This document shows positions 1-64,000 of a stretch of DNA of 64,000 bases, piece after piece (within the stretch, counting starts at the first letter, position 1; each line of letters begins with the position of its first letter). The stretch comes from Fusobacterium ulcerans ATCC 49185 (GTDB taxonomy: Bacteria; Fusobacteriota; Fusobacteriia; Fusobacteriales; Fusobacteriaceae): contig NZ_LR215979.1 of NCBI RefSeq assembly GCF_900683735.1, positions 2,604,001 through 2,668,000 on the forward strand, written 5' to 3'. The notes under the pieces are model-generated. The model saw only the letters and a program-made list of their open reading frames with translations. It did no database searches and was not told the DNA's origin. The position numbers and the translations under genes were made by a program.

Positions 1-267
1 ATCTATTCTTTTAATAAGAAGTATCTCCAATACCCCTCCTGTTTCTTTATTTCCAAAAAGTCTTGCTGGGATAACTTTTGTAGAATTTCTTACTAATATA
101 TCCCCTTCATTCAGATAATCTATTATATCATAAAATCTTTTATGTTCTATACTCTCATTTTTTCTATTTACCAGCATAAGTCTTGCATGATCTCTAGGTT
201 CTCTAGGCTGCTGACCAATCAATTTCTCTGGCAGATGATAATCATAATCACTTAATAATGTAGACAC
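1..267 (-). CDS. queA: QueA, S-adenosylmethionine:tRNA ribosyltransferase-isomerase (5' part only)
   Basis: Only the first 89 codons lie in the window; the gene runs off the left edge. The N-terminus carries the family opening ([17 protein letters not shown]) and the following block [11 protein letters not shown], both typical of QueA. The enzyme transfers and isomerises the ribosyl group of SAM to make epoxyqueuosine in tRNA. The start is GTG, overlapping the prmC stop by one base (TAGTG), so the two are translationally coupled. It is the last visible member of the prfA-prmC-queA cluster. The assignment rests on recognisable family residues; only the missing 3' part is unknown. Confidence 0.93.
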
Positions 268-1385
268 TATTTGTCACCACTCTTCTTTCCAATCACTACT
301 CTATCTATTCCTCCATAGTCTTTCACTATAGAAAGAATATCAAATCCATTTTCTTCCATTAATTCCTTAACAACTTCAGCTTGATTGTATCCAACTTCAA
401 AAGCTAAAAATCCACCCTTATTCAAATAGTCAGAAGCCTCTTTTGAGATTTTAGAATAAAAATAATATCCATTTCCATTATCTGTGAGAGCTGATGAAGG
501 TTCATAATTCAGCACTTCTGGCATTAATTCATTATATTCTTCCAAAGGTATATAAGGAGGATTTGAAACTATAAGATCAAATTTCATATCTTTAAAAGAT
601 GAAAATACATCTGATTTTACAAATTTCACATTCTCAGCTTTATTCAATTCTCCATTTGCTTTAGCTACTTCTAAAGCCCCCTCACTTATATCAGCTCCAG
701 TTATATCACTATGGACACATTCTTTTCCAAGGGATATTGCTATTGCTCCACTTCCAGTACCTATGTCAAGAACCTTAGGGGCTTCTAGCTCATTTAAAAT
801 AAACTTACATTGTTCCACTAATATTTCTGTATCACTTCTAGGTATCAAAACTCTTTCATCTACTTTAAATGGATATCCATAAAACTCCCATTCTCCCAAA
901 AGATATTGAAGAGGTTTTCTGTTTTTACCTCTAAGTTTTAAATACTCTCTTATTTTCTCTTTGTTTTCTTCTTCTATTTTTTTGTTAAAATTTAAAGTTA
1001 ATGTCAGCCTGTTTACCCCTAATATATGAGCAAATATATATTCTGCATCCAGCTTTGGGCTAGCTACCCCATATTTTTTTAGATATTCTGCTGATTTATT
1101 AAGAAGCTCTAAATTTTCATCTCTGTAACTTACAGTTTCAACTTTGATATCTTTACTTTTTAAAAGTTCATCAAATCCTATTCTTTTTCTAGCCATTTCT
1201 TTAAGATATGTTTTTACTTTTTCTTTCTGCTCAGAAGAAAGCTCCATATCAAAATAAGCATACAGTGTTATCCTATCCAGCTTTAAAACATTAGATATAA
1301 CCTTTTCACTTTCCAGACGCGGTTTTGAAAAAGAGTATTTTTGCAAATACTCTTTTGAAAAATTCAATATCTCAAGTAAATTCAT
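267..1385 (-). CDS. prmC: PrmC, release-factor glutamine methyltransferase with duplicated N-terminal domain
   Basis: PrmC methylates the glutamine of the GGQ motif in release factors, using SAM. The catalytic half shows the SAM-binding motif VLDIGTGSG near residue 205 and the substrate-binding NPPY at 275-278. At 372 residues it is about 90 longer than usual. The extra length is a second copy of the N-terminal helical domain: residues 1-75 ([21 protein letters not shown]) resemble residues 92-165 ([21 protein letters not shown]). It follows prfA, its substrate, by 2 bp, and its stop overlaps the queA start. Function is secure; the role of the duplicated domain is unknown. Confidence 0.95.
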
Positions 1386-1387
1386 AA

Positions 1388-2464
1388 TTACTCTTCTGAA
1401 ACACTTGAAAGCATTTCTGCTTGGCTGAATGTGATTAATGCATCAATCATTTCATCAAGGTCTCCATCTAAGTATGCTTCAAGCTGATATACTGTAAATT
1501 TTATTCTGTGGTCTGTGATTCTTCCTTGTGGATAGTTATATGTTCTGATTTTTTCAGATCTGTCTCCAGTTCCTACTTGAAGTCTTCTTTCACTTTCTAC
1601 TTCACTTCTTTGTTTTTCACATTCCATTTCAAAAAGCTTTGAAGCCAAATGTTTCATTGCTTTTTCTCTGTTTTTAAGCTGTGATCTTTCATCTTGACAT
1701 TGAACTATAATTCCAGTAGGAAGGTGAGTAATTCTAACTGCTGAGTCAGTCATATTTACATGCTGTCCACCAGCTCCTCCTGATCTATATGTATCTATCT
1801 TAAGATCTCTTGGATCAATTTTTACTTCTTTTACATCTTCTACTTCTGGAAGTACTGCTACTGTAGCAGTAGAAGTATGTACTCTACCTGCTGATTCAGT
1901 TTCAGGAACTCTTTGCACTCTATGTACTCCTGATTCAAATTTTAATCTAGAATAAGCTCCAAATCCACTTATGCTAAAGACTGCTTCTTTTATTCCACCA
2001 ATACCCATTTCCTGCTTTTCAATTATTTCCATTTTCCATTTTTTTCTTTCAGCATATCTTGAGTACATTCTAAATAAGTTTCCAGCAAAAAGAGCTGCTT
2101 CATCTCCTCCAGCTCCACCTCTTATTTCTATGATAACGTTTTTATCATCATTTTCATCTTTTGGAAGTAAAAGTACTTTTAATTCTTTTTCAAGTTCTGG
2201 TATAGATTCTTCAAGTTCTTTTAACTCTTCATGCATCATTTCTCTCATATCTTGATCTTTTTCAGTTTTAAGATTTTCTTTGATAAAATCAAAATCTTCT
2301 GCAACCCTTTTATACTCTTTATATTTTTCAACTATTGGAGTTATCTCACTCAATGATTTGTTACATTCCATCATTTTTTTAGGGTCTGCTAATACCTCTG
2401 GGGAACCAAGCAATTCATTCAATTCATCGAATCTCTTTACTACTTCTTCTAATTTTCCGAACAC
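1388..2464 (-). CDS. prfA: Peptide chain release factor 1
   Basis: RF1 recognises UAA and UAG stop codons and triggers peptide release on the ribosome. The protein has the usual length of 358 residues. The GGQ motif sits at 232-234 in the context RSGGAGGQHVN. The stop-codon recognition tripeptide P-x-T is present as PET at 187-189, where E. coli has PAT. The start is GTG, preceded by AAGGAG about 10 bases upstream. prmC, which methylates this GGQ, follows directly. A good promoter lies 40-65 bp upstream. Confidence 0.97.
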   Translation of the reverse strand: MFGKLEEVVKRFDELNELLGSPEVLADPKKMMECNKSLSEITPIVEKYKEYKRVAEDFDFIKENLKTEKDQDMREMMHEELKELEESIPELEKELKVLLLPKDENDDKNVIIEIRGGAGGDEAALFAGNLFRMYSRYAERKKWKMEIIEKQEMGIGGIKEAVFSISGFGAYSRLKFESGVHRVQRVPETESAGRVHTSTATVAVLPEVEDVKEVKIDPRDLKIDTYRSGGAGGQHVNMTDSAVRITHLPTGIIVQCQDERSQLKNREKAMKHLASKLFEMECEKQRSEVESERRLQVGTGDRSEKIRTYNYPQGRITDHRIKFTVYQLEAYLDGDLDEMIDALITFSQAEMLSSVSEE

Positions 2465-2500
2465 TATTTCTCATCTCCTTTTTCACACTATAACTTTATA

Positions 2501-2529
2501 ATTATATCATAAACATATAAAAAAATCAA
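2501..2529 (-). promoter_or_regulatory. Sigma-70-type promoter for prfA-prmC-queA
   Basis: Read on the minus strand, TTGATT is followed after exactly 17 bp by TATAAT, about 35 bp upstream of the prfA start codon. It lies just downstream of the terminator of the preceding lyase gene. Confidence 0.7.
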
Positions 2530-2547
2530 TTTTCCTTAGCTTATAAC

Positions 2548-2591
2548 ATAAAAAATAACCTCAATATTCAAAAATGAATATCAAGGTTATT
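2548..2591 (-). terminator. Rho-independent terminator of the brnQ-lyase operon
   Basis: On the minus strand, AATAACC and GGTTATT form the base of a hairpin whose inner arms (ATATTCA / TGAATAT) also pair, followed by a TTTTTTATG tail. It lies about 45 bp beyond the lyase stop codon. Confidence 0.8.
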
Positions 2592-2634
2592 AAAAATTTT
2601 TTACAATAATATAGTCAAATAAAAAAATTTATAA

Positions 2635-3846
2635 TTAAAATTTAGCTAAAGCTTGTTCAAAATCTTTTAAAATATCTTCTATTTCTTCCAAACCAACTGA
2701 AATTCTTATTTGTCCCATTGTTATTCCAATAGCAGTAAGCTCTTCTTTATTAAGATCACGATGTGAAGCTCTAGGTGGATATGTCAATGTTGTTCCAACT
2801 CCAGCTAGTGTAGGAACAAAACGAACAATTTTTAAATTTTTAATTAATTTATTTATTTCAGCCATTCCTCCATTAAAATTTACACTAAGCATTCCACCAT
2901 AACCATTTCCTTCAAATTGGTTATCTGCAGCTGCCTTATTTAGAGATGACTCAAGACCAGGATAATATACTTTTTCAACTTTTGGATGAGTTTCAAAAAA
3001 TTTAGCAAGTATAAGAGCATTATCAGACATTTTTTTAACTCTTAAAGGAAGAGTACGAAGACTACGTGCTAAAAGCCATGACTCTGTGGCTCCCAAATTT
3101 GATCCGTAAAGACCAAGATAATAACTAATTTTTTTTATAAGTTCTTTTGAACCAACAACTGCTCCACCAACAAGATCGTCATGTCCTCCAAGATATTTTG
3201 TTGCACTATAGAGAACTAAGTCAACTCCATATTTTATAGGTTTTGCAATAATTGATGTAGCAAAAGTATTATCAATAAAAAGCAGAGCATTATTAGCATG
3301 AGCAATATTTGTAAGGTACTCCATATTTGGTACAGACATCATTGGATTAGCTATTGTTTCTCCATAAATCAATGTTGTATTTGGGCGAATATAGTCTGCA
3401 ACATCTTGAGTGCTAAAATCCACAAATGTTGTTTCAACTCCCCAACGTCTTAATTCATGCTTAAAAAAAGCATATGTTTCTCCATATATTATAGGAGAAG
3501 CTATAATATGATCTCCAGGTTTTACTACAGCCAAAATAGAAGTAGTAATTGCAGCCATTCCAGACGCAAACACAAGCCCTTTTTCTGCTCCATCTCCAGC
3601 TGCTAAAATTTCTGAAACTGCATCAGCATTTGGATTTCCTAACCTGAAATATCCATAAGTAGGGATACCATCTTCGGAAACATCTTCACAAATTTTATCT
3701 ATTGGCTCAATAGCATTAAAAATATAAGCAGATGACAAATAAATAGGAAATGTTTCAGGAACTGTAAGACTCTTATTCATTTTATAACAAAATTCACCAT
3801 TACCAGTATGAATATATTTTGTTGCATCACTTTTTTGAATAGACAT
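2635..3846 (-). CDS. Trans-sulfuration-family PLP-dependent lyase (Cys/Met metabolism)
   Basis: This 403-residue protein belongs to the Cys/Met metabolism PLP family, which includes methionine gamma-lyase, cystathionine gamma-synthase and cystathionine lyases. The PLP lysine is Lys217 in SATKYLGGHDD, and a conserved YGETYAFF segment starts at 121. In characterised methionine gamma-lyases the residue after YG is a catalytic cysteine; here it is Glu123, so classic methionine gamma-lyase activity should not be assumed. The start has a clear AAGGAGG site. It lies about 50 bp after brnQ with no terminator between them, so it is probably cotranscribed and may act on an amino acid that BrnQ imports. 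The exact substrate cannot be told from sequence. Confidence 0.82.
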   Translation of the reverse strand: MSIQKSDATKYIHTGNGEFCYKMNKSLTVPETFPIYLSSAYIFNAIEPIDKICEDVSEDGIPTYGYFRLGNPNADAVSEILAAGDGAEKGLVFASGMAAITTSILAVVKPGDHIIASPIIYGETYAFFKHELRRWGVETTFVDFSTQDVADYIRPNTTLIYGETIANPMMSVPNMEYLTNIAHANNALLFIDNTFATSIIAKPIKYGVDLVLYSATKYLGGHDDLVGGAVVGSKELIKKISYYLGLYGSNLGATESWLLARSLRTLPLRVKKMSDNALILAKFFETHPKVEKVYYPGLESSLNKAAADNQFEGNGYGGMLSVNFNGGMAEINKLIKNLKIVRFVPTLAGVGTTLTYPPRASHRDLNKEELTAIGITMGQIRISVGLEEIEDILKDFEQALAKF

Positions 3847-3897
3847 GTTAAATCCTCCTTATATAAGAATAACATAAAGTAAATTTATATTTTAAGA

Positions 3898-5190
3898 TTA
3901 CTGTTTCTTATTATAAACAATAATACCAATTATTGCTCCAACTAAAGCAGGTACTAACCAACCAAAACCAATATTATGAAGTGGAATATTTTTGATTATA
4001 CTTTCAATTAAATTAATATGTATACCATACTGTGATGGAAAATTTAAAAATACATAAATAATTGTAAAATATATTCCCCCTTTATACCCACCATCATTTG
4101 GAATAAATTTAGAAAAAATACCTAACAACATTAATACAAGAGCTATTGGATATATTAATGAAAATAAAGGTGTTGTAAGTAATACAATAGTATCAAGTCC
4201 AAAGCTTGCTACAAAAGCTACAAAAATACAAACTATAGGAACAAGTATTTTATATGAAACTTTTCCATGAGTTTCTGTTTCAAAAAAATTAGCAACAGCA
4301 GTAATCTGCCCAATCGCTGTAGTAAGACAAGCAAGAATAACAGAAATACACAAACCATAAATTGCTATTTGTCCTCCACTAGATCTAATAATAGTTAAAA
4401 GAAGGTCTGCATTGCTTATTTCACTTGGAAGATACTTACTACTTACACAAGAACCCATATAAAAAAGTCCACCATAAACAATTCCAAGAAGAATTGCTGC
4501 AATAATACCTGCTGATAAAGTTATTTTTTTCACTTGACTTCCTACATACCCTTTATTAATAATTGTACTTAAAAATGTATTTGCCATAAGAAATGAAACA
4601 AGTACATCTCCTGTACCATATGCGCCAATAAAACTATGTAAAAAAGGATTACTGATAGATTGTTCAGTAGGAATTCCCAAAGGTGCAATCAATCCTTTAA
4701 TAGTAAGAATAATCAAAATAATAGTCATTACAGGAGTTAAAATTTTTCCTATTTTATCAATTACAGAACCTTCATCTTTAGAAAAAAAGTAAGCAATTGC
4801 AAAATAAGTAATTACCATCAAAATATATGGTGCTTTACCCCATATTCCTTGAAGACCCATTTCAATACCAACTGCTGCTGTTCTAGGTATTGAAACACAA
4901 CAGCAGAACAGCATTATTATACCTACATATATGGTATAAAATTTTTTATTAACATGATCAGTAATTCTCTGCACAGAACCTTTAATACCTATAATAACAA
5001 TTGTCAGAACAGGTAAAACCACCCCAGATAAAATCATTGCAATGACACCTGTGCTCCACCGATTTCCGCTTTCTAATCCAAGCATTGATGGAAATATTAA
5101 ATTTCCTGCTCCAAAATATGTAGCAAAAAGTGCAAGCCCAATAATAAGAACTTCTATTTTATTAATTTTATTAATTTTTTTATTTTCCAT
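3898..5190 (-). CDS. brnQ: BrnQ branched-chain amino acid:cation symporter
   Basis: A polytopic inner-membrane protein of about 12 hydrophobic segments, 430 residues with the start used here. The N-terminal segment (ALFATYFGAGNLIFPSMLG) is characteristic of LIVCS-family branched-chain amino acid carriers. The frame stays open 22 codons further upstream, but the ATG at 5190 is preceded by GGAGGGG at about 9 bases, and conserved sequence begins just after it, so this start was chosen. It sits between an upstream LysR regulator and a downstream PLP lyase, suggesting a regulated uptake-and-degradation unit for a hydrophobic or sulfur amino acid. The substrate is inferred from family only. Confidence 0.9.
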   Translation of the reverse strand: MENKKINKINKIEVLIIGLALFATYFGAGNLIFPSMLGLESGNRWSTGVIAMILSGVVLPVLTIVIIGIKGSVQRITDHVNKKFYTIYVGIIMLFCCCVSIPRTAAVGIEMGLQGIWGKAPYILMVITYFAIAYFFSKDEGSVIDKIGKILTPVMTIILIILTIKGLIAPLGIPTEQSISNPFLHSFIGAYGTGDVLVSFLMANTFLSTIINKGYVGSQVKKITLSAGIIAAILLGIVYGGLFYMGSCVSSKYLPSEISNADLLLTIIRSSGGQIAIYGLCISVILACLTTAIGQITAVANFFETETHGKVSYKILVPIVCIFVAFVASFGLDTIVLLTTPLFSLIYPIALVLMLLGIFSKFIPNDGGYKGGIYFTIIYVFLNFPSQYGIHINLIESIIKNIPLHNIGFGWLVPALVGAIIGIIVYNKKQ

Positions 5191-5283
5191 AATATTGTTC
5201 CCCTCCATTTTATTTTGGAAATAAATAGTTTTATTTAAAGCTTTTACTATATTCAAACATTATGATTTAAACATACTTTTTTT

Positions 5284-6207
5284 CTATAATTCACTATTTT
5301 TTCTCATTTGTTCAATAGTTATTTCTAAAAGTTCTATATATTCTTTTCCAAGGGGGCTAAGTTCTTTTCCTTCTTTTATCAAATATCCAATTTGAATATC
5401 TGGACCATCTTCTAGTACAACACTATTAACAACACCTAACATATTATCTGTTAATAACCCCGTCCCTATATCATAGGCTAGAGAATTTGAAATTAATTCA
5501 AAGCTAATATTAAGATCATTAATAAACAAAACTTTAGAAGGAAGTTTTTTAAAATACATGATTTCTTCCATCATAGAATTTGGAGTTTCTTCATCTTGGG
5601 CATAAACAATACAAGGATATGGTTCTAAATCTTTAATCATTAATGTTTTTTTCTTGGCTAAAGGATGTTTTTCTGATAAAAAAACATGTACCTTTTTTTG
5701 AAATAATGAATAAAATTTTAATCCATAACTTTTAAAAAGTCGTTCAAAATTATGTATTTTTTCACAATTTACTATAATTACACCTAACTCACTTCTATTG
5801 CTTTGTACTGATCTCAAAATATCTATTGTTTGTTCATAATAAAGGCTAAAATGATATTTATCTTTGGTAAATTTATTTACTAATTTGCTAAATGCTATTG
5901 CCACAAATGTATAATGTTGAGAACTTATCGAAAATTTTAAATCGACTTTATATTTAGAAGAAAAATTTTCTTCTATAAATGCTGCATTTTCGAGTAATTC
6001 ATTGAAGTAAGGAATAATTTTCTGCCCATCTCCTGTAAGTATGGAACGATTACTTAATCTTTCAAAAATACAAATACCAAGCTCATTTTCCAGTGCTCTT
6101 ATTTGTTTGCTGATGTTAGCTTCAGTTACAAAAAGTAAACTGGCAGCACTTCTAAATGATCCAGTTTTAGCAACTGTTAATACATAACGCATTTGTGACA
6201 AAGTCAT
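5284..6207 (-). CDS. LysR-family transcriptional regulator
   Basis: A 307-residue LysR-type regulator. The N-terminal winged helix-turn-helix covers residues 1-60 (LSQMRYVLTVAKTGSFRSAA, then ANISKQIRALENELG), followed by the effector-binding domain. The start has AAGGAGG upstream. It is encoded on the same strand as, and directly upstream of, brnQ and the lyase, rather than divergently as is common for LysR genes. A role in controlling those two genes is inferred from position. Two AT-only palindromes overlap its own likely promoter. The coinducer is unknown. Confidence 0.9.
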   Translation of the reverse strand: MTLSQMRYVLTVAKTGSFRSAASLLFVTEANISKQIRALENELGICIFERLSNRSILTGDGQKIIPYFNELLENAAFIEENFSSKYKVDLKFSISSQHYTFVAIAFSKLVNKFTKDKYHFSLYYEQTIDILRSVQSNRSELGVIIVNCEKIHNFERLFKSYGLKFYSLFQKKVHVFLSEKHPLAKKKTLMIKDLEPYPCIVYAQDEETPNSMMEEIMYFKKLPSKVLFINDLNISFELISNSLAYDIGTGLLTDNMLGVVNSVVLEDGPDIQIGYLIKEGKELSPLGKEYIELLEITIEQMRKNSEL

Positions 6208-6250
6208 TTATCGCCTCCTTTATTTAAATATAGTTTTTACTTTTTTATGC

Positions 6251-6297
6251 ATAATAATATTATTATATGATAATATCATAACAAATCCCTATAACAA
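6251..6297 (-). promoter_or_regulatory. lysR promoter region with two adjacent perfect palindromes
   Basis: On the minus strand a TTGTTA / 16 bp / TATTAT promoter-like pair occupies 6292-6297 and 6270-6275. Overlapping and downstream of the -10 are two perfect dyads: a 16-base AT-only palindrome at 6251-6266 and the 13-base ATGATAATATCAT at 6267-6279. LysR proteins commonly bind such AT-rich dyads for autoregulation, but in DNA this AT-rich palindromes also arise by chance. Confidence 0.4.
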
Positions 6298-6462
6298 TGT
6301 AAAACGATTTATTTTTATCACTTTTGATAACTTTTAGTACAAAAATTTTCATTTAATAATTTTATTAATCATTCTTTTAAAATAATATAAATATTATAAA
6401 AAGCTCCATTGGTAACAGAGCTGGATTTTATCTTTTTTATTATTTTTAAATTTCTTAATATA

Positions 6463-6492
6463 TAAAAAAGGACTGATTTTTCTTCTCAGTCC
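6463..6492 (-). terminator. Rho-independent terminator of the sigma-factor operon
   Basis: On the minus strand GGACTGA and TCAGTCC form a perfect 7-bp stem around a 9-base loop, followed by TTTTTTATAT. It begins 13 bp after the MORN-repeat gene stop. Confidence 0.85.
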
Positions 6493-6504
6493 ATTAATTC
6501 CTAC

Positions 6505-7029
6505 TTAATTGTTATTAGGGAATATATCCTTTGTTGTTTCTTCATCATCATCATACTGGAATCTCACTATATCTCCATTGTTTTTATAAAATATTCTTTC
6601 CTTTATTCTTCCATTTTCATAGAATTTAAAAGCAACTCCAGTTTTTTTACCTTCAGTAAAATGTCCTAATTCCTGTAATTTTGAATTTTTATCAAAAATT
6701 ATATAGTTACCATCTTCTTTATCATCTTTATATGTCACTCTATATTTCAACTGACCATTTTCATAAAAATAGAAATATTCTCCATCTTTCTTATCTTCTT
6801 TATATGAAATTTTTTCTTTCATATTTCCATTCTTATAAAATATAAACCAGTCCCCTAATTTTTTATTATTCTTATAAACTCCTTTTTCATGTATTTTTCC
6901 ATCTAAATAATATGAAAAATATTCTCCTGTAGTTTTATCCCACGAGATTTTATAGGTTTCCTTTCCAAAAGCAACGCTGCTCATAACGAATGTAGCTGCA
7001 ATGAGTATCGCACACATAATCTTTTTCAC
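6505..7029 (-). CDS. Exported MORN-type repeat protein (YwqK-like)
   Basis: A 174-residue protein with a signal peptide (residues 1-22, ending VAFG). The mature part is about five repeats of 20-24 residues with the pattern G-(D/E)-(W/Y)-x-x-(F/Y)-Y-x-N-G followed by K-x-x-x-x-Y-K (for example DGEYFYFYENGQLKYRVTYK). This is the toxin_YwqK/MORN-variant repeat found in many secreted or envelope proteins of Fusobacterium. It is the last gene of the ECF sigma operon, 19 bp after the periplasmic-sensor-like gene. Its biochemical role is unknown; an envelope or surface location is inferred from the signal peptide. Confidence 0.8.
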   Translation of the reverse strand: MKKIMCAILIAATFVMSSVAFGKETYKISWDKTTGEYFSYYLDGKIHEKGVYKNNKKLGDWFIFYKNGNMKEKISYKEDKKDGEYFYFYENGQLKYRVTYKDDKEDGNYIIFDKNSKLQELGHFTEGKKTGVAFKFYENGRIKERIFYKNNGDIVRFQYDDDEETTKDIFPNNN

Positions 7030-7048
7030 TAATACACCTCATTTTGCC

Positions 7049-7471
7049 TTATTTGTTATTTATCAACCTCTGTTCATCATTTATTCTTTTGATAGCTATA
7101 TCTCTAGCTCTCATATATTGCTCCTGAGTTATATATTTCTGCATTTCTATCTGACTTCTTATTCTATCTTTCAATATAGAAGCTTCTATTTGACCCATTC
7201 TATCAAAAAGCTTATCTATTTGTTCGAGATTACTTTCTGGTCCTTCTAATACAAATTTATTTACTTCTAATTCAAGTTGTTTCTTTTCTAATAGTAACAT
7301 TTTGTAATTTGTACTTACTTTTCCTACCATTCCTTTTGCTTTTTCTATATTTTCCTGAGAAACTCCTACTTTCTTAAAATCTTCATCAGAAACTATCCCT
7401 AATCCATCATTATTTGCAAATACTAAGGAAGAAAAGATAACTACAAATACGCTGCTTAAAAATTTTCTCAT
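7049..7471 (-). CDS. Periplasmic helical protein, possible Spy/CpxP/CnrX-like stress or metal sensor
   Basis: 140 residues with a signal peptide (residues 1-19, ending FANN). The mature part is helical and charged, with a C-terminal ITQEQYMRARDIAIKRI segment like the LTxxQ region of Spy/CpxP proteins and the periplasmic heavy-metal sensor family that includes CnrX. It has no cysteine and few histidines, so metal binding is not evident. It lies 12 bp after the small membrane protein and shortly after the ECF sigma gene. The sigma, membrane protein, periplasmic protein order resembles the CnrYXH type of signalling cassette. The family placement is by pattern only. Confidence 0.5.
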   Translation of the reverse strand: MRKFLSSVFVVIFSSLVFANNDGLGIVSDEDFKKVGVSQENIEKAKGMVGKVSTNYKMLLLEKKQLELEVNKFVLEGPESNLEQIDKLFDRMGQIEASILKDRIRSQIEMQKYITQEQYMRARDIAIKRINDEQRLINNK

Positions 7472-7483
7472 TCCTGTCCTCCA

Positions 7484-7801
7484 CTAAATTTGTACTTCTA
7501 ATCCAAATAAATCATCTGTATTTAAATCTATTTTCTTATCATCAAAAATTGAATTATTAAAAATATGATCTAATGTAATATCTTCTTTTATAGCTTTATT
7601 ATCGTTGAAACTTCTGTTAATTACATACTTATCTACACCAGTCATAGGAACTTCCTTGAAAAGCATTTGATAAGTAGAACTTGTAAAAATTCCTAATACA
7701 AATAAAGACAGCGAAAATACTCCCCTTCTTTTATTTTTCCTTTTTTCCTCTTCTAAAAGAGTTTTATATATATTAGCTCTTACTCTTTCTTTAGGCGTCA
7801 T
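7484..7801 (-). CDS. Small single-pass membrane protein, candidate anti-sigma factor
   Basis: 105 residues: a charged, presumably cytoplasmic N-terminus of about 27 residues (basic KRKNKRRG), one hydrophobic segment at about 28-48, and a C-terminal part of about 55 residues predicted outside the cytoplasm. I recognise no family. The gene starts 1 bp after the ECF sigma stop; the GGAGGA that encodes the last sigma codons also serves as its ribosome-binding site, implying tight coupling. Position, size and topology fit an anti-sigma factor that holds the ECF sigma at the membrane, but no zinc-binding HxxxCxxC motif is present. Confidence 0.5.
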   Translation of the reverse strand: MTPKERVRANIYKTLLEEEKRKNKRRGVFSLSLFVLGIFTSSTYQMLFKEVPMTGVDKYVINRSFNDNKAIKEDITLDHIFNNSIFDDKKIDLNTDDLFGLEVQI

Positions 7802-7802
7802 A

Positions 7803-8252
7803 CTAATTTCCTCCCATATCTTTAATAGCCTTATAATATACTGATTTTACTGTAGATATATTCATATTTTTCATATCAGCTATTTCCTTAAGCTTATAAC
7901 CATATATATCTTTTAAAACTACAATCTCTCGTTCTTGAAGAGAAAGTTCTTTTAGCCGTTCCTCTAATATCAGAGGTGTGTCTATATCAGAATTACATTC
8001 AAGGGCAAGTATCTCTTCATTTATATCAAGCTCTACTTTCCTCTTTCTGAAAAAATCATATATTTTGTTGATAGCTATTTTATATATCCATGTATAAATA
8101 TTGCTGTCAGCTCTAAATTTCTTTAGATTCTTATAAACACTTATAAAGACCTCCTGAGATATATCCTCGGCATCTTCAGGATTCTTTACCACACCTAATA
8201 TTTTGTAATATATCCTATCAAAATACTGTTCAAAAATCTCATCAAAGTCCAT
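7803..8252 (-). CDS. ECF-family RNA polymerase sigma factor (RpoE-like)
   Basis: 149 residues with the start used here. Region 2 includes EDAEDISQEVFISVYKNL and the following YTWIYKIAINKIYDFFRKRK; region 4 (LSLQEREIVVLKDIYGYKLKEIA) holds the helix-turn-helix. The ATG at 8252 is preceded by GAGGG at 11 bases, while the upstream in-frame GTG at 8270 has no ribosome-binding site. An ECF-type promoter candidate lies just upstream, suggesting autoregulation. An extracytoplasmic sigma factor answering to oxygen stress has been described in Fusobacterium nucleatum; whether this is its orthologue needs sequence comparison. Confidence 0.9.
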   Translation of the reverse strand: MDFDEIFEQYFDRIYYKILGVVKNPEDAEDISQEVFISVYKNLKKFRADSNIYTWIYKIAINKIYDFFRKRKVELDINEEILALECNSDIDTPLILEERLKELSLQEREIVVLKDIYGYKLKEIADMKNMNISTVKSVYYKAIKDMGGN

Positions 8253-8287
8253 TATATTTTTATCCCTCACAAACTGTTATATTTTAT

Positions 8288-8314
8288 TAGACGATATAAG
8301 TTGGAAAAAAGTTT
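8288..8314 (-). promoter_or_regulatory. Candidate ECF-sigma promoter upstream of the sigma operon
   Basis: On the minus strand AAACTT is followed after 15 bp by CGTCTA, about 36 bp upstream of the sigma start codon. An AAC-containing -35 and a CGTC -10 are common features of ECF promoters. Placement before the sigma gene suggests autoregulation. No experimental support is visible. Confidence 0.4.
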
Positions 8315-8318
8315 AGTT

Positions 8319-8747
8319 TTAAAAAGATTTTTTGCTATTTACTCTTCCGCCTACACTAATCTCAAATTTATTCCCTGTTAAATCCACTACTGTATCATCT
8401 TGGACATTTATTATCTTAGTCATAGCCATATTTCTTTCTAAATGACTTCTTCCGCCTTCACTGTCACGATCCCCTTTTCCTCTTCTGAAAGAAAAATCCA
8501 TAATCCCTCTTACCATTGGAGTTTCAATATATGTAAGCCTATATTCTCCTGGCTCTACATAATAAGGTACTCCTGAATCTAAGAAAATTCTTTGTATTTC
8601 TACACTTTGTATTTCGCTTCTATCATAATTTACAATAAGAATTTTTCTTCCTTCTATTTTATCAAGAGATATTTCATGACTGCTCTTTATTGATGTACAT
8701 CCTGTTATCAGTATGATTAATAGGCTAATTAGATATCTTACCTTCAT
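8319..8747 (-). CDS. Small lipoprotein of unknown function
   Basis: 142 residues with a type II signal peptide ending in the lipobox LITGC. The mature part is a small beta-rich domain with no family I recognise (a [16 protein letters not shown] segment lies mid-protein). Two in-frame ATGs exist. The inner one at 8747 has GGAGG at 9 bases, whereas the outer one at 8756 would have it at 1 base, so the inner start was used. The gene overlaps the 3' end of ispG by 23 bp. It precedes the ECF sigma operon on the same strand, and the likely ECF promoter lies just after its stop. Confidence 0.75.
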
Positions 8748-9795
8748 TTTCTTCATCCTCCATTATTAATTTTTTTAATTCTATCAATATTTCAGACTCT
8801 TTTACTTTTTTTACAATCTGCCCTTTTTTGAAAAGTACACCTTCTCCTTTTCCTCCAGCTACACCATAATCAGCTTCTCTAGCTTCTCCGGGTCCGTTTA
8901 CTACACATCCCATAACAGCTATCTTTATTTTACGGTTTTCTTTTTCAAATTCCTTTTCTACTTTTTTGGCAAGATCTATCAAATCTATTTCAGTTCTTCC
9001 ACAAGTAGGACAAGAAACAATTTCCACTCCTGCTTCTATCAATCCCAATACTTTCAGAATTTCTTTTGCTACTTTTATCTCTTCTACTGGATCCTCTGTC
9101 AAAGATACTCTGATTGTATTTCCAATTCCATCTACTAAAAGTGATCCTATCCCAATGGCTGATTTTACTGTTCCTTGAAATGCTGTTCCTGCTTCTGTTA
9201 CTCCTAAATGAAGTGGATAATTCACTTTTTCACTTATTTTTCTATATGCCTCTACCATCATTTTTACATTACTTGACTTTAGAGACACAATTATATCATG
9301 AAAATCATTTTTTTCCAATAAACCAATATGGTACATTGCACTTTCTACCATAGCATCAGCAGTTGGGCTCCCATATTTCTTTAATATTTCTTTTTCTAAT
9401 GAACCTGAATTTACCCCTATTCTTATTGGTATATTTTTTTCTTTTGCCATTTGTACTACTTTTGTTACATTTTCATCAGCACCAATGTTTCCAGGATTTA
9501 TTCTAAGTTTATCTATTCCATTTTCCATAGCTGCTAAAGCAAGCTTATAATCAAAATGTATATCTGCTGCCAATGGAATTGTTACTTTTTTCCGTATTTT
9601 TTTTATAGCTTCTGCTGCTTCCATATTATTTATAGTCATTCTTACAAGCTGACATCCTGCTTCTTCCAGTCTTTTTATTTGGGCTACTGTAGCCTCTACA
9701 TCACTTGTCATAGTGTTTGTCATAGACTGGATAACAATATTATTGTTTCCACCTATTATTATATTTCCAACTTTTACTGCTCTTGTCTTTTTCAT
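8725..9795 (-). CDS. ispG: IspG, 4-hydroxy-3-methylbut-2-enyl diphosphate synthase
   Basis: IspG is the [4Fe-4S] enzyme of the MEP isoprenoid pathway that converts the cyclic diphosphate MEcPP to HMBPP. The 356-residue protein opens with [20 protein letters not shown], and carries the cluster ligands in SCPTCGR near residue 260 and [10 protein letters not shown] near residue 300. A strong AGGAG site precedes the ATG. It follows the M23 peptidase gene and its terminator by about 20 bp, so it relies either on read-through or on a promoter inside that short gap. Its 3' end overlaps the lipoprotein gene. Confidence 0.96.
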
Positions 9796-9816
9796 TATTC
9801 CATCTCCTAAACAAAG

Positions 9817-9840
9817 AAGTCCTGTTAAAAAACAGGACTT
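9817..9840 (-). terminator. Hairpin terminator after the M23 peptidase gene
   Basis: A perfect 10-bp inverted repeat, AAGTCCTGTT / AACAGGACTT, with a 4-base loop, 10 bp beyond the peptidase stop. The minus-strand tail (CTTTGTTT) is imperfect, so partial read-through into ispG is plausible; on plus the tail is TTCTTATTTTT. Confidence 0.75.
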
Positions 9841-9849
9841 TTCTTATTT

Positions 9850-10905
9850 TTATTTTCTTGTTAAGTAACTCATAGGGTTCTCTGTTTTTCCATTTTTTCT
9901 AACTTCAAAATGAAGGTGAGGTCCTGTCACTCTTCCAGACATTCCTGTTTTCCCTATTAATTCACCTTTATTAACATTCTGCCCAACTTTTACACCAATT
10001 TTATCTAAATGAGCATATCTAGTTTCATAGCCATTAGAATGTTTCAATATTATTATTTTTCCATATCCATTCATATATCCAGCATAACTTACTTTTCCAG
10101 TTTGAGCTGCACGTAAAGGTACATATCTTGCTTTTAAGTCTACTCCTGCATGGAATATATATCTTTTTAAAACTGGATGAAATCTGCTTCCATATGGACT
10201 ATTTACTCCCTTATATTCAACAGGGAATCTAAATCCTGCACTGGCCACTCTTACTCCACCACTTTTTCCTGAACCTGCAAGAACTCTTATATCAGGATTT
10301 TTCAAGAAAATATCCTGTCCTATCTTAAGGTTTTTTGCATCTATTTCATTATAAGCAGTTATATCATCAAGTTTCATTTTAAACTTTGATGCTATTTTAG
10401 ATAATGAATCTCCCTTTTGAACTTTATAAAATATTCCATTTTCAGAAACTATAGTTAGTTTTTGTCCTATCTTTAGATTCTTTACAGATACATTTGGATT
10501 ATTAGCAAGAAGCATAGTCATAGTCATTCCATTTGCTTCTGCTATTTCAGAAATTGTATCTCCCTGTTTAACTATATATTCACTTTTTACAGGTAATTTT
10601 TTTTCAGGTGCAATAACTTGTTCAATAGCAGTTTCTCTAATTCTTTCATTATCTTTTTCAATAGATTCTTTATCTTTTTTATCAAATCCTATTGCCTTAT
10701 ATTCATTAGCAAAATTATACTCTTTTTCAAATGTATAAAAGCTATCTTTAAGCAAGGTAACTCCACCATTCTGCTCTTCAGTAGCTTCATAGTAGTCTGT
10801 AAACTTTTTTAGATCCACCACTTCCTCTTTAAAAGGATTGGCAAACTCTATTCCAAAATAAAAAACAACTGCTAATATTATAAAAACTTTTATTTTAGAT
10901 TTCAT
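9850..10905 (-). CDS. LysM-M23 peptidoglycan endopeptidase (murein hydrolase or activator)
   Basis: A 351-residue envelope protein. It has an N-terminal membrane anchor or signal (residues 4-24), two LysM peptidoglycan-binding domains at about 110-205 (each beginning with a V-x-x-G-D-(T/S) pattern), and a C-terminal M23 domain with the zinc motifs HAGVD and HLHFE. The second motif suggests an active metallopeptidase rather than a degenerate EnvC or NlpD. The start at 10905 has AGAGG upstream and overlaps the last 11 bases of rho; the outer ATG at 10932 lies deeper in rho and was rejected. It probably acts in cell-wall remodelling or division. Confidence 0.9.
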
Positions 10906-12151
10906 TTTTAGTCCTCTTCTCCCCTTTTTCATAGAATTCCAAAAGCTTTTTATTGCTTTCTGTATTGAGTATGGTGTCTATAAGTTTTCTCGAAGCTGTG
11001 GCCCTATCATACTGTGCCAAATATCTTCTTATACTCCAAATGCTTTCTAATTCATTCTTTGGTATGAGAAGTTCCTCTTTTCTAGTTCCTGAACGCTGAA
11101 TATCTATAGCTGGAAATATTCTTAATTCAGCTAGATTTCTATCTAAATGTATATCACAGTTTCCCGTTGATTTAAACTCTTCATATATGATATCATCCAT
11201 TTTACTTCCTGTATCTACAAGAACTGTCGCTATAATAGTAAGACTTCCTCCTCCTCTTATATTTCTGGCAGTTCCAAAGAAATTCTTAGGATAATATAAG
11301 GCTGTTGGATCTATTCCACCTGATATTAATTTTCCACTTGAAGGAACAACTATATTGTATGCTCTTGCAAGCCTTGTTAGAGAGTCCATAAGTATAACTA
11401 TATTTTCTCCATTTTCTACTTTTCTTTTAGCTCTCTCCAGTATCATCTCTGTGACTTTTATGTGATTTCTTGGGTCTTCATCAAATGTCGAAGCAAATAC
11501 CTGTGCTCCGATTACTGATTCTTTTATATCTGTAACTTCTTCTGGTCTTTCATCTATCAGAAGTATCCACACTTCTGCTTCTTTATTCTGCTCTATCATT
11601 GAGTTTGCTATACTGCTTATAAGCATAGTTTTCCCAGCTTTTGGAGGAGCTATTATTAATGCTCTCTGCCCTTTTCCTATTGGTGCAACAAGGTCTATTA
11701 TCCTTCCTGAAACATTTTTTCTGTCAGTCTCCAGAATAAATCTCTCAGTTGGATAAGCTGGAATTAAATCTTCAAAAGGCACTCTCGATTCAGCAGCTTC
11801 CAGTGTTCCACTATTTACTAACAAAACTCTTCTAAGAGCATAATTTTTTTCATCTCCAGAAGGTTCTCTTACTTCTCCAACTACAATATCTTCTGTTCTT
11901 AGCTTAAACCTTCTTACTTGTGAGGCTGATACATAGACATCTTTTTCCACACTGGTGTTTCTTAAAAAACCATAACCATCAGGTAGTACTTCCAAGCTTC
12001 CCCAAGCAATATCTAAGCCTTCTTTTTCTTCGATATCTTTTTCTATCAATTCTTTCAATTCAGATTTTTTTATTCCATTTTTATATTCTATCCCCAATTG
12101 CTTTGCTATTTCTTGAAGTTCTTTTAAAAGAAATCTATCCAACTTATCCAT
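10895..12151 (-). CDS. rho: Transcription termination factor Rho
   Basis: Rho is the hexameric RNA helicase that ends transcription. The 418-residue protein has the N-terminal helical and cold-shock-like RNA-binding domain ([13 protein letters not shown] near residue 53), Walker A at APPKAGKT, and the Q- and R-loop region near [16 protein letters not shown]. Length is normal, without the large inserts seen in some phyla. The ATG at 12151 has GAGG 5 bases upstream; the GTG two codons earlier overlaps that ribosome-binding site. It follows miaB by 17 bp in one operon. Confidence 0.97.
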
Positions 12152-12168
12152 ATTCACCTCAGTTAATT

Positions 12169-13479
12169 TTAGTCTACAATATCACCGTATAAAGTCCATG
12201 TTTTACAATCATTTATTTTTACATTTACAAAAGTTCCTTCTAAAGTTTTATCTCCTTTGAATAAAACTATCTTATTAGTTGAAGTTCTTCCAGTAAGAAC
12301 ATCTTTATTCTTTCTGCTTTCTCCCTCTACTAATATTCTTACTATTTTCCCTCTATAAGTTTCACTTTCGGCTAATGAACAGCTGTTTTGAACCTCTATC
12401 AATCTTTGAAGTCTTTCCTTTTTAACTTCTGAATCTATCTGTTCATCCATATCTGCTGCTTTTGTTCCCTGTCTTATTGAGTACATAAACATAAATGAAT
12501 TTTCAAATTGTATTCTTTTTACTACATCTAAAGTATCTAAGAAATCTTCTTCAGTTTCCCCTGGAAACCCAACTATTATATCAGCAGTAAGAGCTACCCC
12601 TGGTATTTTTTCTTTTATTTTTTCAGCAAGAGCTATATACTGTTCTTTTGTATATCCTCTATTCATCATTTTTAAAATTCTTGTAGACCCTGACTGCAAT
12701 GGAAGATGTAATGATTTTGCTATTTTGTCATTTTTAGCTATAACATCTATTACTTCATCTGAAAAATCTCTTGGATGTGGAGAAATAAATCTTACCAAAA
12801 AATCTCCTTCTACTTTACATATTTCTTCTAAAAGTTTTGCAAAGTTATCTCCATTTTTAAAATCTTTTCCATAAGAATTTACATTTTGTCCTAAAAGTAT
12901 TATCTCTTTATATCCCTTTTCCGCATATTGTTTTACATCGTGTATTATCTCATCTAAAGGTACTGATCTTTCTCTTCCTCTTACATATGGTACAATACAA
13001 TATGTACAAAAATTATTACATCCATAAGTTATTGAAATTGATGCTGTTTTTCTAGAATCAAAGTCAGCATCCAATCTTGGAGGTAATTCATCTTCACAAT
13101 CAGTATAAATAATATGTTTGTTTGTTTTATGTTCTATATCATCTATTGCCTGTGGTATTCTTCCTATATTTTGATTTCCCATTATTATATCTATCTGAGG
13201 GAATTTTTTCAAAAGTTCCTTTCCCTGCTCCTGAGCAAAACATCCAGTAATACCTATAATGGTTCCTCTTCTCTCTTTTATATGTTTTAATTCTCCTAAT
13301 TTCCCATATATTTGTGTTGCTGCTCCTTCTCTCACTGTACAAGTGTTAAGAAAAATTGCGTCTGATTCCTCTATATTTTCAGTTATTTCATATCCTATAT
13401 TTTGAAAGATTTTCTTTATCTTAGCACTTTCATTTACATTCATCTGACATCCATATGTTATAATCGATGCTTTTTTCAC
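12169..13479 (-). CDS. miaB: MiaB, tRNA-2-methylthio-N6-dimethylallyladenosine synthase
   Basis: A radical-SAM methylthiotransferase that modifies A37 of tRNAs reading UNN codons. The 436-residue protein shows the N-terminal UPF0004 domain (TYGCQMN, then LNTCTVRE), the radical SAM motif CNNFCTYC, and a C-terminal TRAM domain. Auxiliary-cluster cysteines are present near residues 10, 46 and 80. The start is GTG with AGGAGG upstream, and a sigma-70-type promoter lies 40-70 bp before it. It is the first gene of the miaB-rho-M23 operon. Confidence 0.97.
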
Positions 13480-13520
13480 TCTATTCCTCCTAAAACTATT
13501 GCTGCTTATGTCTATTTTTT

Positions 13521-13549
13521 ATTATAACAATTTTTTTACTGTTTTACAA
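13521..13549 (-). promoter_or_regulatory. Promoter of the miaB-rho operon
   Basis: Minus-strand TTGTAA, 17-bp spacer, TATAAT; the -10 lies about 40 bp before the miaB GTG start. Confidence 0.65.
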
Positions 13550-13715
13550 ATAATAAAATAAAAAAAGTATCACCTTTTTACAATAATTACTCAGATTTTT
13601 TTGAGCAAAAGAATATTAGAATAATCTTTAAAATTTTACCATTCCTTTATGGCCTAAATGTGTCAAAAGTTTTTATCAAAAATTTACTAAACTTTGAAAT
13701 AAGTATTCTTCAGTA

Positions 13716-13743
13716 TTGCCATGTGAATTACAAATGGTATAAT
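13716..13743 (+). promoter_or_regulatory. Promoter of the MmcQ/YjbR-family gene
   Basis: TTGCCA, 16-bp spacer, TATAAT, with the -10 about 26 bp upstream of the ATG at 13769. It is divergent from the miaB promoter. Confidence 0.7.
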
Positions 13744-13768
13744 ATAAAAAAAATGAGGTGATAATAAT

Positions 13769-14443
13769 ATGCTTTACCAAGGAAAAATATTTAGTAACAG
13801 AAAATTTATAATCAACCATTTATTATCATATGGATTTATTCAAAAAGATGAACAATATACTTATTCAGTAAATTTAATGGAAAACTCTTTTAATTTAAAT
13901 ATATGTATAAAAGAATTAAAAGAAGTAACAATAAAAATTATAGATATAGAAACTAATGATGAGTATACTCCTATTTATATTCAAAATATAAGTGGAGGAT
14001 TTGTTGGAAAAATACGAAAAGAATATGAATTAATACTTAATGATATTGCTGAAAAATGTACAATAAAAGAGATATTTAAAAGTGATTATGCAAAAAAAAT
14101 TGTAAAATATATTGCTGAAAAATATAAAAATGAACCAGAATACTTGTGGGATAAAACTCCAAATAATGCTGTTTTTCGTGAAAAATCAACTGGAAAATGG
14201 TATGCAGCTCTATTAGAAGTTGAAAAAAGTAAAATTGGGATAAATGAAGTGGGAAGAATTGAAATTATTGATTTGAAAGCAACATCAGATAAAATATTTT
14301 CTCTTGTAGATAATATTAATTATCTTCCTGGCTACCATATGAACAAAAAACATTGGTTTACTATTAAGTTAGATGGTTCTGTTCCAATCGAAATAATTTA
14401 TTCATTAATAGATGACAGTTTCAATATTATTAAGAAAAAGTAA
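13769..14443 (+). CDS. MmcQ/YjbR-family (DUF419) protein with N-terminal extension
   Basis: 224 residues. The C-terminal half (from about residue 125) shows the MmcQ/YjbR pattern: AVFREKSTGKWYAALLEV, then LPGYHMNKKHWFTIKLDG and a final short helix. The N-terminal 110 residues form a less conserved extension seen in some larger members. MmcQ/YjbR proteins have a fold like the DNA-binding part of T4 MotA and are often labelled DNA-binding, but their function is not established. AGGTGA precedes the ATG. The gene stands alone on plus between two minus-strand operons. Confidence 0.8.
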   Translation: MLYQGKIFSNRKFIINHLLSYGFIQKDEQYTYSVNLMENSFNLNICIKELKEVTIKIIDIETNDEYTPIYIQNISGGFVGKIRKEYELILNDIAEKCTIKEIFKSDYAKKIVKYIAEKYKNEPEYLWDKTPNNAVFREKSTGKWYAALLEVEKSKIGINEVGRIEIIDLKATSDKIFSLVDNINYLPGYHMNKKHWFTIKLDGSVPIEIIYSLIDDSFNIIKKK

Positions 14444-14589
14444 AAATTTAACAAACTTTTAAACTAGAATTGATCATCTATAATTTTTGTATCATAAAAA
14501 ATAGTTAAATATAAAATATTCCTATATTGAAATTTATTTTAAGGTTAATTTTAAATAAAGATTTTTGATATAGAAAATAAAATAAAAAA

Positions 14590-14620
14590 ATCTCCCTCTT
14601 AAACGATCTAAAAGGGAGAT
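14590..14620 (-). terminator. Rho-independent terminator of the atoE-ogg-atoD-atoA operon
   Basis: On the minus strand ATCTCCCTTTT pairs with AAGAGGGAGAT around a 9-base loop, followed by TTTTTTATTTTATTTT, about 22 bp beyond the atoA stop. Confidence 0.88.
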
Positions 14621-14642
14621 AATATTAATCAAATTATTTTAA

Positions 14643-15308
14643 TTAAAGCGATAATATTTTTACATCATCAGCAACTTTTAATTCTGCTCCTGTTGATGCT
14701 TTTATATCTTCTATTGAAGAATAAGGGCTTACTTCAGTAAGAAGCAATCCTTCAGGAGTTACTTTTATAACACCTTTTTCAGTGATTATCAAGTTTACTT
14801 GACCAGCAGCTGTTAATGGAAGATCACATTTATCAAGAATTTTTACTGCTCCTTTAGCTGTATGTTCCATAGCAACTATAACTTCTTTAGCTCCAACTAC
14901 AAGGTCCATAGCTCCACCCATTCCAGGAACCATTTTTCCAGGAACCATCCAGTTTGCTAAGTTTCCTTCTTTATCTACTTGAAGAGCTCCAAGAACAGTA
15001 GCATCTACATGTCCTCCTCTTATGATTCCAAATGAAGTACAAGAATCAAAGAATTGTGCTCCTGGAAGAACAGTTACAAATCCTGCTCCAGCATTTACTA
15101 TGTCTTTATCTTCTTTTCCAGGTTCTGGAGCTGGACCTACTCCTATAATTCCATTTTCTGATTGGAATACAACTTCTATTCCTTCTGGTACATAGTTAGC
15201 TACTAGAGTAGGAAGTCCTATTCCTAAATTTACTACATATCCATCTTTAAATTCTTGTGCAACTCTTTTTGCAATATATTCTCTTACTAATTTTTTATCT
15301 AATTCCAT
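14643..15308 (-). CDS. atoA: Short-chain acyl-CoA:acetate/acetoacetate CoA-transferase, beta subunit
   Basis: 221 residues. It matches the beta subunit of the AtoDA/Scot-type CoA transferases, with the catalytic glutamate in the SENG motif (VFQSENGIIGVGPAPEPGKE) and an N-terminal ARRVAQE-like helix followed by VNLGIGLPTL. With the alpha subunit it moves CoA between short-chain acids such as butyrate, acetate and acetoacetate. The ATG at 15308 fits the upstream GGAGAGG better than the GTG four codons earlier. It lies 17 bp after atoD and ends the operon at a strong terminator. The natural acid pair is not decided by sequence. Confidence 0.92.
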   Translation of the reverse strand: MELDKKLVREYIAKRVAQEFKDGYVVNLGIGLPTLVANYVPEGIEVVFQSENGIIGVGPAPEPGKEDKDIVNAGAGFVTVLPGAQFFDSCTSFGIIRGGHVDATVLGALQVDKEGNLANWMVPGKMVPGMGGAMDLVVGAKEVIVAMEHTAKGAVKILDKCDLPLTAAGQVNLIITEKGVIKVTPEGLLLTEVSPYSSIEDIKASTGAELKVADDVKILSL

Positions 15309-15325
15309 TTCTTGCTTCACCTCTC

Positions 15326-15973
15326 CTATTTAACTATGTAGTCTACGAATATTCTAGATGTCATTACATGATCTGGGTCGATTTCTCCCACTTTTACTAA
15401 TTTTTCTGCAAAAACTATAACTGTATCTGCTGCTGTTGCCATCATTGGGTTAAAGTTTTTAGTTGTTTTAGCATAAATAACATTTCCTAATTCATCAACC
15501 ACAGAACCGTTTAAAAGTGCTACGTCAGCTCTTAGAGGTTTTTCTAAAATATATTTTTTTCCATCCACTGTAAGAACTTCTTTTCCTTCTTCAACAATAG
15601 TTCCTATTCCAGTTGGTGTTAAGATTCCTCCAAGTCCATTTCCTCCAGCTCTTACTCTTTCAGCTAATGTTCCTTGAGGTGCTAGTTCAACTTCCATTTC
15701 ACCAGACTGCATTCTTCTTCCAGTCTCTGGGTTTGTTCCGATATGAGAAGCAATTACTTTTTTAACTTGGTTATTAACAACAAGTCTTCCAATTCCTTTG
15801 TCTGGAAATCCTGTATCATTACCTATAACAGTAAGATCTTTTACACCTTTAGCTATTAAAGCATCTATTATTTTTTCAGGTGTTCCTACTCCTAAGAATC
15901 CACCAATAAAAACTGTCATTCCATCTTTTACATGAGATACAGCTTCTTCCATTGAAACTAATTTGTTTTTCAT
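15326..15973 (-). CDS. atoD: Short-chain acyl-CoA CoA-transferase, alpha subunit
   Basis: 215 residues, the alpha subunit of the CoA transferase pair. Family features are the N-terminal VKDGMTVFIGGFLGVGTPE glycine-rich loop and GNDTGFPDKGIGRL. AGGAGG precedes the ATG. It lies between a DNA glycosylase gene and atoA, and shares an operon with the AtoE-type permease, which together indicate uptake and CoA activation of short-chain fatty acids, or the reverse export reaction during fermentation. Confidence 0.93.
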   Translation of the reverse strand: MKNKLVSMEEAVSHVKDGMTVFIGGFLGVGTPEKIIDALIAKGVKDLTVIGNDTGFPDKGIGRLVVNNQVKKVIASHIGTNPETGRRMQSGEMEVELAPQGTLAERVRAGGNGLGGILTPTGIGTIVEEGKEVLTVDGKKYILEKPLRADVALLNGSVVDELGNVIYAKTTKNFNPMMATAADTVIVFAEKLVKVGEIDPDHVMTSRIFVDYIVK

Positions 15974-15993
15974 TTTGCCCTCCTAACACTTTT

Positions 15994-16650
15994 TTATTTA
16001 AATATTTCTCCGGCTTCCTTGTACCATAGAAGTAAATCTAAACTATCCATAGATATATCTACATAATCACAATAAGCTTTCATCTTTTCTTCGATCTCTA
16101 AATACAATTTAGGAGTCAGAGATTTTGGAACTTCTTCCATTACTTCTAATTTTACTAAATTTTTCAGGATATGTCTATCTAAAATCGAAATTTTCTTTCC
16201 GAATCCGACGTTTCTCAGAAAATGACTAGCTTCTTTATAAGCCATCCCCTTAATATTTTTTACTATCCATTCCCTCTTTTCATTCACATCAGAAATACTA
16301 TTGAAAAAATCTCTTGTTATTATTTTTCCATTCTTATCTTTCATCTGTTCTCTAAGAGTAACAAGATATTTTGCTTTATTATTTTTAAATCTTACTATAT
16401 TGAGATACTCCACCATTTCTTCAGCAGTTCCATTAAATAAAAGTCCATTATCTCTAAGAGTTGTAATAGCTTTCCATGCATTTACTGCTTTAGATTGAGG
16501 TGTAAGGATACAGAAAGAAAGCTCTGTATGAATATCCTCATTGCTTCCTTTCTCCCATATATCTTTAAAATCTTTTAATCTTCTTTCTATCTCATCTTTT
16601 TTTTCTTCGTATATTTTTTTTATTTCATAAAAATATTCATTTTTTTTCAT
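15994..16650 (-). CDS. ogg: N-glycosylase/DNA lyase, Ogg2-type 8-oxoguanine DNA glycosylase
   Basis: 218 residues of the helix-hairpin-helix glycosylase superfamily, closest in pattern to the small Ogg2 proteins that remove 8-oxoguanine and cleave at the abasic site. Visible marks are the N-terminal ILTPQS, the hairpin region GMAYKEASHFLRNVGFG containing the presumed catalytic lysine, and ILDRHIL with the catalytic aspartate. The start at 16650 follows AGG at the end of atoE; the frame open to 16701 overlaps atoE and lacks support. It sits inside a fatty-acid transport and activation operon, an unexpected place for a repair enzyme. Confidence 0.87.
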   Translation of the reverse strand: MKKNEYFYEIKKIYEEKKDEIERRLKDFKDIWEKGSNEDIHTELSFCILTPQSKAVNAWKAITTLRDNGLLFNGTAEEMVEYLNIVRFKNNKAKYLVTLREQMKDKNGKIITRDFFNSISDVNEKREWIVKNIKGMAYKEASHFLRNVGFGKKISILDRHILKNLVKLEVMEEVPKSLTPKLYLEIEEKMKAYCDYVDISMDSLDLLLWYKEAGEIFK

Positions 16651-16658
16651 TTTTTTAC

Positions 16659-18038
16659 CTAGAACAGTAAGAATCCTGCTGAAATAACTACTCCTGAACA
16701 TAAAAGTACTATCAGACAGTATCCCATGATATCTTTAGCCCCCAATCCTGCTATACCTAATGCTGGTAAAGCCCAGAATGGCTGAATCATATTTGTCCAA
16801 GCATCTCCCCAAGCAATAGCCATAGCTGATTTAGCTGTAGATACACCTATCTCAACACCTGCTGGCATTACAATTGGAGCTTGAACTGCCCATTGTCCTC
16901 CTCCAGAAGGTACAAAGAAGTTTACTATTCCTGCACTTAAGAATGAAAATAGTGGGAATGTTTTTGGAGTAGAAATATTTACGAAGAAATTAGACATTAA
17001 TATAGCCAATGATGATCCATCAGCATTTGTTCCTGTCATGATACCCATAATTCCAGCATAGAATGGAAATTGTAAAAGTATTCCTGCTGCTCCTTTAGTT
17101 GCTTCACCAAAGGCATTTATGAATTTTCTAGGTGTTCCATGAAGGATGATTCCTGTAAATAGGAATATAAAGTTAACTAGATTTAAGTTCAGATTGAATC
17201 CTTTAGTTACAAAATATTGAAGAATATAAGCCCAACCCATAACTCCTAAAATCATAGATACAACTTTGCTGTTTTCTATTTTTTCAGCTGGAGTCATATT
17301 TTTATGAAGTAAAACTTTTTCTTCAGGTTCTTCCAATAATTTTGGATCAACAGTAACAACTTCATTATCAGCTGGATACATAGCTCTGTTTACCACTGGA
17401 AGCATTATGATAAGTGCTCCAACAATGAATAGATTCATTGGCGAAAATAAAGTTAAACTTGTAGGGATATTTTCAGTTACAGCCCCAGCAGTTTGTTTAG
17501 AAAGAGCCGCCACACTGTCACTTGCTACTTGTAGAGGAATAGATCCTGATAGTCCACCATGCCATACTAAGAATCCTGTATATGCTGATGCAATAAGAAG
17601 TCTGTAATCTACACCTTTTACTTTTTTAGCTATTTCTTTAGCAAAAATAGCTCCTATAACCAATCCAAATCCCCAGTTCAATATACATGCTATAGTAGAA
17701 ACTAAAGTTACTACAACAATAGCTTGTTTAGGACTTGTTAATTTAGATGCCATACTTGATAATATTTTTTTAAATACACTTGAGCTAGCCATTGTATGTC
17801 CAGTTACAAGCACTAATGCCATCTGCATTGAGAATGCAAGCAATGACCAGAACCCATTTGTCCAATGACCAATAACTCTCATTGGTGATTGTTTAGTAAA
17901 AATAACTGCTCCTGCAAATACGATAAATGTTAACATTGCACAGAAAATATATGGATCTGGCAAATACTTTTGCATTAAAGAAACACAGAAAGATGTGAAT
18001 CTTTTAAATGCTCCTTGTTTAGTTTGTTGATTGTTCAT
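16659..18038 (-). CDS. atoE: AtoE-type short-chain fatty acid transporter
   Basis: A 459-residue polytopic membrane protein of the AtoE/TIGR00366 family. Marks include the N-terminal YLPDPYIFCAMLTFIVF segment and the conserved FVPSGGGQWAVQAPIV near residue 385. It is thought to move short-chain fatty acids across the inner membrane. GGAGG precedes the ATG, and a near-consensus promoter lies 50-80 bp upstream. It leads the operon atoE-ogg-atoD-atoA. Confidence 0.92.
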   Translation of the reverse strand: MNNQQTKQGAFKRFTSFCVSLMQKYLPDPYIFCAMLTFIVFAGAVIFTKQSPMRVIGHWTNGFWSLLAFSMQMALVLVTGHTMASSSVFKKILSSMASKLTSPKQAIVVVTLVSTIACILNWGFGLVIGAIFAKEIAKKVKGVDYRLLIASAYTGFLVWHGGLSGSIPLQVASDSVAALSKQTAGAVTENIPTSLTLFSPMNLFIVGALIIMLPVVNRAMYPADNEVVTVDPKLLEEPEEKVLLHKNMTPAEKIENSKVVSMILGVMGWAYILQYFVTKGFNLNLNLVNFIFLFTGIILHGTPRKFINAFGEATKGAAGILLQFPFYAGIMGIMTGTNADGSSLAILMSNFFVNISTPKTFPLFSFLSAGIVNFFVPSGGGQWAVQAPIVMPAGVEIGVSTAKSAMAIAWGDAWTNMIQPFWALPALGIAGLGAKDIMGYCLIVLLCSGVVISAGFLLF

Positions 18039-18090
18039 TTCTTTCCTCCCTCATAATCCTTAAATTTGAAAAACGAAAATTCCTATTCTA

Positions 18091-18119
18091 AGTATATACT
18101 CATCATTATTTAAAGTCAA
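18091..18119 (-). promoter_or_regulatory. Promoter of the atoE operon
   Basis: Minus-strand TTGACT, 17-bp spacer, TATACT; the -10 lies about 53 bp upstream of the atoE ATG. No clear terminator for the upstream kinase gene was seen before it. Confidence 0.7.
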
Positions 18120-18181
18120 TATATTTAATCATATTCATGACATCAAAACTCAAGAATATATAAACAGTCTTTATTTTTCAT

Positions 18182-19618
18182 TTATACTTCCTCTGCTTCC
18201 AGAAGTTCATCATCATAAACATCTTTTATATCATCTGTCTTTTTAGCCAACTCAAACCAGAAATTTACAACTTTCTCTTCTGAAAAATATACTCCAAATT
18301 TACTCTTATGATTATCTAGAATTCCTCTTACAATGGATAATCCTAATCCATGTCCATCTCTATCTCTAACTTTATCCAATCTATAAAATGGCGTCCATAT
18401 ACTGTCTAAATCATTTTCTGTTAAACGATCTGTTTCATTACTTACAATTATTCTTTCTTTATTTCCAAGATCTTCTGCACTAATTATTACATCTCTTTCT
18501 CCAGAAGAGTATTTCAGAGCATTTACCACAAGATTATCCAATACTCTTTCAATATATTTTTCATCACATAAAACAAAAATTTCTTTACTTCCACTATAAA
18601 TTACTTTTTTATATTTAGAGGAATATTTATCTCTTATATCTTTAATTATAGGATAGAAATTTACCTCTTCAATATCCATTTTAAAATATCCTGATTCCAT
18701 CTGTGATATAAGTAAAAGTTCTTTAACCAATGAGTCCATTTTTAAACTTTCTTCCATAATAACTTCACAGTAGAAATTTTTATCCTCTTCATTTGCAACA
18801 TTTTCTACCAATCCTTGAGCATATCCTTGTATTATTGATATAGGAGTTTTCAATTCATGACTTACACTTGCTATAAATTCTTTTCTTAATTTATCCAATC
18901 TCTTTTCATTTTCAATATCTATCATGAGTTTCTTATTGACTTTATTTAACTCGTCTATACTTTTTTCCAGAGTTTCTCCCATTCGATTAATAGCATAACC
19001 TAGTTCTCCAATTTCATCTCTGCTATCTTTTTCAAACTTTCTATTGAAATCAAGTTCTGAAATTTTCTGAGTTATTTCCTTTATTTCCAATATAGGATCA
19101 GTCATCTTTTTAGAAAATATAAAAGACATAGATGAACCTATTATCAGTGCCAATACTATTATTAAAAGATGGTATCGTGTGGATATTTCAAGTCCCTCTT
19201 GAATAAAACTCAAAGGAGTTATTATCTCAATATACCTATCACTTCTATAGGGCATAAATAGTATTAAAACTTTTCCTCTATAGTCAAGAAGAGTTATTTC
19301 TTCGAAAACATATTCATTTTCTTTAAGTCTCTCTGCTATACTATCTATTTCACTTTTAGAAAGTATTGATTCTGTTTCTAGTTTATACAGCTCTTGATTT
19401 TTTTTTATAAGTATGGCAACATTTGAATGCATTTCAAGATTTTGAAAATCTATGACATATTTAGGATCGACAAGTATTTTTCCCAGTTCTACAAGTTTTT
19501 CTTTCTTGTTTTTTATATAGAATTTTTCCAAATAGATACTGTTTGTTACTAATAATCCTAAGATTATCATCACTACTACACTGAACATCAGGAAAAATAT
19601 CTTCCATCTTATTTTCAT
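18182..19618 (-). CDS. Sensor histidine kinase of the copper-operon two-component system
   Basis: 478 residues. Order: transmembrane helix 8-28, an extracytoplasmic sensor region of about 120 residues, second helix about 150-169, HAMP, HisKA with the phosphoacceptor His254 in SHELKTP, and HATPase (N-box LVVNALKYS, later GHGLGLSIV). The sensor region has no cysteine and only one Met-His pair, so direct copper binding is not evident. The start overlaps the response-regulator stop by 4 bp (ATGA). It is the last gene of a run starting with copZ, so it is probably cotranscribed with copper export genes. The signal is inferred from this context only. Confidence 0.93.
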   Translation of the reverse strand: MKIRWKIFFLMFSVVVMIILGLLVTNSIYLEKFYIKNKKEKLVELGKILVDPKYVIDFQNLEMHSNVAILIKKNQELYKLETESILSKSEIDSIAERLKENEYVFEEITLLDYRGKVLILFMPYRSDRYIEIITPLSFIQEGLEISTRYHLLIIVLALIIGSSMSFIFSKKMTDPILEIKEITQKISELDFNRKFEKDSRDEIGELGYAINRMGETLEKSIDELNKVNKKLMIDIENEKRLDKLRKEFIASVSHELKTPISIIQGYAQGLVENVANEEDKNFYCEVIMEESLKMDSLVKELLLISQMESGYFKMDIEEVNFYPIIKDIRDKYSSKYKKVIYSGSKEIFVLCDEKYIERVLDNLVVNALKYSSGERDVIISAEDLGNKERIIVSNETDRLTENDLDSIWTPFYRLDKVRDRDGHGLGLSIVRGILDNHKSKFGVYFSEEKVVNFWFELAKKTDDIKDVYDDELLEAEEV

Positions 19619-20280
19619 TTGTCTCCCTCGAATTTATATCCAAATCCTCTTACTGTCTGGATAAAGTTATCTCCTATTTTCTTTCTTAATCTTTTTATAT
19701 GTGTATCCACAGTTCTTGAATCACCAAAGTAATCCCATCCCCATACTGAATTCAAAATCTTCTCTCTTGATAAAGCCAGTCCTTTATTCTCGATGAAAAA
19801 ATATAAAAGATCATATTCTTTAGGAGTAAGTTCAAGTATTACATCTCCTAATTTTACCTCTCTCTTAGATGTATCTATAACAAGATCTCCAAATTCAAGA
19901 TATGTTTTATCAACTATTTTTCCATCTCTTCTCAGTAGGGCTTTTACTTTTGCTACTAATAATTTAGGATTGAAAGGCTTTATCATATATTCATCTGTTT
20001 CTAGTTCAAATCCAAATAACTGATCACTTTCATCAGCTCTAGCTGTAAGCATGATAATAGGAACCTGTGATTCTTCTCTTATTTTTCTGCATACACTCCA
20101 GCCATCTATTTTTGGCATCATTATATCCAGAATAACAATATCATATGTAGTCTGGAAGAAGAGATCCAGCCCCTCTTCTCCATCACCAGCTTCATCTACA
20201 CTATATCCCTCTCTCACAAGGTAATCCTTTATGAGTTTTCTTATTTTCCATTCATCATCTACTACAAGTATCTTTTTCAT
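19615..20280 (-). CDS. OmpR-family response regulator
   Basis: 221 residues with the start at 20280. The receiver domain has the acidic pair DD at 8-9, the phosphoacceptor Asp52 in ILDIMMPK and the conserved lysine in KPF; the C-terminal winged helix ends TVRGFGYKFE. The ATG is preceded by GGGGGG; an earlier in-frame TTG was rejected. It lies 28 bp after the double-domain csoR and overlaps its kinase by 4 bp. Control of copper or envelope-stress genes is likely by position but unproven. Confidence 0.94.
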   Translation of the reverse strand: MKKILVVDDEWKIRKLIKDYLVREGYSVDEAGDGEEGLDLFFQTTYDIVILDIMMPKIDGWSVCRKIREESQVPIIMLTARADESDQLFGFELETDEYMIKPFNPKLLVAKVKALLRRDGKIVDKTYLEFGDLVIDTSKREVKLGDVILELTPKEYDLLYFFIENKGLALSREKILNSVWGWDYFGDSRTVDTHIKRLRKKIGDNFIQTVRGFGYKFEGDK

Positions 20281-20308
20281 AAAGCCCCCCAATCATAAAA
20301 TCTTTTCC

Positions 20309-20887
20309 TTATTTAATCATTTTATTTAATGTGTATAAAAGTTCTGTAATAACTCTGTCTTCATTTCCTGATTTTATATCTCTTACTATACAATTCTTTA
20401 TATGTGATTCAAGCACTAATTTTGATACTCCATCAAGTTCTCCTTTTACTAAAGATATTTCATTAAGAACCTCATTACAATGTTCTTCTTCTACCAAATC
20501 TTTTATTTTTCCTACTTGTGTTTCTATCTTCTTTATCATTTCTGGCAGATCTTCTTTTACTTTTTTACTTGTTTTATCTATCATCTTATTTAATGTCTGC
20601 ACAAGTTCAGAGATAATTTCATCTTCTGAACCTGCTTTGATATCATTGACTACACAATTTCTTATATGAGATTCAAGTATTAATTTAGATACTCCATTCA
20701 AAGCAGATTTTACAGATGATATCTGATTAAGAACATCATCACATCCAACTCTATTTACCAACATCTTCCCTATTCCTCTTATCTGCCCCTCTATCCTGTT
20801 TATCCTTGCTTCCAGTTTTTTCTTAAATGCTGGGCATTCCTTGCTCATACATTCATTGGATATACAGGTTCTCTTTAATTTATCCAT
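20309..20887 (-). CDS. csoR: Tandem-domain CsoR-type copper-sensing repressor
   Basis: CsoR proteins are all-helical repressors of about 90-120 residues that release DNA when Cu(I) binds a Cys-His-Cys site. This 192-residue protein holds two such domains in one chain. Domain 1 (about 22-105) has Cys49, His74 and Cys78; domain 2 (about 115-192) has Cys137, His162 and Cys166. Both keep the 25- and 4-residue spacing of mycobacterial CsoR. Domain 1 retains the basic DNA-contact helix INRIEGQIRG; domain 2 has IKKIETQVGKI, with the arginines lost. The N-terminus adds Cys8, Cys13 and Cys18. It lies 20 bp after copA. Copper sensing is strongly implied; the effect of the fusion is unknown. Confidence 0.9.
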   Translation of the reverse strand: MDKLKRTCISNECMSKECPAFKKKLEARINRIEGQIRGIGKMLVNRVGCDDVLNQISSVKSALNGVSKLILESHIRNCVVNDIKAGSEDEIISELVQTLNKMIDKTSKKVKEDLPEMIKKIETQVGKIKDLVEEEHCNEVLNEISLVKGELDGVSKLVLESHIKNCIVRDIKSGNEDRVITELLYTLNKMIK

Positions 20888-20907
20888 CTTTAAAATCCCC
20901 CTTGTTA

Positions 20908-23376
20908 CTATTTCTTAAAATTCTTAAGTCTCAATGCATTAGTTACTACTGAAACAGAACTCATAGCCATTGCTCCTCCTGCTATCATAGGATTCAAAAG
21001 ATGTCCTGTGAAAGGATAAAGTAATCCTGCTGCTATTGGTATTCCTAAAGTGTTATATATAAATGCCCAGAATAAGTTTTGTTTTATATTTTTGATAGTA
21101 GCATTGCTTAGATCCATTGCTGTCAGTACATCTTTTAGATTTCTTTTCATCAAAACGATGTCTGCACTTTCCATAGCAATATCTGTTCCTCCACCTATGG
21201 CTATTCCTACATCAGCCTGTACAAGAGCTGGCGAATCATTTATTCCATCTCCTACCATAGCTACATTATAACCTTCTTCCTGTAATTCTTTTACTTTCAA
21301 ATATTTATCCTCAGGTGTAACTTCAGCAAATATCATATCTATTCCAACCTGTTTTCCAATTGCTTCAGCTGTTATCTTATTATCTCCAGTAATCATTCCA
21401 ATTTTATATCCTCTTTCTTTCAATTCTTTAATAGTATCTACAGCTTCCTCTTTCATTACATCAGCAACTGCTATTATACCTAAGAATTTTCCATCTATAG
21501 CCATATACATTGGAGTTTTTCCTTGAGATGCCAATTCATCCAGTTCTTTTTTCATAGTTATTTCTATATTTTTAGCTTTCATCAGCTTGATGTTTCCTAT
21601 TAAAACTTCACTCTCTTCTATTTTACCATATACTCCCTGTCCAGTTATAGAAATAAAATCATTTACCTGAGGAAATACAAGTTCTCTGTTTTTAGCTTCC
21701 TCAACAATAGCCTCTCCCAATGGATGTTCTGAGTGAAGTTCCAAAGCTCCTGCTATTTGTAGTATATCATTTTCTTTATATCCATCTAAAGTTAAAATAT
21801 CTGTTACTTTTGGTTTTCCCTCTGTTAATGTTCCAGTCTTATCAAATACAACTGTATTTACTTTATGAGCTTTTTCCAGAGCTTCTCCAGATTTTATTAA
21901 TATTCCAAGTTCCGCTCCTTTTCCAGTTCCTACCATTATAGCAGTAGGTGTAGCAAGTCCTAATGAACATGGACAAGCAATTACCATTACAGAAATAAAA
22001 ATAGTAAGAGCAAATATAGAAGGAGTATTATTTATTTCTACAATACCACGGCTTCCTAAGTAATACCATATAATTCCTGCTGCTGTTGCTATAAGCATAA
22101 CAATTGGAACAAAATAAGATGATACTTTATCTGCTATCTTGGCAATAGGAGCTTTAGATCCCTGAGCATTCTCCACTAGTTTTATTATTTTAGATATTAC
22201 AGTATCTTTTCCAACTGCTGTTGCTTCTATTTTTAGACTTCCATTTTTATTTATACTTGCACCATACACAACATCTCCTGCTGCTTTATCAATTGGAATA
22301 CTCTCTCCTGTCAGCATAGATTCATCTACAGTACTGTTTCCATCAATTACTTTTCCATCAACTGGAATACTTTCTCCAGGTTTTACTAAAAGAACTTCAC
22401 CTTTTTCCACTTCTTCTATATCTACCTGTACTATTTCTCCATTTCTTATAAGATTAGCTTTTTTACTTTTTAAGCTCATCAATTTTTTTATAGCTTCAGA
22501 AGTTTTCCCTTTGCTTACTCCTTCAAGATATTTCCCTAAAAGAATAAGTGCCAGAATAACTACAGCAGATTCATAATAAAGAGAGTGAACATAGTGATGA
22601 TTTCCTTCTGCTATCTTAAAAGTTCCATATATACTATAAAGTAAAGCTGACCCTGTTCCTGTTGCTATCAATGAATCCATACTTGGACTTTTCATAAATA
22701 ATTGTTTAAATCCAACTATATAGAATCTTCTTCCTATATACACCACTGGTAAAGCAAGTATAAACTGCACTATTGCAAAATTTAATGGATTAGCATCTGG
22801 TGAAATAATAGAAGGAACTGGAAGTCCTATCATTGTACCCATAGCTATATAGAAAACAATAGCAGAAAAAACAATTGCTATTTTAAATTCTAAAAACTCT
22901 CTTTTTAAATGATCTTCTTTCTCTTTGTCTTTTTGGTTTTCAGAAGATTCTTCATGCCTTGTTCCAGTATATCCCATTTTTTGCATTACTTCAAGAATTT
23001 CTGAAAGCTTAATAACATCTGAATCATAAACAATTTTTCCTCTGCTGTTTGCTAAGTTTACTGCTACTGATTTTACTCCATTAAGTTTTGAAACTTTTTT
23101 TTCTATTTTATTGACACAGACTTGGCAGCTTATTCCATCAATATCCAATTCTATATCTTTTAAATCTGATTCTTCCTCTATTTCATATCCTAATTTTTTT
23201 ACAGTTTCTATTATTATTTCTTCTTTTAAAATTGTTTCATCATAATCAACTGAAAGTTTTTCTGTGGAAAGGTTAACAGTCGCTTCTTTTATTCCTTCTA
23301 ATTTAGATAATTTTTTCTCTATTTTATTTACACAAACTTGGCAGCTTATGCCACCAAGTTTATAAGTTTTTTTCAT
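20908..23376 (-). CDS. copA: CopA, Cu(I)-exporting P1B-type ATPase
   Basis: 822 residues, exporting monovalent copper across the inner membrane. Two N-terminal heavy-metal-associated domains carry CQVC motifs at 12-15 and 84-87. Next come the membrane helices with CPC in VIACPCSLG, the phosphorylation motif DKTGTLT, the nucleotide-binding HP dipeptide (SEHPLGEAI), and GDGINDSPAL. The transmembrane signature (CPC, with NA and MSS near the C-terminus) fits the Cu(I) group rather than zinc or cadmium. The start overlaps the copZ stop by one base. The downstream gene is the double CsoR. Confidence 0.96.
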   Translation of the reverse strand: MKKTYKLGGISCQVCVNKIEKKLSKLEGIKEATVNLSTEKLSVDYDETILKEEIIIETVKKLGYEIEEESDLKDIELDIDGISCQVCVNKIEKKVSKLNGVKSVAVNLANSRGKIVYDSDVIKLSEILEVMQKMGYTGTRHEESSENQKDKEKEDHLKREFLEFKIAIVFSAIVFYIAMGTMIGLPVPSIISPDANPLNFAIVQFILALPVVYIGRRFYIVGFKQLFMKSPSMDSLIATGTGSALLYSIYGTFKIAEGNHHYVHSLYYESAVVILALILLGKYLEGVSKGKTSEAIKKLMSLKSKKANLIRNGEIVQVDIEEVEKGEVLLVKPGESIPVDGKVIDGNSTVDESMLTGESIPIDKAAGDVVYGASINKNGSLKIEATAVGKDTVISKIIKLVENAQGSKAPIAKIADKVSSYFVPIVMLIATAAGIIWYYLGSRGIVEINNTPSIFALTIFISVMVIACPCSLGLATPTAIMVGTGKGAELGILIKSGEALEKAHKVNTVVFDKTGTLTEGKPKVTDILTLDGYKENDILQIAGALELHSEHPLGEAIVEEAKNRELVFPQVNDFISITGQGVYGKIEESEVLIGNIKLMKAKNIEITMKKELDELASQGKTPMYMAIDGKFLGIIAVADVMKEEAVDTIKELKERGYKIGMITGDNKITAEAIGKQVGIDMIFAEVTPEDKYLKVKELQEEGYNVAMVGDGINDSPALVQADVGIAIGGGTDIAMESADIVLMKRNLKDVLTAMDLSNATIKNIKQNLFWAFIYNTLGIPIAAGLLYPFTGHLLNPMIAGGAMAMSSVSVVTNALRLKNFKK

Positions 23377-23573
23377 TATTCCTCAACCTCGTATCCTGCA
23401 TCATCCAATGCTTCAATTATTTTTTTAAAATCATATCCTTCTGGGATATCAACAGATGCCTCTCCAATTTTTACATCCAATAAATTTACTTCATCTAAAC
23501 CTTCTAAAGCCTCTTTCACGTGTGCCACACATTTCTGACAACCCATACCATCTATTTTTATTATTCTTTTCAT
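23376..23573 (-). CDS. copZ: CopZ-like copper chaperone
   Basis: A 65-residue heavy-metal-associated domain with the metal site GMGCQKC (Cys12, Cys15) and the expected ferredoxin-like pattern. Such proteins carry Cu(I) in the cytosol to the CopA ATPase. AGGAGG precedes the ATG. It is the first gene of the operon and its stop overlaps the copA start (TAATG). Two CsoR-like operators flank its promoter. Confidence 0.93.
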   Translation of the reverse strand: MKRIIKIDGMGCQKCVAHVKEALEGLDEVNLLDVKIGEASVDIPEGYDFKKIIEALDDAGYEVEE

Positions 23574-23597
23574 AAATAATACCTCCTGATTTTAAAT

Positions 23598-23616
23598 TAT
23601 AGGGTATACCCCTATA
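23598..23616 (-). promoter_or_regulatory. CsoR-type operator 1 at the copZ transcription start
   Basis: The near-palindrome TATAGGG / TATACCCCTATA straddles the expected transcription start, immediately downstream of the -10. TACCCC(N)GGG-like dyads are the usual CsoR binding sequence. Binding here would block the polymerase. Confidence 0.65.
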
Positions 23617-23618
23617 TA

Positions 23619-23647
23619 ATAGTAACTCATTTTTTTCTAAAAGTCAA
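23619..23647 (-). promoter_or_regulatory. Promoter of the copZ-copA-csoR operon
   Basis: Minus-strand TTGACT, 17-bp spacer, TACTAT. The -10 lies about 45 bp upstream of the copZ ATG, between the two CsoR-like operator sequences. Confidence 0.65.
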
Positions 23648-23668
23648 TATATTTTAACATTCTTTAAC

Positions 23669-23682
23669 TATATACCCCTATA
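23669..23682 (-). promoter_or_regulatory. CsoR-type operator 2 (half-conserved), upstream of the copZ -35
   Basis: TATATACCCCTATA repeats the right half of operator 1, about 65 bp away and upstream of the -35. The left GGG arm is missing, so it may be a weaker or half site. Confidence 0.45.
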
Positions 23683-23844
23683 TTAACTTCTAAAAAAATC
23701 AAATATTTTATTATAATTATTCTATATTGATTATTTGAAATTTTTTATTATTATCCTCTTATTTTTTTATTTTTCATTAAATTTTTATTTAAAATCAAAA
23801 TTTTACTTTTACTTCAAAGAATTCTATAAAATTCATTTTTATAT

Positions 23845-23873
23845 TTGACAAAATTGGTTCTTTTTGATATAAT
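23845..23873 (+). promoter_or_regulatory. Consensus sigma-70-type promoter of the leader transcript
   Basis: A perfect TTGACA, 17-bp spacer, TATAAT pair on plus, one of the strongest promoter matches in the window. Transcription is expected to start near 23881, some 175 bp upstream of the next plus-strand gene. Confidence 0.8.
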
Positions 23874-23880
23874 TTCAATC

Positions 23881-23970
23881 GTTAAGTATCAATTTAATAT
23901 GTTAGCGGAGAGAAGTGAAAGCTAAAATAATTTTATGGATATCCATGAATTTATTTTAGTTTATTTTTTT
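23881..23970 (+). ncRNA. Candidate structured leader or small RNA ending in a terminator
   Basis: From the predicted start near 23881, about 90 nt lead to a hairpin and a T tract. The terminator stem is CTAAAATAA (23922-23930) with TTATTTTAG (23951-23959), with further pairing ATGGAT/ATCCAT inside and TTTATTTTTTT behind it. A small upstream stem TTAGC (23902-23906) / GCTAA (23921-23925) uses the same bases as the terminator's left arm, so the two folds exclude each other, as in an attenuator. It could control the downstream gene pair or be a free small RNA. It does not match the glycine riboswitch or another class I know. Confidence 0.5.
23915..23959 (+). other. Possible 14-codon leader peptide within the attenuator-like hairpin
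   Basis: GTG at 23915, with GGAGAG a few bases upstream, opens a 14-codon frame ending at TAG 23957-23959, exactly at the end of the terminator stem's right arm. Translation would disturb the hairpin. The peptide (KAKIILWISMNLF after the start) has no run of one amino acid typical of biosynthetic attenuators. It may be chance. Confidence 0.25.
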
Positions 23971-24056
23971 GTAAAAACACTGTAAAAAAGCTGGTAAAAG
24001 TTTAAAAAATATATTATTATCTAAAAAATGGTTTTTAAGAATTGGAGGAAAATAAA

Positions 24057-24785
24057 ATGACAAAGAATTTCGCACATAGAGGATTCAGTGGAAAATATCC
24101 TGAAAACACTATGCTTGCTTTTAAAAAAGCTATAGAAGCTGGTGCTGATGGAATAGAACTTGATGTCCAGTTAACTAAAGATGGAGAAGTAGTTATCATT
24201 CATGATGAAACAATAGATCGTACAACAGATGGAAAAGGGCTGGTAGCAGACTATACTTATGAAGAATTGTGCAGTTTTGATGCTTCATTCATCTATCATG
24301 GACAGATGGGATTTAATAAAATTCCTACTTTAAGAGAATATCTGGAACTTGTTAAAGATAAAAATATTATAACTAATATTGAACTGAAAACTGGCATTCT
24401 TGAATATCCTGGTATTGAAGAAAAAGTTTGGAATCTTATCCAAGAATACAAAGTTGAAGATAAAGTTATAATTTCAAGCTTCAATCACTACAGTGTACTT
24501 CGGATGAAAAATATAGCTCCTAATCTAAAATATGGGCTTCTATCTGAAACTTGGCTTATAAATGCTGGTAAATATACACATGATCTTGGTATTCAATGTT
24601 ATCACCCTGTACACTATAATTTAGTTCCTGAAGTTATAGATGAGATTAAAAAATATGGAATAGAAATAAATACATATACTGTCAATAAAGAAAAAGATAT
24701 ACATTATCTCATAGAAAAAGGAATAGATATTATTATAGGAAATTTTCCTGATCTGGCAGGAAAAATAATTAAAGAATATAAATAA
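24057..24785 (+). CDS. Glycerophosphodiester phosphodiesterase (cytoplasmic, UgpQ-like)
   Basis: 242 residues, hydrolysing glycerophosphodiesters to glycerol 3-phosphate and an alcohol. Catalytic marks of the GDPD family are AHRGFSGKYPENT at the N-terminus, GIELDVQLTKDGEVVIIHDE, and TNIELK in the middle. There is no signal peptide, so it is cytoplasmic. GGAGG precedes the ATG at 24057; the earlier in-frame TTG lies inside that site. It is followed after 31 bp by an AgcS symporter on the same strand. Confidence 0.92.
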   Translation: MTKNFAHRGFSGKYPENTMLAFKKAIEAGADGIELDVQLTKDGEVVIIHDETIDRTTDGKGLVADYTYEELCSFDASFIYHGQMGFNKIPTLREYLELVKDKNIITNIELKTGILEYPGIEEKVWNLIQEYKVEDKVIISSFNHYSVLRMKNIAPNLKYGLLSETWLINAGKYTHDLGIQCYHPVHYNLVPEVIDEIKKYGIEINTYTVNKEKDIHYLIEKGIDIIIGNFPDLAGKIIKEYK

Positions 24786-24816
24786 ATTTTTATATAAAAC
24801 ATTGGGAGGAGTTAAT

Positions 24817-26178
24817 ATGGACCAATTTGAATTTCTGTTAGAAAGAATCAATGGAATAATCTGGGGAAAATGGCTTGTTTTTATTTTACTGGGACTTGGA
24901 ATACTTTATACTTTTACAAATGGTTTTATTCAAGTGAGATATTTTGGATTTATTATGAGAAAAACTCTTATAGAGTCTTTTAAATCTAGAAATGATGAAA
25001 AAGGTGAAGGTTCTATCCCATCTTTCAAAGCAATGATGGTAACTCTTGCTGGAAATGTTGGAGGAGGAAATGTTGTTGGTATAGCTACTGCTATCACTGC
25101 TGGTGGTATGGGTGCTGTATTCTGGATGTGGGTTGCTGCATTTTTTGGAATGGCTTTGAAATATGGAGAAATTGTTCTTTCTCAGCTGTATCGTGGAAAA
25201 GATTCAAATGAAAATATTTTAAGTGGACCTATGTACTATATCAGAGATGGATTGAAAATGCCTTGGCTTGGAGTAGTTATTGCTGTACTTATGTGTACAA
25301 AAATGATGGGAGCAAATCTTGTTCAGTCTAATACTATTGCTGGAATTTTAAGTTCTAATTATAATATCCCAACTTATATCACTGGAGTAGTTCTTATCTG
25401 CCTTTTAATGGCTATTACACTTGGAGGACTTAAAAGAGTTGCTAATATTGCAACTGCTCTTGTTCCTATAATGTCAATTTTCTATATTTGTGCTGGACTT
25501 TTAGTTATTTTATTAAATGCTCAGCAAGTTCCTACTATATTTGCTACTATTTTCAGAGAAGCATTTTCTCTAAAAGCTGCTGCTGGAGGTACTGGTGGAT
25601 ATGTTATGGCAAGAGCTCTTCAATATGGTATTACTCGTGGTATGTATTCTAATGAGGCTGGAGAAGGAACTGCACCTTTTGCCCATGGTTCTGCAATTGT
25701 TGAACATCCTTGCAGAGAAGGAATTGCTGGTGTTACAGAAGTTTTCCTAGATACTATAATAGTTTGTACTATCACAGCTCTTATTGTTGGGGTTACTGGT
25801 CTTTACAAAACAAATACTCCTGGTTCAGTAATGGCCATTGAAGCATTTGGTACTGTATGGTCACCATTAAAGCATGCTGCAACACTTTCATTATTAGTAT
25901 TTTGTTTTACTACTTTAATGGGACAATGGTTCAATGCTGCTAAAAGTTTTACTTATGCTTTTGGTCCTGAAGTAACTGCTAAATGCAGATATGTATTCCC
26001 TTTCCTATGTATTGTTGGATCAATTACTAAAATCAGTCTTGTTTGGACTATTCAAGACTTGGCTATGGGATTAGTTGTTATTCCTAACATGATAGCATTG
26101 GTTGTTTTATTCCCTAAAGTTGTTGAGCAGACTAAGGATTATTTTTCAAATCCAAAATTCTATCCAGGAAATAAATAG
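24817..26178 (+). CDS. AgcS-family alanine/glycine:cation symporter
   Basis: 453 residues, about 10 membrane segments. Family marks are GNVGGGNVVGIATAI near residue 80, MWVAAFFGMALKYGE, and YSNEAGEGTAPFAH near residue 285. AgcS proteins import alanine or glycine with sodium or protons. GGGAGG precedes the ATG at 24817. It probably shares a transcript with the phosphodiesterase and ends at a good terminator. No glycine riboswitch was found in front of it, although such switches regulate transporters of this type in Fusobacterium nucleatum. The substrate is inferred from family. Confidence 0.92.
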   Translation: MDQFEFLLERINGIIWGKWLVFILLGLGILYTFTNGFIQVRYFGFIMRKTLIESFKSRNDEKGEGSIPSFKAMMVTLAGNVGGGNVVGIATAITAGGMGAVFWMWVAAFFGMALKYGEIVLSQLYRGKDSNENILSGPMYYIRDGLKMPWLGVVIAVLMCTKMMGANLVQSNTIAGILSSNYNIPTYITGVVLICLLMAITLGGLKRVANIATALVPIMSIFYICAGLLVILLNAQQVPTIFATIFREAFSLKAAAGGTGGYVMARALQYGITRGMYSNEAGEGTAPFAHGSAIVEHPCREGIAGVTEVFLDTIIVCTITALIVGVTGLYKTNTPGSVMAIEAFGTVWSPLKHAATLSLLVFCFTTLMGQWFNAAKSFTYAFGPEVTAKCRYVFPFLCIVGSITKISLVWTIQDLAMGLVVIPNMIALVVLFPKVVEQTKDYFSNPKFYPGNK

Positions 26179-26180
26179 TT

Positions 26181-26216
26181 AAAAAATGGGTGGCCAGAGT
26201 GAGTCATCCATTTTTT
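26181..26216 (+). terminator. Rho-independent terminator of the agcS transcript
   Basis: AAAAAATGGGTG pairs with CATCCATTTTTT (one G-T) around a loop of about 12 bases, directly after the agcS stop and running into a T tract. Confidence 0.8.
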
Positions 26217-26236
26217 ATTTTATATTTATGTAAAAG

Positions 26237-26259
26237 AAAAAAGGGTCTAAACCCTTTTT
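26237..26259 (-). terminator. Rho-independent terminator of the malX-malY-like operon
   Basis: On the minus strand AAAAAGGGT pairs with ACCCTTTTTT around a 4-base loop with a T-rich tail; about 47 bp beyond the malY-like stop. It works in both directions and backs up the agcS terminator. Confidence 0.75.
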
Positions 26260-26305
26260 CCAATTTTTTTATATAACAATAATTATACTTCAATATATAA
26301 AAAGA

Positions 26306-27487
26306 CTATTTTTTTATATTTATTATATATTTTACTGTTTTCTCTATTCTCTGTAACCCGTCTTCTACTTTCTTGATAGAGCACCCAACATTAAGTCTTA
26401 GGAAATATCTTCCCTCTTCTCCATAAGTAAGTCCAGGCATTATTGCTACTCCCCCAATATCAATCAGATACCTTTGAAACTCTTCATTTGAAATCCCTAG
26501 TCCTGAAAAATCTATCCATGCAAAATATGATCCTTGAGGAATTTCACATTTTAGTACTGGAATATTTTTTTCTAGATACTCTTTTACATATTTTATATTA
26601 TTCTCAGTATATTTTACTAATTCATCTACCCAGTATCCACATTTATCATAGGCTGTTATTGTAGCTATTACAGCAAGTATTGAAGGTGATGAAAGAGCAT
26701 CTTTATTTTTTAATATTCTTAAAAATTCATCTCTATCACTTTGATTTGTTATAAATAGATACGATCCACACAATGCTGGTATATTAAAAGTTTTTGAAGC
26801 TGATGTACATAAAACTATATTATCTATATAATCTCCAGCTTGTGATAAAATAGGTTTATGTTTTCCTCTGTAAATTATATCCATATGTATCTCATCTGAA
26901 ATTATAAACACATTATGTTTTTTACATATCTCTATCATTTTTTTAAGTTCATTTTCAGTCCAGACTTTTCCAGTAGGATTATGAGGACTACATAAAAGAA
27001 ATATTTTTGCTTCTCTGCATTTAGATTCAAAATCATCAAAATCTATTTCATATCCATTTTCAACTTTTTTCAGTGGAGAAGTAAGAAGTTTTCTCTCATT
27101 GTCTCCTATTACTTTAAAGAAACCATCATATCCTGGAGTATTTATCAACACTCCATCACCTTTATTAGATTTCATTTCAATAAATTTTGATACTGCATAG
27201 ATAACACTTGGACTATATATTATCCATTCTTTATCTATCTGAAAATCAAACCTCTTGTTATACCATCCCTCAATGGAATTTTTAAAATCATCATGATTCC
27301 ATCTGCTGTATCCAAATATTCTATGATTTATTCTTTTTATAAGAGCATCTACTATCTCTTCTGGAGATTCCAGATCCATATCTGATATAGTGAAAGGAAG
27401 AAGATCATCCTTTCCGAATCTGTCTTTCACATAATCCCATTGAGTACAGTAAGTACCTCTTCTATCCTTTACTTCATCAAATTTCAT
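26306..27487 (-). CDS. MalY/PatB-family PLP aminotransferase or C-S lyase
   Basis: 393 residues of the fold-type I PLP family, MalY/PatB subgroup. Marks are the N-terminal DRRGTYCTQWDYV, the SPHNPTGKVW loop, SDEIHMD, and the PLP lysine Lys232 in SASKTFNIP. MalY and PatB cleave C-S bonds, giving pyruvate, ammonia and a thiol from cystathionine or cysteine. It follows a MalX-like PTS gene by 16 bp, the same order as malX-malY in E. coli, where MalY also modulates the regulator MalT. No MalT homologue is in this window, so a regulatory role here is speculative. Confidence 0.88.
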   Translation of the reverse strand: MKFDEVKDRRGTYCTQWDYVKDRFGKDDLLPFTISDMDLESPEEIVDALIKRINHRIFGYSRWNHDDFKNSIEGWYNKRFDFQIDKEWIIYSPSVIYAVSKFIEMKSNKGDGVLINTPGYDGFFKVIGDNERKLLTSPLKKVENGYEIDFDDFESKCREAKIFLLCSPHNPTGKVWTENELKKMIEICKKHNVFIISDEIHMDIIYRGKHKPILSQAGDYIDNIVLCTSASKTFNIPALCGSYLFITNQSDRDEFLRILKNKDALSSPSILAVIATITAYDKCGYWVDELVKYTENNIKYVKEYLEKNIPVLKCEIPQGSYFAWIDFSGLGISNEEFQRYLIDIGGVAIMPGLTYGEEGRYFLRLNVGCSIKKVEDGLQRIEKTVKYIINIKK

Positions 27488-27503
27488 TATCTCACCATTC
27501 TAA

Positions 27504-29039
27504 TTATTTTTTCATTAATTTTTCTAATTTATTTTTTACAACATGTACTTGTGGTCCTATTACCACCTGAAGATTTGTATCATCTAATTTTACTACTGCT
27601 ATTGCTCCAGTTGCTTTTATTTCATCTGAATCTACAACAGACATATCTTTTACAACCATTCTAAGTCTTGTGATACAGTTATCAAGAGAAACAATGTTAT
27701 CTTTTCCACCTAAAGCTTTCAGCATTCTCTCTTCATCATATCCACCTAATTTTACATTATCTCCTTCAGTTATAGCTTCTCTTCCAGGAGTTTTTAAATT
27801 AAATTTCAATATTGCATATTTAAATACTGTATAATAAACTGCAAACCATACTGCTCCTACTAGAAGAACTAAATACCATTTTGTTCTTGTTCCTTGTAAT
27901 ACACCAAATACTATAAAGTCTATAAGGTTTCCATCAGTATTTCCAATTGCTACTTTTAAAATTCCCATCATCATAAATCCAAGTCCAACCATGATACAAT
28001 GGAAAATGTATAAAACTGGTGATAAGAAAAGGAATATAAATTCTAGTGGTTCTGTTATTCCACCAATTACACAAGCTACAAGTCCAGAAGCAAGAAGTCC
28101 TTTTATTTTTTTTCTATTTTCAGGTCTTGCAGTATTATATATTGCCAAAGCTATTGCTGGAAGTCCAAACATATATGATGGCATTTTTCCTTGTGAAAGG
28201 AACTTTGTTACATTAGGATCAAGTATTCCATCAGCAAACTGTTTATAGAATATTGTAAGAGCTCCTGAAACTGTTTCTCCATTTACAATTGCCTCTCCAC
28301 CAGCTGGTGTAAATCTTATCATAGCAACTAATATATGATGTAGTCCAAATGGTCTTAACAGTCCTTCTCCAGCTCCAAAAAGGAATGGTCCAAAGGCTCC
28401 AGCTTTTCCTATCATTTTTCCTATTCCCATAATCACATTATTAAAGAAAGGCCAGATGAATGGAATTAATAAACTTACAACTCCAACTATTACTGCTGTA
28501 GCAATAGGTACAAATCTTGCTCCACCAAAGAATGCAAGTGCATCTGGAAGTTTGATTTCACAATATCTGTCATGAACTTTGTAAACGATTATACCAATTA
28601 AAACTCCACCAAGAACCCCTATATCAATACTTTGAATACCAAGAACCATAGACTGTCCTGCTGCTTTCATATTTTCAGGTGTAGCTAAAGTTCCAGTTGC
28701 TTTTAAGAAGAAATTAACTGATAGACTTGACATAGCAAATCCAACATATCCAGAAAATGCTGCTACCCCTTTATCCTGTCTTGCAAGTCCTAAAGGTATA
28801 GCCATTGCAAACATAACTGGAAGGTTCGAAAATGCAAATGAACCTATTGTTGCCATAAATTCAAAGAACACTTTTAAAATAGGATTATTTAAGAATGGAA
28901 GTATTTCAGCAGTTACTGAACTTGCAAATGAACTTCCTATCCCAAGCATAATACCACAGGCTGCTAATAGTGATACTGGCAGCATGAATGTTTTTCCTAA
29001 TCCTTGAAAAAATTCCCAAAAACTAACTTTTTTCTTCAT
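27504..29039 (-). CDS. PTS EIICB permease, maltose/glucose type (MalX-like)
   Basis: 511 residues. The N-terminal EIIC domain (about 8 membrane segments, FGLHHILVAMIRFTPAG near residue 260) is followed by a C-terminal EIIB domain with the phosphorylated Cys455 in NCITRLRM. It imports and phosphorylates a sugar with a glucose-type EIIA encoded elsewhere. The ATG at 29039 has GGAGG upstream; an earlier in-frame TTG overlaps that site. Pairing with the MalY-like gene supports the MalX label, but the sugar cannot be read from the sequence. Confidence 0.9.
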   Translation of the reverse strand: MKKKVSFWEFFQGLGKTFMLPVSLLAACGIMLGIGSSFASSVTAEILPFLNNPILKVFFEFMATIGSFAFSNLPVMFAMAIPLGLARQDKGVAAFSGYVGFAMSSLSVNFFLKATGTLATPENMKAAGQSMVLGIQSIDIGVLGGVLIGIIVYKVHDRYCEIKLPDALAFFGGARFVPIATAVIVGVVSLLIPFIWPFFNNVIMGIGKMIGKAGAFGPFLFGAGEGLLRPFGLHHILVAMIRFTPAGGEAIVNGETVSGALTIFYKQFADGILDPNVTKFLSQGKMPSYMFGLPAIALAIYNTARPENRKKIKGLLASGLVACVIGGITEPLEFIFLFLSPVLYIFHCIMVGLGFMMMGILKVAIGNTDGNLIDFIVFGVLQGTRTKWYLVLLVGAVWFAVYYTVFKYAILKFNLKTPGREAITEGDNVKLGGYDEERMLKALGGKDNIVSLDNCITRLRMVVKDMSVVDSDEIKATGAIAVVKLDDTNLQVVIGPQVHVVKNKLEKLMKK

Positions 29040-29075
29040 CTTTTCCTCCAAATATTTTTATTTTATTTTAAAAGT

Positions 29076-29104
29076 ATTATATAGTAAAGAATCCTCAAAG
29101 TTAA
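29076..29104 (-). promoter_or_regulatory. Likely promoter of the malX-malY-like operon
   Basis: Minus-strand TTAACT, 17-bp spacer, TATAAT, about 37 bp upstream of the permease ATG. The -35 is only a partial match. Confidence 0.45.
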
Positions 29105-29162
29105 TATACATAATCTTTCATATTTTTTTGAAAAAAAGTTTTACCATAAATATATAAAAATA

Positions 29163-29201
29163 AAAAAACAGCTGTCTTAAATTTTTCAACTTAATCCAGC
29201 T
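29163..29201 (-). terminator. Terminator of the diguanylate cyclase gene
   Basis: On the minus strand AGCTG..TTAA pairs with TTAA..CAGCT, followed by GTTTTTTTA; about 25 bp beyond the stop codon of the GGDEF gene. Confidence 0.65.
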
Positions 29202-29225
29202 ATCCTTCTTATAGATATTTTTTAA

Positions 29226-31133
29226 TCAGCATTTCTTCCCTTTATGAAGAGTATATCCATTTTTTCCCTTTTCTTTTGTCTGATATAAAGCTATATCAGC
29301 ATTTTTATAAATATCTTTAAATTCTTTTCCATCTTCTGGCGTAATAGCAATCCCAATACTTGCGGACATATCCCAATAAGAGGAATTATTTTCACATTTA
29401 ATATTTAATGCTTTAGATACCTCTTTAGCCTTTCTATCAACCCACTCTGTATTTATAATTGGAGTAAATACTACAAATTCATCTCCTCCAACACGTCCCA
29501 TTATAGCATTTTCTTCACCAAAACTCTCTTTAATAACTCTAGTAAATTCTTTGATGCATAAATCTCCAAACAAGTGTCCAAAATTATCATTTGCCTGTTT
29601 AAAATTATCAATATCAAAAATAAAAAAATCATATTTTTGTTCTGGTGATTCTAAAAGCATCCTATCAATAATTCTTTCTGTAACTTTTTTATTATAAAAT
29701 CCTGTCATCTCATCTAATTCTGCTTTTTGTTCCTTTTTCTTTTCTTCATCAATATTTTTTCTATATGCAAACATATGAATTGAGTCATCTTCTGGAGAAT
29801 AGAAGATATAGGCATCAACTCTCATCCAATGGTAATTCACTCCATCTTCTGTTATCATAAATTCATATCGTAAGGATTTATTCCCTTTTTTATATTCTTT
29901 AATTACATTTTCTGGAGAAAAAATATTTATATATCCTTCTCTATATTCCTCTTTTATCTGTTTATCTGCAATCACACGTAACCCTTGATCAAATGGGAGT
30001 CCTTTAGCTCCTATAGTTTCAAAATAATGCACTGTATGTTTCCCTACATATGTATTTTTAGTAATGTTCAATTCATTTATCTTATCATATAATTGCTCTG
30101 TTGATCTTCTAAAAATAGTTTCTCTTTCTTCTACTAATTTTATAATTTGTTTATTAAAATTTCTGATTATAGAAGTAATTATAACAAGTATAATCAAAAT
30201 AATAAATGTAATTATAAGACATGTCTGAAAAATGCTATTTCTTATTTCAGAAATCAATTTACCTGTATTCTGCCTGACAATGAGATGCCAAGATAGTTCT
30301 GGAATATAACGAGTTACTATATAATCTTTATCAATAGTATTTTCACTAGAATTTATCCACATTTCCAAATTTACAGAATCCTCTTTCCAAGCTAGCATCT
30401 CTTTCTTGATATTAGTTTGTCCATAAATCTCAAACCAGTTTTTCTCTTCATATCCTGTATAAGTAGTTGATACCTCTATAGTTCCTTTTTTATTGATTAA
30501 ATAAGTTTCTAGTTTAAATTTCTTTTCATAGCTTAATAATAATTCTTTCAAATGTTCTATCTGTACCCCAACACCTATAATACCCAAAACATTTCCCTTA
30601 GAATCTTTTACTTTGCAATTTACAAAAACTGTAATGGCATTATCAGCACCCTTCACTTGATCATTGTCTATGTTTAAAGAATACTCCTGATCATTTTTTA
30701 AAAGATTAAAAAACCATGTATTTTCAGGATCATTTTCAATTAAAATACGGTCTAACCCAGTAAAAGTATAATAATTTTTTGTAGCAGTAGAAGCTAAAAA
30801 TACTGAATCAAAACCATATTTTTCTTGATATGTTTCTAAATAATTTCTTGTAGTTTGAATATAGTCTTCATCCCTAAAATATTTTTCTTCTTCCAATAAA
30901 TGTTCTACCAATAAACTGTCATGCGCCATTGTTAAAGAAGCATTTACTGATTTTGTGAACATAGATGTTAATTGATAATAGATTCCTTCTGTAGTAAGAG
31001 AAGATACCTGCTCTACATTATCTAAAGATGCCCTATAATTTGCTTGGTAGCTAAATACTGCTGTAAGTGAAAATCCTACTATCAAAATAACACTAATCAA
31101 TATATTAGTTCTTAAAAGCTTATTGCCTTTCAA
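29226..31133 (-). CDS. Membrane diguanylate cyclase with Cache-type sensor, PAS and GGDEF domains
   Basis: 635 residues making cyclic di-GMP from GTP. Order: transmembrane helix about 9-28, an extracytoplasmic sensor of about 270 residues with a dCache-like pattern (LNIDNDQVKGADNAI..VNCKVKD, IIGVGVQ), second helix about 305-325, a PAS-like region, and a C-terminal GGDEF domain with an intact GGDEF at 549-553 and SASIGIA later. The inhibitory RxxD site expected five residues before GGDEF is absent, so product inhibition may be weak. The start is TTG behind GGGGGAG. The ligand is unknown. It lies between a PTS operon and a PRD regulator, all on one strand with separate signals. Confidence 0.92.
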   Translation of the reverse strand: MKGNKLLRTNILISVILIVGFSLTAVFSYQANYRASLDNVEQVSSLTTEGIYYQLTSMFTKSVNASLTMAHDSLLVEHLLEEEKYFRDEDYIQTTRNYLETYQEKYGFDSVFLASTATKNYYTFTGLDRILIENDPENTWFFNLLKNDQEYSLNIDNDQVKGADNAITVFVNCKVKDSKGNVLGIIGVGVQIEHLKELLLSYEKKFKLETYLINKKGTIEVSTTYTGYEEKNWFEIYGQTNIKKEMLAWKEDSVNLEMWINSSENTIDKDYIVTRYIPELSWHLIVRQNTGKLISEIRNSIFQTCLIITFIILIILVIITSIIRNFNKQIIKLVEERETIFRRSTEQLYDKINELNITKNTYVGKHTVHYFETIGAKGLPFDQGLRVIADKQIKEEYREGYINIFSPENVIKEYKKGNKSLRYEFMITEDGVNYHWMRVDAYIFYSPEDDSIHMFAYRKNIDEEKKKEQKAELDEMTGFYNKKVTERIIDRMLLESPEQKYDFFIFDIDNFKQANDNFGHLFGDLCIKEFTRVIKESFGEENAIMGRVGGDEFVVFTPIINTEWVDRKAKEVSKALNIKCENNSSYWDMSASIGIAITPEDGKEFKDIYKNADIALYQTKEKGKNGYTLHKGKKC

Positions 31134-31190
31134 GATATTTGCTCCCCCTTTAATATCATTCTAAAATTATTTACTCTTATAGATTCTATA

Positions 31191-31219
31191 ATTATAACAA
31201 ACAATTCATCAAAAGTCCA
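31191..31219 (-). promoter_or_regulatory. Likely promoter of the diguanylate cyclase gene
   Basis: Minus-strand TGGACT, 17-bp spacer, TATAAT, about 58 bp upstream of the TTG start. Confidence 0.5.
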
Positions 31220-31285
31220 TTAAATAATTTTGTTTTAAAGAGGGAAAACGAAATCAAAATATTAAATACTAATACTTTCTATTTT

Positions 31286-33061
31286 TCATTCTTTTAAAAG
31301 AATTTTTATTTTATTTTTTATATCTTCTGGTTTATCCAACTCTATTATTTCATTAAAAAATTTCTTCTTTTCTATCAATTTTATCAATTCAGATATGACT
31401 TTTAAATGTTCAATTTTATTTCTTGCAGCCAGCAGAAACAAAACATCTGCATCTTCTTCATCATCTACTTTTATTCCATGTTTTGAAATTATAAGTGTTA
31501 TTCCAGGTTTTAAACAATTTTCTTTCTCTTTATCATAACAGAACAATATTCTTTTATCAATAAAGAGATATCTTCCAAATTTTTCTACCATATCTTTAAG
31601 ATTATATATACTTTTCTCTTTTATACATCTTTCTTTCAATAAAATATTTAATCCAATTTCCAGAGCTTCTCCAAAAGTTATTCTTTCATCAGAAATATAT
31701 ATACGATTTCTTCCTAAAAGTCTAATAAGTCCATAATCTGTGCTTTCTTCTCTGTCATCATCTATAAACATTCCAAATTTTTCTTTTATACTCTCAGCCA
31801 GGAGATCATTATCTATATCTCTTGCATTTTGCTGAATCAGTTTTAAAAGCTCTTTTAAAGATATTTTTTTATTTTTCTTTTCCTCTAAATATTCCTCTAT
31901 ATATTTCGAAACATAAAATATCTCTTCATCTCTCAAGGGTTCTTTAAGATAATGATCATTTTTCTTGATTATTTCTTTCACCTTAGTGAAAATTTCTATA
32001 TTTATTTCACTGAAATCAAGGGTTTTATTTAAATAGAAATTATTCTTTATTCTGTAAATAGCTGGAAGAAGATATTTCATAAGTTTATCTATAAGTTCTC
32101 TCTCTTTAAGGAGATGTGTTCCTATTTCTATATCCATATTCTCTAATACTCTAGAAATAAACCTCTCTAATATAAGAATATTTTCAGAAAAAGTATCATT
32201 ATAATATCCACTTAAAAAATATTCTGTAAGATGGAGCATTTCATATTCATGATTTTTATCTATAACTTTTTCAAGAACTTCCTTTATTTTTTTATATTCT
32301 TCAAGCTTTCTTAAAAAATCACTATTATTCTTCTGAGTTATTATATGTCCATTTTTTATCCTTTCAAATGTAGCTATCAAGTATATTCCAATCACATTTT
32401 TAAATTCATCAGTAAAATGAGCCTCTAATTTATCTTCTATTTCATCTATTACATCAGCTATTTTTCTAATATCATATCCTTTTACATACTCAGCTATTAT
32501 TTTCTGCTCCTCTTTTTCACTGATATATTTTTTTCTTATAAAAACTATCTCTCTATTTTTTATCTCAATATGATTCAACATTTTTAATAATTTTAAATGC
32601 CTTAACTTCTTTTCTTTTCCTGCTATATCCATTTTATTTTCATCTCTATAGAAATAAAGTTCAAATTCAGCAAGATAATTTTCTAAATCTTTGATATCTT
32701 TTTTTATAGTAGTTCTGCTTACTTTTAGGTCTGCTTCCATCTCTGATATTTTCACATTATCTCTAAACAGATAATTTATAAGGATATATTCTTCTCTCTC
32801 TTCCTGAGAAAAAACATACATACTCATATCTAAAACTTCTACAAATTTTTCAAGTTCAATATCAGCTATAGAAAATTCAAGATTTCCCTTTTTTATCATT
32901 ATTTCTGGAAGTTTCATTTTTTTAAGATAAAAATTTATATTTTCTACACTGTATCTTATATTTCGTTCACTGACATTATATTTTTCTGCCAGAGAACTTA
33001 TAGGAAAAATATTATTATTTATTTTTTCTAAAAGTTTTATATCTTTTCTATTTAAACTCAT
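31286..33061 (-). CDS. PRD-containing BglG/LicR-type regulator with C-terminal EIIA-like domain
   Basis: 591 residues. The N-terminus has two helix-turn-helix segments (SSLAEKYNVSERNIRYSVENI, and MEADLKVSRTTIKKDI near residue 115). Next come two PTS-regulation domains with histidines in HLTEYFLSGYY and elsewhere. The C-terminus resembles EIIA type 2, with the candidate phospho-His in ISKHGIK. I saw no clear EIIB domain. Such proteins are sugar-operon activators switched by PTS phosphorylation. GGAGGG precedes the ATG. The nearest PTS genes are the malX-like permease and the lone EIIB, but no target is indicated by sequence. Confidence 0.82.
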   Translation of the reverse strand: MSLNRKDIKLLEKINNNIFPISSLAEKYNVSERNIRYSVENINFYLKKMKLPEIMIKKGNLEFSIADIELEKFVEVLDMSMYVFSQEEREEYILINYLFRDNVKISEMEADLKVSRTTIKKDIKDLENYLAEFELYFYRDENKMDIAGKEKKLRHLKLLKMLNHIEIKNREIVFIRKKYISEKEEQKIIAEYVKGYDIRKIADVIDEIEDKLEAHFTDEFKNVIGIYLIATFERIKNGHIITQKNNSDFLRKLEEYKKIKEVLEKVIDKNHEYEMLHLTEYFLSGYYNDTFSENILILERFISRVLENMDIEIGTHLLKERELIDKLMKYLLPAIYRIKNNFYLNKTLDFSEINIEIFTKVKEIIKKNDHYLKEPLRDEEIFYVSKYIEEYLEEKKNKKISLKELLKLIQQNARDIDNDLLAESIKEKFGMFIDDDREESTDYGLIRLLGRNRIYISDERITFGEALEIGLNILLKERCIKEKSIYNLKDMVEKFGRYLFIDKRILFCYDKEKENCLKPGITLIISKHGIKVDDEEDADVLFLLAARNKIEHLKVISELIKLIEKKKFFNEIIELDKPEDIKNKIKILLKE

Positions 33062-33093
33062 ATTTTTCCCTCCATTATATAATTCATATCTAT

Positions 33094-33122
33094 ATATTAA
33101 AGCATTTTTAGAAACTTAGCAA
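33094..33122 (-). promoter_or_regulatory. Likely promoter of the PRD regulator gene
   Basis: Minus-strand TTGCTA, 17-bp spacer, TAATAT, about 33 bp upstream of the ATG and directly downstream of the previous terminator. Confidence 0.5.
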
Positions 33123-33127
33123 GCTCT

Positions 33128-33189
33128 AAAAAAAGAAAGAGATTGACTTATAGCTACTGAAATATAATTTTAGCTTTTTAGTCAATCTC
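33128..33189 (-). terminator. Rho-independent terminator of the SIMPL-family gene
   Basis: On the minus strand GAGATTGACT pairs perfectly with AGTCAATCTC; inside, AGCTA and TAGCT pair again. TTTCTTTTTTT follows. It begins 11 bp beyond the stop. Confidence 0.85.
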
Positions 33190-33199
33190 AAATCTTATT

Positions 33200-34300
33200 T
33201 TATTTAACTTTATTTATTATATCAAAACTAGCAGTTACTCTTGCTGTTATCTTCATTTCCTGAGCTGTTGAAAATGGTATATCTGTAGAGTCTGAATCTG
33301 CTTGACTTACAAAATATTTAGCATTAACTCTGCTTTGATTCATCATAACAGCTGGTGCTGGAATAGTGAGATAATCTCTTCCACTTTGAGTTCTATCCCA
33401 AATAGTTACATCTCCAAGTTCATATCCTCTATTCTTTATTATAATTTTTGCCTTCTCATATAAATTATTCATAGCCTTTTCATAAGCCTCTAATGTAGCT
33501 TTATCTCTTAACTCTTCTGAAATATCATAAGTCATTCTTCCTGGATTCTTTATTCTAAGAGCTTCACATTTTTTTAATAATTTTCCCATATCTATTGATG
33601 ATTTCATTTTTACTTTAAAAGCATGAGTTATTGTATAAATTTTTTTCTTCTCCCTTTCCTTTGTTTCTTCTACATTGTAATTGAATATAGATACATCTTG
33701 AACTCCTAATTTTTTTAATGATGATTCTATCCTGTCATATTTTTCTTTTGCAAGTTTTCTAGATGTTTCTCTATTTTTATCAAATGTGTCTATCACAAAA
33801 TAAAAATTATTTCTGTAATCACTGTTTATATTTTTTAGTTCTATAATATTTTCTTGGCTCAAGATATCTGTTACAGGATAAAATTTATTATTTTCCATAG
33901 TAATAATTACTTGAAATGTTGTTTTATATATATTTGATTTTTCATCTTTTAATTTTTCTTCTACCTTTTCTCCTTTAGTATATCTTGCAGTTTCAATATC
34001 ACTTTCTTTTACTCCTATTGAAAGTAGATAATTTTTAAGCTCATTCATAGATTTTGCATTTTCTTCTGAAGCTTTTTCCAAAGTATCAGCTTCTGTCATA
34101 AGTTCAAAATTTGTAATTATTATATCTGGCTTCACTGTTATTTCACCCATTCCAGATACATCATTTATCTTCCCTGTTACAATATATTCCTTCCCATACT
34201 GTAATCTTTCTCTTGCTAATTTATTATCTTCCTCTGGAGCTGAATAAACAACACTAGTTAAAAGAAGAGCAAATAGTATCAGCAAAGTTTTTTTATACAT
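33200..34300 (-). CDS. SIMPL-domain (DUF541) periplasmic protein
   Basis: 366 residues with a signal peptide (YKKTLLILFALLLTSVVYSA). The mature part is a SIMPL domain: SGMGEITVKPDIIITNFELMTEA near the start, repeated SIxxSDIET-type segments, and a C-terminal TARVTASFDI strand. Homologues include the oxidative-stress protein BP26/OMP28 and YggE; their exact function is not settled. The ATG at 34300 is preceded by GGAGGGAG. The frame open 29 codons further upstream lacks a signal peptide at its end and was rejected. It is monocistronic, with its own promoter and terminator. Confidence 0.85.
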   Translation of the reverse strand: MYKKTLLILFALLLTSVVYSAPEEDNKLARERLQYGKEYIVTGKINDVSGMGEITVKPDIIITNFELMTEADTLEKASEENAKSMNELKNYLLSIGVKESDIETARYTKGEKVEEKLKDEKSNIYKTTFQVIITMENNKFYPVTDILSQENIIELKNINSDYRNNFYFVIDTFDKNRETSRKLAKEKYDRIESSLKKLGVQDVSIFNYNVEETKEREKKKIYTITHAFKVKMKSSIDMGKLLKKCEALRIKNPGRMTYDISEELRDKATLEAYEKAMNNLYEKAKIIIKNRGYELGDVTIWDRTQSGRDYLTIPAPAVMMNQSRVNAKYFVSQADSDSTDIPFSTAQEMKITARVTASFDIINKVK

Positions 34301-34365
34301 AACTCCCTCCTGTTTCAATTCAAAATACAATAAAATTACTTCCAATTTTTTTAGGTTATATCTAA

Positions 34366-34394
34366 ATTTTATCATCTTTATATACATATTACAA
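34366..34394 (-). promoter_or_regulatory. Promoter of the SIMPL-family gene
   Basis: Minus-strand TTGTAA, 17-bp spacer, TAAAAT, about 65 bp upstream of the start at 34300. Confidence 0.5.
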
Positions 34395-34416
34395 ATACAA
34401 TAATATTATATGTAAA

Positions 34417-34452
34417 TAAAAAGGGAAACTACAAAACAAACAAAATGTTTCC
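34417..34452 (-). terminator. Terminator of the hldD-uppP operon
   Basis: On the minus strand GGAAAC pairs with GTTTCC across a 17-base loop, followed by CTTTTTATTTA, just beyond the stop of the small membrane-anchored protein gene. Confidence 0.6.
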
Positions 34453-34469
34453 AGCTTCCCCAATATTTA

Positions 34470-34859
34470 TTATTTTATATTTTTAAGTATATTTTCTCCA
34501 TCTTTTACCTGTTCATCAAGATGTTTTCCAAATTTATAAAGCTGGTAAAATGTTCCAATAGTAGGAGTTCCTTTTCTTATACTCCCTATATGAAATTCTA
34601 GCATCTCTTTGGAATTTTTCATTCCATTAGACTCAAAAGCTCTATACATTTCTGTTAGTTCTTTTATTTGATCCTTTGTTTCTTCTGCTGTTCTATCATC
34701 ATTTAAAAGAACATCAAACTTTTCCATATTCTTCCCATAGAATGTTAAATAATTTTTAAATGAAGAGATATTTGCCTGTTTAAAATATGACACTCCTATA
34801 AAGTTAATTAAAGCTGCAGTTATAAAAACAACAGACAGTACAGAAATCATTTTTTTCAT
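34470..34859 (-). CDS. Small exported or membrane-anchored protein of unknown function
   Basis: 129 residues. An N-terminal hydrophobic segment (about 5-24) is either an uncleaved anchor or a signal. The rest is a hydrophilic helical domain rich in Lys and Glu, with no motif I recognise. The ATG at 34859 lies 10 bp after the uppP stop behind a weak GAGAGTGA; the frame upstream of it overlaps uppP. It closes the PHP-hldD-uppP run, so an envelope role is possible. No function can be assigned. Confidence 0.65.
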   Translation of the reverse strand: MKKMISVLSVVFITAALINFIGVSYFKQANISSFKNYLTFYGKNMEKFDVLLNDDRTAEETKDQIKELTEMYRAFESNGMKNSKEMLEFHIGSIRKGTPTIGTFYQLYKFGKHLDEQVKDGENILKNIK

Positions 34860-34869
34860 TAAATCACTC

Positions 34870-35679
34870 TCACATAAGAACAAAGAATAATACTAATATT
34901 CCTAATACTATTCTGTATATTCCAAAAGAAACAAAATCTCTCTTTTTTATGTACTGCATAAACCATCTGATAACAAGGTATGCCACAACAAAAGAAACTA
35001 CAGAACCTACTCCTAACAGCTGCCATTCAATAGGAGAAAATTTAAGTCCATTCTTCATAAGCTTTAACAATGTAGCTCCAAACATAGTTGGTATTGCTAA
35101 AAAGAAAGAAAACTCTGTTGCTACCCCTCTTGAAAGTCCCAAAAGCAAACTTCCTATAATAGTTGCTCCTGATCTTGAAGTTCCTGGAATCATAGCAAGA
35201 CATTGGAATAATCCAACAGTAAACGCTGTTTTATAACCTAATTTTTGAAATGAATCTATATGAGCTGTTCCTGTATAACATTTTTCTACAACGATAAGGA
35301 TAATTCCATAGAATATTAGTGTCATAGCTACTACCACTACATTTCCCATAAAATATTCAGAAATATAGTCATCTAAAAGAAGTCCAATTACAGCAGCTGG
35401 AAATACTCCAACCACTACCTTTGCCCAAAGTCTGAATCTTTGCACAAATACTTCTTTCTCTCTTACAAAAGGATTTATGTCCTTCCAGAAATATATTACT
35501 ACTGCAAGTATTGCCCCAAGCTGAACTATTATTAAAAAACTATCCATAAAACTTTTAGAGAAAAAACTGCTATTGATAAATTTTTCTACTAAAATCATAT
35601 GCCCTGTACTGCTTACAGGAAGAAACTCTGTCATCCCTTCTACTATTCCTAGAATTATGACAATTAAAAATGGGTTCAT
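34870..35679 (-). CDS. uppP: UppP, undecaprenyl-diphosphatase
   Basis: A 269-residue integral membrane enzyme recycling the lipid carrier for peptidoglycan and surface polysaccharide by removing a phosphate from undecaprenyl diphosphate. Both family signatures are present: EGMTEFLPVSSTGH near residue 14 and PGTSRSGATI near residue 165. GGAGG lies upstream, formed partly by the end of hldD. It sits in a run of envelope genes. Confidence 0.95.
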   Translation of the reverse strand: MNPFLIVIILGIVEGMTEFLPVSSTGHMILVEKFINSSFFSKSFMDSFLIIVQLGAILAVVIYFWKDINPFVREKEVFVQRFRLWAKVVVGVFPAAVIGLLLDDYISEYFMGNVVVVAMTLIFYGIILIVVEKCYTGTAHIDSFQKLGYKTAFTVGLFQCLAMIPGTSRSGATIIGSLLLGLSRGVATEFSFFLAIPTMFGATLLKLMKNGLKFSPIEWQLLGVGSVVSFVVAYLVIRWFMQYIKKRDFVSFGIYRIVLGILVLFFVLM

Positions 35680-35693
35680 CTAATTTTTTCCTC

Positions 35694-36692
35694 CTATAAG
35701 TATGGATCTTCTTTAGCCATATAATTCTGTACATAGTCTTTTACTCCATCTTCTAATGAATGGAATTTTTTTGTATATCCTGCTCTTTTTAATTTTTCCA
35801 TAGTTGCCTGTGTAAAATATTGATATCTTCCTCTAAGATCTTCTGGCATAGGAACAAATTCAATTACTTTTTCTTGAGCCAGCTCAGGATTATTGGATGC
35901 TGCTCTCATTGTAGCCATAGATAAATCTAAGAAACTTCTAGCTTCTCCTGTTCCTATGTTATATATTCCAGATTCTACTTTTTCTGTTAGTAGAAAATAT
36001 AAAACATCAACCACATCTTTCAGATAAACGAAATCTCTCAGCTGTTCACCATCTTTATATCCCTCTTTATGTGATTTAAAAAGTTTCACTCCTCCATTTT
36101 CTTTGTATTGGTTAAATGTATGAAATACCATTGAAGCCATTCTTCCTTTGTGATATTCTTGTGGTCCATACACATTAAAAAACTTAGTTCCTGCCCATTG
36201 TTTTGGGGCTATTTTCTGCTTAAATGCCCAGTCATCAAATATTTTTTTAGAATATCCATATTTATTTAAAGGCATAAGTTTTTTTAATTCTTCAGGTGTT
36301 ACATCATCATTATATCCAAGCTCTCCAGCTCCATATGTTGCTGCTGATGAAGCATATACATAATTTATCTGCCTTGCTGCACAAAACTCCCATAATTTTT
36401 TACTGTATCCATAATTATTTGACATAAGATAATCTGCATCTTTTTCTGTAGTTGCAGAACAAGCTCCCATATGCAGTACTCCTGTTATCTTTTCAGCATT
36501 TGCTGGATTTGAAAGCCATTCAAAAAGATCATCTCTATCTACCCAGTCAGCATAATCTCTTTTTCTTAAATTAAGCCATTTCTCCTCTGTTCTGAATTTA
36601 TCAACTACTATAATATCGTTGATTCCCATTTCATTTAACTTCCAAACGAATGCACTACCAATCATTCCAGCTGCTCCAGTTACTATAATCAT
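35694..36692 (-). CDS. hldD: HldD, ADP-L-glycero-D-manno-heptose 6-epimerase
   Basis: 332 residues of the extended short-chain dehydrogenase family, making ADP-L-glycero-D-manno-heptose for the lipopolysaccharide inner core. Marks are the NADP-binding GAAGMIGS, the serine-rich SSAATYG, the catalytic YGYSK and the KFFNVYGPQEYHKGRMAS block typical of HldD. AGGAGG precedes the ATG at 36692; the seven earlier codons were rejected. Its presence supports a Gram-negative organism with heptose-containing LPS. Confidence 0.94.
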   Translation of the reverse strand: MIIVTGAAGMIGSAFVWKLNEMGINDIIVVDKFRTEEKWLNLRKRDYADWVDRDDLFEWLSNPANAEKITGVLHMGACSATTEKDADYLMSNNYGYSKKLWEFCAARQINYVYASSAATYGAGELGYNDDVTPEELKKLMPLNKYGYSKKIFDDWAFKQKIAPKQWAGTKFFNVYGPQEYHKGRMASMVFHTFNQYKENGGVKLFKSHKEGYKDGEQLRDFVYLKDVVDVLYFLLTEKVESGIYNIGTGEARSFLDLSMATMRAASNNPELAQEKVIEFVPMPEDLRGRYQYFTQATMEKLKRAGYTKKFHSLEDGVKDYVQNYMAKEDPYL

Positions 36693-36720
36693 AATTTCCT
36701 CCTGTATATTCAAATAATAA

Positions 36721-37551
36721 TTATCTGCTGCTTCTCTCTTTTATTAATCTGAATTGCGAGTATTCCAAACCTGTATCACCTATATCTATTCCTTCTCTAT
36801 TAGCTCCGTGAAAATCTGAACCTCCAGTTACTAAAAGAGAATGTCTTTTTGCCATTTTTTTATATTTTCTTTTTTCTGCTGGAGTGAAAGTACCATAAAC
36901 TGCTTCTAATCCTCCAAGTCCCAGTTTTTTAAGTTCTGATATCATATTTTCCAAAATCCCATCATTTTGTGTAATTAATTTAGGATGAGCCATAGATACA
37001 AAAGCTCCATTTGCATGAAGCATTTTTACTGCTCTTTCTGGTGGAAAATTTTCTTTTGGTACATATGCAGCACCTGTTTTTCCAAGATATTTCTCAAAAG
37101 CATCATTTTTAGAAAAAGCAGCTCCTATCTCCACAAGATAATTTGCTATATGAACCCTGCTGATAATATTTCCAGGTGCCATATTTTTAACTTTTTCCAT
37201 ATCAACCACTATACCACATTTTTCTAATTTTTCCACTACTTTTTTATTTCTATTTTCTCTTGCTTTTTTTAATTCTTCTAGTTCAGTAAGAAATTCTTCA
37301 TCTTCAAGATTAAGAAAATATCCTAATATATGTACTTCTAAATTATCAATGTTACATGATATCTCTATTCCCTGAATAAATTCTATCCCTACTTCATCAG
37401 CAATTTTTTTACCCTCTGCCAATCCATCCACTGTATCATGATCTGTTATAGCTATTGTTTTCATACCAAATGATTTTGCTCTTTTTACTACTTCTTCTGG
37501 TGTGAAAGTTCCATCTGAAGCTATAGTATGTATGTGCATATCCACTTCCAT
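36721..37551 (-). CDS. PHP-domain phosphoesterase (RNase AM/TrpH-like)
   Basis: 276 residues of the PHP superfamily. Metal ligands are visible in DMHIHTIASDGT at the N-terminus, AITDHDTVDGL near residue 40, SMAHPKLI and GGSDFHG at the C-terminus. Related proteins hydrolyse 3',5'-nucleotide bisphosphates or trim RNA 5' ends. The ATG at 37551 has AGGTGAG upstream. It lies 28 bp before hldD and probably shares its transcript. The preferred substrate is not visible. Confidence 0.88.
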   Translation of the reverse strand: MEVDMHIHTIASDGTFTPEEVVKRAKSFGMKTIAITDHDTVDGLAEGKKIADEVGIEFIQGIEISCNIDNLEVHILGYFLNLEDEEFLTELEELKKARENRNKKVVEKLEKCGIVVDMEKVKNMAPGNIISRVHIANYLVEIGAAFSKNDAFEKYLGKTGAAYVPKENFPPERAVKMLHANGAFVSMAHPKLITQNDGILENMISELKKLGLGGLEAVYGTFTPAEKRKYKKMAKRHSLLVTGGSDFHGANREGIDIGDTGLEYSQFRLIKERSSR

Positions 37552-37576
37552 AACTCTCACCTCTATATCTTTCAGC

Positions 37577-37606
37577 AAAGAAAGGCGTCTATTTCCCACA
37601 GACGCC
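37577..37606 (-). terminator. Terminator of the secA-lipoprotein transcript
   Basis: On the minus strand GGCGTCT and AGACGCC form a GC-rich 7-bp stem around a 9-base loop, followed by TTTCTTTG. It is about 30 bp beyond the lipoprotein stop and only about 30 bp before the PHP start, so read-through may feed the next operon. Confidence 0.75.
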
Positions 37607-37637
37607 CCACCTTTTTGTTATACTATTCTTTTATTTA

Positions 37638-38378
37638 TTAGTTATCCCATTTCTCTAGTTTTGAAAAATATTCAGGATAAGCAATATACAATGCTTTTGC
37701 ATTTATATTATTTTTTTCTATAGCTGTTTTATTATCTTTTGCATTGATGTTAGCTATCTTTATCATTCTTGCAGAAACTTCTCTATTATACCATACTTCT
37801 GTAGAGAAAAACTCATCTCTTTTTAGAAATTTATTAAGAAGTTTTCTTAACTGCTTAGTATCTTTTTCACTGAGATCTGTTTGTTTTGAATATTCAACTA
37901 TTTTATTCCATTCATCTTCAGTAGCAACTACATCTTTAATGTGATTAGATGGATTTTCCATTCTAACAAATGATTCTCTTACCATTTTATCAACTAATCC
38001 CTTAGGGTCTTTAATATTTTCATTGTCTAAGAAGAATTTTCTAGGCATTTTTTTATTATATTTTGTTACTAAACCTAAAAATTGATCATATTCATCATCA
38101 GTTATTTCAGTTGCATCTTTTTTCTCTAGAGATAGTAAAAATTGGAAATCTTTTTCACTCATTTTTCCAGTTTTTCTCAAATACATGATAGGATTTTCAT
38201 CTCCATACCAATCTTCAATAAGTGCTTCTCCCTCAATAACATTGATTATAGTTTTATCCCATTCTTTAGCTGAAGCTTTTGTTATATTATACTTTTGTTC
38301 TAAAGAGCTTCCTTTTTCCATAGAGCTACAAGAAATAAAAAGCATTGAAATCAATAAACCTAAAAATAACTTTTTCAT
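37638..38378 (-). CDS. Lipoprotein of unknown function downstream of secA
   Basis: 246 residues with a type II signal peptide (lipobox LFISC). The mature part is charged and helical, with two similar segments: ASAKEWDKTI at the start and ATEDEWNKIVEY mid-protein, each followed by a region with LSEKD or MSEKDFQFLL. That hints at an internal repeat of about 125 residues. I recognise no family. It starts 21 bp after secA with a good AGGAGG, and no terminator separates them, so it is probably cotranscribed with secA. Confidence 0.75.
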   Translation of the reverse strand: MKKLFLGLLISMLFISCSSMEKGSSLEQKYNITKASAKEWDKTIINVIEGEALIEDWYGDENPIMYLRKTGKMSEKDFQFLLSLEKKDATEITDDEYDQFLGLVTKYNKKMPRKFFLDNENIKDPKGLVDKMVRESFVRMENPSNHIKDVVATEDEWNKIVEYSKQTDLSEKDTKQLRKLLNKFLKRDEFFSTEVWYNREVSARMIKIANINAKDNKTAIEKNNINAKALYIAYPEYFSKLEKWDN

Positions 38379-38399
38379 TTAGTTCCTCCTAATTTTTGA

Positions 38400-41090
38400 T
38401 TACACTCTTCCACAGCAGTTTTTATGTTTTTTTCCGCTTCCACAAGGACAAGGATCATTTCTTCCTACTTTTTCAGAAGTTCTTGGCTGATTATTATCCT
38501 CTTCTTCATCCTCTGTATTATAATTTACTTTATCCAGTGGTTCTTCTTTTACTTTTAATTCTTCCTCTTCTGGACTTTTAATTATAACTTTAAATAGGAA
38601 TGAAGTTGTTTGTTCCTTTATTGTTTCCAACATTTTTTCATAAAGTTCTCCTGAAAGAAGTTTGTATTCTACTACTGGATCTCTTTGACCGTATGCTCTC
38701 AGATAGATTCCTTCTCTCAGTCCATCTAATGATTTTAAATGTTCTCTCCATCTTGAATCAACTACTTCAAACAGTATATATTTCTCAAGTCTTCTCATTA
38801 GATCAGAACCTATTCTCTTTTCTTTTGCTTCATATTCATTTACAATATCATTATACAATTTTTCTATATAATTTTCTATACTTGTTGATTTATATTCAGC
38901 TAAATCTGCTATTTCATATCCATATTTTTCATTTAAGAATTCTGCAAGTCCTGTAATATCCCAGTCATCTTTAAACTCTCCAACAAATCTTGTTGTTACT
39001 TGTAAACGTATAGTATCTTTAAGCATATGTAAAACTGTGTCTTTAAGATCATCTTTTACCATAGCTTCATTTCTGCTTGCATAAATAGCAGTTCTTTGTT
39101 TATTCATAACATCATCAAACTCAAGAAGATTTTTTCTGATTCCAAAGTTTCTTGATTCAATTTTATTTTGTGCATTAGCTATTGCTTTATTAATCATTGA
39201 GTGAGTTATAGGCTCTCCTTCAGGAAGTCCTAATTTTTCCATTACAGTTTTAACTCTGTCTGAACCAAATAATCTCATCAAGTCATCTTCGAGGGATAAA
39301 TAGAATTCTGATTCTCCAGGGTCTCCCTGTCTACCAGATCTCCCTCTTAACTGGTTATCTATTCTTCTAGACTCATGTCTTTCAGTTCCAAGGATGAATA
39401 ATCCTCCTTGTTCCATAACTTTTTCTCTTTCTTCTTCACATTGCACTCTGTATTTTTCCAATATTTCAGCATAGTTTTCAGCATCTCTGCTTCCTACTTC
39501 TTCTACAGCAAGGAATTCAGGATTTCCTCCAAGCATAATGTCAGTACCTCTACCTGCCATGTTAGTAGCTATTGTTACAGTTCCGAATCTTCCAGCCTGT
39601 GCTACTATTTCTGCTTCTTGAGCATGGAATTTAGCATTTAATACATTATGAGGTATCTTTCTTGCTTTAAGAAGTTCAGAAAGGTCTTCAGAACTTTTTA
39701 TTGAAATAGTTCCCACAAGTACTGGCTGTCCTTTTTTATGTAATTCTTCTATTCTATTTATTATTGCATCTATTTTCTCTTTATGCGTCTTGAAGACCAA
39801 ATCTGGATGATCTTTTCTCATTACTGGTTTATTTGTAGGGATAACTACTACTTCCAAACCATATGTATGAACAAACTCTGCTGCCTCTGTTTCAGCAGTA
39901 CCAGTCATTCCTGATAATTTTTCATACATTCTGAAATAGTTTTGAAGTGTGATTGATGCAAGAGTTTGGTTTTCTCCAGCTATATTCACTCCTTCTTTTG
40001 CTTCAATAGCTTGGTGAAGACCATCTGAATATCTTCTTCCTTCCATAGCTCTTCCAGTAAATTCATCTATTATTATTACTTGTCCTTCACCATTTACTAA
40101 ATAATCTCTATCTCTTTTGAAAAGTTCTTTAGCTTTTAAAGCCTGATTTAAGTAATGAGTAAGTTCTACATTTTCAGGAGAATAAAGGTTATCTATTTTC
40201 AATAACTTTTCAACTTTTGTTACACCTTTTTCAGTAAGAACAATGTTTTTAGCTTTTTCATCAACTTCATAATCTCCCCATTTTTCAGGTGGAATATCCA
40301 TTTCCTTTTTAGCTTTTACATCTTTGATTCCTTCTGTTTCATAACTTCTGCTTAACATTGAAACTATTTGATAGAACACTTTATACCATTTGATAGATTC
40401 AGTAGCAGCACCAGATATAATAAGTGGTGTTCTTGCTTCGTCTATAAGGATAGAGTCAACCTCATCCACTATACAGTAGTTAAGTTCTCTTTGTACTCTC
40501 TCTTCTATACTTCCTACCATGTTATCTCTCAAGTAGTCAAATCCAAATTCTGAGTTTGTACCATATGTAATATCACTGTTGTAAGCTTGCTTTCTCTGTT
40601 CTGTTGATATACCATTTAGTATAACTCCAGAATTTAATCCAAGGAAGTCATAAACTCTTCCCATCATATCTCTATCTCTGGCAGCAAGGTAATCATTTAC
40701 TGTTATGATATGTACACCTTTTCCAGTAAGAGCATTTAAATATACAGGACAAGTAGCCACAAGAGTTTTTCCTTCCCCAGTTTTCATTTCCGTTATTTTT
40801 CCTTCATGAAGAACTATTCCTCCAATAAGCTGAACATCATAATGTCTTAGTCCTAAAACTCTCTTAGATGTTTCTCTTACAGTTGCAAATGCTTCTGGCA
40901 GAATATCATCTAAAGTTTCACCTTTTGCTAATCTTTCTTTAAAATATGCAGTTTTTGCTCTTAACTGCTCATCAGTAAGCTTTTCAAAATCAGGTTCAAG
41001 CTGATTAATAACATCTACTATTTTTCTTATCCTCTTTACTTCTCTATCGTTTTTTGTACCAAATATCTTTTTTAACAAATCTCCTATCAT
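38400..41090 (-). CDS. secA: SecA, protein translocase ATPase
   Basis: 896 residues. SecA drives secreted proteins through SecYEG. Visible are [12 protein letters not shown] (Walker A), [20 protein letters not shown] (Walker B region), the preprotein-binding insert, [11 protein letters not shown] and the [13 protein letters not shown] motif. The C-terminal zinc domain [13 protein letters not shown], which binds SecB and lipids, is intact. GAGAGG precedes the ATG. A likely promoter lies between it and ligA. Confidence 0.97.
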
Positions 41091-41140
41091 CTACAATTTT
41101 CCTCTCTTTAAATTATTATTCTGACACTTTATCAAGATAT

Positions 41141-41169
41141 ATGCTACCATAAATCTTCTCGATAGTCAA
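41141..41169 (-). promoter_or_regulatory. Possible secA promoter
   Basis: Minus-strand TTGACT, 17-bp spacer, TAGCAT, about 50 bp upstream of the secA ATG. The -10 is weak. Confidence 0.35.
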
Positions 41170-41190
41170 TTAAAGGTGCTTGTTTTTATA

Positions 41191-43287
<2,097 letters not shown>

Positions 43288-43346
43288 CTATGTTTTCATA
43301 ATGATATTATATCATTTTTTTTTAAGATTTTTTTCAAAAATATTAT

Positions 43347-43375
43347 TTGTTCATATTGTAAAAAAATGTTAATAT
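43347..43375 (+). promoter_or_regulatory. Possible promoter of the pyrophosphatase gene
   Basis: TTGTTC, 17-bp spacer, TAATAT on plus, about 42 bp upstream of the ATG. Confidence 0.4.
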
Positions 43376-43417
43376 ATTTGAAACAGCAATTCAAGAAAAA
43401 TAAGGAGGTTTTTTCAA

Positions 43418-45034
43418 ATGGAGCCTATTTTGATTTTTGGACATAGACATCCAGATACAGATTCTATCTGCTCTTCAATTGCCTTAGCTGAACTAAAAAA
43501 AGAGATGGGAATAAATGCTATTCCTTACAGACTTGGTGATATAAATAAAGAAACAGAATATGTCTTAAAATATTTTGGTGTAAAAATTCCTAAACTTTTA
43601 AAAACAGTTAGTGCTCAGATATCTGACCTGACTAGAGTGGAAAAAAAGACTTTATCTATAGATGATTCTTTAAGATCAGCTTTAGATATAATGACTGTAG
43701 AAAACTTTTCCAGCCTTCCTGTTGTAGATGATAAAAAACAGCTTAAAGGTATGATACATATTTCTGATATAGCTAATACTTACCTTAATCTTGAACATTC
43801 AGATCTTTTTGGAAAATATAAGACAACATACGAAAATCTGAAAGATGTTCTGGATGGAATAATTGTAAGTGGTACTTATCCAAGCGGTATTATTACTGGA
43901 AATCTGAAGGCTGTATCTGAACTGGAAAATGTTACTCAGGGAGATATAGTTGTAACTACATCTATGGTAGATGGTATTGACAGATCAATCAAAGCAGGAG
44001 CAAAAGTTATAATCGTTGCTTGTGATGAAGATGATTTTATCAGCCCAAGAGTGACTTCCGACTGTGCTATTATGAGGGTTCATGCTAATCTTTTCAAGAC
44101 AATAAGTCTTGTAAGTCAGTCACTTTCATTATCTTCTATAATGAATAATACAAAATTCTATTCATTTAAAAAAGATGATTTCTTACATGATATAAAAGAT
44201 ATAATGAAAGAGGCAACACAGACAAACTTCCCAGTTACTGAAAAAGATGGAACTGTATATGGAACAATCAGGACTAAAAACTTGATTAACTTCACAAGAA
44301 AACAAGTTATTCTAGTTGACCACAATGAGTTTGCCCATTCAGTAGAGGGATTACAAGATGCAAAAATACTACAGGTTATTGACCATCATAAGTTTGGAAA
44401 TTTTATTACTGATGAACCTGTAAAAATAAATGCTGAAATAGTTGGATGTACTTGTACCATCATTTATGAATTATTCAGAGATGCAAGAATCACTCCATCT
44501 AAAAAAGCTGCTGGACTTATGATGAGTGCTATTCTTTCAGATACACTTATGTTTAAATCACCTACTTGTACTCAGAAAGATATAGATACAGTTAAAGAGC
44601 TTGCTCTTATTTGTGAAGAGCTTGATTATGAAGAATATGGAATGAACATGCTTATAGCAGGAACTTCTCTTGCTAATAGATCTTCCTATGAAATACTTAC
44701 TACAGATATGAAAGAATTCTCTATGAATGGAATCAATATGGGAATAGCTCAGGTAAATACTGTAGATGTAGCTGGACTTTTAAATAAACAGGCTGATTTG
44801 GAAAGAGTTATGAAAGAGATAAATAAAAACTCTGGATTCTCAATGTTTGTGCTTATTATTACAGATATAATAAAATCTGGTTCTTATGCTATGATAGCAG
44901 GGGATTTCCCTCAACTTATAGAGAGAGCTTTCAATGTTCATCTGGAAAATAATCTTGCATGGCTGGAAGGGGTAGTTTCAAGAAAGAAACAGATAGTTCC
45001 TTTCCTTATGGCTGCAAGTCAGAGTTTAGATTAA
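43418..45034 (+). CDS. ppaC: Family II inorganic pyrophosphatase with CBS and DRTGG regulatory domains
   Basis: 538 residues, hydrolysing pyrophosphate with Mn or Co. The N-terminal DHH part has FGHRHPDTDSICSS; the second half has VIDHHKFGNF and the C-terminal DHHA2 domain ending near SRKKQIVPFL. Between them, about residues 65-245, lies an insert of two CBS domains separated by a DRTGG domain. CBS-pyrophosphatases of this build, known in Clostridium, are regulated by AMP, ADP and diadenosine polyphosphates. AAGGAGG precedes the ATG. It is a single-gene transcript, divergent from ligA and ended by a strong terminator. Confidence 0.94.
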   Translation: MEPILIFGHRHPDTDSICSSIALAELKKEMGINAIPYRLGDINKETEYVLKYFGVKIPKLLKTVSAQISDLTRVEKKTLSIDDSLRSALDIMTVENFSSLPVVDDKKQLKGMIHISDIANTYLNLEHSDLFGKYKTTYENLKDVLDGIIVSGTYPSGIITGNLKAVSELENVTQGDIVVTTSMVDGIDRSIKAGAKVIIVACDEDDFISPRVTSDCAIMRVHANLFKTISLVSQSLSLSSIMNNTKFYSFKKDDFLHDIKDIMKEATQTNFPVTEKDGTVYGTIRTKNLINFTRKQVILVDHNEFAHSVEGLQDAKILQVIDHHKFGNFITDEPVKINAEIVGCTCTIIYELFRDARITPSKKAAGLMMSAILSDTLMFKSPTCTQKDIDTVKELALICEELDYEEYGMNMLIAGTSLANRSSYEILTTDMKEFSMNGINMGIAQVNTVDVAGLLNKQADLERVMKEINKNSGFSMFVLIITDIIKSGSYAMIAGDFPQLIERAFNVHLENNLAWLEGVVSRKKQIVPFLMAASQSLD

Positions 45035-45043
45035 TATATTAAA

Positions 45044-45072
45044 ATAGAGGCTGATTAAAAACCAGCCTCTAT
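45044..45072 (+). terminator. Bidirectional terminator between the pyrophosphatase and FUSC-like genes
   Basis: ATAGAGGCTG pairs with CAGCCTCTAT around a 9-base loop, followed on plus by ATTTTTTT and on minus by TTTTAATAT. The minus-strand gene's stop codon lies within the stem. Confidence 0.9.
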
Positions 45073-46046
45073 ATTTTTTTCTCCCCATCTAATGTATATT
45101 TTTTCATAAAATCCTTCTTAATTTCAAGAAATTCCTCTATATCATTAAAGAACTGCAGCAGCATAGCTCTGCTCTCAAATTCAACTCTACTTTTTGGAAG
45201 AGGCATATTTTTAAATTTCTCTCTCAATATTTCTAGTTCATCTAAAGCTTCAAGGTACAATCTATCTACTCCTATTGAACTTCCTACTTTTCTTGTAAAT
45301 TCTGAAACAATGAATGTATGCTCGCTGCTTATAAAAAAGTTATAAAAATGCTTTCTCATTCTTACCAAAATTTTATACTGAGCTCTTTTCATATTAAAAA
45401 CTTCTATCTCATATCTTGAACCATAGAATAAAGCATTATTGTAATCTTTATATGCTAAATCTCTTCCTATATCCAGTTCTTTTCTTAAATCTTTAAATAT
45501 TTTATCTTCATCAACAAATATTGCTCCTGTTATTAATTCATCACTCATATAGCTGAGAATTTTTTTCATACAATCATCTACATTTTCCTGAGTGTGCTTT
45601 ATTTTTTTAGTTACATCAGGCATATATAGATTTAAAACTATAGCTATTAATGCTCCAAGCACAAGTATTAATATTTCATTTGTAAGTATTTTTAAGGATA
45701 TATTTCTTTCTGTCAGAATATGTGTTGCCAATACTACTGTTACCAAAAATCCTTGAAACAAATTAAACTTCAGGCATATAGGCATAAATATTAAAATAAA
45801 AAGTCCAAATACAAATGGTGTATATCCCCAAAAATAAAAAAACATTGCTGCTATAAAAAGTCCTACAAGGGAAGCAATAAATCTTTCTATTGCTATTTTC
45901 ACTGATTCTTTTTTCGTTGTCTGTATACTTATTATTGTAACTATTCCAGCAGTTACTCCATAACTTATTCCCATGATCTGAGCCAAATATATAGCCAAAA
46001 ATGTTCCAAATGCAGTTTTTATAACTCTATGATCAAAGTAACTCAA
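45069..46046 (-). CDS. FUSC/aromatic acid exporter (ArAE)-family membrane protein
   Basis: 325 residues. About six membrane segments in residues 5-145 (AFGTFLAIYLAQIMGISYGVTA is typical of ArAE_1) are followed by a cytoplasmic C-terminal helical domain of about 175 residues. Relatives are proposed efflux proteins for aromatic acids or other small anions, mostly without proven substrate. The start is TTG with AAGGAGG seven bases upstream, which fits the conserved length. It ends at a bidirectional terminator shared with the pyrophosphatase gene. Confidence 0.82.
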   Translation of the reverse strand: MSYFDHRVIKTAFGTFLAIYLAQIMGISYGVTAGIVTIISIQTTKKESVKIAIERFIASLVGLFIAAMFFYFWGYTPFVFGLFILIFMPICLKFNLFQGFLVTVVLATHILTERNISLKILTNEILILVLGALIAIVLNLYMPDVTKKIKHTQENVDDCMKKILSYMSDELITGAIFVDEDKIFKDLRKELDIGRDLAYKDYNNALFYGSRYEIEVFNMKRAQYKILVRMRKHFYNFFISSEHTFIVSEFTRKVGSSIGVDRLYLEALDELEILREKFKNMPLPKSRVEFESRAMLLQFFNDIEEFLEIKKDFMKKYTLDGEKKI

Positions 46047-46145
46047 ATTATCCCTCCTTTAAAATTTTATATATATTTTTATACATCCAAAAAGGTGCTT
46101 TTCTTTTTTTCTGCCCTATCTTCATTACAACTTTTCTAACAAAAA

Positions 46146-46163
46146 AAGGCGGACAACCGCCTT
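46146..46163 (-). terminator. Terminator of the orphan EIIB gene
   Basis: On the minus strand AAGGCGG and CCGCCTT form a perfect GC-rich 7-bp stem with a 4-base loop and TTTTTTTG after it, overlapping the stop codon. Confidence 0.88.
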
Positions 46164-46551
46164 ACTTATTTTTTTCTCTTATATCATTTATCTCTTCAGC
46201 TAACTTTTCAGCTTTTAATCCAATAATGATATGAATTTTTTTATCAGTTAATTTTATAACTTTATGAGCTCCTAAAATAATTATTCTCTTTTCATCCAAC
46301 AGAGAACCATCTTTCATTATTACTCTTATTCTTGTCATGCAAGGGTCTACACTTACTATATTTTTTTCTCCACCTAAAGCTTTGATATATAGTTTTCCCA
46401 TTCCAGAAAATTTCTTTTCTTCAAGTTTATCCAAATCAACACAATTTACTCTTTTTACTTTAGTGATCAGTTTATATTTTCTGATAATTATAGCTGCTAC
46501 AACTACTATGATTATTCCAATTATCCAATATAACCACTTGGTCGACTCCAT
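46162..46551 (-). CDS. Membrane-anchored stand-alone PTS EIIB domain
   Basis: 129 residues. An N-terminal transmembrane helix (about 6-24, WLYWIIGIIIVVVAAIII) and a basic stretch lead to a glucose/sucrose-type EIIB domain. The phosphorylation-site cysteine is in VDPCMTRIRVIMKDG, matching NCITRLRM of the EIICB permease at 27.5-29 kb. No EIIC or EIIA domain is attached or adjacent. GGAGG precedes the ATG, and it has its own near-consensus promoter and a strong terminator, so it is an independent unit. It may pass phosphate to a separate permease or act as a sensor. Its role is unknown. Confidence 0.85.
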   Translation of the reverse strand: MESTKWLYWIIGIIIVVVAAIIIRKYKLITKVKRVNCVDLDKLEEKKFSGMGKLYIKALGGEKNIVSVDPCMTRIRVIMKDGSLLDEKRIIILGAHKVIKLTDKKIHIIIGLKAEKLAEEINDIREKNK

Positions 46552-46584
46552 AACTCCCTCCCTTATTAATTAATCATCACCTAT

Positions 46585-46613
46585 AATATAACGATTTTAC
46601 TAAAAGTTGTCAA
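46585..46613 (-). promoter_or_regulatory. Promoter of the orphan EIIB gene
   Basis: Minus-strand TTGACA, 17-bp spacer, TATATT, beginning 2 bp beyond the mnmA stop and about 35 bp before the EIIB ATG. Confidence 0.75.
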
Positions 46614-46614
46614 G

Positions 46615-47655
46615 TTATGATATTATTCCTCCACCAAGTACTAAATTTTTATAATACAACACCAAATGCTGTCCTGGAGCAGTCTGGGGATTTTCTTCAT
46701 CAAACTCAAAGTAGAGTTTTTCATTCTCAAATAAAATTTTTCCACTTGTACCAAAGCTGGAAAATCTAGGCCTTCCAATAATACTTTTATCTAAAATATC
46801 ATTTATTTTTATAGAAAGCTTATATTTTTTTAGCTCTACCCTTTTTTGGTACAATTCTTTATATTCTCCAATAGTTATTTCATTTTTCTCTTTATTTATT
46901 TTTGTTATAAAATATGCTCTTGGAAGTTTAAGTCCTAATCCTCTTCTCTGTCCAATTGTATATAACTGATATCCTTCATGTTTTCCCATAATATTTCCAT
47001 TATTATCTATAAAGTTTCCCTTTTTTATTTTATCTCCTAAATTTTTTCTAAGAAATTCTATATATCCTTCCTTAGCAAAGCATATTCCCTGACTATCTCC
47101 TTTATCATGTACTTCTAGTCCAATATTCTTGGCTATCCCTCTTATCTCCTTTTTTTCATAAGAATGCAAAGGGAATATAAGCCTTGATATTTTATCATTA
47201 TCCAGTCTGTAAAGCATATAGCTTTGATCTTTTTTGGGGTCATAGGAAACTTTCAGTAGCTCTCTTTTAAACTCTTCTGAATATTCCACAGAACAATAAT
47301 GCCCTGTAGCTACAAAATATGCTCCCTCTTCATCTGCAGTTTCAAAAAGAACTCTCATTTTTACTCTTTCGTCACAGATAACACAGGGAGAAGGAGTTAT
47401 TCCTTGAGAATATCCCTCTAAAAAATCATCTATAACTTCCTTTTGGAATAATTCTTCTATATCTATTGTTCTATGTTTTATTCCAAGAAAGTCACATATC
47501 CTTTGAGCAGCTTTTATTTCTTCCATGAGAGATTTTTCCTTCTTATGATTCAATGTTACACCTATGACTTCATATCCTTGTTCTCTCAAAAGATAGGCTC
47601 CCACAGAAGAATCTACTCCACCACTCATTCCTATAACTGCCCTTTTTCTATTCAT
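46615..47655 (-). CDS. mnmA: MnmA, tRNA 2-thiouridylase
   Basis: 346 residues, thiolating U34 of tRNAs for Glu, Gln and Lys. Marks are the PP-loop GMSGGVDSS, the first catalytic cysteine in SPCVICDE and the second in DSQGICFA. The start at 47655 follows AGGAG at 9 bases; earlier codons overlap the upstream channel gene. The start overlaps the potassium-channel stop by 8 bp. It is the last gene of the permease-birA-channel-mnmA run. Confidence 0.95.
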   Translation of the reverse strand: MNRKRAVIGMSGGVDSSVGAYLLREQGYEVIGVTLNHKKEKSLMEEIKAAQRICDFLGIKHRTIDIEELFQKEVIDDFLEGYSQGITPSPCVICDERVKMRVLFETADEEGAYFVATGHYCSVEYSEEFKRELLKVSYDPKKDQSYMLYRLDNDKISRLIFPLHSYEKKEIRGIAKNIGLEVHDKGDSQGICFAKEGYIEFLRKNLGDKIKKGNFIDNNGNIMGKHEGYQLYTIGQRRGLGLKLPRAYFITKINKEKNEITIGEYKELYQKRVELKKYKLSIKINDILDKSIIGRPRFSSFGTSGKILFENEKLYFEFDEENPQTAPGQHLVLYYKNLVLGGGIIS

Positions 47656-48586
47656 TATTCTTTTCTCCTGATTTATCAGTTTCTTTTGTCTTATCTCCAT
47701 CATCTTTTTGACCTATCTGAAAATTTAATATTCCTGAACTCAAAGTTATTCCTAAAGAAAAGTTTAAAAGGAATATCCCAGTCAATGCTTCTATTATAAC
47801 AAAGAACTGCCCTAAAAATTTCAATGGATAGATATCTCCATATCCCAAAGTTGTCAATGTGACAAAACTAAAATATATATGTTTAAAATAAAAATACAGA
47901 GTAGTATTTACCCCTTCCATTCCATGAAAAGCTTTTCCATCATAATAGATATTTATTACAGAATAAAGTGCACCAAAACTTATTCCCAAAGTTATATATG
48001 TCATCAGCGTAATTATTACATCACTGCTTTTCACTTTTCTCTTTCTAAGAATTATATCTGTTACACAGTACTTTATAAGTACAATATGGCTGGTAAAAAG
48101 AAGCATTATATTTACAGCAAAAACTAGGAAATAAACATCTTCATACTCATTTCCTATTTTTTCTATATTAAGTCCAAAAATAACTATTGTAATTGGTATA
48201 CATACAATATAGTAAAGTATCAATATAATTGCTTTTAATGCCCCATCTTTAAAGATAAGATTTTTTCTTCCTATGACAATTATTGGAAATATACTCACAA
48301 AAAGTACTGGAATCTGTTTGAAAGTTTGAAAGTTAAGTTTAAATATATTTATAGACTTCATACTGCATAACTGAGATATTATAGGAAGAAAAACAGATAT
48401 AGCTGCTGTCATTTTTATTAGAAAAATTATAAAATCATAGTTTTCACTTTTTTTAGCTATATCTATTATCATCCTCATCTTAGATTTAAAGTCGAGGTTT
48501 TTCTTTACTATATCCACTACATATCCAAGATCCAAATCTTCAGTAAGCATTCTGAATAACTTATCTTTTATACTATTCAATTTCAT
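47648..48586 (-). CDS. Potassium channel-like protein (two-helix pore)
   Basis: 312 residues. Several membrane segments lie between residues 55 and 285. The pore near residue 248 holds the potassium selectivity filter TTLGYGD, followed by a last helix and a hydrophilic charged tail (QKDDGDKTKETDKSGEKNNE). No RCK or cyclic-nucleotide domain is present. Upstream helices are not a clear voltage sensor. The gene overlaps birA by 14 bp and mnmA by 8 bp. It lies in the same run as two ion-permease paralogues, which may link it to cation balance. Confidence 0.85.
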   Translation of the reverse strand: MKLNSIKDKLFRMLTEDLDLGYVVDIVKKNLDFKSKMRMIIDIAKKSENYDFIIFLIKMTAAISVFLPIISQLCSMKSINIFKLNFQTFKQIPVLFVSIFPIIVIGRKNLIFKDGALKAIILILYYIVCIPITIVIFGLNIEKIGNEYEDVYFLVFAVNIMLLFTSHIVLIKYCVTDIILRKRKVKSSDVIITLMTYITLGISFGALYSVINIYYDGKAFHGMEGVNTTLYFYFKHIYFSFVTLTTLGYGDIYPLKFLGQFFVIIEALTGIFLLNFSLGITLSSGILNFQIGQKDDGDKTKETDKSGEKNNE

Positions 48587-49295
48587 TTTTCATCCTGCTT
48601 ATATGTATTTCTCCTATGTCAAAGAGTTTTTTTGTTCCAGATATTTCTACTTCCAATCTTCCATCTTGTGCTATCTCATCTGCCATCCCAGTAACTGTTC
48701 CATTTGTACTTACTATATTTATTTTCTTTCCTTTGAGGTAATTTCTGCTGTTAATCTCATCTAATATGTATTTCCATTCTCCACCACAAAATCTTCTGTA
48801 ATATTTTTTAAATTCATCTATCACAGTGAAGATAATATCCTCAATTATATAGTTCTTTTTTGTCTTACTTGTAAGAGATACAGCTATTTCTTCTGCTGCT
48901 CCCATTTCCTTATTATTTACATTTATTCCTATTCCTATGATAAAAAAATCATTTACTTTTTCTACTAGTATTCCTGATAATTTCTTATCATCAAGATAGA
49001 TATCATTTGTCCATTTGAATTTCAAATCCAGTTCCTCTATCCTTTTAATTCCTTTCAACACAGATATCCCAGTAACAAGAGGAAGTTTAGAGTAATCCTC
49101 TATTGATATATCTTTCTCAGCTTTTAAAGCAAAACTAAAGAGAGCCATTCCTTTACTGGAAAACCAATTATTTCCTCTTCTCCCTCTTCCTTTAGTTTGA
49201 ATTTCAGCTATTGCTAAATCAAAATTTTCAATATCTTCTTTATCTTTGAGATAATCACTTGTAGAATCTATGCTTTTAAATCGGAATATTCGCAT
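48573..49295 (-). CDS. birA: BirA, biotin-protein ligase (catalytic domain only)
   Basis: 240 residues, attaching biotin to carboxylase and decarboxylase subunits. The biotinyl-AMP loop is GRGRRGNNWFS near residue 36, with KFKWTNDIYLDDKKLSGIL following. The N-terminal DNA-binding domain of E. coli BirA is absent, so it should not repress biotin genes. AGGAGG precedes the ATG. It is placed between the second permease and the potassium channel genes, overlapping the latter. Confidence 0.94.
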   Translation of the reverse strand: MRIFRFKSIDSTSDYLKDKEDIENFDLAIAEIQTKGRGRRGNNWFSSKGMALFSFALKAEKDISIEDYSKLPLVTGISVLKGIKRIEELDLKFKWTNDIYLDDKKLSGILVEKVNDFFIIGIGINVNNKEMGAAEEIAVSLTSKTKKNYIIEDIIFTVIDEFKKYYRRFCGGEWKYILDEINSRNYLKGKKINIVSTNGTVTGMADEIAQDGRLEVEISGTKKLFDIGEIHISRMKNEIE

Positions 49296-49312
49296 ATTTC
49301 CTCCTTTTCTTT

Positions 49313-50593
49313 CTACATATATCTTACATATAGATAAATAGTAGCTAACAATAATGTTTGAAAAGCTATAAGTCCTCCAAATTTAAAGAATTTAAAGAAA
49401 TCTATTTTACATCCAGCTTTAGCAGCAGCTCCTACAGCAACAACGTTTGTAGCTGATCCAAGCATAGTGATGTTTCCACCTAAACACGATCCAAATGAAA
49501 GAGCCCACCAAAAAGCTTTTGGATCTCCTATTTTATCAAATGTAGGCACCATTACTCCAAGTATTTTAGAAACAGTAGCAGCATTAGCAACATTTCCTAT
49601 TATAGATGTAAATCCAGCAGAAAGCCAAGTTACAGCTATGACAGCAAGGTCAAATTTACCTGAAGTTATTTTTATAAGTTTATCTCCAATCATGTTTATT
49701 ATGTTCAAATTCTCTATCCCTTTTATCATCATAAACAAACCTATAAAGAAAAACAGAGTTTCCCATTCTACATTCTCAAATATCTCTTTTGGTTTTCTTT
49801 TTGCTATAACAACTAAGAATATTGCTCCAGAAAGAGATATAATTGCCAAACCTTTATTGATAAAGTTATTTAAAACAAATCCTATCAATACGAGAGTAAA
49901 TATTACTGCTGCCTGTTTCAATAGTTTGGGATCTTTCAAACTTCTTGAAGAATCCAATTCCATTATTCTTGCTTTTAGCTCATTTGGTACTACCATATGT
50001 CTTCCATAGATGAAATAAACATTTGCTATAAGCAGTGCCATTGAAAGTACAGCTACTGGTGCTGTATTAAAAAGAAATTCATTGAATCCAAGATTTCCTT
50101 CAGCTCCTATAATCAATTGAGTAGGGTCACCAATCAATGTAGCCAGTCCACCAATATTAGCAGACATAACTTCTGTTATTATAAATGGGAAAGGATCTAA
50201 TTTTAATTGTTTTGCCAGCAATATAGATACTGGTGCCATCAAAAGGATAGTTGTAACATTATCTAAGAATGCAGAACAAAGAGCAGTTACTATTGCCAGT
50301 AAAACTATCAATCTAAAAGGTTCTCCTCTTACCAACTGAGCTACTTTAATAGCAAACCATTGGAACACACCTGTTTCAGACACTAGCAAAACTATTATCA
50401 TCATACCTATTAAAAGAAATAAAATCTCCAGTCTTTCAGAAATAGCTGTCAAGGCATCTTCTTCATTTATTATCCCTACTAGTGCCATTACAAGTCCACC
50501 TATCATTGTTGCCCATGGTCCAGGGATTTTATCTGTTATCATCAAATAGAATACTGTAAAAAATACAACTAATCCTATCAGCATATATATCAT
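49313..50593 (-). CDS. ArsB/NhaD-superfamily permease, paralogue 2
   Basis: 426 residues, about 11 membrane segments. The ion-transporter superfamily pattern includes DNVTTILLMAPV near residue 120 and GDPTQLIIGAEGNLGF near residue 163. It is clearly a paralogue of the permease at 51.6-52.9 kb, being alignable throughout (ETGVFQWFAIKVAQ versus ETGIFQWVAIKVAQ), but the GDPPN motif is changed to GDPTQ. Relatives are Na+/H+ antiporters, arsenite permeases and anion transporters; the substrate is unknown. AAGGAGG precedes the ATG. The upstream gene is an EIIA-CBS protein. Confidence 0.85.
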   Translation of the reverse strand: MIYMLIGLVVFFTVFYLMITDKIPGPWATMIGGLVMALVGIINEEDALTAISERLEILFLLIGMMIIVLLVSETGVFQWFAIKVAQLVRGEPFRLIVLLAIVTALCSAFLDNVTTILLMAPVSILLAKQLKLDPFPFIITEVMSANIGGLATLIGDPTQLIIGAEGNLGFNEFLFNTAPVAVLSMALLIANVYFIYGRHMVVPNELKARIMELDSSRSLKDPKLLKQAAVIFTLVLIGFVLNNFINKGLAIISLSGAIFLVVIAKRKPKEIFENVEWETLFFFIGLFMMIKGIENLNIINMIGDKLIKITSGKFDLAVIAVTWLSAGFTSIIGNVANAATVSKILGVMVPTFDKIGDPKAFWWALSFGSCLGGNITMLGSATNVVAVGAAAKAGCKIDFFKFFKFGGLIAFQTLLLATIYLYVRYM

Positions 50594-50637
50594 AATTTTT
50601 CCTCCTTATTTTAATTCTTTCCCCAAAGATCAAGAGT

Positions 50638-51564
50638 TTAAATATGAAGTACTTTCTTGATTATATCTGATCTTCTTATCATTCCATAATATTTTCCTTC
50701 ATCTAGTACATACAATCTTGTAAGTCCTTTATTTACCATAATAAAACATATCTCCATAATAGGAGTTTTTCTATCTATTTTTACTCTCTCATCTACTCTG
50801 TACAATTTTTCAATAGTTGTTGTTGTTTCATTTACCAGATATTCTTCAAAAGGTTCTCCTACTGTTAAGAAATTAAGATCTCCCATCAAAGAAAGATAAT
50901 CAGGCATACCAAAATCAATAAGTTCTCTTTCAGTTATTTCTCCTAGAAACATACCATCTTTATCAACAACTGGAAGTCCGCTTATCTGTTCAAGTATAAG
51001 CCTTTTTGCTATCTCCTCCAAAGTATTATCTGGAGTAGCTGGCTGTATATCTGGACTCAATACATCTTCTGCAATTATTCTGTGGTCTATTTCAATATTA
51101 GATTCTTGAATATATTCCACTATTTTATTTGGATTTTTTTCCTGCTTTATCTGCTCTAAAAGACTTTTTCTCTTTAGAGCCATTTTAGAAACGGCACTCA
51201 TCACCTTTAATATATTTTTATTTTTTAATACATCTGAAATAATCAAAAATACAAGTTTAACTTTATCCGTTCTATGTGTGGCTGCAATTTCAACCTCTAT
51301 AGGTTTTTCAAGTATACCAATAGCAACAACAAAGTCATTGAAATTTTCTATTCTGGCATGTGGTATTGCTATTCCATTTCCCATTCCAGTAGATATTTCC
51401 TCTTCTCTTTTAATTACTGATTTTACAATCATATCTTTTAACTCATTTATCTTCTTATCCTTCAGAGATAATCTTTCTACCATCTCTGTGATAATTTCTT
51501 CAGGAGTTGTTCCTTTTAAATCAGTAAAAATAAACTGTGGATCTAAATAACTTGAAAACTTCAT
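50638..51564 (-). CDS. PTS EIIA (type 2) domain fused to a CBS pair
   Basis: 308 residues. Residues 1-150 form a fructose/nitrogen-type EIIA domain with the phosphorylation histidine His69 in GIAIPHAR. Residues 160-308 hold two CBS motifs (ISGLPVVDKDGMFLGEITE and TRLYVLDEGKYYGMIRRSD), which usually bind adenine nucleotides. It is encoded between two paralogous ArsB/NhaD permeases with short gaps, so it most likely regulates them in answer to PTS phosphorylation and energy state. That is an inference. AGGAGG precedes the ATG. Confidence 0.88.
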   Translation of the reverse strand: MKFSSYLDPQFIFTDLKGTTPEEIITEMVERLSLKDKKINELKDMIVKSVIKREEEISTGMGNGIAIPHARIENFNDFVVAIGILEKPIEVEIAATHRTDKVKLVFLIISDVLKNKNILKVMSAVSKMALKRKSLLEQIKQEKNPNKIVEYIQESNIEIDHRIIAEDVLSPDIQPATPDNTLEEIAKRLILEQISGLPVVDKDGMFLGEITERELIDFGMPDYLSLMGDLNFLTVGEPFEEYLVNETTTTIEKLYRVDERVKIDRKTPIMEICFIMVNKGLTRLYVLDEGKYYGMIRRSDIIKKVLHI

Positions 51565-51583
51565 ATATTCCTCCTTTAAAACT

Positions 51584-52861
51584 TTAATACCTTAGATTAA
51601 TATAAACAACACTTAAAATCACTGACTCAATAACAATCAGTATCCCCAATTTGAAGAAATCCATAAAACTTATTTTTACTCCTGCTTTTCCTGCAATAGA
51701 TACCCCAACTATATTAGCTGGTGCTCCTACCAATGTCATGTTTCCACCTAGACAGGCTCCCAAAGATAATGCCCACCACAAGACATCTGTATGTCCTGTA
51801 AAATTAGGTACAATACTTGCTATAATTTTTGAGAAAGATAGAGTATATGGTACTGATCCAAGTATTGGTGACAATAATGATGAAATCAATACTATAACTG
51901 TTCCAGTTTTTTCCAGATTTCCATCTGTAAATCTGATTATCAATTCCCCAATTTTTGCAACTACTCCAAGCTTATCTACTCCTTCAACTAAAACAAATAA
52001 CCCTCCAAAGAAGAACAGAGTTTCCCATTCCACTTTTCTGTATATCTCTTCTGGACTTTTTTTGCTTATAGTAAGCAAAATAACTGATCCAGTTATAGAT
52101 ATAACTGCAAGCCCTATATTTGTTACCATGTTTGTTAAAAATCCTATAAGAATTATTCCAAACAAAACACATGACTGTATTAGAAGTTTTTTGTTCTTTA
52201 TGCTTCTGTTAGGTTCCAAGTCCATTATGCTGGCTCTTAATTCTCTAGATACAGTAAACTTTTTTCCAAAAAGCAGCCTAGCTGTAATTAAAAGAACTAT
52301 CATATTTACTACTACAATTGGTGTTAGATTTATCAAAAAATCATTGAAATCCAAACCACCAAGGCTTGCTATGATAAGATTTGGCGGATCACCTATCATT
52401 GTAGCTGTTCCTCCTATATTACAGGCAAATATCTGCACCATTATAAATGGAAACGGATCTATCTTCAGCTTTTTAGCTAATAAGACAGTGACTGGCACTA
52501 TAAGAAGAATAGTTGTAACATTATCTAGGAATGCTGAACATACAGCAGTCACCACTGATAACATCATCAGTATCTTCATTGGATCCCCTTTTGCCTGCTG
52601 AGCAACTTTTATTGCTACCCACTGGAAAATACCTGTTTCAGACATCACTTCAACTACCATCATAAGCCCCATTAAAAGCAACAAAATCTCTAAATTTCTT
52701 CCTATGGATTCCAAAGCCTCTTCTTGATTCATAACCCCTATCAGCACCATTAAACTTCCTCCAATGATAGCTGTAAGCGACTTAGGCTGTTTTCCAAAAA
52801 GAATAAAATAAAAAGATACCACGAAAATTAATAAACCTGCAATAAGTTTGATGTTTATCAC
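51584..52861 (-). CDS. ArsB/NhaD-superfamily permease, paralogue 1
   Basis: 425 residues, about 11 membrane segments, with DNVTTILLIVPV and the family-typical GDPPNLIIASLGGLDF. It is first in the run permease 1, EIIA-CBS, permease 2, birA, channel, mnmA. The start is GTG behind GGGGG. The GDPPN form is closer to NhaD and ArsB proteins than its paralogue. Possible roles are Na+/H+ exchange or oxyanion export; nothing in the sequence decides this. The opposite strand has a long open frame here, judged to be a shadow. Confidence 0.86.
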   Translation of the reverse strand: MINIKLIAGLLIFVVSFYFILFGKQPKSLTAIIGGSLMVLIGVMNQEEALESIGRNLEILLLLMGLMMVVEVMSETGIFQWVAIKVAQQAKGDPMKILMMLSVVTAVCSAFLDNVTTILLIVPVTVLLAKKLKIDPFPFIMVQIFACNIGGTATMIGDPPNLIIASLGGLDFNDFLINLTPIVVVNMIVLLITARLLFGKKFTVSRELRASIMDLEPNRSIKNKKLLIQSCVLFGIILIGFLTNMVTNIGLAVISITGSVILLTISKKSPEEIYRKVEWETLFFFGGLFVLVEGVDKLGVVAKIGELIIRFTDGNLEKTGTVIVLISSLLSPILGSVPYTLSFSKIIASIVPNFTGHTDVLWWALSLGACLGGNMTLVGAPANIVGVSIAGKAGVKISFMDFFKLGILIVIESVILSVVYINLRY

Positions 52862-52955
52862 CTTATTCCCCCTTATATATAAAAAATTTTAAAAACTTTT
52901 TACATGGTTTATTTTACCATTTTCAATAATTAGAAATATTTATAAAAAGAAGTAA

Positions 52956-52994
52956 GGATTCTCTATATAGATATACTAACCTAATAAAGAATCC
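52956..52994 (-). terminator. Probable terminator of the coaE-to-fakAB operon
   Basis: On the minus strand GGATTCT and AGAATCC form a 7-bp stem enclosing a 25-base AT-rich loop, followed by TTACTTCTTTTTAT; 12 bp beyond the stop of the DAK2-DegV gene. Confidence 0.55.
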
Positions 52995-53005
52995 CCTGCT
53001 TTCAA

Positions 53006-55519
53006 TTATCTTATTTTTGACATCATTCCAAAACCAAATACAGGACCTGAATGAGAACCAATAGTTGCACCAATTTCAAATCTTCCTTTATATTCAACTT
53101 TTTTAGAATTGTCACACATATTTTTTATTGCATCAGCTTTTGAAAGTTCTTTATTTGTTCCTCCCCATGCTGTATACAGGATTATACTATTTTTCTTGCT
53201 TTCCGCTTTTATTAATTTTTCCATGTATGAAAAGGCACCTCTATCTCCAAAAGTTTTGGTTTCAATAGTTACTTCTCCATTTTCTAGTTTCAGTATAGGT
53301 TTTACTTTTAATAATCCTCCTATAACAGAAGAAGCTCTTCCTATTCTTCCACCTTTTTCCAAGAATGAAAGGTCATTTACAACAAAGTATAACTTCATTT
53401 TTTCCTGCATCTCATCAAGCCTTTCAAGTATAGCTTCATACTTTGCTCCAGCTTTTACCATTCTTGCTGCCTCTAATACCTGATGACCAAGTACAAGAGT
53501 AACAGCTTTTGAGTCTACTATAGCTATATCTTCTGCTCTATTCAGCATTCCTTTTGCCACTCTTGCTGCCTGCTGTGTCCCACTTAATCTGCTTGAAATA
53601 TGAATAGATATGATTTTTTTATAACCTTTATTGAATAATTTTTCATATAGTTCTTTAAACTCAGCTGGTGAAGGCTGAGAAGTTTTTGGAGCTGTATTTT
53701 CTGTAAGAAGTCTTTTCCAGAACTCTCTTTTAGAAATATCCACTCCATCTCTATAATAATTATCATTTAATTTTATTTTCAGTGGAATAATATTTATAGA
53801 CAGATCTCCTATGAATTCTTTTGTTAAATCTGATGTAGAATCAGTAACTATCGCCACTTCTGGCATATTAGGATCTCTATTTTCTATATAAATATAATAT
53901 GGATAATTTCCCTGATTCGCTTTAAATTCGTTGTATCTTACTCCATTTGTTTCTTTTAATACTTCATCTGCTTCTTCAGTTGATTCATCCCCAATTACAG
54001 CAAATATATTCAATGTATTTCCATTTATATATTTTTTATAAACCTCTTTTATAAGAGAAGGCAAATCCTCTGACTTTTCTTTTATTTTTCCATTTACGAG
54101 GGCTATGTAATTACCTTCTTCTATCTGAAGTTCATCAACTTTTGTATTTCTTACAGCTTTTGTTATTTCAATAGAGTAGTTTCTGCCTGTCTGTTTCAAA
54201 ATATCTTCAATTTTTTCATCTTTATTCTTTATAACATAATGTCCTTCCAACATTGATTTTGTTTCAAGGACCATAATTTCTTTATTAGATCTTTCTGCTG
54301 CTATCTTTGCTGCTGAGATGATATTTTTATTATTTGGAAGAATAACTATCTTTTCAGCACTTATTCTTTTCAATCCATCTTCTATATCTGCTACACTTGG
54401 GTTCTGTGTCTGTCCCCCAATAAGTACAGCAGCAGCTCCATCATCAAGAAATAAATTTCCTAGTTCCTTGTTATCTACAATAGCATAAAAAGCAACTGGC
54501 TCTGCATTCTCACTTCTTACAAATACTTTTTCTGTAGATTCCATTTGATAAGATTCATTTTCAGAAATAAGAAGATTCTGATGCTGTATTTCCATATTTT
54601 CTATTTTTATATTGTTAAGATTTCCTAACATTCCAGCGATTTCCAATACCTGTCCTGGATGATTTGTATGTATATGTGTTTTTGTCTTTTTAGCCGTTTG
54701 TGCACATACAAGAGAATCTCCTAAAGGGCTTATTTTCCCTTTATATTCTTCTAAATCAAAACTTCCTGATTCAATTATAAATTCTGTACAATATTTAAAT
54801 TTTATATCTTCTATTATCTGTGTTGTATTTTCAAGTCTTTCTTTTCTTTTTGCTCTCGATTTTACTATTCTTTCCAAATCCTTCAACATTTCTGGATCAG
54901 TTACAGACTTTTCAAATCCCTCAAGAACATAGAATATTCCCTTTCCTCCAGCATCAACTACTCCTGCTTCTTTTAATTTAGGAAGCTGATTAGGTGTATT
55001 TTCAACTGCTTCATAGGCTACATTTTTTAGATGTACAAGAAAAAGAATAAAATCATCCTTATCTCCTTTATAAGCCACTGCTTCCTCTGCCACCCTTCTG
55101 ATGACAGTAAGCATTGTTCCTTCTACTGGTTCAGAAACAGCCTGATATGCCTTTTCTTTTGCTAAAACAAAAGCCTGAATAGTATCATCTACTGTAATTT
55201 CCTCTTTATCTCTTACTCCATTTAAAAAACCTTGTACAATTTGAGATAAGATAGTTCCTGAATTTCCTCTTGCTCCCAATAACACTGCTTCTGATACTCT
55301 ATCAGCAAGTTCTTTCATACTTGGTTCATGATTCATTTTTATCAATTCATTTTCCACTGCCTGAAGTGTCATGGACATATTTGTTCCTGTATCACCATCT
55401 GGTACTGGATAAACATTTAAATCATTTAATACATCTGCATATTTTGAAAGCCATCTGCTTGCAGCTATTAAAAGTTTAGTCAATCTTATAGAGTTAAGTA
55501 CCTTTACCTCTATTTTCAT
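53006..55519 (-). CDS. Fused DAK2 (FakA-like) and DegV (FakB-like) protein, putative fatty acid kinase
   Basis: 837 residues. Residues 1-200 are a DAK2/DhaL kinase domain with the ATP-Mg motif VPDGDTGTNM at 39-48 and GARGNSGTILSQ. The middle (about 220-550) matches the YloV/FakA C-terminal region. From about 560 a full DegV lipid-binding domain follows, with AIVTDSTSDLT and SQPSPAEF. In Gram-positive bacteria FakA phosphorylates fatty acids held by a separate FakB. Here both functions appear joined in one chain. GGAGG precedes the ATG. It ends an operon starting at coaE and follows an XRE-cupin regulator. Confidence 0.88.
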   Translation of the reverse strand: MKIEVKVLNSIRLTKLLIAASRWLSKYADVLNDLNVYPVPDGDTGTNMSMTLQAVENELIKMNHEPSMKELADRVSEAVLLGARGNSGTILSQIVQGFLNGVRDKEEITVDDTIQAFVLAKEKAYQAVSEPVEGTMLTVIRRVAEEAVAYKGDKDDFILFLVHLKNVAYEAVENTPNQLPKLKEAGVVDAGGKGIFYVLEGFEKSVTDPEMLKDLERIVKSRAKRKERLENTTQIIEDIKFKYCTEFIIESGSFDLEEYKGKISPLGDSLVCAQTAKKTKTHIHTNHPGQVLEIAGMLGNLNNIKIENMEIQHQNLLISENESYQMESTEKVFVRSENAEPVAFYAIVDNKELGNLFLDDGAAAVLIGGQTQNPSVADIEDGLKRISAEKIVILPNNKNIISAAKIAAERSNKEIMVLETKSMLEGHYVIKNKDEKIEDILKQTGRNYSIEITKAVRNTKVDELQIEEGNYIALVNGKIKEKSEDLPSLIKEVYKKYINGNTLNIFAVIGDESTEEADEVLKETNGVRYNEFKANQGNYPYYIYIENRDPNMPEVAIVTDSTSDLTKEFIGDLSINIIPLKIKLNDNYYRDGVDISKREFWKRLLTENTAPKTSQPSPAEFKELYEKLFNKGYKKIISIHISSRLSGTQQAARVAKGMLNRAEDIAIVDSKAVTLVLGHQVLEAARMVKAGAKYEAILERLDEMQEKMKLYFVVNDLSFLEKGGRIGRASSVIGGLLKVKPILKLENGEVTIETKTFGDRGAFSYMEKLIKAESKKNSIILYTAWGGTNKELSKADAIKNMCDNSKKVEYKGRFEIGATIGSHSGPVFGFGMMSKIR

Positions 55520-55556
55520 ATATAATTTACCTCCGAAATCTTCTTTTTATTTTTCC

Positions 55557-56108
55557 CTAAAATGTTGGAGGATTTACAACCCATATAGCCTTTGTAAGTT
55601 TGTCAGTGGTATTTTTAAATCTATGTTTTTGGCTAGATTTAAAGTACAGGCTATCTCCCTCATTTAAACTATACACAGCCTCATCTATATATACATCCAG
55701 TTTCCCTTCAACAATAAAGATGAATTCCTCTCCATTATGAGTATAGAAGCTTCTTCCACTCTCTCCATTTGGTCCTATTTCATAAAGAATAGGCTCCATT
55801 GTCTTATCAATATTAGATGTTGTAAGAAGAGCCATTTTAGTATTTGAATCTATACTTTCTATATATTTTCTCTCATCTTTTTTTACAACTTCCATATTTC
55901 TAGTTTCTTCTTCGTCTTCAATAAGGTAGCTTACCTTTACATCTAATGAAGTAGCTATTTTCTTTAAATTTTCAATAGAAGGAGAAGCTTTTCCCTGCTC
56001 TATTTGAGATAAAAAACTGGCAGATAAGTCTACTCTTGAAGCTAACTCTCTCAAAGACAGCCCTTTCTCATTTCTACTTTTCTTTATTCTTTCTCCTATA
56101 CTACTCAT
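55557..56108 (-). CDS. XRE-family regulator with C-terminal cupin domain
   Basis: 183 residues. An N-terminal helix-turn-helix (LSLRELASRVDLSASFLSQI, residues 16-35) is joined to a cupin domain (about 110-180, HNGEEFIFIVEGKLDVYI). Proteins of this build usually sense a small molecule and control transport or catabolic genes such as puu or sut. The start overlaps the cinA stop by 8 bp. Its position before the DAK2-DegV gene could mean control of lipid metabolism, but this is unproven. Confidence 0.9.
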   Translation of the reverse strand: MSSIGERIKKSRNEKGLSLRELASRVDLSASFLSQIEQGKASPSIENLKKIATSLDVKVSYLIEDEEETRNMEVVKKDERKYIESIDSNTKMALLTTSNIDKTMEPILYEIGPNGESGRSFYTHNGEEFIFIVEGKLDVYIDEAVYSLNEGDSLYFKSSQKHRFKNTTDKLTKAIWVVNPPTF

Positions 56109-57315
56109 TATACTCTCCTTTATCTAATATTTTTATCAGACTAAAAAGACTCTGAGAAACTGCTCTTTCTCTGACTTTCATTCTATCCCCATTGAAAAAT
56201 CTTTTTTCTATATAGATATCATTTTTAACTCTTATTCCTATATAGACAAGTCCTACAGGTTTTTCAGGTGTTCCACCATCTGGACCTGCTATTCCTGTAG
56301 TAGCAATAGCAATATCAGAATCAAGTCCTATGACCATCTCCCTAGCAGTTTCTTCACTCACTGCTCCATATTTTTCCAACGTTTCTTTTTTTACTCCAAG
56401 TCTTTTCATCTTAGCATCATTACTATATGAAACTATTCCCTCTTTAAATATCTCAGATACTCCTGGAACATCTATCAAACGGCTGGCAATCATACCTCCT
56501 GTACATGATTCTGCTGTAGAGATATTCATTCCAAGTTTTTTTATAAGTTCCACTGCTTTTTTTTCTAGTCTGTCTGCATTCTCACCGAATATAAATTTAC
56601 CTATTTTATTATATATCTTTTCTACTATTTTTTCTACTTTATTTTTATTACTCTCTTTACTTTGAAGTCTTACTATTGTTCCATAATTTTTTACCAAAAA
56701 CTCATAGTAAATTCCATCTTCTGTAAAAAAGTCTCTTATTTCCTGATCTAAAAGAGATTCTGCCAACCCAAATGTAAGTATATCTCTTATATAAATTCCA
56801 TCATTACCTATATTATTTTCTTTGCTGTACCATTTTAAAAATTTTGGAAGCATATCATATAATTCTTTAGGAACTCCTGGAAAAGCTGCTATCCCATCAA
56901 TATATACAGCTGGTGCCATTCCAGCATCATTTCTAAAAGTTATTGCTCCCTTTGGTTTTTCTACTTCTTTTACATTTGTACCTATAAAATTTAGTCTTGC
57001 TTTTTGAAATTTTTCTTTTAACTCTGACAATTCATTTTCTTCTACTATAAGGGGTCTATTCAGATACTTTGCAATAGCTTCTTTTGTTATATCATCTATT
57101 GTAGGTCCAAGACCTCCTGACATTATAATAAGATCAACATTTCTTTTTCCATAATCTATAGTCTTAATGATCTCATCCATAAAATCTCTGATTGTTACTT
57201 TAAATTCTATCTCTATTCCATATTTATTCAGTTCTTCTGCTATATAGAGGCTGTTGGTATCAAGCATACCTCCATTTAGAAGTTCAGTACCTACAAGTAT
57301 CAAACCTGCTTTCAT
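56101..57315 (-). CDS. cinA: CinA, nicotinamide mononucleotide deamidase/ADP-ribose pyrophosphatase-like protein
   Basis: 404 residues. The N-terminal MoeA-like (COG1058) domain has GTELLNGGMLDTNS and MSGGLGPTIDD; the C-terminal deamidase domain has STAESCTGGMIASRLID and ATTGIAGPDGG. Full-length CinA proteins act in pyridine-nucleotide recycling, and in naturally competent bacteria are competence-induced. GGGGGC precedes the ATG. It lies 20 bp after pgpA in the same run. Confidence 0.94.
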   Translation of the reverse strand: MKAGLILVGTELLNGGMLDTNSLYIAEELNKYGIEIEFKVTIRDFMDEIIKTIDYGKRNVDLIIMSGGLGPTIDDITKEAIAKYLNRPLIVEENELSELKEKFQKARLNFIGTNVKEVEKPKGAITFRNDAGMAPAVYIDGIAAFPGVPKELYDMLPKFLKWYSKENNIGNDGIYIRDILTFGLAESLLDQEIRDFFTEDGIYYEFLVKNYGTIVRLQSKESNKNKVEKIVEKIYNKIGKFIFGENADRLEKKAVELIKKLGMNISTAESCTGGMIASRLIDVPGVSEIFKEGIVSYSNDAKMKRLGVKKETLEKYGAVSEETAREMVIGLDSDIAIATTGIAGPDGGTPEKPVGLVYIGIRVKNDIYIEKRFFNGDRMKVRERAVSQSLFSLIKILDKGEYNE

Positions 57316-57335
57316 CTATAAATGCCCCCTGTTAT

Positions 57336-57839
57336 TTAAAAAAATATACTCCAGATACACACCATTAAAAAGTTCCCTATTATTCCAGCTAAAAAGTCAT
57401 CTAATACTACTCCTATTCCTCTTTCAAAGTGCTGAGATTTATCAATAGGACCTAGCTTTGTTATGTCAAAAAATCTAAATATAACAAATGCAATAACCAT
57501 AGCTTTTATATTTTGAGATACTCCCACTGGATTTATTAGAAAAAGGGTAGTTAAGTATCCCAATACCTCATCTATTACAACATTTTGAGGATCTTTTTTC
57601 TTAAATATCTCTCTTTCACATATATCACTGACATAAACTGCTACAGCAAAAAACGTTATTAAAAACATAAAATAAAAAGAATTATAAACCATATTGTTAG
57701 GAAAAAACCTTCTTATATAGGAAAGAAGGATAAATAATGGCACTCCGCCTAATGTTCCAAATGTTCCTGGTGCTTTAGGCATATCTCCAAGCCCAAACCA
57801 TGTACCTAAATCTCTCACCCATTTTTTATTTTTATCCAT
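57336..57839 (-). CDS. pgpA: PgpA, phosphatidylglycerophosphatase A
   Basis: 167 residues with the start at 57839; four hydrophobic segments. The N-terminal GTWFGLGDMPKAPGTFGTLG is the PgpA signature. It removes phosphate from phosphatidylglycerol phosphate to make phosphatidylglycerol. GAGGGG lies 12 bases before the chosen ATG; an ATG eight codons earlier overlaps the end of the U32 gene and is less likely but possible. Confidence 0.92.
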   Translation of the reverse strand: MDKNKKWVRDLGTWFGLGDMPKAPGTFGTLGGVPLFILLSYIRRFFPNNMVYNSFYFMFLITFFAVAVYVSDICEREIFKKKDPQNVVIDEVLGYLTTLFLINPVGVSQNIKAMVIAFVIFRFFDITKLGPIDKSQHFERGIGVVLDDFLAGIIGNFLMVCIWSIFF

Positions 57840-57843
57840 AAGA

Positions 57844-60006
57844 TTAATACACCCCTCTTTCATAGTTAAATGCTCTATATATTCCTGCTCTTGTTTCCAT
57901 ATTCTTAAGAATTTCTCTTACTTCTTCTGGTGTTTCAATAGTAAATTCTGCAACTATTTCATCAATATGCAGTTTTTTCATTCTGCTCATATCATTCAAT
58001 ATATTTAACGGTCTTTCAAAGAATATTTCACTATTTCCTATATTATTTTGAACAACAGTAAATTTATCTCCTTCGCTATTTTCTATTGTTTCCCTGCTTC
58101 TGTCAAAAAGAGGTATCTCAACATACATCCCCTTTAATCTTGAATATCCTAATATAGCTTTTCTTAAACTCGTTTTACCTATTTCCTTTATTTTTTCAAA
58201 ACTTATTTCAGGAGAAAGTATTACAGTTTCAGCTTTTCCTAATTTAGACAACTCTTCAATGGTATATCTATTAGATATATTCAAATTCCAGTTTATAGTT
58301 ATATCATTGTTTTTATTCTCAATAAGCTGATATAAATTTGAAGCAAGTTTGCTGCTCAGATCCTGCTCTTTCAGCATTCCCTCTCTTGCTATATCATATC
58401 CTCTTCTATATATCTTTTCTATTCCACATAATTTTACTGCTTTTTCCTGTGCATCATTTGATACTATTGCTGACAGAATAACATCTCTTTCTTCATCTTC
58501 TTCATAAGGCATTTCATATTTTTTCCCAGCTTTTCTTCTGTAGCTTTCTTTAAGAAGTTCTTCCAGCTCTGCTGCTGCCTCTCTTCTTAAAGATTTTATC
58601 ACTGATACTGGTAGAAATATTCCCTCTGATATATGGCAGTCAACAGAAGTTATATTAAATGTACTGTCCCCTGATTCCTTTAACTTCTCTATAATTTCAT
58701 CTGCTGTTGCTGATCTTTTAGCTGCTGCCTCAATTTCCTTTTCTCCAAGTTTTTCTACTCTGATTTTCTTTCCTTGATTGCTTACTGCCTCAAGTACCAA
58801 CATAGGTTTTTCTCCTAGATTTCCAAAAAACTCTCCTTTTATATCCAGCTTTTGATCATATTTTTTCAATTTATTCTCAACATCATCATTTACTTCTTTG
58901 GCAAAGCTTCTGAATATATATTTACTCCCTCTTGGTACATCTTTTAAAAGTATAGTTTCTCCAGATTCAGCTGACTTTCTAGCTTCTTTTGAACCCTTCA
59001 CCTCTATCTTATTCAGATATCCTCCACCAAGTTTTTCAAAATCCTTAGAAAGATATATTATTCCATCTCCCAAAACTACCTTATCTTTAAGCTTCAATTC
59101 TCTTCCAAATATTAATCCTATCTCTTTACCTAGATTATATGAATAATTTTTATTAATGAGAGAAGAATCTGCTCCATGAAAATATCCCTTACTGTATCCT
59201 CTGTTGAATATTTCAGATACTCTTTCTTCTGCTTTTTCTCCATTTATTATTTGAGAATAGTATCCAACAGTTTCAAATACATAGTTAGGATCTTTCATTC
59301 TTCCTTCTATTTTTACACTTTCTATTCCAATCTCTTTTAATTTCTGTATCTCATCATATCCCAGCAGCTGATCTTTAGGACTTAAAAGATATCCTTTATT
59401 CCCCTTGCTGTCAGTATATTCTTTTCTGCACGGTTGTGCACACATACCTCTGTTTCCACTTCTGCTTCCTATAAAGCTGCTCATATAGCAGTTACCAGAA
59501 TAACATATGCACAATGCTCCTGATACAAATATTTCCAACTCTATGCTTGTATTCTCTCTGATTGTTTTTATCTCTTCAAATGTCATCTCTCTTGGGAGTA
59601 CCACTCTTTTGAATCCTATTTTTCTAAGATACTCAGCTTCTATATGATTTCCTACTGTCATCTGTGTACTTCCATGATATTCCATATCTGGAAAATTTTC
59701 TTTCATATATCTGAAATATCCTAAATCCTGAACAATAACAGCATCAAGTCCATGTTCATAAAGAACTTTTAAATTTTCATAAAGAAAATCCATTTCCTTT
59801 TCCATCATTATTGTATTTAGTGTAAGAAATATTCTTACTCCTCTTTTATGAGCATAATCAAGAGCTTCCTTGTATTCCTCTAATGTAAAATTTTCTGCAT
59901 TTCTTCTTGCTCCAAATCCCTTTAATCCCATGTATATCTCTTGGGCTCCTGCTTTTACAGCAGCATAAAATCTCTCCATATTTCCTGCTGGAGCTACTAT
60001 CTTCAT
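57844..60006 (-). CDS. U32-family peptidase-like protein
   Basis: 720 residues. The N-terminal U32 domain shows VAPAGNMERFYAAVKAGA, FVSGALCICYSGNCYMSS and the cysteine cluster GMCAQPCR, followed by KDQLLGYDEIQKLKEIGI. The second half matches the extended form carrying a DUF3656-like region. Members include so-called collagenases, but several (RlhA, TrhP, UbiU/V) hydroxylate RNA or quinones with an iron-sulfur cluster bound by these cysteines. An rRNA or tRNA hydroxylation role is as likely as proteolysis. GAGG precedes the ATG, 3 bp after coaE. Confidence 0.9.
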   Translation of the reverse strand: MKIVAPAGNMERFYAAVKAGAQEIYMGLKGFGARRNAENFTLEEYKEALDYAHKRGVRIFLTLNTIMMEKEMDFLYENLKVLYEHGLDAVIVQDLGYFRYMKENFPDMEYHGSTQMTVGNHIEAEYLRKIGFKRVVLPREMTFEEIKTIRENTSIELEIFVSGALCICYSGNCYMSSFIGSRSGNRGMCAQPCRKEYTDSKGNKGYLLSPKDQLLGYDEIQKLKEIGIESVKIEGRMKDPNYVFETVGYYSQIINGEKAEERVSEIFNRGYSKGYFHGADSSLINKNYSYNLGKEIGLIFGRELKLKDKVVLGDGIIYLSKDFEKLGGGYLNKIEVKGSKEARKSAESGETILLKDVPRGSKYIFRSFAKEVNDDVENKLKKYDQKLDIKGEFFGNLGEKPMLVLEAVSNQGKKIRVEKLGEKEIEAAAKRSATADEIIEKLKESGDSTFNITSVDCHISEGIFLPVSVIKSLRREAAAELEELLKESYRRKAGKKYEMPYEEDEERDVILSAIVSNDAQEKAVKLCGIEKIYRRGYDIAREGMLKEQDLSSKLASNLYQLIENKNNDITINWNLNISNRYTIEELSKLGKAETVILSPEISFEKIKEIGKTSLRKAILGYSRLKGMYVEIPLFDRSRETIENSEGDKFTVVQNNIGNSEIFFERPLNILNDMSRMKKLHIDEIVAEFTIETPEEVREILKNMETRAGIYRAFNYERGVY

Positions 60007-60009
60007 ATT

Positions 60010-60609
60010 TTACCTCGCATTTTTTATTTTTTGCAGATTACAGTATACCACATTTACCTGATTTTTTAAATCTTCTAGTGTACCATTATTATTTATCACA
60101 ATATCTGCTCTTTTTGCTTTTTCTTCCAGAACCATTTGTGCATCTATTATTTTTTCTGCCAGCTCTCTACTGTTACTATCTCTTTCTATTACCCTTTTTA
60201 TCTGTAATTCTCTTTCCACATATACTACAATTATTTTATCACATAGGTTTTCCATTTCTGCTTCATACAAAAGAGGAATATCAAAAATAACAATAGATTC
60301 CTCTGGAGTTTCCTTTTTCTTTTCCACAAATATCTCTATTACCTGAGGGTGGATTATTCCATTTAACTTTTTTAGTAATTTTTTATCTTCAAAAGCTTTT
60401 TCTCTCAATTTTTCTCTTATGAGATTTCCTTCCTTATCAAGAATATCTTTTCCAAAGACTTCTGCTATTCTATCTACAATATCTTTTTTTTGACTGACTT
60501 CTTTCACTACTTCATCTGCATCTAATACTTCAAGTCCCAGTTCTTTAAAAAACCTGCTTACTGTAGATTTTCCACTGGCTATTCCACCTGTCAGACCGAC
60601 AATCATCAT
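60010..60609 (-). CDS. coaE: CoaE, dephospho-CoA kinase
   Basis: 199 residues, catalysing the last step of coenzyme A synthesis. The P-loop is GLTGGIASGKST at the N-terminus, with LDADEVVKE and VVVYVERELQIKR further on. The ATG at 60609 has AGAGG five bases upstream; the GTG two codons earlier overlaps that site. It heads the run coaE, U32, pgpA, cinA, regulator, DAK2-DegV. Confidence 0.95.
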   Translation of the reverse strand: MMIVGLTGGIASGKSTVSRFFKELGLEVLDADEVVKEVSQKKDIVDRIAEVFGKDILDKEGNLIREKLREKAFEDKKLLKKLNGIIHPQVIEIFVEKKKETPEESIVIFDIPLLYEAEMENLCDKIIVVYVERELQIKRVIERDSNSRELAEKIIDAQMVLEEKAKRADIVINNNGTLEDLKNQVNVVYCNLQKIKNAR

Positions 60610-60636
60610 GTCCACCTCTTTTAAATTTCTATGTAA

Positions 60637-60645
60637 ATAATACCA
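60637..60645 (-). promoter_or_regulatory. Possible extended -10 promoter of the coaE operon
   Basis: Minus-strand TGGTATTAT (TGn plus TATTAT) about 28 bp upstream of the coaE start; no good -35 is present (TTAAAT at 17 bp). Confidence 0.35.
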
Positions 60646-60727
60646 TATTTTTCTCTTGAATTTAATTGAATATTAATTATTTTTTTAATTTCCTTCTGTT
60701 TATTATACTACATTTCATGAATTATAA

Positions 60728-60751
60728 AAAGGCTGAACTATGTCAGCCTTT
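60728..60751 (-). terminator. Rho-independent terminator of the CARF gene
   Basis: On the minus strand AAAGGCTG pairs with CAGCCTTT around an 8-base loop, followed by TTATAATT; about 25 bp beyond the stop codon. Confidence 0.8.
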
Positions 60752-60775
60752 ATATAAACAATATATTAATAATAT

Positions 60776-61864
60776 TTAGTCTAAAAAGTTTTCATTAAAA
60801 TAAGCAAGCAGTGACTTCATTACTTTTTCTGTTCCACCTACTGTGTATAAATCTATTCCTGCTACCCCTTTTCCACATTTATATTCTAAGCTTACTATCA
60901 TCTGTTCATGATAATTCTGAGCTAATGAGAATTTTGAAAAAGCTATATTTCTATCAGGGTTATAATATACAACTTTTAATTTCTCTACATATGGACAGCA
61001 TTTCAATGAATTTACTATATTCTCTAATTCTTCAGTTACTTTTATACTTCCTGCCATTTCCTTATCTGCTGGAGCACGTTTGCTTGTACTTAAAGGAAGA
61101 TTACTTGTTGAAGTCATTCTCTTCATGTAAAATTCTCCCATAGCAGAAAATTCAGCATACTTTTCTCCATTCTCTTCTTCAAATTCTATAAAGTTTTTTA
61201 AATAAGGACTTTTTATTAAAATATCTTTAATTTCAGATTCTTTAACTTTTTCTTTTCTATCTATTAATTTAAAGAATTCCTTATTTTCCAGATAAAAATC
61301 ATAATCTATTTTCATTGGTAAGGGTGATATTTCTGTCACTTCATTGAATTCATCAAACATAAAATATGACTTTAAATGAAGAAGCTGTGCCATAAGTCCT
61401 ACTAGAAATATTTCTGCCTTATATCCTCCAACTGTACATACACTGACATTTAAACTATTTCCTATTTTATTAACTATATTTCTTATTTCTTCAGTAAGTC
61501 CTTTAAGGCCAAGAGTTTTAAATTCTTTATGATTTCTTTTGTTCAAGTTATGAATAATTCTTTTTTCTACTATTTTAGCTATATTTTTTTTAAGGATAAA
61601 CTCTTCAAGAACATCTCCAGCCAATTTTCCATTTTCTGTATCATGAATTATGAGAAATATTCTTTTTCCAGAAAATATTTTTTTATCCATAAGATTTTCC
61701 AGTGCTATTATTTCTGCACCATATCTCCTATCTCTAAAATCTTTTATATTTTCCTTTTCATAGTACCCAAGTATATCTTCTTTAGTTATATTTTCTTTCT
61801 TTGGGTTATTGGCAATGTAATTTTCTACAAGGCTAGTTCCCACAGTCATAATAATGTTGTCCAT
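60776..61864 (-). CDS. Orphan CARF-domain protein (Csm6/Csx1-like N-terminus, unassigned C-terminal domain)
   Basis: 362 residues with the start at 61864 (GGAGG upstream). Residues 1-175 look like a CARF domain of the APE2256/TIGR02619 type: the first strand and loop MTVGTSLVEN, and the second ligand loop VCTVGGYKAE, followed by SPLPMKID. Such domains bind cyclic oligoadenylates made by type III CRISPR complexes. Residues about 195-255 look like a helical linker or winged helix. The last 100 residues form an alpha/beta domain (KLKVVYYNP, MIVSLEYKCG) that I cannot assign; no HEPN R-x4-6-H motif is seen there. It has its own promoter and terminator. No cas gene or array lies in the window. Confidence 0.72.
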   Translation of the reverse strand: MDNIIMTVGTSLVENYIANNPKKENITKEDILGYYEKENIKDFRDRRYGAEIIALENLMDKKIFSGKRIFLIIHDTENGKLAGDVLEEFILKKNIAKIVEKRIIHNLNKRNHKEFKTLGLKGLTEEIRNIVNKIGNSLNVSVCTVGGYKAEIFLVGLMAQLLHLKSYFMFDEFNEVTEISPLPMKIDYDFYLENKEFFKLIDRKEKVKESEIKDILIKSPYLKNFIEFEEENGEKYAEFSAMGEFYMKRMTSTSNLPLSTSKRAPADKEMAGSIKVTEELENIVNSLKCCPYVEKLKVVYYNPDRNIAFSKFSLAQNYHEQMIVSLEYKCGKGVAGIDLYTVGGTEKVMKSLLAYFNENFLD

Positions 61865-61901
61865 TATGAGTTCCTCCATTCTGAATGTTTTTCTACCTAA
61901 T

Positions 61902-61930
61902 TTATTACCCTTTTAGAAGCCATTTGTCAA
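61902..61930 (-). promoter_or_regulatory. Promoter of the CARF gene
   Basis: Minus-strand TTGACA, 17-bp spacer, TAATAA, about 38 bp upstream of the ATG at 61864. Confidence 0.7.
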
Positions 61931-61998
61931 TAGTTATACAGCATTTTTTTTAATTTCATGAAATAGTGAACCTTTGTATTTTTTAATTAAATTAAAAA

Positions 61999-62027
61999 AG
62001 AGATATCTGGTTGCGACAGATATCTCT
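61999..62027 (-). terminator. Rho-independent terminator of the adenine deaminase gene
   Basis: A perfect 11-bp inverted repeat AGAGATATCTG / CAGATATCTCT with a 7-base loop, followed on minus by TTTTTTAATTT. It is about 120 bp beyond the ade stop, the only strong terminator there. Confidence 0.85.
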
Positions 62028-62087
62028 CTACTTGGTGTCAACATTGATGCTATATTTTATTGTGGTGACTTGAATTATATACTGAGC

Positions 62088-62120
62088 TATTCAAAAAAAT
62101 GAACAATACATTTTTGAATA
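62088..62120. repeat. Inverted repeat downstream of ade
   Basis: TATTCA with an A tract and ATG on the left faces CAT with a T tract and TGAATA on the right, an imperfect dyad about 33 bp long. It lacks a T tail on the minus strand, so it is probably an mRNA 3'-end hairpin or an unrecognised operator rather than a terminator. Confidence 0.35.
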
Positions 62121-62149
62121 ATATCAATTTTTTCACTAGTTCATTTCCT

Positions 62150-63862
62150 CTATACTATAAGGCTTACTACTTTTGATTCTGCTACATCAATAAGTCCTTT
62201 ATCTGTTATCTTTAATGCAGGTGATACAGGAAGAGATAAAGTACATAAAGACATTATAGGATTATAGTGCTTATATCCAAGAGCTTTCATAGAACTCCTC
62301 AATCTTTCTACTTCTTTTCCTAATTCCTCCACACTTTTTTCTGATAGTATTCCAGCTACTGGCAATTCTACCTCAGCAAGGATATTTTCATTTTCTACAA
62401 CACATATTCCACCTTGAATTTCAATTATTCTATTGGCAGCTTTAACTATATCTTCAGAAGTTTTTCCTAGTACCATTAAATTATGGTGATCATGAGCATA
62501 TGTTGTTGCTATTGCCCCCTTTTTTATAGAATCTCCTGTTACAAGTCCGAATCCTATATTTCCATTCTTTCCATGTCTTTCAAACACTGCTATTAAACAA
62601 TATTCACTGCTTTCCCAATCTAAAAATCCATCTTTTACTGGAACTGCCCTAATAAGTTCTTTAGTTCTTGTACTTCCATCACTTACTTCTATCACTCTGC
62701 ACATAACTTCTTTTTCAGCAGTTTGTACTGGTATTTTTATGTCTTCAGCTTTTATATTTTTTACATGTACACTTTTATAAAAATCCTCTGGAAATCTATA
62801 TGTTGTAGGAATATATTTTTTCTCCTCTAAAGAATCATACACTTCTTTTCCATCAATAAAAGTATTTTTTATTTCAAATTTCTCTAAATCCTCTATAAAC
62901 AAGAAATCTGCTTTTTTTCCAGGTGCTAACACACCTCTATCCAAAAGGCGCATTCTTCTGGCTGGAGTATATGTTGCTGAATATATAGCATCTTCTATTT
63001 TCAATCCTTCTTTGACAGCTTTTTTCATAACAATATTTAGGTGTCCTTCATTAAGAAAAGTATCAGCCATTACATCATCAGTTACAAAAGAGAAATGCTC
63101 ATAAAGATTATTCTCTTTTATATAGTCTATAAGCTCTTTTTCAATAGATTTTCCTTGTATTTCCACAAACATACCATTTTCAAATCTTTGTTTGAATTCT
63201 TCCATTGTATGCTCTGTATGATCTCCATTTATTCCAAGATATAGGAACTTTGAAAGTTCAAGATCAATAAGTTTTGGACAATGTCCTTCAATAGCATATG
63301 TTGGCTTTTCTTTTTTTACATATTCTATGAATTTACATATTTCTAAAGTATCATCTACTATAACTTTTCTGTAATTCATTACTTCTCCAACACAGATAAC
63401 ATTTGGATTTTCAGCAATTTTTTTCATTCCTTCACAATCAATGACTGCTCCTGTTGTTTCCAATTCTTCAGAAGTAGATGGAACACTGCTTGGTATTCCA
63501 TAAAATATACTTGTATCAATACTATCTTCTGCCTTTATCATAGCATATATACCTCTGCCCCCAAATACATTAGCTATCTCGTGAGGTTCTGCTACTATAG
63601 TAGTGACTCCATTTTTTGCAAGCTGATGGCAAAATGGTGCTGGAGTCATCATAGAACTCTCTATATGCATATGGATATCTATTAATCCTGGTATCATATA
63701 CTGATTTTTTCCATCTATTACTTTTTCAGCATCAAATTCTATCTCTTTTTTAGTATCTATATGAAGTATTTTTTTATCTAATATAGCTACATTAGCTTCT
63801 CTAAATTTTTTTAAATATGAATTGTAGATTTTTACATTTTTGATTAATAAATCTATTTTCAT
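62150..63862 (-). CDS. ade: Adenine deaminase
   Basis: 570 residues of the amidohydrolase superfamily, converting adenine to hypoxanthine and ammonia. Metal-binding GLIDIHMHIESSM lies near residue 58, IVAEPHEIANVFG near 90 and IEGHCPKL near 195; the C-terminal AdeC-specific region has AHDHHNLMVLG. Length matches other bacterial Ade proteins. AGGAG precedes the ATG. It follows a gene whose visible end looks like an NCS2 purine permease, which supports a purine salvage or nitrogen-release unit. Confidence 0.95.
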   Translation of the reverse strand: MKIDLLIKNVKIYNSYLKKFREANVAILDKKILHIDTKKEIEFDAEKVIDGKNQYMIPGLIDIHMHIESSMMTPAPFCHQLAKNGVTTIVAEPHEIANVFGGRGIYAMIKAEDSIDTSIFYGIPSSVPSTSEELETTGAVIDCEGMKKIAENPNVICVGEVMNYRKVIVDDTLEICKFIEYVKKEKPTYAIEGHCPKLIDLELSKFLYLGINGDHTEHTMEEFKQRFENGMFVEIQGKSIEKELIDYIKENNLYEHFSFVTDDVMADTFLNEGHLNIVMKKAVKEGLKIEDAIYSATYTPARRMRLLDRGVLAPGKKADFLFIEDLEKFEIKNTFIDGKEVYDSLEEKKYIPTTYRFPEDFYKSVHVKNIKAEDIKIPVQTAEKEVMCRVIEVSDGSTRTKELIRAVPVKDGFLDWESSEYCLIAVFERHGKNGNIGFGLVTGDSIKKGAIATTYAHDHHNLMVLGKTSEDIVKAANRIIEIQGGICVVENENILAEVELPVAGILSEKSVEELGKEVERLRSSMKALGYKHYNPIMSLCTLSLPVSPALKITDKGLIDVAESKVVSLIV

Positions 63863-63884
63863 TCTTTTCTCCTGTTTTTATTTT

Positions 63885-64000
63885 CTATATTGTCAATGTA
63901 TAGAAATAATAGCAAAGAATTGCTGCAAAAGGATACATAGCTGCTGGTACTTCTTTGCTTCTTCCACTTGCTAATTTTAATATTACATAAACTATTATTG
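63885..64000 (-). CDS. C-terminal end of a membrane transporter, probably an NCS2 purine permease (partial)
   Basis: Only the last 37 codons are in the window, ending at a TAG at 63885-63887. They encode two hydrophobic stretches around a charged loop (KLASGRSKEVPAAMYPFA). This resembles the C-terminus of NCS2 (AzgA-type) adenine/hypoxanthine permeases, where a final helix follows a G-K-x-K-E-V loop. Its place 22 bp upstream of ade on the same strand fits. The identification is tentative because so little is visible. Confidence 0.5.
   Translation of the reverse strand, partial: IIVYVILKLASGRSKEVPAAMYPFAAILCYYFYTLTI

Follow-up and report, generated by a model that had tools for sequence, protein, structure and literature searches.

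CsoR copper sensors are chains of about 100 residues with one domain each, and the window analysed here (the whole stretch of 64,000 nucleotides from Fusobacterium ulcerans ATCC 49185) contains, next to a copper ATPase gene, a frame coding for a single chain with two domains of this family. This raises the question of whether two genes have been joined by error and, if not, of how the two halves could share the work of a copper-responsive repressor. The features considered are listed in Table 1.

Table 1. Features of the two-domain csoR gene and its operon, in the order of transcription; positions are counted from the first nucleotide of the window.
Feature	Position	Strand	Description
Second operator half-site TATAGGGGTAT	23672..23682	-	66 bp upstream
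Promoter-like TTGACT-17-TACTAT	23619..23647	-	Directly before the predicted operator; consensus scan only
Predicted operator TATAGGGGTATACCCTATA	23598..23616	-	Sole exact copy in the genome
HMA (CopZ-like) copper chaperone	23376..23573	-	65 aa; first gene of the operon
copA, Cu(I) P1B-type ATPase	20908..23376	-	Two HMA domains; TIGR01511, 623.6 bits (cut-off 397)
Tandem-fused CsoR gene	20309..20887	-	ATG start, uninterrupted frame, 192 aa, two PF02583 stretches
N-terminal extension, residues 1-21	20825..20887	-	Cys8/13/18; clade-specific; low pLDDT
Domain 1 (D1), residues 22-103	20579..20824	-	CsoR domain; RINR (R28, R31), Gln55, copper ligands C49/H74/C78
Linker, residues 104-112	20552..20578	-	Charged; low pLDDT
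Domain 2 (D2), residues 113-191	20315..20551	-	CsoR fold; ligands C137/H162/C166
OmpR-type response regulator (RR)	19615..20292	-	Next gene of the conserved cluster
Sensor histidine kinase (HK)	18182..19618	-	Last gene of the conserved cluster

Two CsoR domains in one reading frame

A Pfam search carried out with the complete chain revealed two PF02583 stretches (135 bits in all), and the halves scored separately reached 91.7 bits (D1) and 53.6 bits (D2), both above the curated cut-off of 22.8 bits, each half alone being a member of the CsoR/RcnR family (DUF156, PF02583). The presence of two complete CsoR domains in one chain, proposed in a preliminary description of this DNA, was thus borne out by the whole chain and by each half, and the two ligand sets named there (Cys49/His74/Cys78 and Cys137/His162/Cys166, with spacings of 25 and 4 residues) were found exactly at those positions.

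The same description had called for a search for two-domain proteins across Fusobacteriota, and had named a sequencing or frame error joining two genes as one of the findings that would undo its reading. PF02583 was searched in 98 Fusobacteriota genomes, 12 of which belong to the genus of the window. Both domains were found in one stop-free frame of 180-201 residues in all 12, that is, also in the eleven related species searched besides the Fusobacterium of the window, and the genes of other Fusobacteriaceae were single-domain csoR genes. None of the 12 genus proteins has, therefore, the one-domain chain of about 100 residues of CsoR, and the intact frame in every genome rules out a frame or assembly error. 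In close pairs, dN/dS was below about 0.1 in D1 and D2 alike (dN and dS of 0.016/0.914 for D1 and 0.016/0.814 for D2 between the window and L123), which together with the uninterrupted frames excludes chance or error. The purifying selection on D2, estimated from pairwise dN and dS among close relatives, indicates that this domain is kept by selection.

The N-terminal cysteines 8, 13 and 18 reported in the preliminary description are present in the window protein, but the trio occurs in only 5 of the 12 genus genomes, with a single Cys in six and none in L122, which has a shifted N-terminus. Judging from the sequences, the two-domain arrangement does not depend on this clade-specific trio. The N-terminus of the L122 protein (L122:4941-5480, minus strand) is apparently out of frame with its relatives, as a natural variant or a sequencing slip.

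The D1 region of the full-chain AlphaFold model matched CsoR 4m1p with a Z of 12.0. D2 modelled alone (pLDDT 89) adopted the CsoR fold and matched S. lividans CsoR 4uig with a Z of 11.5 and 1.0 A over 83 residues, a fold partly imposed by the single-domain CsoR rows that its alignment held. The three-helix CsoR fold was present in the models of both domains, the alignments of which included CsoR rows. The full-chain model (pLDDT 74.5, pTM 0.45) also gave suggestive matches to helical bundles spanning both domains, and it was set aside as a guide to domain packing because of its uncertainty.

Of the 89 CsoR domains placed in a tree, the D1 rows formed one clade (98/90) and the D2 rows another (100/100), and both clades fell among the copA-linked CsoR proteins of Fusobacteriaceae. 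The stem of D2 (0.83) was about three times that of D1 (0.25). Since the grouping of D1 with D2 was weak (87/20), duplication within the lineage is likely rather than proven, and D2 is likely to be an in-lineage duplicate. The most likely origin of the two-domain gene is a tandem duplication, with fusion, of the copA-adjacent single-domain csoR of other Fusobacteriaceae.

DNA-contact residues and copper ligands

Operator binding by S. lividans CsoR requires R54 and R57 of the alpha1 RLXR motif and Q81 of alpha2 (PMC3902906), the counterparts of which in the alignment are R28, R31 and Q55. These three residues and R37 are retained in D1 in the 12 genomes, the alpha1 motif being RIxR or RVxR together with Q55, and R28 and Q55 were each found in 40 of 40 single-domain relatives. 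At the matching positions, all 12 D2 domains carry I or M for R28, K for R31 and E, D or V for Q55, the change from Gln to an acidic residue being common to 11 of them; in the window protein the replacements are R28 to M, R31 to K, R37 to G and Gln55 to Glu. The DNA-binding set of two alpha1 arginines and one alpha2 glutamine is therefore found in 12/12 D1 domains versus 0/12 D2 domains, and the net charge of alpha1 ranges from +4 to +6 in D1 and from -3 to +1 in D2.

The loss of DNA-binding residues in D2 is well supported by this alignment. The covalent CsoR pair of the preliminary description, one half competent for DNA binding and the other altered, is thus real and conserved across the genus, and the comparison adds to it the loss of the invariant alpha2 Gln in all 12 D2 domains. 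The accompanying claim that D2 lacks the Arg-rich DNA-contact helix stands for the alpha1 Arg residues, which are gone, but not for the helix itself, which is still predicted.

The copper ligands (the Cys-His-Cys X-Y-Z set) are complete in D1 in 12 of 12 genomes and in D2 in 11, the first Cys and the His of D2 being present in every genome and the last Cys being replaced by Ser in L118. Single-domain relatives have a nearly invariant Tyr before the first Cys, and neither D1 (K, G, N or S) nor D2 (H or C) has kept it. In M. tuberculosis CsoR this Tyr belongs to the signal-perception network (PMC5146963), and the copper response may therefore differ in the two-domain protein.

The copper operon and its predicted operator

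The gene order HMA65-copA-csoR2-RR-HK is kept in the 12 genus genomes, which includes the linkage to the copper efflux genes HMA and copA, with CopA assigned to TIGR01511. In sister genera a single-domain csoR occupies the same slot beside copA, and an RR-HK pair of the same kind lies behind a single-domain csoR in several sister records (L036, L043, L131 and G041-G043). The identity of the two-domain protein as a putative copper repressor is well supported by sequence.

A predicted G-tract pseudopalindromic site, of the TATAGGGGTATACCCTATA or ATAGGGGGGTACCCCTAT type, is located upstream of the operon, in the same position, in the 12 genomes. Other operators searched for in the genome amounted to one site with 3 mismatches, and the operator half-site was no commoner in the genome than its reversed control. 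The same or a near-identical predicted operator was found in Cetobacterium, which has a single-domain CsoR, and in a further Fusobacteriaceae record (L037, L039, L040, L041 and L064), and the fusion would therefore have left the DNA target unchanged. The unchanged predicted operator suggests that two D1 domains meet it as two ordinary subunits do.

Proposed assembly of the chains and relation to the CsoR family

In FrmR, a member of the same family, four subunits form a disc, each face of which is a homodimer with two positive patches, and the effector site bridges subunits from the two faces (PMC5146963), which is where this site lies in the family. We consider it moderately probable that the two-domain protein is a copper-responsive repressor of its own efflux operon in which a dimer of chains makes a CsoR-like pseudo-tetramer, with a DNA-binding D1/D1 face and a DNA-blind D2/D2 face. 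For the assembly, the copper sites, the binding mode and the copper response alike, we infer the following scheme. D1 would read the operator, and D2 would make no DNA contact and would be retained as the covalently attached sensor and scaffold half, two chains assembling into the pseudo-tetramer. Pairing of D1 with D2 of the same chain at the effector site would create composite sites (C49 with H162/C166, and C137 with H74/C78) and would give the disc one face, D1/D1, binding the operator and another, D2/D2, unable to do so. Cu(I) binding would distort the D1/D1 face and the DNA would be released. Such a one-faced geometry would explain why only one domain has lost its DNA residues, why both have kept the ligands and why the operator is unchanged, the pTM of the full-chain AlphaFold model being 0.45. 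That this is a natural one-faced CsoR with composite D1-D2 copper sites, in which one face suffices to recognise the operator and to respond to copper, is put forward as a tentative possibility.

The copper-site pairs could also be formed between chains, D1 with D1 and D2 with D2, the D1 pairs being ordinary CsoR dimers and the D2 pairs a separate metal module, such as a copper buffer or an affinity tuner. The charged, low-confidence linker would permit this pairing, the same-domain ligand sets are complete in 11 of 12 genomes and the packing of the domains is uncertain in the full-length model. However, each face of the disc would then combine a DNA-competent D1 with a DNA-blind subunit, and these mixed faces fit the unchanged palindromic operator badly unless the D1 pairs act alone; we regard this pairing as rather unlikely. 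It is improbable that D2 is a passive scaffold that holds the tetramer without sensing, its DNA residues having been lost under relaxed selection with one DNA face being enough: the long stem of D2, the ligand missing from D2 of L118 and the modelling of FrmR with one face on one site (PMC5146963) would agree with it, but in close pairs dN/dS is equally low in the two domains, the Cys and His of D2 are invariant with the last Cys in 11 of 12, and the change of Gln to an acidic residue is shared by 11 of 12. An effector other than Cu(I), for instance another metal or persulfide, is very improbable, the loss of the Tyr and the Cys-His-His set of the sister single-domain proteins L036 and L131 being set against a Cys-His-Cys set that is that of CsoR, an operon that also codes for a Cu(I)-type CopA and a CopZ-like protein, and a CsoR-type G-tract predicted operator.

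With regard to the preferred one-faced pseudo-tetramer, it is an open question for the family whether DNA is bound by one face of the disc or by both (PMC5146963), and the two tetramers per operator that have been proposed for it are supported by no high-resolution structure (PMC13101592). With an operator that has not changed and a chain of which one half is DNA-competent and the other DNA-blind, the question of how the CsoR family holds DNA becomes directly testable, as do the stoichiometry on DNA, the number of copper sites per chain and a role of the blind half in carrying the allosteric signal. The chain also illustrates a route, by fusion, from a homo-oligomeric to an asymmetric sensor.

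With the CsoR proteins of S. lividans, G. thermodenitrificans and M. tuberculosis (PDB 4uig/4adz, 4m1p and 2hh7), the protein shares the PF02583 fold, the Cys-His-Cys set, an RLXR-like motif and Gln in D1, a predicted G-tract operator and linkage in an operon to copA and a CopZ-like gene; unlike them, it has two domains per chain, a D2 without DNA-binding residues and no Tyr before the first Cys. Its closest sequence relatives are the single-domain CsoR proteins of Cetobacterium and other Fusobacteriaceae (e.g. L041, L039 and L035), coded in the same slot beside copA, those of Cetobacterium having a near-identical predicted operator. All of these differ in having one domain of about 100 residues. 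FrmR, RcnR, InrS and CstR share the fold, the FrmR tetramer being disc-like with two faces, but they have other effector ligands and one such domain per chain.

Among the best 80 of 490 relatives in GTDB 220, in a ranked and pattern-based scan from which near relatives may be missing, two domains were found only in L034 (the same record as genus member G025). Viral contigs gave no match, and plasmid matches with apparent coverage of the two halves were only about 300 bases long and correspond to single-domain genes matched twice. No two-domain CsoR was found in a non-exhaustive search of open-access papers. The CsoR-CsoR fusion is a variant of CsoR and not an ordinary member, new with respect to the open papers and the relatives outside the genus that were searched, neither search being exhaustive.

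Four candidates for two-domain relatives outside the genus were rejected, L038, L061 and L060 having adjacent separate csoR genes and L059 one single-domain gene. In Paenibacillus (L038:6370-6723 and L061:6316-6720) a second csoR directly follows the first, and it keeps RLNR and Gln and has lost the last Cys ligand, a specialisation opposite to that of D2 and in separate genes.

Other Fusobacteriaceae code for longer chains in which a CsoR-family domain follows an N-terminal region of about 130 residues (L129:2240-2854, L130:2280-2909, L133:1979-2608 and L128:2242-2871 (-)). L133 is a rhodanese-PF02583 fusion according to Pfam, differing from the protein described here in its rhodanese partner, in Phe at the position of the His ligand and in having no CsoR-CsoR tandem; such proteins are possibly CstR-like persulfide sensors. 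The nearest single-domain relatives (L036:5938-6252 and L131:4501-4950) carry Cys-His-His for Cys-His-Cys, which suggests a different metal or effector.

The genome of the window has one further CsoR-family gene, single-domain, near a 680-residue iron-hydrogenase-rubrerythrin fusion and a Fur-family gene (L125:4739-5011, minus strand, and L125:2183-4620). A second heavy-metal P-type ATPase, with an operator-like TATACCTATAGGGGTATA upstream, is also located near this gene.

Follow-up and report, generated by a model that had tools for sequence, protein, structure and literature searches.

Recurrent pairing of an EIIA–CBS protein with ArsB/NhaD-like permeases suggests a switchable transporter module in Fusobacteriota and distant bacteria

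What is the role of a soluble protein that joins a PTS EIIA domain to a CBS pair and is encoded between two related membrane transporters? The question is raised by a locus of Fusobacterium ulcerans, which we analysed within a window of 64,000 nucleotides (G000:C1:2604001-2668000, inside a 3.84 Mb one-contig genome; the positions below are those of this window). As the initial annotation described, three open frames are packed in order on the minus strand: P1 (51584–52861; 425 amino acids, GTG start), an ArsB/NhaD-like permease of the IT superfamily; E (50638–51564; 308 amino acids), in which a PTS EIIA-2 domain (residues 6–154) is fused to a CBS pair (residues ~163–306); and P2 (49313–50593; 426 amino acids), a permease paralogous to P1. 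The gaps are 19 bp between P1 and E and 44 bp between E and P2. P1 probably opens a new transcription unit, because a terminator-like hairpin (52925–53000, minus strand; fold −18.5 kcal/mol, z −2.8) precedes it in the interval between P1 and a FakA/DegV-like gene. At 53006–55519 (minus strand) a single chain of 837 residues combines a FakA-like fatty acid kinase with a DegV/FakB-like binding protein, and at 60776–61879 (minus strand) a protein with a Cas_APE2256 (CRISPR-associated) domain is encoded amid housekeeping genes. On its 3′ side P2 is followed, with gaps of nearly nil, by birA (biotin–protein ligase; 48573–49295, minus strand, 17 bp from P2), a potassium-channel-like gene (47648–48586, minus strand; Ion_trans_2 in Pfam, overlapping birA by 14 bp) and mnmA. 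The channel noticed earlier is thus part of the same run; it stands next to birA in only 6 of the fetched loci, and birA is a common neighbour of the locus that lies outside the module. An Rfam search of the whole window gave no riboswitch or other RNA match at gathering scores.

Pfam comparison assigned the first part of E to the PTS EIIA type 2 (fructose/mannitol/Ntr) family (PTS_EIIA_2, 94.3 bits against a gathering score of 27) and found two CBS stretches (68.1 bits against 24), the number that makes up a CBS (Bateman) module. E fell below both NCBIfam equivalog cut-offs for PtsN (EIIANtr), with 47.1 of 138.7 bits and 45.2 of 221 bits. The phospho-histidine previously read from the sequence, His69 (codon 51360–51358, minus strand), is present and, together with Arg53 and Glu54, invariant in 72/72 Fusobacteriota sequences and 17/17 from outside the phylum (89/89 in total). 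CBS motifs of the Thr-containing G-x-x-T-x-x-E type are ribose-binding; CBS1 of E retains G-x-x-T-x-x-E, and CBS2 has G-x-x-R-x-x-D, without the Thr. Adenylate binding by the pair, as judged from these motifs, is only plausible. The linker between the two CBS stretches (P-x-Y/GEPFEEY, residues 221–242; 50904–50839, minus strand) is strongly conserved at P221, F232, G236–E240 and Y242, and it is poorly confident in the monomer model (about 61–64).

An intact EIIA active site would also suit E if it served an ordinary sugar PTS as its EIIA, with EIIB and EIIC located elsewhere. The initial annotation held that neither partner was near, which was inexact for EIIB, because a lone GLC-type EIIB of 129 amino acids (PTS_EIIB domain, E 9.4e-13) is encoded at 46162–46551 on the same minus strand, 2.8 kb past P2; for EIIC, none was found among the scanned proteins near this gene. 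The EIIB has an N-terminal hydrophobic stretch and keeps its cysteine, with a promoter-like site on its 5′ side, a terminator-like site on its 3′ side and no adjoining EIIC. The closest EIIC detected is that of a GLC-type EIICB (27504–29051), which belongs to a minus-strand series at 27504–33061 made up, in order, of a 591-residue protein with a C-terminal EIIA-2 domain (31286–33061), a GGDEF protein (29226–31133) and the EIICB itself. However, an EIIB of the GLC family partners a different EIIA type from that of E, and a sugar PTS leaves the CBS pair, the linkage to permeases and the split-gene forms described below unexplained. We therefore regard this explanation as very improbable.

P1 and P2 align over 424 residues with 46% identity, and Pfam places each with CitMHS/ArsB (CitMHS, 247.5 and 281.3 bits against a gathering score of 31.9), which bears out their description as two paralogous permeases of the ArsB/NhaD type; the Pfam score and the fold shared in Foldseek comparison make them members of the IT superfamily (CitMHS/ArsB/DASS fold). 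The fold is also common to the DASS/SLC13 proteins VcINDY and NaS1, although P1 and P2 stay under the family cut-off (83 and 103.4 of 198.6 bits), and they are likewise under that for the NhaD Na+/H+ antiporter in NCBIfam (34.4 and 33.9 of 80 bits). For P2, the predicted model (pLDDT 90) had ArsB as its top Foldseek match (TM 0.89), and ArsB was also the best solved-structure relative of the permeases (E 1.4e-31). No long cytoplasmic tail for docking is seen in the model.

This likeness raises the possibility of arsenite/antimonite efflux by P1 and P2. In ArsB (PDB 10tp), according to PMC13381914, As(OH)3 is held at Asn111, Asn337 and Ser380, and H+ coupling is carried by Asp112 and Asp148. 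The permeases share with it a pseudo-symmetric hairpin–loop core in which their N112 corresponds to Asn111, and P2 retains the equivalents of all three binding residues. However, both remain far under the NCBIfam cut-offs for ArsB (at most 118.2 bits against 415–760). Moreover, in 123 aligned permease sequences, the two H+-coupling acids are not retained: the equivalent of Asp112 is Val in 123/123 and that of Asp148 is Asn in 120/123, with Asp at the place of Asn158 in all. The permeases have other acids, their D111 and D156. The equivalent of Asn337 is Asn in 58/58 P2 sequences and Ser, Ala or Val in 27/27 P1 sequences, and that of Ser380 is Ser in 56/58 P2 and Ala in 23/27 P1. P1 and P2 thus differ in their pockets, and neither passes as an ArsB pump. 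We rejected the arsenite-pump assignment, which appears highly unlikely, on the family cut-offs and the H+-coupling residues.

The signature loops of the two proteins also differ. P1 has GDPPN (52393–52379) and a C-half GSVP (from 51859), and P2 has GDPTQ (50131–50117) and a C-half GNVAN (from 49597), all on the minus strand, confirming the change from GDPPN to GDPTQ. GDPTQ was found in 58/58 P2 sequences and nowhere else in the aligned set, and so is a fixed signature of one clade, not decay. This makes the divergence proposed earlier plausible as a functional one, but an ion or a substrate is not assignable from it.

To see how the three genes are arranged in relatives, we searched 98 Fusobacteriota genomes, counting full or partial copies of E; a locus search of contigs with E had given only 3 close Fusobacterium loci, and the broad survey was made by genome-wide search instead. 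E was detected in 65/98 genomes and the permease in 66/98, and every genome with E also had a permease (65/65). A permease without E was found in G032 alone, and there each of the two permease copies runs into a contig edge. E touches a permease gene in 62/65 genomes, at a median gap of 23 nt, the exceptions being G048, G049 (at a contig end) and G063. In all, 86 places of E, fragments at contig ends included, were distributed as E–P2 (46), P1–E–P2 (10), E with another GDPPN permease, Px (10; E–Px 8 and Px–E 2), P1–E (3), P2–E (1), E–P1 (1) and E alone (15), and 34/118 permease places lay away from any E. These place counts exclude matches to the EIIA part alone (best E about 1e-18), permease matches below ~35% identity other than fragments of close copies (e.g. 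G063:C13, G043:C2:634690 and G047:C37) and the fragments G057:C181 and G046:C248, and split matches of one gene were merged (E of G027; permeases at G047:C15, G019:C7, G057:C185 and G057:C158). The order P1–E–P2 occurs in only 10/65 E genomes (G000, G025–G029 and G033–G036, with the E frame broken in G027). The two-paralogue cassette first proposed is thus not the conserved unit: the second permease is unlinked in most relatives, and E with one permease is not. The conserved unit is E plus one permease, and the second permease is therefore read as a later addition. In single lineages the module can decay, since in G047 (L111, L112) the E next to a P1 copy is degraded and the P2 next to an intact E is broken.

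The survey also contains copies of E with no adjacent permease, as second copies in G002, G014, G004, G005, G006, G009, G010 and G012 and as the only copy in G048 and G063. At ~7.2–8.8 kb of five loci from one genus (L041–L044 and L046), a permease-less second EIIA–CBS copy is located between unrelated-looking genes of 330 and ~121 amino acids. The 10 orphans that contig ends do not explain, most of them second copies, are what might be expected if E were a general PTS/energy regulator, PtsN-like with several targets, whose place beside a permease reflects operon history rather than direct control. Such a regulator is the main rival to a dedicated one, and it would gain further from the run cupin–FakA/DegV–birA–mnmA, within which E lies in many genomes and by which it may be carried. 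However, the E–permease pair is intact at other places (e.g. in G004, G005, G017, G053 and G059).

Genomes outside the phylum bear on the same choice. A profile of E built from an alignment was searched in 389 genomes, 291 of them outside Fusobacteriota, and at E ≤ 1e-30 it matched 82/389 overall and 17/291 outside. In 9/17 of the latter, a count that includes kin (G114 and G261 of one genus, G237 and G374 of one family), a GDPPN permease follows E directly (G366, G237, G261, G114, G374, G248, G241, G130 and G165); E is at a contig end in G254 and not adjacent to a permease in 7. The permease profile, at E ≤ 1e-60, matched 117/389 genomes and 51/291 outside the phylum, where it was present in 12/17 genomes with E compared with 39/274 others (Fisher p 8e-7). 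The remaining 5/17 had no permease at this threshold, which again would suit a general regulator, whereas the recurrence of the pair in unrelated genomes with different neighbours argues against it.

Separate genes point the same way. We read the permease neighbourhood in 36 of the 51 outside permease genomes, the rest having lower-scoring, unlisted places, and scanned for split forms 30 permease loci (28 genomes) drawn from the best-scoring listed places without an adjacent E. Separate EIIA and CBS genes were found at 4, a CBS gene alone at 6 (G179, G188, G357, G119, G326 and G222) and neither at 20. The order is EIIA, CBS, permease in G190 and G328; EIIA, CBS, permease, permease in G217; and EIIA, permease, CBS, permease in G354. 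G217 and G354, both outside the phylum, thus each have two permeases, a parallel to P1 and P2. Pfam confirmed both domains in G190 and G217 and the CBS domain in G354, G179 and G326, and the active-site histidine is present in 4/4 separate EIIAs. The CBS likeness of a neighbour in G341 was unconfirmed by Pfam and was set aside, as was a candidate second module copy in the F. ulcerans genome (G000:C1, ~804–808 kb), where lone EIIA and CBS genes form a run without a permease and the CBS protein lacks the P-x-Y linker. The start of this linker, P-x-[YF], occurs in 10/10 separate permease-linked CBS proteins; of the 24 CBS proteins in 6 genomes, the 4 linked to a permease carry it and the others do not. 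The inter-CBS linker may thus be a docking site. Parts that are fused in one lineage and split neighbours in another, beside permeases of one kind, provide good evidence that EIIA, CBS and permease act together. Given the adjacency, the rarity of P1–E–P2, the outside E–permease pairs and the split forms, the core is best read as an old EIIA, CBS and permease module that was fused and duplicated in Fusobacteria. The convergence of separate EIIA and CBS genes upon the same permease also tells against a general regulator, which we judge unlikely.

We favour the reading, at a probability of about 0.62, that E is a soluble protein dedicated to regulating ArsB/NhaD-like elevator permeases, with EIIA and a nucleotide-sensing CBS pair in one chain; a sensor–transporter partnership that recurs in distant bacteria suggests a switchable transporter. 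Adjacency, co-occurrence, recurrence outside the phylum, split genes, the invariant His69 and HPr strengthen it. HPr was present in 23/23 E genomes tested and in 301/389 genomes (96/98 in the phylum, 205/291 outside), and outside the phylum in 17/17 E genomes compared with 205/291 overall (p 0.002, uncorrected for kinship). The counterpoints are the orphan copies, the 5/17 outside E genomes without a permease, 39 outside permease genomes without E, the lack of a long permease tail and a CBS2 without Thr. The regulatory role proposed in the initial annotation thus gains support from the adjacency (62/65, and 9/17 outside), split genes, His69 and HPr, but its two-permease wording does not hold and the adenylate binding that it proposed is only plausible. 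Most likely, E would gate the permeases by both phosphorylation and nucleotide binding. Since His69 is invariant and HPr co-occurs, HPr~P would be the phosphoryl donor to His69; by analogy with PtsN–YcgO, unphosphorylated and/or ligand-loaded E would dock on the permease from the cytoplasmic side, perhaps through the inter-CBS linker, and alter its activity, the direction of control being likewise an inference. As for the ligand, a c-di-AMP cyclase is present in 18/19 module genomes tested compared with 11/14 controls, which allows c-di-AMP, possibly, and no more. Our guess is that the cargo, an inorganic ion or a small anion, would be moved by H+-coupled exchange.

Phylogenetic analysis placed 101 Fusobacteriota permeases in one clade (0.94) and P2 in one clade (0.85), with P1, P2 and a copy from G044 in a common clade (0.98) within Fusobacteriaceae. 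The C-half position that is G333 in P2 is G in 27/27 P1 and 58/58 P2 sequences; canonical Fusobacteriota permeases carry D (12) or N (3) there in 15/15, and outsiders carry D in 15/22. Tree and alignment show that the permease was duplicated in Fusobacteriaceae to give P1 and P2, both without the C-half acid, and that P2 also fixed GDPTQ. Loss of both D111 and the C-half acid or Asn was seen in 0/123 sequences, and all three that lack D111 have the C-half D; because loss events are few, the retention of one acid should be taken as a pattern for testing rather than a rule. A bolder proposal, which we hold to be quite doubtful, is that the E-linked permeases are a family with pseudo-symmetric acids (L-D-N at N-half D111 and D-N at the place of P2 G333), one of which may be shed by a lineage but never both, and that P1 and P2, as carriers with a single acid, have an altered coupling stoichiometry and function together, perhaps as a heterodimer, under one regulator that senses both PTS phosphorylation and a nucleotide, which may be c-di-AMP. 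If true, the carrier would be switched jointly by carbon and nucleotide state.

Known systems offer parallels for each half of E. In E. coli, the K+/H+ antiporter YcgO is a target of PtsN, whose unphosphorylated form binds to it and inhibits it (PMC11808508). As proposed for E, an EIIA there controls a non-PTS ion transporter by its phosphorylation state. However, PtsN has no CBS pair and E has one, and YcgO, a CPA1 antiporter, has a cytoplasmic tail, whereas the partner of E belongs to the IT superfamily and is encoded beside its regulator. CBS pairs are described as transporter switches in MgtE, CorB and a c-di-AMP-gated ABC importer in a review (PMC10710835). A nucleotide-binding CBS pair is proposed as the switch in these as it is predicted to be in E, although there the pair lies within the transporter, and in E it belongs to a soluble partner fused to EIIA. 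Searches of the literature with limited sets of terms found no description of an EIIA–CBS regulator with a recurrent transporter partner of the ArsB/SLC13 fold. Transporter switches of either kind, EIIA or CBS pair, are already known, and the joined regulator with such a partner would be the new part. If the reading of E as a dedicated regulator is right, it would define a three-part system coupling sugar/PEP state and nucleotide level to a solute carrier, and would give a route to the substrate of one branch of ArsB/NhaD-like permeases.

Follow-up and report, generated by a model that had tools for sequence, protein, structure and literature searches.

A stand-alone gene for a predicted CARF7--CARF_DUF2103 protein is kept throughout a fusobacterial genus, mostly without Cas10

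Introduction

CARF effectors are normally tied to type III loci. What, then, does a CARF protein do when its gene stands alone? Such a protein could await mobile type III systems, guard the cell against them, or serve another messenger altogether. The window analysed here, the whole 64,000-nucleotide stretch of Fusobacterium ulcerans ATCC 49185 DNA, contains a gene of this kind. The protein is kept by every sampled species of the genus, mostly without Cas10, which makes it a clean test of the role of a lone CARF protein. New here are this core status mostly without cas10, the constraint on the gene, its promoter, the change of a pocket lysine in one clade, and the finding that a RelE reading of the C-terminal domain is unsupported.

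Results

Gene structure and expression signals

The original prediction described a stand-alone CARF gene, and this description held. An intact reading frame of 362 amino acids occupies positions 60776–61864 of the minus strand, with the ATG at 61864 and the stop codon at 60776–60778, as first given, and its profile matches and top fold neighbours are CARF proteins. It encodes a CARF domain, a wHTH-like linker and a C-terminal domain. The ATG at 61864 is the likelier start, since an in-frame ATG at 61879 would overlap the Shine-Dalgarno sequence GGAGG (61873–61877, minus strand).

The gene had also been credited with its own promoter and terminator, and elements corresponding to both were located. 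The promoter (61902–61930, minus strand) consists of a -35 box TTGACA (61930–61925), a 17-bp spacer and the hexamer TAATAA (61907–61902); our scan for consensus promoters overlooked it because the scan requires a final T in the -10 hexamer. The -35 box is TTGACA in 14 of the 15 homologues and TTGACT in the remaining one, and the distance from its end to the start codon is 56–70 nt among homologues. Downstream, an intrinsic terminator-like hairpin (60728–60751, minus strand) lies 25 bases past the gene end. An Rfam search of the window gave no match. A 12-bp palindrome, ATTTCATGAAAT, is located at window positions 61953–61964, 22 bp upstream of the -35 box; of the four closest species, three have it unaltered and the fourth has it with a single change, and it was not seen in other clades.

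CARF domain and family assignment

Residues 1–182 (61319–61864, minus strand) form the predicted CARF domain (Cas_APE2256), and both ligand-loop signatures expected of it were found, motif I as TVGTSL at residues 7–12 and motif II as TVGGYKAE at residues 144–151. The Pfam model PF09651 (Cas_APE2256) matched residues 46–179 with 72.6 bits against a cut-off of 24.8 (E 3.8e-20). The NCBIfam model TIGR02619 reached E 1e-6, yet its 28.7 bits fall below its cut-off of 37.45. By far the longest match was to the PADLOC model PDLC01932 (CARF7--CARF_DUF2103), covering residues 1–361 of a 361-position model (726 bits, E 2e-219), and the second model of this name, PDLC01930, scored 191 bits. These scores place the predicted CARF assignment far beyond chance.

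Judged by its sequence, the window protein is a member of the catalogued, uncharacterised CARF7--CARF_DUF2103 family (PADLOC-DB PDLC01932 and PDLC01930), which it resembles over its full length, C-terminal domain included; we found no described function for the catalogue entry in the literature searched. Hence, of the earlier view that the C-terminal domain is without assigned function and possibly new, the former part stands; the architecture as a whole, however, is already in PADLOC.

An AlphaFold2 model of the monomer, computed with 17 homologues as input, predicted a Rossmann-like CARF fold at the N-terminus with confidence (pLDDT 87.9, pTM 0.80), in line with the structural check proposed for this gene. 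The top PDB neighbours of the full model were CARF proteins throughout (Cami1, Sis0811 and SSO1393, Z 16–21). Residues 186–251 (61112–61309, minus strand) were modelled as a helical linker with a beta-hairpin, a wHTH-like element common to Cami1 and Sis0811/SSO1393.

The best solved match was Cami1, the CARF-RelE protein of Allochromatium vinosum (8PHB/8PHJ; Z 20.8, rmsd 4.5, 277 residues), which our locus L120:23-1168 encodes itself. The likeness is confined to the CARF domain and the wHTH-like linker (hhalign 96.9%, residues 4–254), with the GTS and GG-aromatic-K motifs common to both proteins; the C-terminal domains cannot be aligned. Further, the gene for Cami1 lies beside cas10 in a type III-B locus, whereas the window gene is in no type III locus. 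The Crn1-type ring nucleases with a wHTH, Sis0811 and SSO1393, matched with Z of about 16 over residues 1–253, in agreement with sequence profiles, and have the CARF fold and the serine and lysine positions of the window protein. However, they end after the wHTH, where the window protein continues for about 100 residues.

Residues of the predicted ligand pocket

Three residues of the window protein correspond by alignment to ring-nuclease or ligand positions of characterised relatives. S11 (codon 61832–61834, minus strand) is equivalent to the ring-nuclease serine S12 of both Sis0811 and SyCsm6; E51 (61712–61714, minus strand), invariant in the 17 homologues, to SyCsm6 E70; and K149 (61418–61420, minus strand) to SyCsm6 K167 and Sis0811 K169, which is involved in cA4 binding. 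The GTS of motif I has been linked with cOA cleavage (PMC10018336). SyCsm6 (Sll7062), a CARF7-RelE protein from Synechocystis pSYSA, is a ring nuclease in vitro; S12, E70 and K167 are its ring-nuclease and ligand residues, and its K167A variant no longer degrades cA4 (PMC9676260). The window protein has all three equivalents, as do its near relatives, and with them counterparts of the catalytic serine, glutamate and lysine of the Crn1 ring nucleases. SyCsm6 differs in belonging to a type III-D locus, and its alignment with the window protein stops before the C-terminal domain. As far as the sequence can tell, the signature of a cyclic-oligoadenylate pocket is intact in the window's lineage.

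This does not extend to all homologues. The six species of the F. mortiferum group all have T in place of K149, with motif II reading GGYTAE, and two species of genus g12 have K in place of S11, with motif I reading GTKL. CARF families without the strand-4 lysine or arginine may bind other ligands (PMC4012209). For the choice of ligand, the replacement of this lysine in a single clade amounts to a natural experiment.

The C-terminal domain

The C-terminal domain (residues 262–362; 60779–61081, minus strand) was modelled as alpha-beta-beta-beta-beta-alpha with a conserved NP[DN]R, and reached a pLDDT of 84.2 when modelled alone. The absence of HEPN noted at the outset is borne out, as the last 100 residues are not all-helical and models of CARF_DUF2103 and CARF_RelE lead the PADLOC matches. 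The protein therefore differs from the CARF-HEPN proteins Csm6/Csx1, whose HEPN domain is all-helical with an RxxxxH motif. Conserved positions include Y292, N302-P303-[DN]304-R305 and K/R311-F312; distant members still share the Y, the NPD/SPD part and F312. On inspection these positions suggest no evident nuclease site and no recognisable catalytic motif. The domain is a candidate effector, in which broad conservation is limited to the NP[DN] stretch and a handful of other positions.

Among the PADLOC profiles, the C-terminal domain alone matched only the two CARF_DUF2103 models (E 2.1e-53). A Pfam search with 16 homologous C-terminal domains gave no match. The Pfam DUF2103 model itself (PF09876) matched neither these 16 domains nor the homologous genes in the genomes, in searches where the HMMER filters drop weak matches, and the name "DUF2103" is therefore unconfirmed for the window's domain. 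At E 0.001 or Z 5, the C-terminal model had no counterpart in the PDB, and nothing was better than E 0.05 or Z 4.1; RelE did not appear among the matches listed, a result that does not decide against the fold. RelE, HEPN, PD-(D/E)xK and other known effectors were each considered as assignments for residues 262–362 and not adopted, with neither a profile nor a convincing PDB match behind them. Accordingly, neither the RelE-like effector originally suggested nor the PD-(D/E)xK option gained support from the sequence or structure of this domain.

The best match among predicted viral structures was the unnamed protein A0A5P8D682 (E 2e-3, TM 0.59/0.64), and PHROGs returned weak matches to unnamed families only. 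No convincing free-standing copy of the domain was found elsewhere in the Fusobacteriota (best E 0.007). Profile alignments with Cami1 and SyCsm6 end near residues 254–267, while that with a protein of the Nostoc plasmid pNe_2 reaches residue 359 (hhalign 99.8%, columns 46–359).

Cas10 and other signal sources

The genome consists of one 3.84-Mb contig. Across all of it, models of Csm1/Cas10, Cmr2 and the Cas10 palm detected no cas10 over the cut-off. The type III system that had been envisaged elsewhere in the same genome was accordingly not found. Neither was a SMODS nucleotidyltransferase, and the idea that a CBASS enzyme of this kind in the same genome supplies the signal was dropped. As had been observed for the window, no cas genes surround the CARF7 gene. 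A type I-B-like cas operon (G000:C1:1262749-1272114; L049:2750-12114), its subtype judged solely by the order and sizes of the genes, is found 1.3 Mb away from the window; it contains the single cas1 of the genome (at 1,270,072) and is followed by a CRISPR array of about 10 repeats containing GTAGAATATTAACTCAGAAGTCT.

The proposal that the gene answers to a resident type III system fared no better at the level of the phylum. Among 98 Fusobacteriota, gene and cas10 were not associated (5/17 versus 13/81, Fisher p 0.30), a test that is only a rough guide because the genomes are related. Within the genus, cas10 was present in 2 of the 12 genomes that carry the CARF7 gene. In at least three genomes (G001, G011 and G052), type III loci have their own CARF genes and the CARF7 gene sits elsewhere.

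Distribution, neighbours and selection

Homologues were found in 12/12 genomes of the genus and 3/3 of genus g12, plus two distant ones. In the window's clade the gene is flanked by adenine deaminase-like and coaE-like genes, and in other clades by 3-methyladenine-glycosylase-like, ABC transporter, oxidoreductase or phosphofructokinase-like genes, all named by sequence reading. These changing neighbours indicate that the CARF7 gene is a self-contained unit without a constant partner.

For pairs among four genomes without cas10 (G000, G008, G009 and G010), dN/dS of the gene was 0.045–0.060, with 0.050–0.063 for the CARF part and 0.015–0.058 for the C-terminal domain, which is constrained at least as much as the CARF part in most pairs. 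Similar pairs gave 0.064–0.101 for the neighbouring U32 gene and 0.03–0.08 for cas1. Purifying selection on the CARF7 gene is thus as strong as on its housekeeping neighbour. As dS was 0.5–0.8, the gene has stayed intact far longer than strain-level time.

Proteins of genus g12 are 51–53% identical to the window protein and so as close to it as those of the F. mortiferum group, even though g12 is much further away by the U32 marker. This resembled transfer, but identity between the F. mortiferum group and g12 is lower still (41–45%), and accelerated divergence along the F. mortiferum stem accounts for the closeness of g12 equally well; transfer was not retained. Two loci from the first genus search (L014 and L015) were discarded as relatives for having a short match only; the matching gene presumably encodes a phage ArdC-type protein. 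A single-protein scan of the genome contigs gave no further relatives, and an alignment scan of them returned five loci, apparently already counted. No phage relatives of the protein were found in 50,697 phage records or in IMG/VR.

Relatives within type III loci

In a protein search, 8/8 distinct CARF7 relatives on plasmids adjoined type III genes. One of them, the full-length homologue on Nostoc plasmid pNe_2, sits in a type III gene cluster; among the typed plasmid relatives only this Nostoc edaphicum protein has the same C-terminal domain. With all eight inside type III loci, the gene looks like a type III accessory gene that was freed and kept, and descent from such a gene is the simplest reading. 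Every CARF family has members unlinked to CRISPR-Cas (PMC4012209).

A partial, distant homologue in G063, whose genome has cas10, comes after cas1- and cas2-like genes. Another distant homologue, in G036 (L055:9502-15300), has a CRISPR array at a distance of about 1.2 kb. The ATTAAGAAACATATCCATTTAAAACAAGGATTAAAAC repeats of this array form two blocks, and the 300-bp stretches that precede the two blocks are near-identical (91%). A second CARF gene is present 8 kb from the homologue in the same region; no cas10 was detected in the G036 genome.

Discussion

We favour, at a probability of roughly 45%, the reading that the gene encodes a ligand-gated defence sensor and effector, a former type III accessory protein that is now a fixed chromosomal gene and is fed in trans. 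Fold and family, the residues S11, E51 and K149, the type III ancestry, and conservation and selection without a resident cas10 all count for it. From these, and by analogy with Cami1 and SyCsm6, we infer that the protein would dimerise through its CARF domain, and that the pocket made by the GTS of motif I and the GGYK of motif II would bind a cyclic oligoadenylate, cA4 being the likeliest. The wHTH-like linker would relay binding to the C-terminal domain, which would respond as the effector, and in the window's lineage the CARF domain would probably also cleave the ligand slowly via S11/E51/K149 and so switch itself off. The signal may arrive in trans from type III systems on mobile elements or in other strains, and a mobile type III source is plausible since two species of the genus have type III. 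Against this reading, the genome offers no known source of a ligand, and across the 98 Fusobacteriota the gene shows no association with cas10; housekeeping-grade selection is odd for an effector awaiting rare visitors; and six species keep the gene having lost a lysine that relatives need for cA4 handling.

Those last points would sit well with a sensor re-used for another nucleotide signal, made by a chromosomal enzyme or defence system, in a resident non-CRISPR function. We regard this as somewhat unlikely, even though it would account for a core gene in a genus where only 2/12 genomes have cas10, for the housekeeping level of purifying selection, and for a near-consensus -35 promoter kept across differing gene contexts. 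Both pocket changes, K149 to T in the six F. mortiferum-group species and S11 to K in two of g12, are compatible with it, as is the view that CARF families without the strand-4 lysine or arginine may bind other ligands (PMC4012209). It also has a precedent in VC1899 of Vibrio cholerae, an orphan CARF protein without a type III tie that has lost its cA4 pocket and is possibly a degenerate enzyme "cast adrift" (PMC7969007). VC1899, however, belongs to another CARF family, carries a PD-(D/E)xK nuclease and has a pocket that has degenerated, whereas the window's lineage keeps the canonical pocket residues and its gene does not look degenerate. Further, the search of the genome for a SMODS nucleotidyltransferase offered no alternative synthase, and the gene has no constant partner. 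The strength of selection without a resident Cas10, together with the lysine loss in one clade, nevertheless leaves room for another messenger. A bolder and rather unlikely version would have a type III accessory protein, now a resident core gene, sense a messenger not made by Cas10 and act through a C-terminal domain that is new among CARF effectors in both fold and activity, with the pocket already altered in the F. mortiferum group.

The closest matches of the CARF part, to ring nucleases and Cami1, bear on two further explanations. The protein could be a ring nuclease first and foremost, a chromosomal scavenger that destroys cyclic oligoadenylate and shields the cell from incoming type III systems, with a C-terminal domain that only regulates. 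S11, E51 and K149 are all there, and an auto-inhibitory wHTH is cited for Sis0811 (PMC10018336). We consider this improbable nonetheless, given that in most pairs constraint on the C-terminal domain equals or exceeds that on the CARF part, and that the F. mortiferum group is without the lysine whose mutation abolishes the ring-nuclease activity of SyCsm6. The C-terminal domain could instead be a diverged RelE toxin that cleaves mRNA upon cA4 in the manner of Cami1, as a ribosome-dependent RNase. Cami1 has the same order of CARF domain, wHTH-like linker and alpha/beta domain of some 100 residues and heads the PDB matches of the whole model, and the distant homologue in G036 aligns along a CARF_RelE profile almost to its end. 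Yet hhalign with Cami1 ends at residue 254, the C-terminal domain alone matches the CARF_DUF2103 profiles and not CARF_RelE, and its model retrieves nothing from the PDB at E 0.001 or Z 5, with no RelE listed; we hold a RelE toxin to be improbable as well.

Other CARF, type III and CBASS-type loci

Several further loci were recorded in the genomes compared. A protein of about 570 aa matching the PADLOC "CARF" model PDLC01165 is what the CARF gene encodes in the type III-A loci of both G011 and G001 (L050:6943-8655 and L051:5151-6866), and it has a 37%-identical relative in G036 (L055:3-1145). Beside its III-A locus, G011 carries a second type III-like locus (L056:8402-16733), which encodes a short Cas10 of 573 aa and includes a CARF-HEPN gene resembling Csx1. 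In G002, a CBASS-type nucleotidyltransferase gene (L057:9285-10430) is followed downstream by small partner-like genes.
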